From positions 1 to 8,206 of the forward strand of contig JAUWBQ010000070.1 of assembly GCA_030601645.1 (NCBI GenBank): a stretch of 8,206 nucleotides of DNA, written 5' to 3'. A program made the translations under genes and the position numbers. Numbering within the stretch: the stretch's first letter is position 1; every line of letters starts with the position of its first letter. The notes below the pieces were generated by a model. That model was not told the DNA's origin. It ran no database searches and saw only the letters and a program-made list of their open reading frames with translations. Below, piece after piece: positions 1 through 8,206 of the stretch. The stretch comes from Candidatus Bathyarchaeota archaeon. GTDB taxonomy: Archaea; Thermoproteota; Bathyarchaeia; TCS64.

Positions 1-102
1 CTGGGAGCCGACACCGTCGAGATCCTCCACCAGCTCGGATACGACGATGGAGAGATCAAGCAACTGATAAAAGAGGGCGTGGCACACACGAGCGATGCCT
101 GA
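1..102 (+). CDS. CaiB/BaiF family III CoA-transferase, C-terminal end (partial)
   Basis: An open frame runs in from the left edge and stops at TGA 100-102, giving the last 33 residues of a larger protein. It reads LGADTVEILHQLGYDDGEI and continues KQLIKEGV. This matches the usual tail of family III CoA-transferases, whose last helix has the form 'LGEHTEEVLRELGYSDEEIAELREEGV'. Those enzymes move CoA between a thioester and a free acid in the cytoplasm through an aspartyl-CoA intermediate. The catalytic part lies outside the window, so the substrate cannot be judged from this piece. The stop overlaps the first possible start of the next gene by 8 nt, so the two are almost certainly co-transcribed and translationally coupled. 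The family call rests on the tail motif only. Confidence 0.75.
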   Translation: MGADTVEILHQLGYDDGEIKQLIKEGVAHTSDA

Positions 103-1147
103 GATCACTCCGTGCCGAGAAAGAGATTATATGCAGAATACAATCAACTCTCTCATCATGGGCTCGACACTTCCCCACCACACCGACGTCGAGAGGCTCG
201 TCAGGCGCTCCTCGCTGATCTTCCCCGTGAACGTGCAGCGGTTCGTAGAGAAGGCCTACCTGAGGGGGGCGGACTGCATAGTCATGGACCTCGAGGACTC
301 CGTACCCGAGGGCGAGAAGGAGGCGGCGAGGGGCCTGATCAGGGACTACATTCCTGTCGTTGGCAAGGGGGGCGGAGACGTCGCTGTCAGGATCAACCGC
401 CCCATCGACCAGGCGACCGAGGATCTGGAGGCCTCCGTGTGGCCCGGGCTGGCCTGCGTGGCCTTGCCCAAGGTCGAGTCGGCCGAGGAGGTCTGCGCCA
501 GGGACGGGATCATCACCGATCTGGAGAGGAGGAGGGGGATGGAGGCGGGGACCGTGCAGATAGCCGTCGCCGTGGAGACGGCCCTCGGTGTCGTCAGGGC
601 CTTCGAGATCGCCTCCGCCAGCCCGAGGATAGTGACCATCGGGGTCGGCGCCGAGGACCTGACTCAGGAGATGGGAGTCCAGACGACCGGGGAGGGAAGG
701 GAGCTCTGGTACGCCCGATCGAAGGTCCTGACGGACGCCTACGCTGCGGGGGTCCAGCCGATGGGGCTCGTCGGCGTCGAGCCCTTCACGTGGCGGGAGC
801 CCGAAAAGGCCTATGACGCGGCGGTCAACTCTCGGAAGCTGGGCTATAAGGGCGCGCAGTCCATCCATCCGGCGCCGATCCCCTACCTCAACGAGGGATT
901 CTCCATACCGCCGAAGGAAGTGACGCACATGAGAAAGGCTCTGGAGGCCTTCGAGGAGGGGATGAGAAAGGGGACGGCGTCGGTGAGCGTCGACGGTAGG
1001 ATGATCGACATCGCCTCGGTGGAGAGGTGCAGGAGGGTCCTGACGAGGGCGGACGCCATCGCAGATATGGATGGAAGGAAGAACGAGGCGCTGAAAGACC
1101 CCGACTCTCTGGAAGAGAAACTCAGGGCTGCAATCGATGAGATCTAG
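95..1147 (+). CDS. HpcH/HpaI aldolase / citrate lyase beta-subunit-like CoA-ester lyase
   Basis: This is a full-length CitE-like protein (350 residues from the first ATG), a TIM-barrel enzyme that cleaves or forms 3-hydroxyacyl-CoA thioesters such as malyl-CoA or citramalyl-CoA using Mg2+. Visible family motifs are: RRSSLIFPVN near the start, DLEDSVP (65-71), the CoA/substrate-binding arginine in VRINRP (98-103), LPKVES (124-129), the metal-ligand glutamate in VETALGV (Glu161), GAEDLTQEMG (185-194) with the metal-ligand aspartate, QSIHP (255-259), and the C-terminal GRMIDIASVERCRRVL helix typical of the CoA lid. The first 12 residues do not look like the family. The ATG at 131, behind a GAGAAAGAG stretch, may be the real start. 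The gene follows a CoA-transferase with an 8-nt overlap, which suggests that the transferase makes the CoA ester and this enzyme splits it. The exact substrate (malyl-, methylmalyl- or citramalyl-CoA) cannot be told from sequence alone. Confidence 0.9.
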   Translation: MPEITPCRERDYMQNTINSLIMGSTLPHHTDVERLVRRSSLIFPVNVQRFVEKAYLRGADCIVMDLEDSVPEGEKEAARGLIRDYIPVVGKGGGDVAVRINRPIDQATEDLEASVWPGLACVALPKVESAEEVCARDGIITDLERRRGMEAGTVQIAVAVETALGVVRAFEIASASPRIVTIGVGAEDLTQEMGVQTTGEGRELWYARSKVLTDAYAAGVQPMGLVGVEPFTWREPEKAYDAAVNSRKLGYKGAQSIHPAPIPYLNEGFSIPPKEVTHMRKALEAFEEGMRKGTASVSVDGRMIDIASVERCRRVLTRADAIADMDGRKNEALKDPDSLEEKLRAAIDEI

Positions 1148-1426
1148 ATCGTGTGGCGTTCAACTGGCGTGTACGCGAGTTTGTAGCCCCGGAGATTCGT
1201 ACTCCCTTGGTTTATGGCAACGCCTAACAGGCTCGCATTCAAAGAACCCTTAGAAATTAGCTCTCCTGTTTCCCTTCTTTTTCATTCAACGCCAATCGTG
1301 TACGCGGAGATGGAGAATATCGGCACCATCTACACAGGGGGTATAAGAATCGCGCAGGGTTTCTCTTTGATTTTCTGCAATCGCACGCGAATAAGCTTGG
1401 ATTATTTAATTACAGATACCCGTTTG

Positions 1427-1640
1427 TCACTTTTCCATTTTCTTCCTAATGTTTTCCTTCTCGTTCTCAAGTTCTTCTATACTTTCCTCGACGGATTCAC
1501 GGAGTTTCATGAGCTTATCCTTGATCCCTTTATTTGAGGCCAAGCGTTCCACCACCTCATTCTTCTTCAATCGCTCTAATCAATTCATCGTACGTGTTTA
1601 GCTCACCTGAACGGAGCTCGATTTAGCCTTTTTTCACTGA
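1427..1640 (-). pseudogene. decayed small gene(s), possibly antitoxin-like plus a coiled-coil tail
   Basis: On the minus strand two abutting frames look coding, but neither makes a whole gene. The first (1622 to the stop at 1557) reads ELRSGELNTYDELIRAIEEE. The 'tYDELI' pattern resembles the C-terminal helix of small archaeal antitoxins (VapB or ribbon-helix-helix type). An in-frame TAA (1623-1625) and the lack of a start codon cut it off upstream, where the same frame reads FVNIEDFSVKKG. The second, shifted by one, runs from a possible TTG at 1570 to TGA at 1427-1429. It gives about 47 residues, highly charged and helical (KLRESVEESIEELENEKEN), likely a coiled coil. The two overlap by 14 nt. 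They could be one frameshifted gene, or the end of one gene followed by a very short second one. The family is not certain, and decay is inferred from the stops and missing starts. Confidence 0.35.
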
Positions 1641-1748
1641 AAAATCTTCAATATTTACGAAAAGAAGGTCAAATCAGGCTCTTTCAAAAGTAGCAATAAC
1701 ACATACAAATCGCGAAATAAATGTTACGAATAATCCACAAAGCAATAA

Positions 1749-1760
1749 TTAATATATTTT
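1749..1760 (+). promoter_or_regulatory. TATA box of the S9 peptidase gene (leaderless start)
   Basis: TTAATATATTTT is centred about 28 nt upstream of the ATG at 1783. In archaea transcription starts about 25 nt after the TATA centre, so the transcript would begin at or a few bases before the ATG. No Shine-Dalgarno sequence is present (the bases before the ATG are ACCATATAAT), which fits a leaderless mRNA. Confidence 0.6.
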
Positions 1761-1782
1761 TTACAATTAAGAACCATATAAT

Positions 1783-2808
1783 ATGTCAAGAAAATCTTCT
1801 GATGATTCAGTGAACGGGTCATTGAAAGAGATAATTAGAGAAATCGACGAGTTGAAGGATCGGTTCAACTCGACAAAGCACGTTCTCGATATGATCCTGA
1901 AAGAGGTAGATGATGTCCTCTGGTATCAGAGGGTGGGTTGCGTCGCCCATATCGGCAAGCATCGTTTGACAGGCCCTCCTTCCCAGCATGCGCCGAATCC
2001 TTCGGCCCAGGGGGCTGGGAACCCCGTCGTTTTCTACACTTATACTTTTGTCCCTAAGAACGCGGACAAGTCCGAGAAGCTGCCCCTCGTGGTGATGCCT
2101 CATCTCGGAATCAGGAGCAACTTCAACTGCAACTACCAGTTCCCCATGGGGAACATCGTCCGTGAGTTCATGGAGCAAGGCTACATCATAGTAGCGCCGG
2201 AGTACCGGGGAAGCACCGGATACGGTGAGAAGTTCGTGAAGCTCATCGATTATGGCGGTTTAGAGATCGAAGACACGTTCGCTGCCCGTAATTGGATGGT
2301 TGAGAACTACGACCTCGTCGATCCCGATCGGGTCGGGATCGTGGGGTGGAGTCACGGGGGTCTCCACACGCTGATGAATATATTCCACCACCCGGAAGCA
2401 TACAAAGTTGCTTATGCAGGGGTCCCCGTCTCAGATCTGATCGCCCGTATGGGATACAAGACTCAGGAATACAGAGATTTATATTCCGCTGAATATCATC
2501 TTGGGAAGACCGCTTTCGAAGATGTCAACGAGTACAGGAAGAGGTCTCCAGTCTGGAACACTGAAAAACTACAGACGCCCCTCCTAATCCATACGAATAC
2601 CTCCGATGAAGATGTCAACGTTCTGGAAGTCGAGCATCTTATAAAGTCACTGACGGTGGCGGGAAAAGATTTCGAGTACAAAATATACCAGGACGCCCCA
2701 GGAGGACACAGCTTCAACCAGATAGATACAAAACTTGCCAAGGAGTCACGCAGAGAAGTCTACAAGTTCCTGGCGAGATACCTGAAACCTCTCAACCCTA
2801 TGACATAG
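1783..2808 (+). CDS. S9-family (prolyl oligopeptidase-like) serine peptidase / alpha-beta hydrolase
   Basis: A 341-residue cytoplasmic protein with an alpha/beta-hydrolase catalytic domain of the S9 type. The family triad is complete: nucleophile Ser190 in GWSHGG (188-193), Asp275 in NTSDEDVNV, and His309 in DAPGGHSF (304-311). The oxyanion-side motif APEYRGSTGYG (138-148) is typical of acylaminoacyl/prolyl oligopeptidases. The usual N-terminal beta-propeller that limits substrate size is absent. In its place are about 50 charged helical residues (KEIIREIDELKDRFNS) and a short Pro/Gly/Asn-rich linker (63-81). No signal peptide or membrane helix is visible. The start at 1783 is supported by the TATA box about 28 nt upstream. 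The gene stands alone and faces the membrane operon tail to tail. It could be an oligopeptidase or an esterase; the substrate is unknown. Confidence 0.88.
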   Translation: MSRKSSDDSVNGSLKEIIREIDELKDRFNSTKHVLDMILKEVDDVLWYQRVGCVAHIGKHRLTGPPSQHAPNPSAQGAGNPVVFYTYTFVPKNADKSEKLPLVVMPHLGIRSNFNCNYQFPMGNIVREFMEQGYIIVAPEYRGSTGYGEKFVKLIDYGGLEIEDTFAARNWMVENYDLVDPDRVGIVGWSHGGLHTLMNIFHHPEAYKVAYAGVPVSDLIARMGYKTQEYRDLYSAEYHLGKTAFEDVNEYRKRSPVWNTEKLQTPLLIHTNTSDEDVNVLEVEHLIKSLTVAGKDFEYKIYQDAPGGHSFNQIDTKLAKESRREVYKFLARYLKPLNPMT

Positions 2809-2832
2809 AGATCTCCTGAGAACCCCCACGCG

Positions 2833-2880
2833 AAAATGAAAACTCCATTTTTCTTTCATTCCTAAAAAAAGAGGGAATAT
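2833..2880. terminator. bidirectional T-rich terminator between convergent genes
   Basis: The 81-nt gap between the stops of the peptidase and the minus-strand operon holds a T-tract on each strand. TTTTTCTTT (2848-2856) serves the plus strand and seven T's (2864-2870 on the minus strand) serve the operon. A weak inverted repeat, AATGAAA (2835-2841) with TTTCATT (2854-2860), lies before the plus-strand end. Archaeal polymerase stops at such T-runs. Confidence 0.5.
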
Positions 2881-2889
2881 ATTCTTTTT

Positions 2890-3501
2890 CTAACCTAGAC
2901 CTAGCCAGTCGTAGAGGAGGAACATGATCCTCCCGGCGTACTGTCCGACCCTCGTGATAACTGTGTTGGCCATGGATGCCCCGAAGGCCATCATCATCAG
3001 GTACCTACCGAGTGTGCTGATGTAGGACATCTGCTTCGCAAGGGTTTCATTCTTCGGCGTCAGCGAGTAGACGAAGTAGACGAGGCAAACAACGACGGTG
3101 AAGACGAAGAAGATGTTGTTAAAGGAGTTCAGCGGCTTGAAGGTATCGACTATCTGCTGAGTGAACTGGAACTCTACAAAGCCTCTGACTGTGACACCCG
3201 TACCGATGCCGATCATAAGCGCCGTCGGATACCTGCTCACCCAAAGGTACCTCTTTGAGTACCTGGTGTAGAGGGCAACCCCGAAGAGCAGCGGTATTAT
3301 CATCGACACTGAACCCTTCATCACACCTGAGATGCCAATCTGGCTGATATTCCTCCAGGCCATGGTGACCAGGTTCCCTGCCGCCGCTGCTAAGAACGTG
3401 TGTTCTGCGAATTTTGCTAAGGGGTTGTCCTTGAAGGCTAGGCTCGTGATAGCGATAGTAAAGAACGCCATGATCCAGATGTTTGGGTCTGTCGATATCA
3501 T
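2890..3501 (-). CDS. polytopic membrane protein, last gene of the DUF6754 operon
   Basis: This 203-residue protein has about six transmembrane helices (near 7-22, 34-50, 61-79, 91-108, 128-146 and 165-183). I know no function. Recognisable features are the loop after helix 1, FKDNPLAKFAEH (23-34), the ...RYLWVSRYPTALMIGIGTG stretch before helix 4, and GRYLMMMAFGASMANT at the C-terminal end. From memory these match a family of conserved membrane proteins found next to DUF6754 genes; this is recollection, not a search result. The start ATG overlaps the stop of the preceding gene (ATGA, 3498-3501), so translation is coupled. It is the promoter-distal gene of four and is followed by a T-tract. 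The short, Gly/Ala-rich helices resemble a membrane-complex subunit or small channel, but nothing in the sequence proves transport. Confidence 0.85.
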   Translation of the reverse strand: MISTDPNIWIMAFFTIAITSLAFKDNPLAKFAEHTFLAAAAGNLVTMAWRNISQIGISGVMKGSVSMIIPLLFGVALYTRYSKRYLWVSRYPTALMIGIGTGVTVRGFVEFQFTQQIVDTFKPLNSFNNIFFVFTVVVCLVYFVYSLTPKNETLAKQMSYISTLGRYLMMMAFGASMANTVITRVGQYAGRIMFLLYDWLGLG

Positions 3502-4343
3502 TTTTTGCTCATCCTCCCCTTCATGATAAAGCCGATGTTTCCCAGTAACAAGAACGCGAAAACGACCAAGTTGCTGAATGAGTAGACGTCAGTTAGTTTT
3601 ACAGCATCCCCGGGTTTCCCGATTAGAACCTCCAGCTCCGCGGCGCCCACGCCGCCATTGATCAGTCCTGTAATCTGACCAGAGGCCCAGAAGGGCAGGA
3701 TCGTGGGGGTCATCATCTCTCCGCAGTGGATGTGAGTAATCACGCCATACTGGGTGTTGAACTGCCTAACAAAGGACTCCGGGGAGCCCATCGTAAACGA
3801 GATTAGCATTGTGTAGTCCTCGTAGTTTTGCACTTCTTGCATCAGGGGCAGGTCGTCAAGTGGCGTGTTGAAGTTATCAGTTGAGAACGCACTCCTGATG
3901 TCCGAAGCCACAGCGGCTAACGCAGTCTCCTGACCGGCAATGTATCCGAGGTAGACGTAGTCTTCACCGTATATGTAGCCGGCACTATCGAGGGATGGCT
4001 GGAGCTTGGGGAGCATCAGGTTGTACATCATAGGCCCCTCCGCCGCCGTGGACAGTATGACCATCTTGGCTCCCTGCTGTATCGTCTGGTACGCGACAGC
4101 AAGGAAACCCGGCTCATGGAAGGCCATCGAGCCTGCACCGTAGTCCAGGAACATTATGAATACGTCTCCATCTTGGAGCGTTTCCAGAGAGTCGTACATC
4201 GTTATTGTCTGTGGCGAGATCGGTATGGGAAGCCCTAGGGGATTAAGCAGGGGGATGATCATAGATATGATCACCACGATGTAGAGCACCCATCTCGGGA
4301 TCGTCTGAATCCGATCCCAGATGGTTCTATCTTCGGATTCCAT
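3498..4343 (-). CDS. bitopic membrane protein with large extracytoplasmic domain (DUF6754 operon)
   Basis: The 281 residues have one N-terminal helix (about 17-38), a soluble region of about 215 residues, and one C-terminal helix (about 256-274) followed by the basic tail MKGRMSKK. Positive charges flank both helices on the chain-end sides (Arg11, Arg17; the Lys/Arg tail), so both ends should be cytoplasmic and the middle outside. The middle shows alternating strands and helices: DGDVFIMFLDYGAGS (58-72), GAKMVILSTAAEGP (91-104), GEDYVYLGYIAGQE (126-139), YTMLISFTMGSPE (177-189), then THIHCGEMMTP (203-213), with the only cysteine, and SGQITGLINGGVGAAELE (221-238). This suggests a Rossmann-like alpha/beta fold; I cannot name the family. 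A strong ribosome binding site (4349-4358) lies just upstream. The gene begins at the base after the previous stop, so co-translation is expected. Function unknown. Confidence 0.85.
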   Translation of the reverse strand: MESEDRTIWDRIQTIPRWVLYIVVIISMIIPLLNPLGLPIPISPQTITMYDSLETLQDGDVFIMFLDYGAGSMAFHEPGFLAVAYQTIQQGAKMVILSTAAEGPMMYNLMLPKLQPSLDSAGYIYGEDYVYLGYIAGQETALAAVASDIRSAFSTDNFNTPLDDLPLMQEVQNYEDYTMLISFTMGSPESFVRQFNTQYGVITHIHCGEMMTPTILPFWASGQITGLINGGVGAAELEVLIGKPGDAVKLTDVYSFSNLVVFAFLLLGNIGFIMKGRMSKK

Positions 4344-4988
4344 CTATGCCCCCTCCTCTCTTCCCAGGTGGGTCTGCTCAAGCCCGAATATGAACCTGAA
4401 CCCTAGCATGATGGTGCCCAGGCCGATTCCAAGTAGTATGGCTCTGTATGCAGCTGTAAGCTCTACGTCCATTATCCAAGCCTTGATTACTTGTAGAGGA
4501 GGAAACATGACTGCTAGCACTGGCGCGTTTGCGAGAAGGATGATCGCTCCTGTCAGCACGAAGATGAGGGCCTGGCCACTTCGAATTCGGAATGTCCTGT
4601 ATATGGCTGAACAGAGGAAGAACAGCGTCGCAGGGTACATGGTTCCGCTCAGCGGCTGAAGTATTGTGTTGTAAAGATACGTGTATTGTGAGGAAGTGTT
4701 CCCGAGTCCTATGCCGACCAAGGAGAAGGTAAAGAAGACGACGAGCAGCCATATTGCGTACAGCCAGTCCGTTCCCTCTCTTTTCTGTATTCTTTTGACA
4801 TTTAGGATGATGATGTTCACCGAGCCGAGACCCATTGCGAAGGCTGCGACCACGATACCCCATTGCTGAACAGAGGTTGCCAGATCGTCTATGATGGATA
4901 CGTTGAAGAACCACTGGCCGATCATCAACATTCCCACGAGGAAGGTGATGATCAGCGGGATCGTCCGTCTAACTATTTTTGTACTCAT
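4344..4988 (-). CDS. polytopic membrane protein, second gene of the DUF6754 operon
   Basis: The 214-residue protein has about six transmembrane helices (near 10-28, 42-62, 76-95, 116-132, 139-158 and 180-202), joined by short loops with basic patches such as NVKRIQKREG (63-72) and YRTFRIRSGQ (130-139). No catalytic or ligand motif is visible and I cannot name a family. The start is well fixed by the ribosome binding site GAGGTGAT (4992-4999 on the minus strand), which lies in the 10-nt gap after the first gene's stop. The stop abuts the start of the third gene. Its place between the DUF6754 protein and the extracytoplasmic-domain protein suggests a membrane subunit of the same complex. Confidence 0.85.
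   Translation of the reverse strand: MSTKIVRRTIPLIITFLVGMLMIGQWFFNVSIIDDLATSVQQWGIVVAAFAMGLGSVNIIILNVKRIQKREGTDWLYAIWLLVVFFTFSLVGIGLGNTSSQYTYLYNTILQPLSGTMYPATLFFLCSAIYRTFRIRSGQALIFVLTGAIILLANAPVLAVMFPPLQVIKAWIMDVELTAAYRAILLGIGLGTIMLGFRFIFGLEQTHLGREEGA
4349..4358 (-). promoter_or_regulatory. ribosome binding site of the third operon gene
   Basis: GAGGAGGGGG on the minus strand ends 5 nt before the ATG at 4343 and lies inside the last codons of the preceding gene. It fixes the start and shows tight coupling. Confidence 0.7.
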
Positions 4989-4991
4989 CTC

Positions 4992-4999
4992 ATCACCTC
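4992..4999 (-). promoter_or_regulatory. ribosome binding site of the second operon gene
   Basis: GAGGTGAT on the minus strand matches the archaeal anti-16S consensus almost fully. It begins at the last base of the stop codon of the DUF6754 gene and ends 3 nt before the ATG at 4988. Confidence 0.75.
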
Positions 5000-5778
5000 T
5001 ACATGTTCAACAGGTTCGTAAGGGCCTGGTTTCCGAAAGTTACCAACAGTGCTCCGAGTATCAGCAGTACCAGCGTGATCCACTTGAACGTGTCCTGTCC
5101 TGCAATTGTGGCGATCAGCTTCGGATCTTTACTGATGTAAGCACTTACAGGATAGATCTCCTCGCCGATCAGCACGTAGTCGCACGCCCCGGCGAAGAAG
5201 GGGATCTGGTACAGGTTTGTAGTCCCTCCGATTTGTATAGCCCCTACACGCCCGAAGGCCTCAGCCCAGATGCAGGACTCGTGCCAGTAGTAGCCTATCA
5301 TGATGTTAGCGGCCGGTCTCACCCTGTCGGCGAGGGCCATAACTGAAGCCTGAACGGGCAGGAAAGGTATCATCTCCTCAGGCTGGAATCTGTCGATTGC
5401 TCCCGCAACCAAGTATGCGTCCCGAATGATCTCCGTTGCGACTGGGATCGTTTCGACTCCTCCAACCGCGTACATGGGAGCGAGGAGCTTTGCATCGAGC
5501 CTTGCGGTTATGTCCGCTACGTATCCCAATACCGATAGTCCGGCCATGGTCGGCGGAGCATACTCGCCTCTCAGCAAGCCCCCGCCGCCGATGTTCATGA
5601 TGACTGTTTTGTCCATCTCGACGGCCCTGCCGACCGCCTCCTCGATGGCGTCGATGGCCACCATCCTCCTGATGGTGAACCGGTCACCCCCGACGACGTA
5701 GATGTATAGGGCGCCCACGCCCCATATCAGCACCAGAAAGACAAAGTCTATTATTTTTCCGTCAACTATTAGTCCCAT
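4999..5778 (-). CDS. DUF6754-type membrane-anchored protein, first gene of operon
   Basis: The 259-residue protein has an N-terminal helix (about 9-29), a soluble domain (about 35-230) and a C-terminal helix (about 232-249). I recognise the domain as DUF6754-like from AIEEAVGRAVEMDKTVIMNI (44-63), the Gly-rich GGGGLLRGEYAPPTMAGLSV (64-83), PVATEIIRDAYLVAG (112-126), MIGYYWHESCIWAEA (160-174), GAIQIGGT (179-186), and ACDYVLIGEEIYPVSAYIS (198-216). Basic residues follow the first helix (DRFTIRR, 32-38), so the domain most likely faces the cytoplasm. The conserved-looking His166, Glu167, Cys169 and Cys199 are candidates for a ligand or metal site. It leads a four-gene minus-strand operon with its own TATA box and a palindromic operator-like site. 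No biochemical role is known to me. The name rests on recalled motif resemblance. Confidence 0.85.
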   Translation of the reverse strand: MGLIVDGKIIDFVFLVLIWGVGALYIYVVGGDRFTIRRMVAIDAIEEAVGRAVEMDKTVIMNIGGGGLLRGEYAPPTMAGLSVLGYVADITARLDAKLLAPMYAVGGVETIPVATEIIRDAYLVAGAIDRFQPEEMIPFLPVQASVMALADRVRPAANIMIGYYWHESCIWAEAFGRVGAIQIGGTTNLYQIPFFAGACDYVLIGEEIYPVSAYISKDPKLIATIAGQDTFKWITLVLLILGALLVTFGNQALTNLLNM

Positions 5779-5788
5779 TTTTCTTACC

Positions 5789-5808
5789 AGTCGTTCAATA
5801 GAACGACT
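5789..5808. promoter_or_regulatory. perfect palindrome at operon transcription start (putative operator)
   Basis: AGTCGTTC (5789-5796) and its exact inverted copy GAACGACT (5801-5808) are separated by AATA. The site lies between the operon TATA box (5817-5824) and the ATG at 5778, covering the predicted transcription start near 5795. A repressor bound there would block transcription; alternatively it forms a short 5'-leader hairpin. A related half-site, AGTCGTT, lies at 5863-5869. Confidence 0.6.
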
Positions 5809-5816
5809 AATCTAAG

Positions 5817-5824
5817 AATATATT
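5817..5824 (-). promoter_or_regulatory. TATA box of the DUF6754 operon
   Basis: AATATATT is centred about 42 nt upstream of the ATG at 5778. It predicts a transcript start near 5795 and a leader of about 17 nt, with a weak GGTAAG ribosome binding site just before the ATG. Confidence 0.5.
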
Positions 5825-5936
5825 GGATGAATATATAACATATACATATATATAGAAATGGAAGTCGTTTATATTTAGATGAAAGTACTATAATGTTTAA
5901 AACCATCTTTGAAAATACAACGAACACTCACAAGAA

Positions 5937-5946
5937 TTATAAAGTT
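5937..5946 (+). promoter_or_regulatory. TATA box of the serine hydrolase gene
   Basis: TTATAAAG lies about 30-35 nt upstream of the ATG at 5974, with a second AT-rich element (TTTAATAAAAT) just after it. A start about 25 nt downstream would leave a leader of a few bases. No Shine-Dalgarno sequence is seen (GTGAAATTAA precedes the ATG), so the mRNA is probably leaderless or nearly so. Confidence 0.5.
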
Positions 5947-5973
5947 TAATAAAATAAAAGAATGTGAAATTAA

Positions 5974-6897
5974 ATGACATTACAATCGGATATAGAACAG
6001 ATGATATATAAGACCGAAGTGAAATTTGGAATCTCGATACGATATATTGAGCTTTGTAAAGAGATCCTGATAAACGCTGACGAAGCATACCATCTAGCAA
6101 GCGTCGTAAAAGTACCCATTATGGTAGAGGCTTTCCGTCAGATGGAGAAAGAGAAAACCCTCACACTAGACGAACGGCTGAAATGTGAAGATTCCTTCAA
6201 GCTATCCGGGACGGGGATTCTGAAGTTCCTTGACGAAGAACTGACCCCCACAATAGGAGACTTCATCACCCTCATGATAATTATCAGCGACAACACGGCG
6301 ACCGACACCCTCCTGGAGAGGCTGGGAGGCCCCCTGAAGGTCGACGCCACAATGAAAGCTCTGGGCCTCAAAGACATTCACACCAAGATGACCATCAGGC
6401 AGGCTCACTGGGACCGGGGGATCAGGAGAGAACCAATGACAGATCCCAGGGAGGTTGAGAAGGCAAAAAGGGAGATGAGGCTGATTTTCGATTCCGCTAG
6501 CTACACTGCAAGCCCAGAGGGGAACAGCGCCACTCCACGGGCTATGACGGAGCTACTCCGCAGAATTTACAGCCGCGAAATTTGGAGCAAAAGCGCTTGC
6601 GACAAGATGATGGAGATAATGTACAGACAGCAGAGGAACACGCGCATCCCCAGAAAGTTGCCCAGGGGGATCTTGGTCGCCCATAAGACCGGCACTATAA
6701 CGGGCGTGGCGAACGACGCAGGCATAATAGAGATCGCCAAAGACAACCACTGCGTCATAACCATTTTCACCAGAGACGAAGAGTTCATGGAGCGCAGGGA
6801 CCCTATGAAAGCTAGGGAGAAACTTCCGATCATCGAATCAATAATGGGAGAAATCGCCCTCCTAGCCTACAACTACGGAAAAAACCTAACCTCTTAA
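5974..6897 (+). CDS. class A beta-lactamase-fold serine hydrolase (Beta-lactamase2-like)
   Basis: A 307-residue protein of the penicillin-recognising serine hydrolase superfamily. All three signature motifs are present in order: SVVK (Ser43 nucleophile, Lys46), SDN (105-107) and KTG (238-240). ATPRAMTELLRRIYS (186-200) is the family helix that follows the omega loop. A clear ExxxN omega-loop motif carrying the deacylating Glu166 of true class A beta-lactamases is not visible; the region before the helix is SASYTASPEGNS. A DD-peptidase- or esterase-like activity is therefore more likely than antibiotic resistance. No signal peptide precedes the domain: the N-terminus is charged (SDIEQMIYKTEVKF) and begins the fold directly, so the enzyme is probably cytoplasmic. 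The substrate is unknown, and an archaeon would normally lack peptidoglycan. It is transcribed divergently from the DUF6754 operon. Its last 12 nt overlap the next gene on the other strand. Confidence 0.88.
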   Translation: MTLQSDIEQMIYKTEVKFGISIRYIELCKEILINADEAYHLASVVKVPIMVEAFRQMEKEKTLTLDERLKCEDSFKLSGTGILKFLDEELTPTIGDFITLMIIISDNTATDTLLERLGGPLKVDATMKALGLKDIHTKMTIRQAHWDRGIRREPMTDPREVEKAKREMRLIFDSASYTASPEGNSATPRAMTELLRRIYSREIWSKSACDKMMEIMYRQQRNTRIPRKLPRGILVAHKTGTITGVANDAGIIEIAKDNHCVITIFTRDEEFMERRDPMKAREKLPIIESIMGEIALLAYNYGKNLTS

Positions 6898-7275
6898 CTT
6901 TATCACATTCAAGTACGACGCTATTATCCCGCTCATAAGGAAGCAGAAGAGGAGGGATATGCTGAGATCGATGTGGAAGGCAGAGGAGAATGTCATCATC
7001 AAAGGTATGGACATCAACCATGAAGCGATCGCGCTCGTCATGCCAATTTTGGAAAAGTCCTTCTGAACCTTCAATATTAGAAAATACGCCCCTGTGATCC
7101 CACCCGTAATATAGACGAGGTAGGACACGATTGTGACTACATCGGAACCCATGATGGAGAATAGTGGGAGCGCACTCAGGACCATGTTCCAGAGCCACAC
7201 GAACGCGTTTGAGACAATCGCAGCTGCAAAGAAGTCGAAGAACGTTAGCTTCCGGGCTCCATCGCCTTCACCCAT
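6886..7275 (-). CDS. small four-helix membrane protein, unknown function
   Basis: This 129-residue protein begins with a short charged end (MGEGDGARK). About four transmembrane helices follow (near 11-30, 45-66, 79-96 and 104-121), ending in the basic tail NVIKLRG. I recognise no family, and no catalytic or binding motif is visible. The start at 7275 is supported by a GAGGAGG ribosome binding site (7281-7287 on the minus strand) and by a TATAAATA box (7311-7318). The gene therefore has its own promoter and is not part of the DUF6754 operon transcript. It converges on the serine hydrolase, and the two coding ends overlap by 12 nt (6886-6897), with no room for a terminator between them. Confidence 0.75.
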   Translation of the reverse strand: MGEGDGARKLTFFDFFAAAIVSNAFVWLWNMVLSALPLFSIMGSDVVTIVSYLVYITGGITGAYFLILKVQKDFSKIGMTSAIASWLMSIPLMMTFSSAFHIDLSISLLFCFLMSGIIASYLNVIKLRG

Positions 7276-7280
7276 CTTTT

Positions 7281-7318
7281 CCTCCTCTCCACTACTGGAG
7301 TTATAATGTCTATTTATA
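7281..7318 (-). promoter_or_regulatory. promoter and ribosome binding site of the four-helix membrane protein
   Basis: TATAAATA (7311-7318, minus strand) predicts a start near 7290. The ribosome binding site GAGGAGG (7281-7287) precedes the ATG at 7275 by 5 nt. A small inverted repeat, CTCCA/TGGAG with a 4-nt loop (7287-7300), touches the ribosome binding site. Confidence 0.55.
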
Positions 7319-7324
7319 GTTCTA

Positions 7325-7618
7325 ATGGAAATGAAGGATTCTCAAGCCATGAAATATATTATGAATGATGTCTCACCTTTACTTAGTTGGATTGAATGTC
7401 GGGCCTCCCTCGATGGCTTGTATAGCTGAGGGATGACCGCGCCCTCGCGCGCGACATGTGGCAATTTTGAGAGGTTGCAGAGGATGTGCACGGGGGCTCT
7501 CGATGCGGGTTTCATCGTGAAGAATAAGGTTGTCGATCGAGGAGAGTTCATAGAGAGGAGGACGGCTGAGCTGAAGAGTATATGGCCCTCAAGAATTCTG
7601 TTCTTAAGAGATCAGTAG
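7325..7618 (+). pseudogene. interrupted reading frame, possible broken or small hypothetical gene
   Basis: A plus-strand frame opens with several ATGs (7325, 7331, 7349) and is stopped by TGA at 7427-7429. It reopens 3 nt later at ATG 7433 and runs to TAG 7616-7618. The second part (61 residues) has coding-like codon use and a helical, charged pattern (DAGFIVKNKVVDRGEFIERR, then a TAELKSIW segment). The first part (34 residues) is less convincing. AT-rich TTATAATG (7301-7308) lies about 20 nt before the first ATG and could be a promoter, though the same stretch is the leader of the opposite gene. I do not recognise a family. It may be one gene broken by a stop, the 3' remnant of a larger gene, or chance. 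Confidence 0.3.
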
Positions 7619-7653
7619 CAAGCTTTGAGAGCCCTGAGGAGATTCGAACTCTA

Positions 7654-7691
7654 GTCTGAGGCTCCAGAGGCCCCCATTCTCGCCTCCAGAC
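7654..7691. repeat. imperfect inverted repeat (hairpin)
   Basis: GTCTGAGGC (7654-7662) pairs with GCCTCCAGAC (7682-7691). The stem is nine base pairs with one bulged base, and the loop is 19 nt. CTCCAGA is also present twice as a direct repeat (7662-7668 and 7684-7690). It lies between the broken frame and the vapC stop, where it could act as a 3'-end structure for either side. There is no flanking T-tract, so a terminator role is uncertain. Confidence 0.4.
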
Positions 7692-7729
7692 AATTCATCT
7701 ATCGAATATCTCGATCTTTCCGTAGGGTG

Positions 7730-8152
7730 TCAGTACAATGATATGTGCCTGAGGGCCTCGTGTCTCACCTTGTCGATCAGCCTCCGATCGGCCGTGTAGA
7801 CGGGGATGTCTTTCGCCACGCCCAGGGAGAGATAGGCCGAGTCGTACACGGATATGCCGTACTTCAACGAGTTCTCGACGCACCTCTCGGCGAGCTCCCC
7901 CTCAAGGGGCAGAGTCCACAGGCTGAACTTCTCCAGCGCCCGGGCTGTACTGACGAGCTGATTCTCCCCGAAGCCGGGGTTGTACCTGAGGGCGTTGAGG
8001 ACCTCGTAGGGCATGAGGTCCGGGGTGGCGATGTCGACGATCCGGTCGGCGTAGTCTTCCCTGAGCCTGAGGGCGTCGTCGGTGTGCTCCTCCTCGACGA
8101 ACCACTTGACGACGACGGAGGCGTCCGCGACCACTACCTCCTCTCTCTCCAC
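7730..8152 (-). CDS. vapC: VapC-type PIN-domain ribonuclease toxin
   Basis: A 140-residue, full-length PIN domain, the toxin of a type II VapBC toxin-antitoxin pair. VapC proteins are Mg2+-dependent RNases that cut tRNA or rRNA when freed from VapB. The four acidic residues are present: Asp10 (VADASVVVKW), Glu50 (MPYEVLNAL), Asp104 (VYDSAYLSL) and Asp122 (YTADRRL). The first start is GTG at 8152. A second GTG at 8134, reading VVADAS, is also possible because the family usually starts only one or two residues before this strand. The gene begins inside the end of the antitoxin gene in another frame, so the two are translationally coupled and probably autoregulated by the VapBC complex at a promoter outside the window. 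All catalytic residues are intact, so the toxin looks active. Confidence 0.9.
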   Translation of the reverse strand: MEREEVVVADASVVVKWFVEEEHTDDALRLREDYADRIVDIATPDLMPYEVLNALRYNPGFGENQLVSTARALEKFSLWTLPLEGELAERCVENSLKYGISVYDSAYLSLGVAKDIPVYTADRRLIDKVRHEALRHISLY

Positions 8153-8206
8153 CTGCGGATCTCCTCCGTGCTGTCCCAGCCCTCCGACTTCGCCCTGAGG
8201 GAGTCC
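8134..8206 (-). CDS. vapB: VapB-type antitoxin, C-terminal end (partial)
   Basis: In another minus-strand frame, entering from the right edge and stopping at TAG 8134-8136, the translation is DSLRAKSEGW followed by DSTEEIRRWRERR. The 'gWDStEEIRrWR' ending is characteristic of archaeal VapB antitoxins, whose tail wraps the PIN active site with an arginine. Only the last 23 residues lie in the window, so the DNA-binding fold (AbrB or ribbon-helix-helix) cannot be seen. It overlaps the first vapC start by 19 nt, the usual arrangement for such pairs. Confidence 0.75.
   Translation of the reverse strand, partial: DSLRAKSEGWDSTEEIRRWRERR

Follow-up and report, generated by a model that had tools for sequence, protein, structure and literature searches.

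A four-gene operon in the window

What do four closely packed membrane-protein genes do when the first of them encodes a protein of the DUF6754 family? We examined such a locus in a stretch of 8,206 nucleotides from a Candidatus Bathyarchaeota archaeon (the window). The features that we refer to are as follows.

4999..5778, minus strand: P1, DUF6754 protein, 259 aa (ORF list; PF20539, E 4.3e-55)
4344..4988, minus strand: P2, 214 aa, six hydrophobic segments (ORF list, hydropathy)
3498..4343, minus strand: P3, 281 aa, Rossmann-like domain between two TMs (ORF list, AlphaFold)
2890..3501, minus strand: P4, 203 aa, six (or seven) hydrophobic segments (ORF list, hydropathy)
3498..3501, minus strand: ATGA stop/start overlap of P3 and P4, 4 nt (read from the sequence)
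6886..7275, minus strand: small multi-TM protein of family C12 (HMM match, E 4.8e-14)

An earlier note on this DNA had described four packed minus-strand genes, and the ORF list and the spacings agree with it: P1 and P2 are 10 nt apart, P2 and P3 abut (0 nt) and P3 and P4 overlap by 4 nt (-4). The same -4 overlap recurs in 15 of 57 complete units, and from this spacing co-translation of P1-P4 is plausible.

By its sequence P1 is a clear DUF6754 member, matching the PF20539 profile over residues 11-255 with 187.1 bits (cut-off 27). P2, P3 and P4 matched no Pfam, NCBIfam or PADLOC family above the curated cut-off and no solved structure, and structure-database searches with P1, P2, P3, P4 and C7 (a soluble protein described below) gave nothing useful. 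At E<=0.01 the anti-phage defence models of PADLOC gave 0 matches for P1-P4 of the window, and likewise 0 for C7, C9, C15 and C5 of locus L047. In the part of the literature that our search on DUF6754 and PF20539 covered, no paper was found. As far as searched, P1-P4 is a unit without a described function.

The gene order is conserved across bacteria and archaea

Rare co-occurrence of the four families in other genomes would have counted against the proposal of the earlier note, but this is not what the loci show. We found P2, P3 and P4 in this order downstream of DUF6754 in 74 of 78 copies, while the remaining four lacked part or all of P2-P4. These 78, the window copy included, are the copies with at least 2.6 kb of downstream sequence, out of 89 in 79 sources; the other 11 lay too near a contig end. 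The order is kept across bacteria and archaea and is far beyond chance. In a clustering of called ORFs, the P2 family was found in 65 of the 79 sources (window included), and we collected 73 homologues of P3.

DUF6754 was present in all 118 genomes of a phylum sample centred on one Zixibacteria genome, with one to six copies each, and in 103/121 Armatimonadota genomes (85%), 3/149 Acidobacteriota genomes and 4/200 genomes of the phylum of Bathyarchaeota. One genome gave 14 matches, two of them fragments. Presence and absence of P3 and DUF6754 agreed in 118 of the 121 Armatimonadota genomes. Joint action of P1-P4, as the earlier note had proposed, is supported by the conserved order together with co-occurrence across genomes; order conservation and co-absence are hard to explain other than by a shared function. 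They also stand against reading the locus as an old operon whose membrane proteins are unrelated and form no complex, a reading that we consider very improbable. In its favour, correlations between the distance matrices of the four proteins are only moderate (0.42-0.65), and the nearest neighbour is the one that P1 has in no more than 32-34 of 57 units.

Predicted folds and topology

The AlphaFold models of P1 (pLDDT 93.5) and P3 (pLDDT 95.9) each contain two long helices, at residues 9-29 (TM1) and 219-247 (TM2) in P1 and at 17-33 (TM1) and 246-280 (TM2) in P3, where 212 residues lie between them. Averaged hydropathy gave six segments for P2. For P4 the same method gave seven windows, but the last two (167-183 and 187-203) are almost contiguous and could be a single segment. 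The helix counts of the earlier note hold.

The 15 residues after TM1 of P1 carry 3.6 K/R, versus 1.0 in the N-tail, and the Rossmann-like domain of P1 is predicted to be cytoplasmic. Some bacterial DUF6754 proteins have a signal-like start followed by an fn3 (L045) or PQQ_2 (L036) domain before TM1. In P3 the charge bias was clear for the C-tail, not for the N-tail, and the Rossmann-like domain is predicted to lie outside the membrane. The charge bias of P1 and of the P3 C-tail, together with the extra N-terminal domains, suggests that the two soluble domains sit on opposite faces, as the earlier note had claimed; the N-tail of P3 does not add to this. For P2 the charge pattern suggests an N-in/C-in arrangement and for P4 an N-out one.

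A comparison of the two models by the succession of their elements, without superposition, showed one layout in P1 and P3 except for one strand. The P1-P3 profile score exceeded 100/100 column-shuffled controls, and the probability of homology by profile was low (4.5-13%); homology of the two sequences is suggestive only. The common Rossmann-like arrangement does not reveal function. At E<=0.001 Foldseek gave no match for P1 and two for P3, and the VIA matches for both were generic Rossmann-like; reading a function from these folds was ruled out on these grounds. Conservation did not single out a ligand site in P1; the opposite edge of the sheet has segments that are conserved at least as strongly.

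P2 and P4 matched no known transporter. The only ABC-related match was TMD0_ABC in P2 (E 0.08, below the cut-off), and no ABC-type ATPase or permease was found above cut-off in P1-P4. The P4 profile reached 6424 protein clusters at E<=1e-3. That P2 and P4 are six-helix paralogues was unsupported (hhalign, 0.8-4%).

Two soluble proteins accompany DUF6754

C9, a soluble barrel-sandwich/KOW-like protein often encoded away from the operon, tracks DUF6754 in three genome samples. Presence and absence agreed in 113/121 Armatimonadota genomes (p 3e-10, an overstated value since the genomes are related), in 149/149 Acidobacteriota genomes and in 200/200 genomes of the phylum of Bathyarchaeota; these counts assume that the identical sample was drawn twice, as the listed genome handles indicate. 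Among the Armatimonadota, seven genomes carried C9 but no DUF6754, and one carried DUF6754 but no C9. A ribosomal-protein control was found in 17 of 19 genomes without DUF6754 or C9 (three as a fragment only). In the archaeal genomes G008, G070 and G141 we counted 7, 7 and 6 DUF6754 copies, respectively, versus one C9 in each. Against solved structures C9 gave a weak match to RraA (E 0.007).

C7, absent from the window, is a predicted GlmL-like ATPase of about 614 aa. In the one sample in which its tracking was tested, Acidobacteriota, strong matches (E at most 1.7e-287) were confined to the three genomes that carry DUF6754, all of which had one; the three matches outside these were weak. Profile matching places C7 of L047 in the MutL/GlmL superfamily (PF13941; 431.7 bits, cut-off 27, E 4e-129). 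It also matched the NCBIfam GlmL models (E 6e-70) under their cut-offs, with 236.3 bits versus 475 for the equivalog NF040745 and 165.9 versus 204 for TIGR01319. The C7 consensus contains what we take, from motif reading, to be two ASKHA-type phosphate motifs.

Genes around the operon

Proteins of family C12 lie close to the operon in seven loci of Bathyarchaeota; with the window counted, the family occurs in 8 of the 79 sources. An HMM built without the window protein matches that protein (E 4.8e-14), which is possibly an accessory outside the core. Several copies have genes for catabolic enzymes and for IclR/RpiR regulators next to them, which speaks for the transport reading proposed below.

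By our own sorting, amide/peptide hydrolases made up 6/20 flank proteins (from the multi-copy genomes G002 and G008) versus 2/20 random controls (from G002 and G070), p 0.24, at score limits of 1e-5 and 1e-10; all six flank matches also pass 1e-10. The share was 6/18 after one shadow ORF and one C7-C9 flank were dropped. In G002, 4 of 21 amidohydrolase genes lay within 6 kb of copies (p 0.04, post hoc), and seed counts across the 78 loci were very low. Uptake of peptides or amides was set aside as the substrate class, since the controls did not establish an excess of flank hydrolases.

One ORF on the strand opposite DUF6754 (L086:3793-4803) was rejected as a shadow ORF of the greedy caller. 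L044:9983-10993 (cluster 8) is the same stretch, and cluster 8 is probably wholly such an artefact. The neighbour sets, among them the 124 proteins used below, may include other shadow ORFs.

A proposed membrane machine and its alternatives

We infer that P1-P4 very probably form one physical complex, and its coupling to C7 and C9 is probable. In this inner-membrane complex P2 and P4 would be the membrane core, with like-built Rossmann-like domains of P1 inside the cytoplasm and of P3 outside. C9 and the GlmL-like ASKHA ATPase C7, whose genes lie next to the operon or at other places in the genome, would serve it from the cytoplasm, and several membrane cassettes could be served by one C9 gene. 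P3 would bind a ligand outside, P2/P4 would pass the ligand or a ligand-driven change across the membrane, P1 would receive it inside, and C7/C9 would reset the cycle. Our best explanation, put forward only tentatively and ahead of signalling or assembly, is that the complex moves a small solute across the membrane in an ATP-linked way or relays a change driven by a ligand. The conserved order, the co-occurrence of C9 and C7, the copy asymmetry and the like layout of P1 and P3 speak for it. Against it stand the lack of a favoured sheet edge in P1, the lack of any match of P2 and P4 to known transporters, the weak flank signal, and the SLBB and A24 domains among the neighbours, which point to the envelope.

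The complex might instead be a platform for envelope assembly or export, on which a surface structure is anchored or moved and the cytoplasmic ASKHA protein acts like PilM of type IV pili. We regard this as rather unlikely. In its favour, SLBB and prepilin-peptidase-type (type IV leader peptidase) A24 domains recur among the 124 neighbours (three and two, respectively). The two-helix membrane protein C15 and the small protein C5 upstream of the operon, a T2SSE-like ATPase adjoining C7-C9 in one archaeal genome and the presence in every genome of the Zixibacteria-centred sample also fit a platform. However, no pilin or secretin was among the families matched by at least two of the neighbours, and the system is common to archaea with a different envelope. 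A transmembrane sensor, in which the outer domain of P3 and the bacterial fn3 domain or PQQ propeller on P1 would read a cue, DUF6754 would relay it and C7 would be a nucleotide-dependent switch, also seems unlikely. Those extra domains and the GGDEF, histidine kinase and response regulator domains (two each among the 124) speak for it, but no output domain was fused to P1 or P3 among the proteins scanned, and two polytopic proteins exceed what a sensor needs. The kinship of C7 with GlmL would also suit a service to cobalamin or radical enzymes, with C7 as a reactivator and the membrane part supplying or repairing a cofactor. This is quite improbable: C7 falls far under the GlmL equivalog cut-off, and no B12 enzyme was among the families matched by at least two neighbours.

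The boldest reading would be a membrane machine of a new class, shared by bacteria and archaea. In it, a related pair of Rossmann-like proteins inserted in opposite senses would hold like-built domains face to face across the membrane, next to the two six-helix partners. The drive would come from a GlmL-like ASKHA ATPase acting through a barrel-sandwich adaptor, and a single soluble module would serve several cassettes, each specific for its substrate. In this full form we consider the proposal doubtful.

Significance and comparison with known systems

The C9 and C7 partners, the layout common to P1 and P3 and the high copy number in some genomes go beyond the earlier note. One phylum sample has the unit in all of its genomes and another in 85%, archaea have it too, and a soluble partner closely co-occurs with it; it is likely to be important to its carriers. 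With the gene set, the likely topology and the partners named, four orphan families become one testable system.

P1 shares with DUF6754 (PF20539) its membership; the Pfam entry carries no function, and the four-gene unit that nearly all copies examined head (74/78) goes beyond that entry. Sir2, transhydrogenase domain III, CODH epsilon and RCK gave no Pfam match in P1-P4 and low Foldseek scores, and, unlike in these, TM helices here flank the domain on both sides. C7 of L047 belongs to the same Pfam family as GlmL/MutL, accessory to glutamate mutase, but differs from GlmL in falling below its cut-offs, in its length and in its link to a membrane operon. ECF transporters, in which a shared energising module serves many membrane cassettes, differ in that P1-P4 matched no ABC ATPase, S or T component above cut-off; a possible likeness lies in the single C9 gene found with several membrane cassettes in each of G008, G070 and G141.

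A conserved four-gene membrane unit

The earlier note had read four closely packed minus-strand genes as one membrane operon. An ORF listing placed all four at the claimed positions (P1, 5778-4999; P2, 4988-4344; P3, 4343-3498; P4, 3501-2890), and the sequence bore out the claimed spacing of a 10-nt gap, direct abutment and an ATGA overlap. The assignment of P1 as a DUF6754 protein also held, with a Pfam match spanning its full length. P2, P3 and P4 gave no above-cut-off Pfam or NCBIfam match and no match in PADLOC, and profile searches of P1-P4 against solved structures returned nothing convincing. The P4 profile matched at least 6424 protein clusters at E<=1e-3 when the 7999 candidates that shared the most words with it were scored; no Pfam domain was found among the 120 clusters listed. 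Other genes of the window were assigned as follows.

Neighbouring genes in the window
95-1147, plus strand: CitE/HpcH-HpaI-type lyase (family match)
1783-2808, plus strand: S9-family (prolyl-oligopeptidase) hydrolase, convergent with the operon on its downstream side
5974-6897, plus strand: Beta-lactamase2-family (PF13354) protein, divergent from P1
6886-7275, minus strand: small multi-TM protein of family C12, members of which lie close to the operon in seven Bathyarchaeota loci
7730-8152, minus strand: PIN-domain protein (family match), which may be a toxin-antitoxin component or an RNase

The Beta-lactamase2 family also adjoins an operon copy (L089:4611-5501) in genome G002, whose locus L009 is titled Fermentithermobacillus.

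We found 538 homologues of P1, the best named ones being from Bathyarchaeia and Korarchaeota (45-46% identity), and 73 of P3. These P1 relatives make an archaeal origin of the window probable. One reference-genome scan with the P1 alignment yielded 78 loci, representing the best 80 of 417 confirmed matches. Their titles place them in Bathyarchaeota, Culexarchaeum, Bacillota, Armatimonadota, Cloacimonadota, Zixibacteria, WOR-3, Neomarinimicrobiota, Terriglobia and others; they are not independent, since some lie on one contig or in one genome. Using profiles against six-frame translations, 89 DUF6754 copies were detected in 79 sources including the window, 78 of them with at least 2.6 kb of downstream DNA (the remaining 11 fell below this limit). 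Same-strand P2, P3 and P4 followed in order in 74 of these 78, where loci had been found by DUF6754 alone and the P2-P4 profiles were then built from them. The 74 comprised 68 plain units, two with one gene matched twice and four with a tail-to-tail second operon. The exceptions were L019 (no P4), L048 and L059 (none of P2-P4) and the second copy in L075 (only P2). Median intergenic gaps in 57 complete units were 16, 3 and 3 nt, and a 4-nt P3/P4 overlap like that of the window occurred in 15 of them.

Several loci carried two or three copies (e.g. L055, L011, L022). G002 had 14 DUF6754 matches, two being fragments; adjoining the 12 longer copies, P3 was called at 12, P2 at 11 and P4 at 11. In G008, titled Culexarchaeum at L015, P2-P3-P4 were present at all seven copies.

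Each genome sample was drawn evenly across the phylum to which a chosen centre genome belongs, and is labelled here after the title of that genome's locus. DUF6754 was present in 118/118 genomes around G003 (Zixibacteria; one to six copies each), 103/121 around G005 (Armatimonadota), 3/149 around G004 (Terriglobia, Acidobacteriota) and 4/200 around G001 (Bathyarchaeota, which GTDB places in Thermoproteota). None of 14 well-known control genomes had it. P3 was found in 104/121 Armatimonadota genomes, agreeing with DUF6754 in 118 (102 both, 16 neither, 2 only P3, 1 only DUF6754); in G432 the two are separated on the contig. The gene set, its order, co-occurrence and broad distribution are settled.

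Predicted topology and structure

Lysines and arginines in P1 averaged 3.6 per sequence in the 15 residues after TM1, versus 1.0 and 0.9 in the N- and C-tails. The P3 C-tail had 2.9 such residues versus 0.6 acidic ones. Its N-tail (1.6 versus 1.9 acidic) did not stand out from the residues following TM1 (1.2), although TM1 opens with IDRR in the family consensus. These charges predict an inside P1 domain and, less surely, an outside P3 domain; the charges of P2 suggest N-in and those of P4 N-out.

Some bacterial P1 proteins have, by eye, a signal-like N-terminus, with an extra domain ahead of TM1. In Pfam searches the L045 protein had an fn3 match and the L036 protein a PQQ_2 propeller; the P1 proteins of L072, L060 and L068 had no extra above-cut-off match.

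DUF6754 proteins with very long N-terminal extensions
L036:954-3632: PQQ_2 propeller matched
L057:8357-10798: extension similar to that of L036 by eye

The P1 and P3 models (mean pLDDT 93.5 and 95.9) share the order TM, helix, alternating strands and helices, TM, with P1 missing one middle strand. Profile comparison of the two was weak (E 0.002-0.009, probability 4.5-13%); its score of 26.3 was above every one of 100 column-shuffled controls (maximum 23.0) and a reversed control (15.4). In P1 the C-terminal ends of strands 4 to 6 were strongly conserved (2.7-3.4 bits versus a mean of 2.5), the positions following strands 1 and 2 poorly so. Along the opposite edge conservation was equal or greater (3.2-4.0 bits), so conservation alone marks no ligand site.

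Partner genes outside the window

Among 124 neighbours MutL was the commonest family (6 members). The MutL/GlmL-like C7 and the soluble C9 (~375 residues) each occurred in 14/79 sources, together in 13; the small C5 occurred in 19/79 and the two-helix C15, PH-like by our own reading of the alignment, in 9/79. C9 weakly resembles biotin/lipoyl or RnfC-type barrels, RraA and SPT5 (KOW), hence its barrel-sandwich/KOW-like name is provisional.

C9 was found in 109/121 Armatimonadota genomes (102 with both C9 and DUF6754, 11 neither, 7 only C9, 1 only DUF6754; Fisher p 3e-10, a figure inflated by relatedness among the genomes). A control, ribosomal protein S2, was present in 17/19 genomes without DUF6754 or C9, three as a fragment only, so most absences are not due to missing sequence. 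By eye, C9 lay <1 kb from DUF6754 in 13 Armatimonadota genomes (e.g. G332, G372, G414) and at a distance of a few kb in another four. It was on the same contig at 0.5 to 2.2 Mb in eleven (G336, G345, G367, G375, G401, G404, G408, G413, G415, G432, G440) and on different contigs in the remaining inspected genomes, which fragmentation may explain. Their co-occurrence is therefore more than linkage.

In Acidobacteriota, DUF6754, C9 and strong C7 matches fell in the same 3/149 genomes, all with C7-C9-DUF6754 order on a single contig; three further genomes had weak C7 matches only. In the G001 sample DUF6754 and C9 shared the same 4/200 genomes. G008, G070 and G141 had one C9 for 7, 7 and 6 DUF6754 copies, and G001 two of each. 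The single C9 match of one Culexarchaeum genome belongs to a C7-C9 pair, near which lies a T2SSE-like ATPase (L098:7689-9515, minus strand). In archaea and Bacillota, DUF483 proteins occur within or beside the extended cluster (L019:8673-9587, L040:5738-6679, L011:12998-13903).

Functional interpretation

P1-P4 likely form one complex. On the predicted layout each membrane face would carry a binding-type fold, with a polytopic core, an ATPase-type partner and many membrane cassettes beside different genes; for this design our favoured candidate is an ATP-linked transporter or translocator. Catabolic neighbours gave a weak hint (6/20 flank proteins versus 2/20 controls, or 6/18 once a shadow ORF opposite DUF6754, L086:3793-4803, and one C7-C9 flank were removed), as did amidohydrolases near the G002 copies (4/21). 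The unit may instead act in envelope assembly, which SLBB and A24 domains among the neighbours favour, or it may be a sensor.

A literature search, with most subscription papers and preprints outside its coverage, found no paper mentioning DUF6754 or PF20539. Our searches gave no known system alike in sequence or arrangement, and the apparent novelty of the four-gene unit is drawn from this absence of matches.
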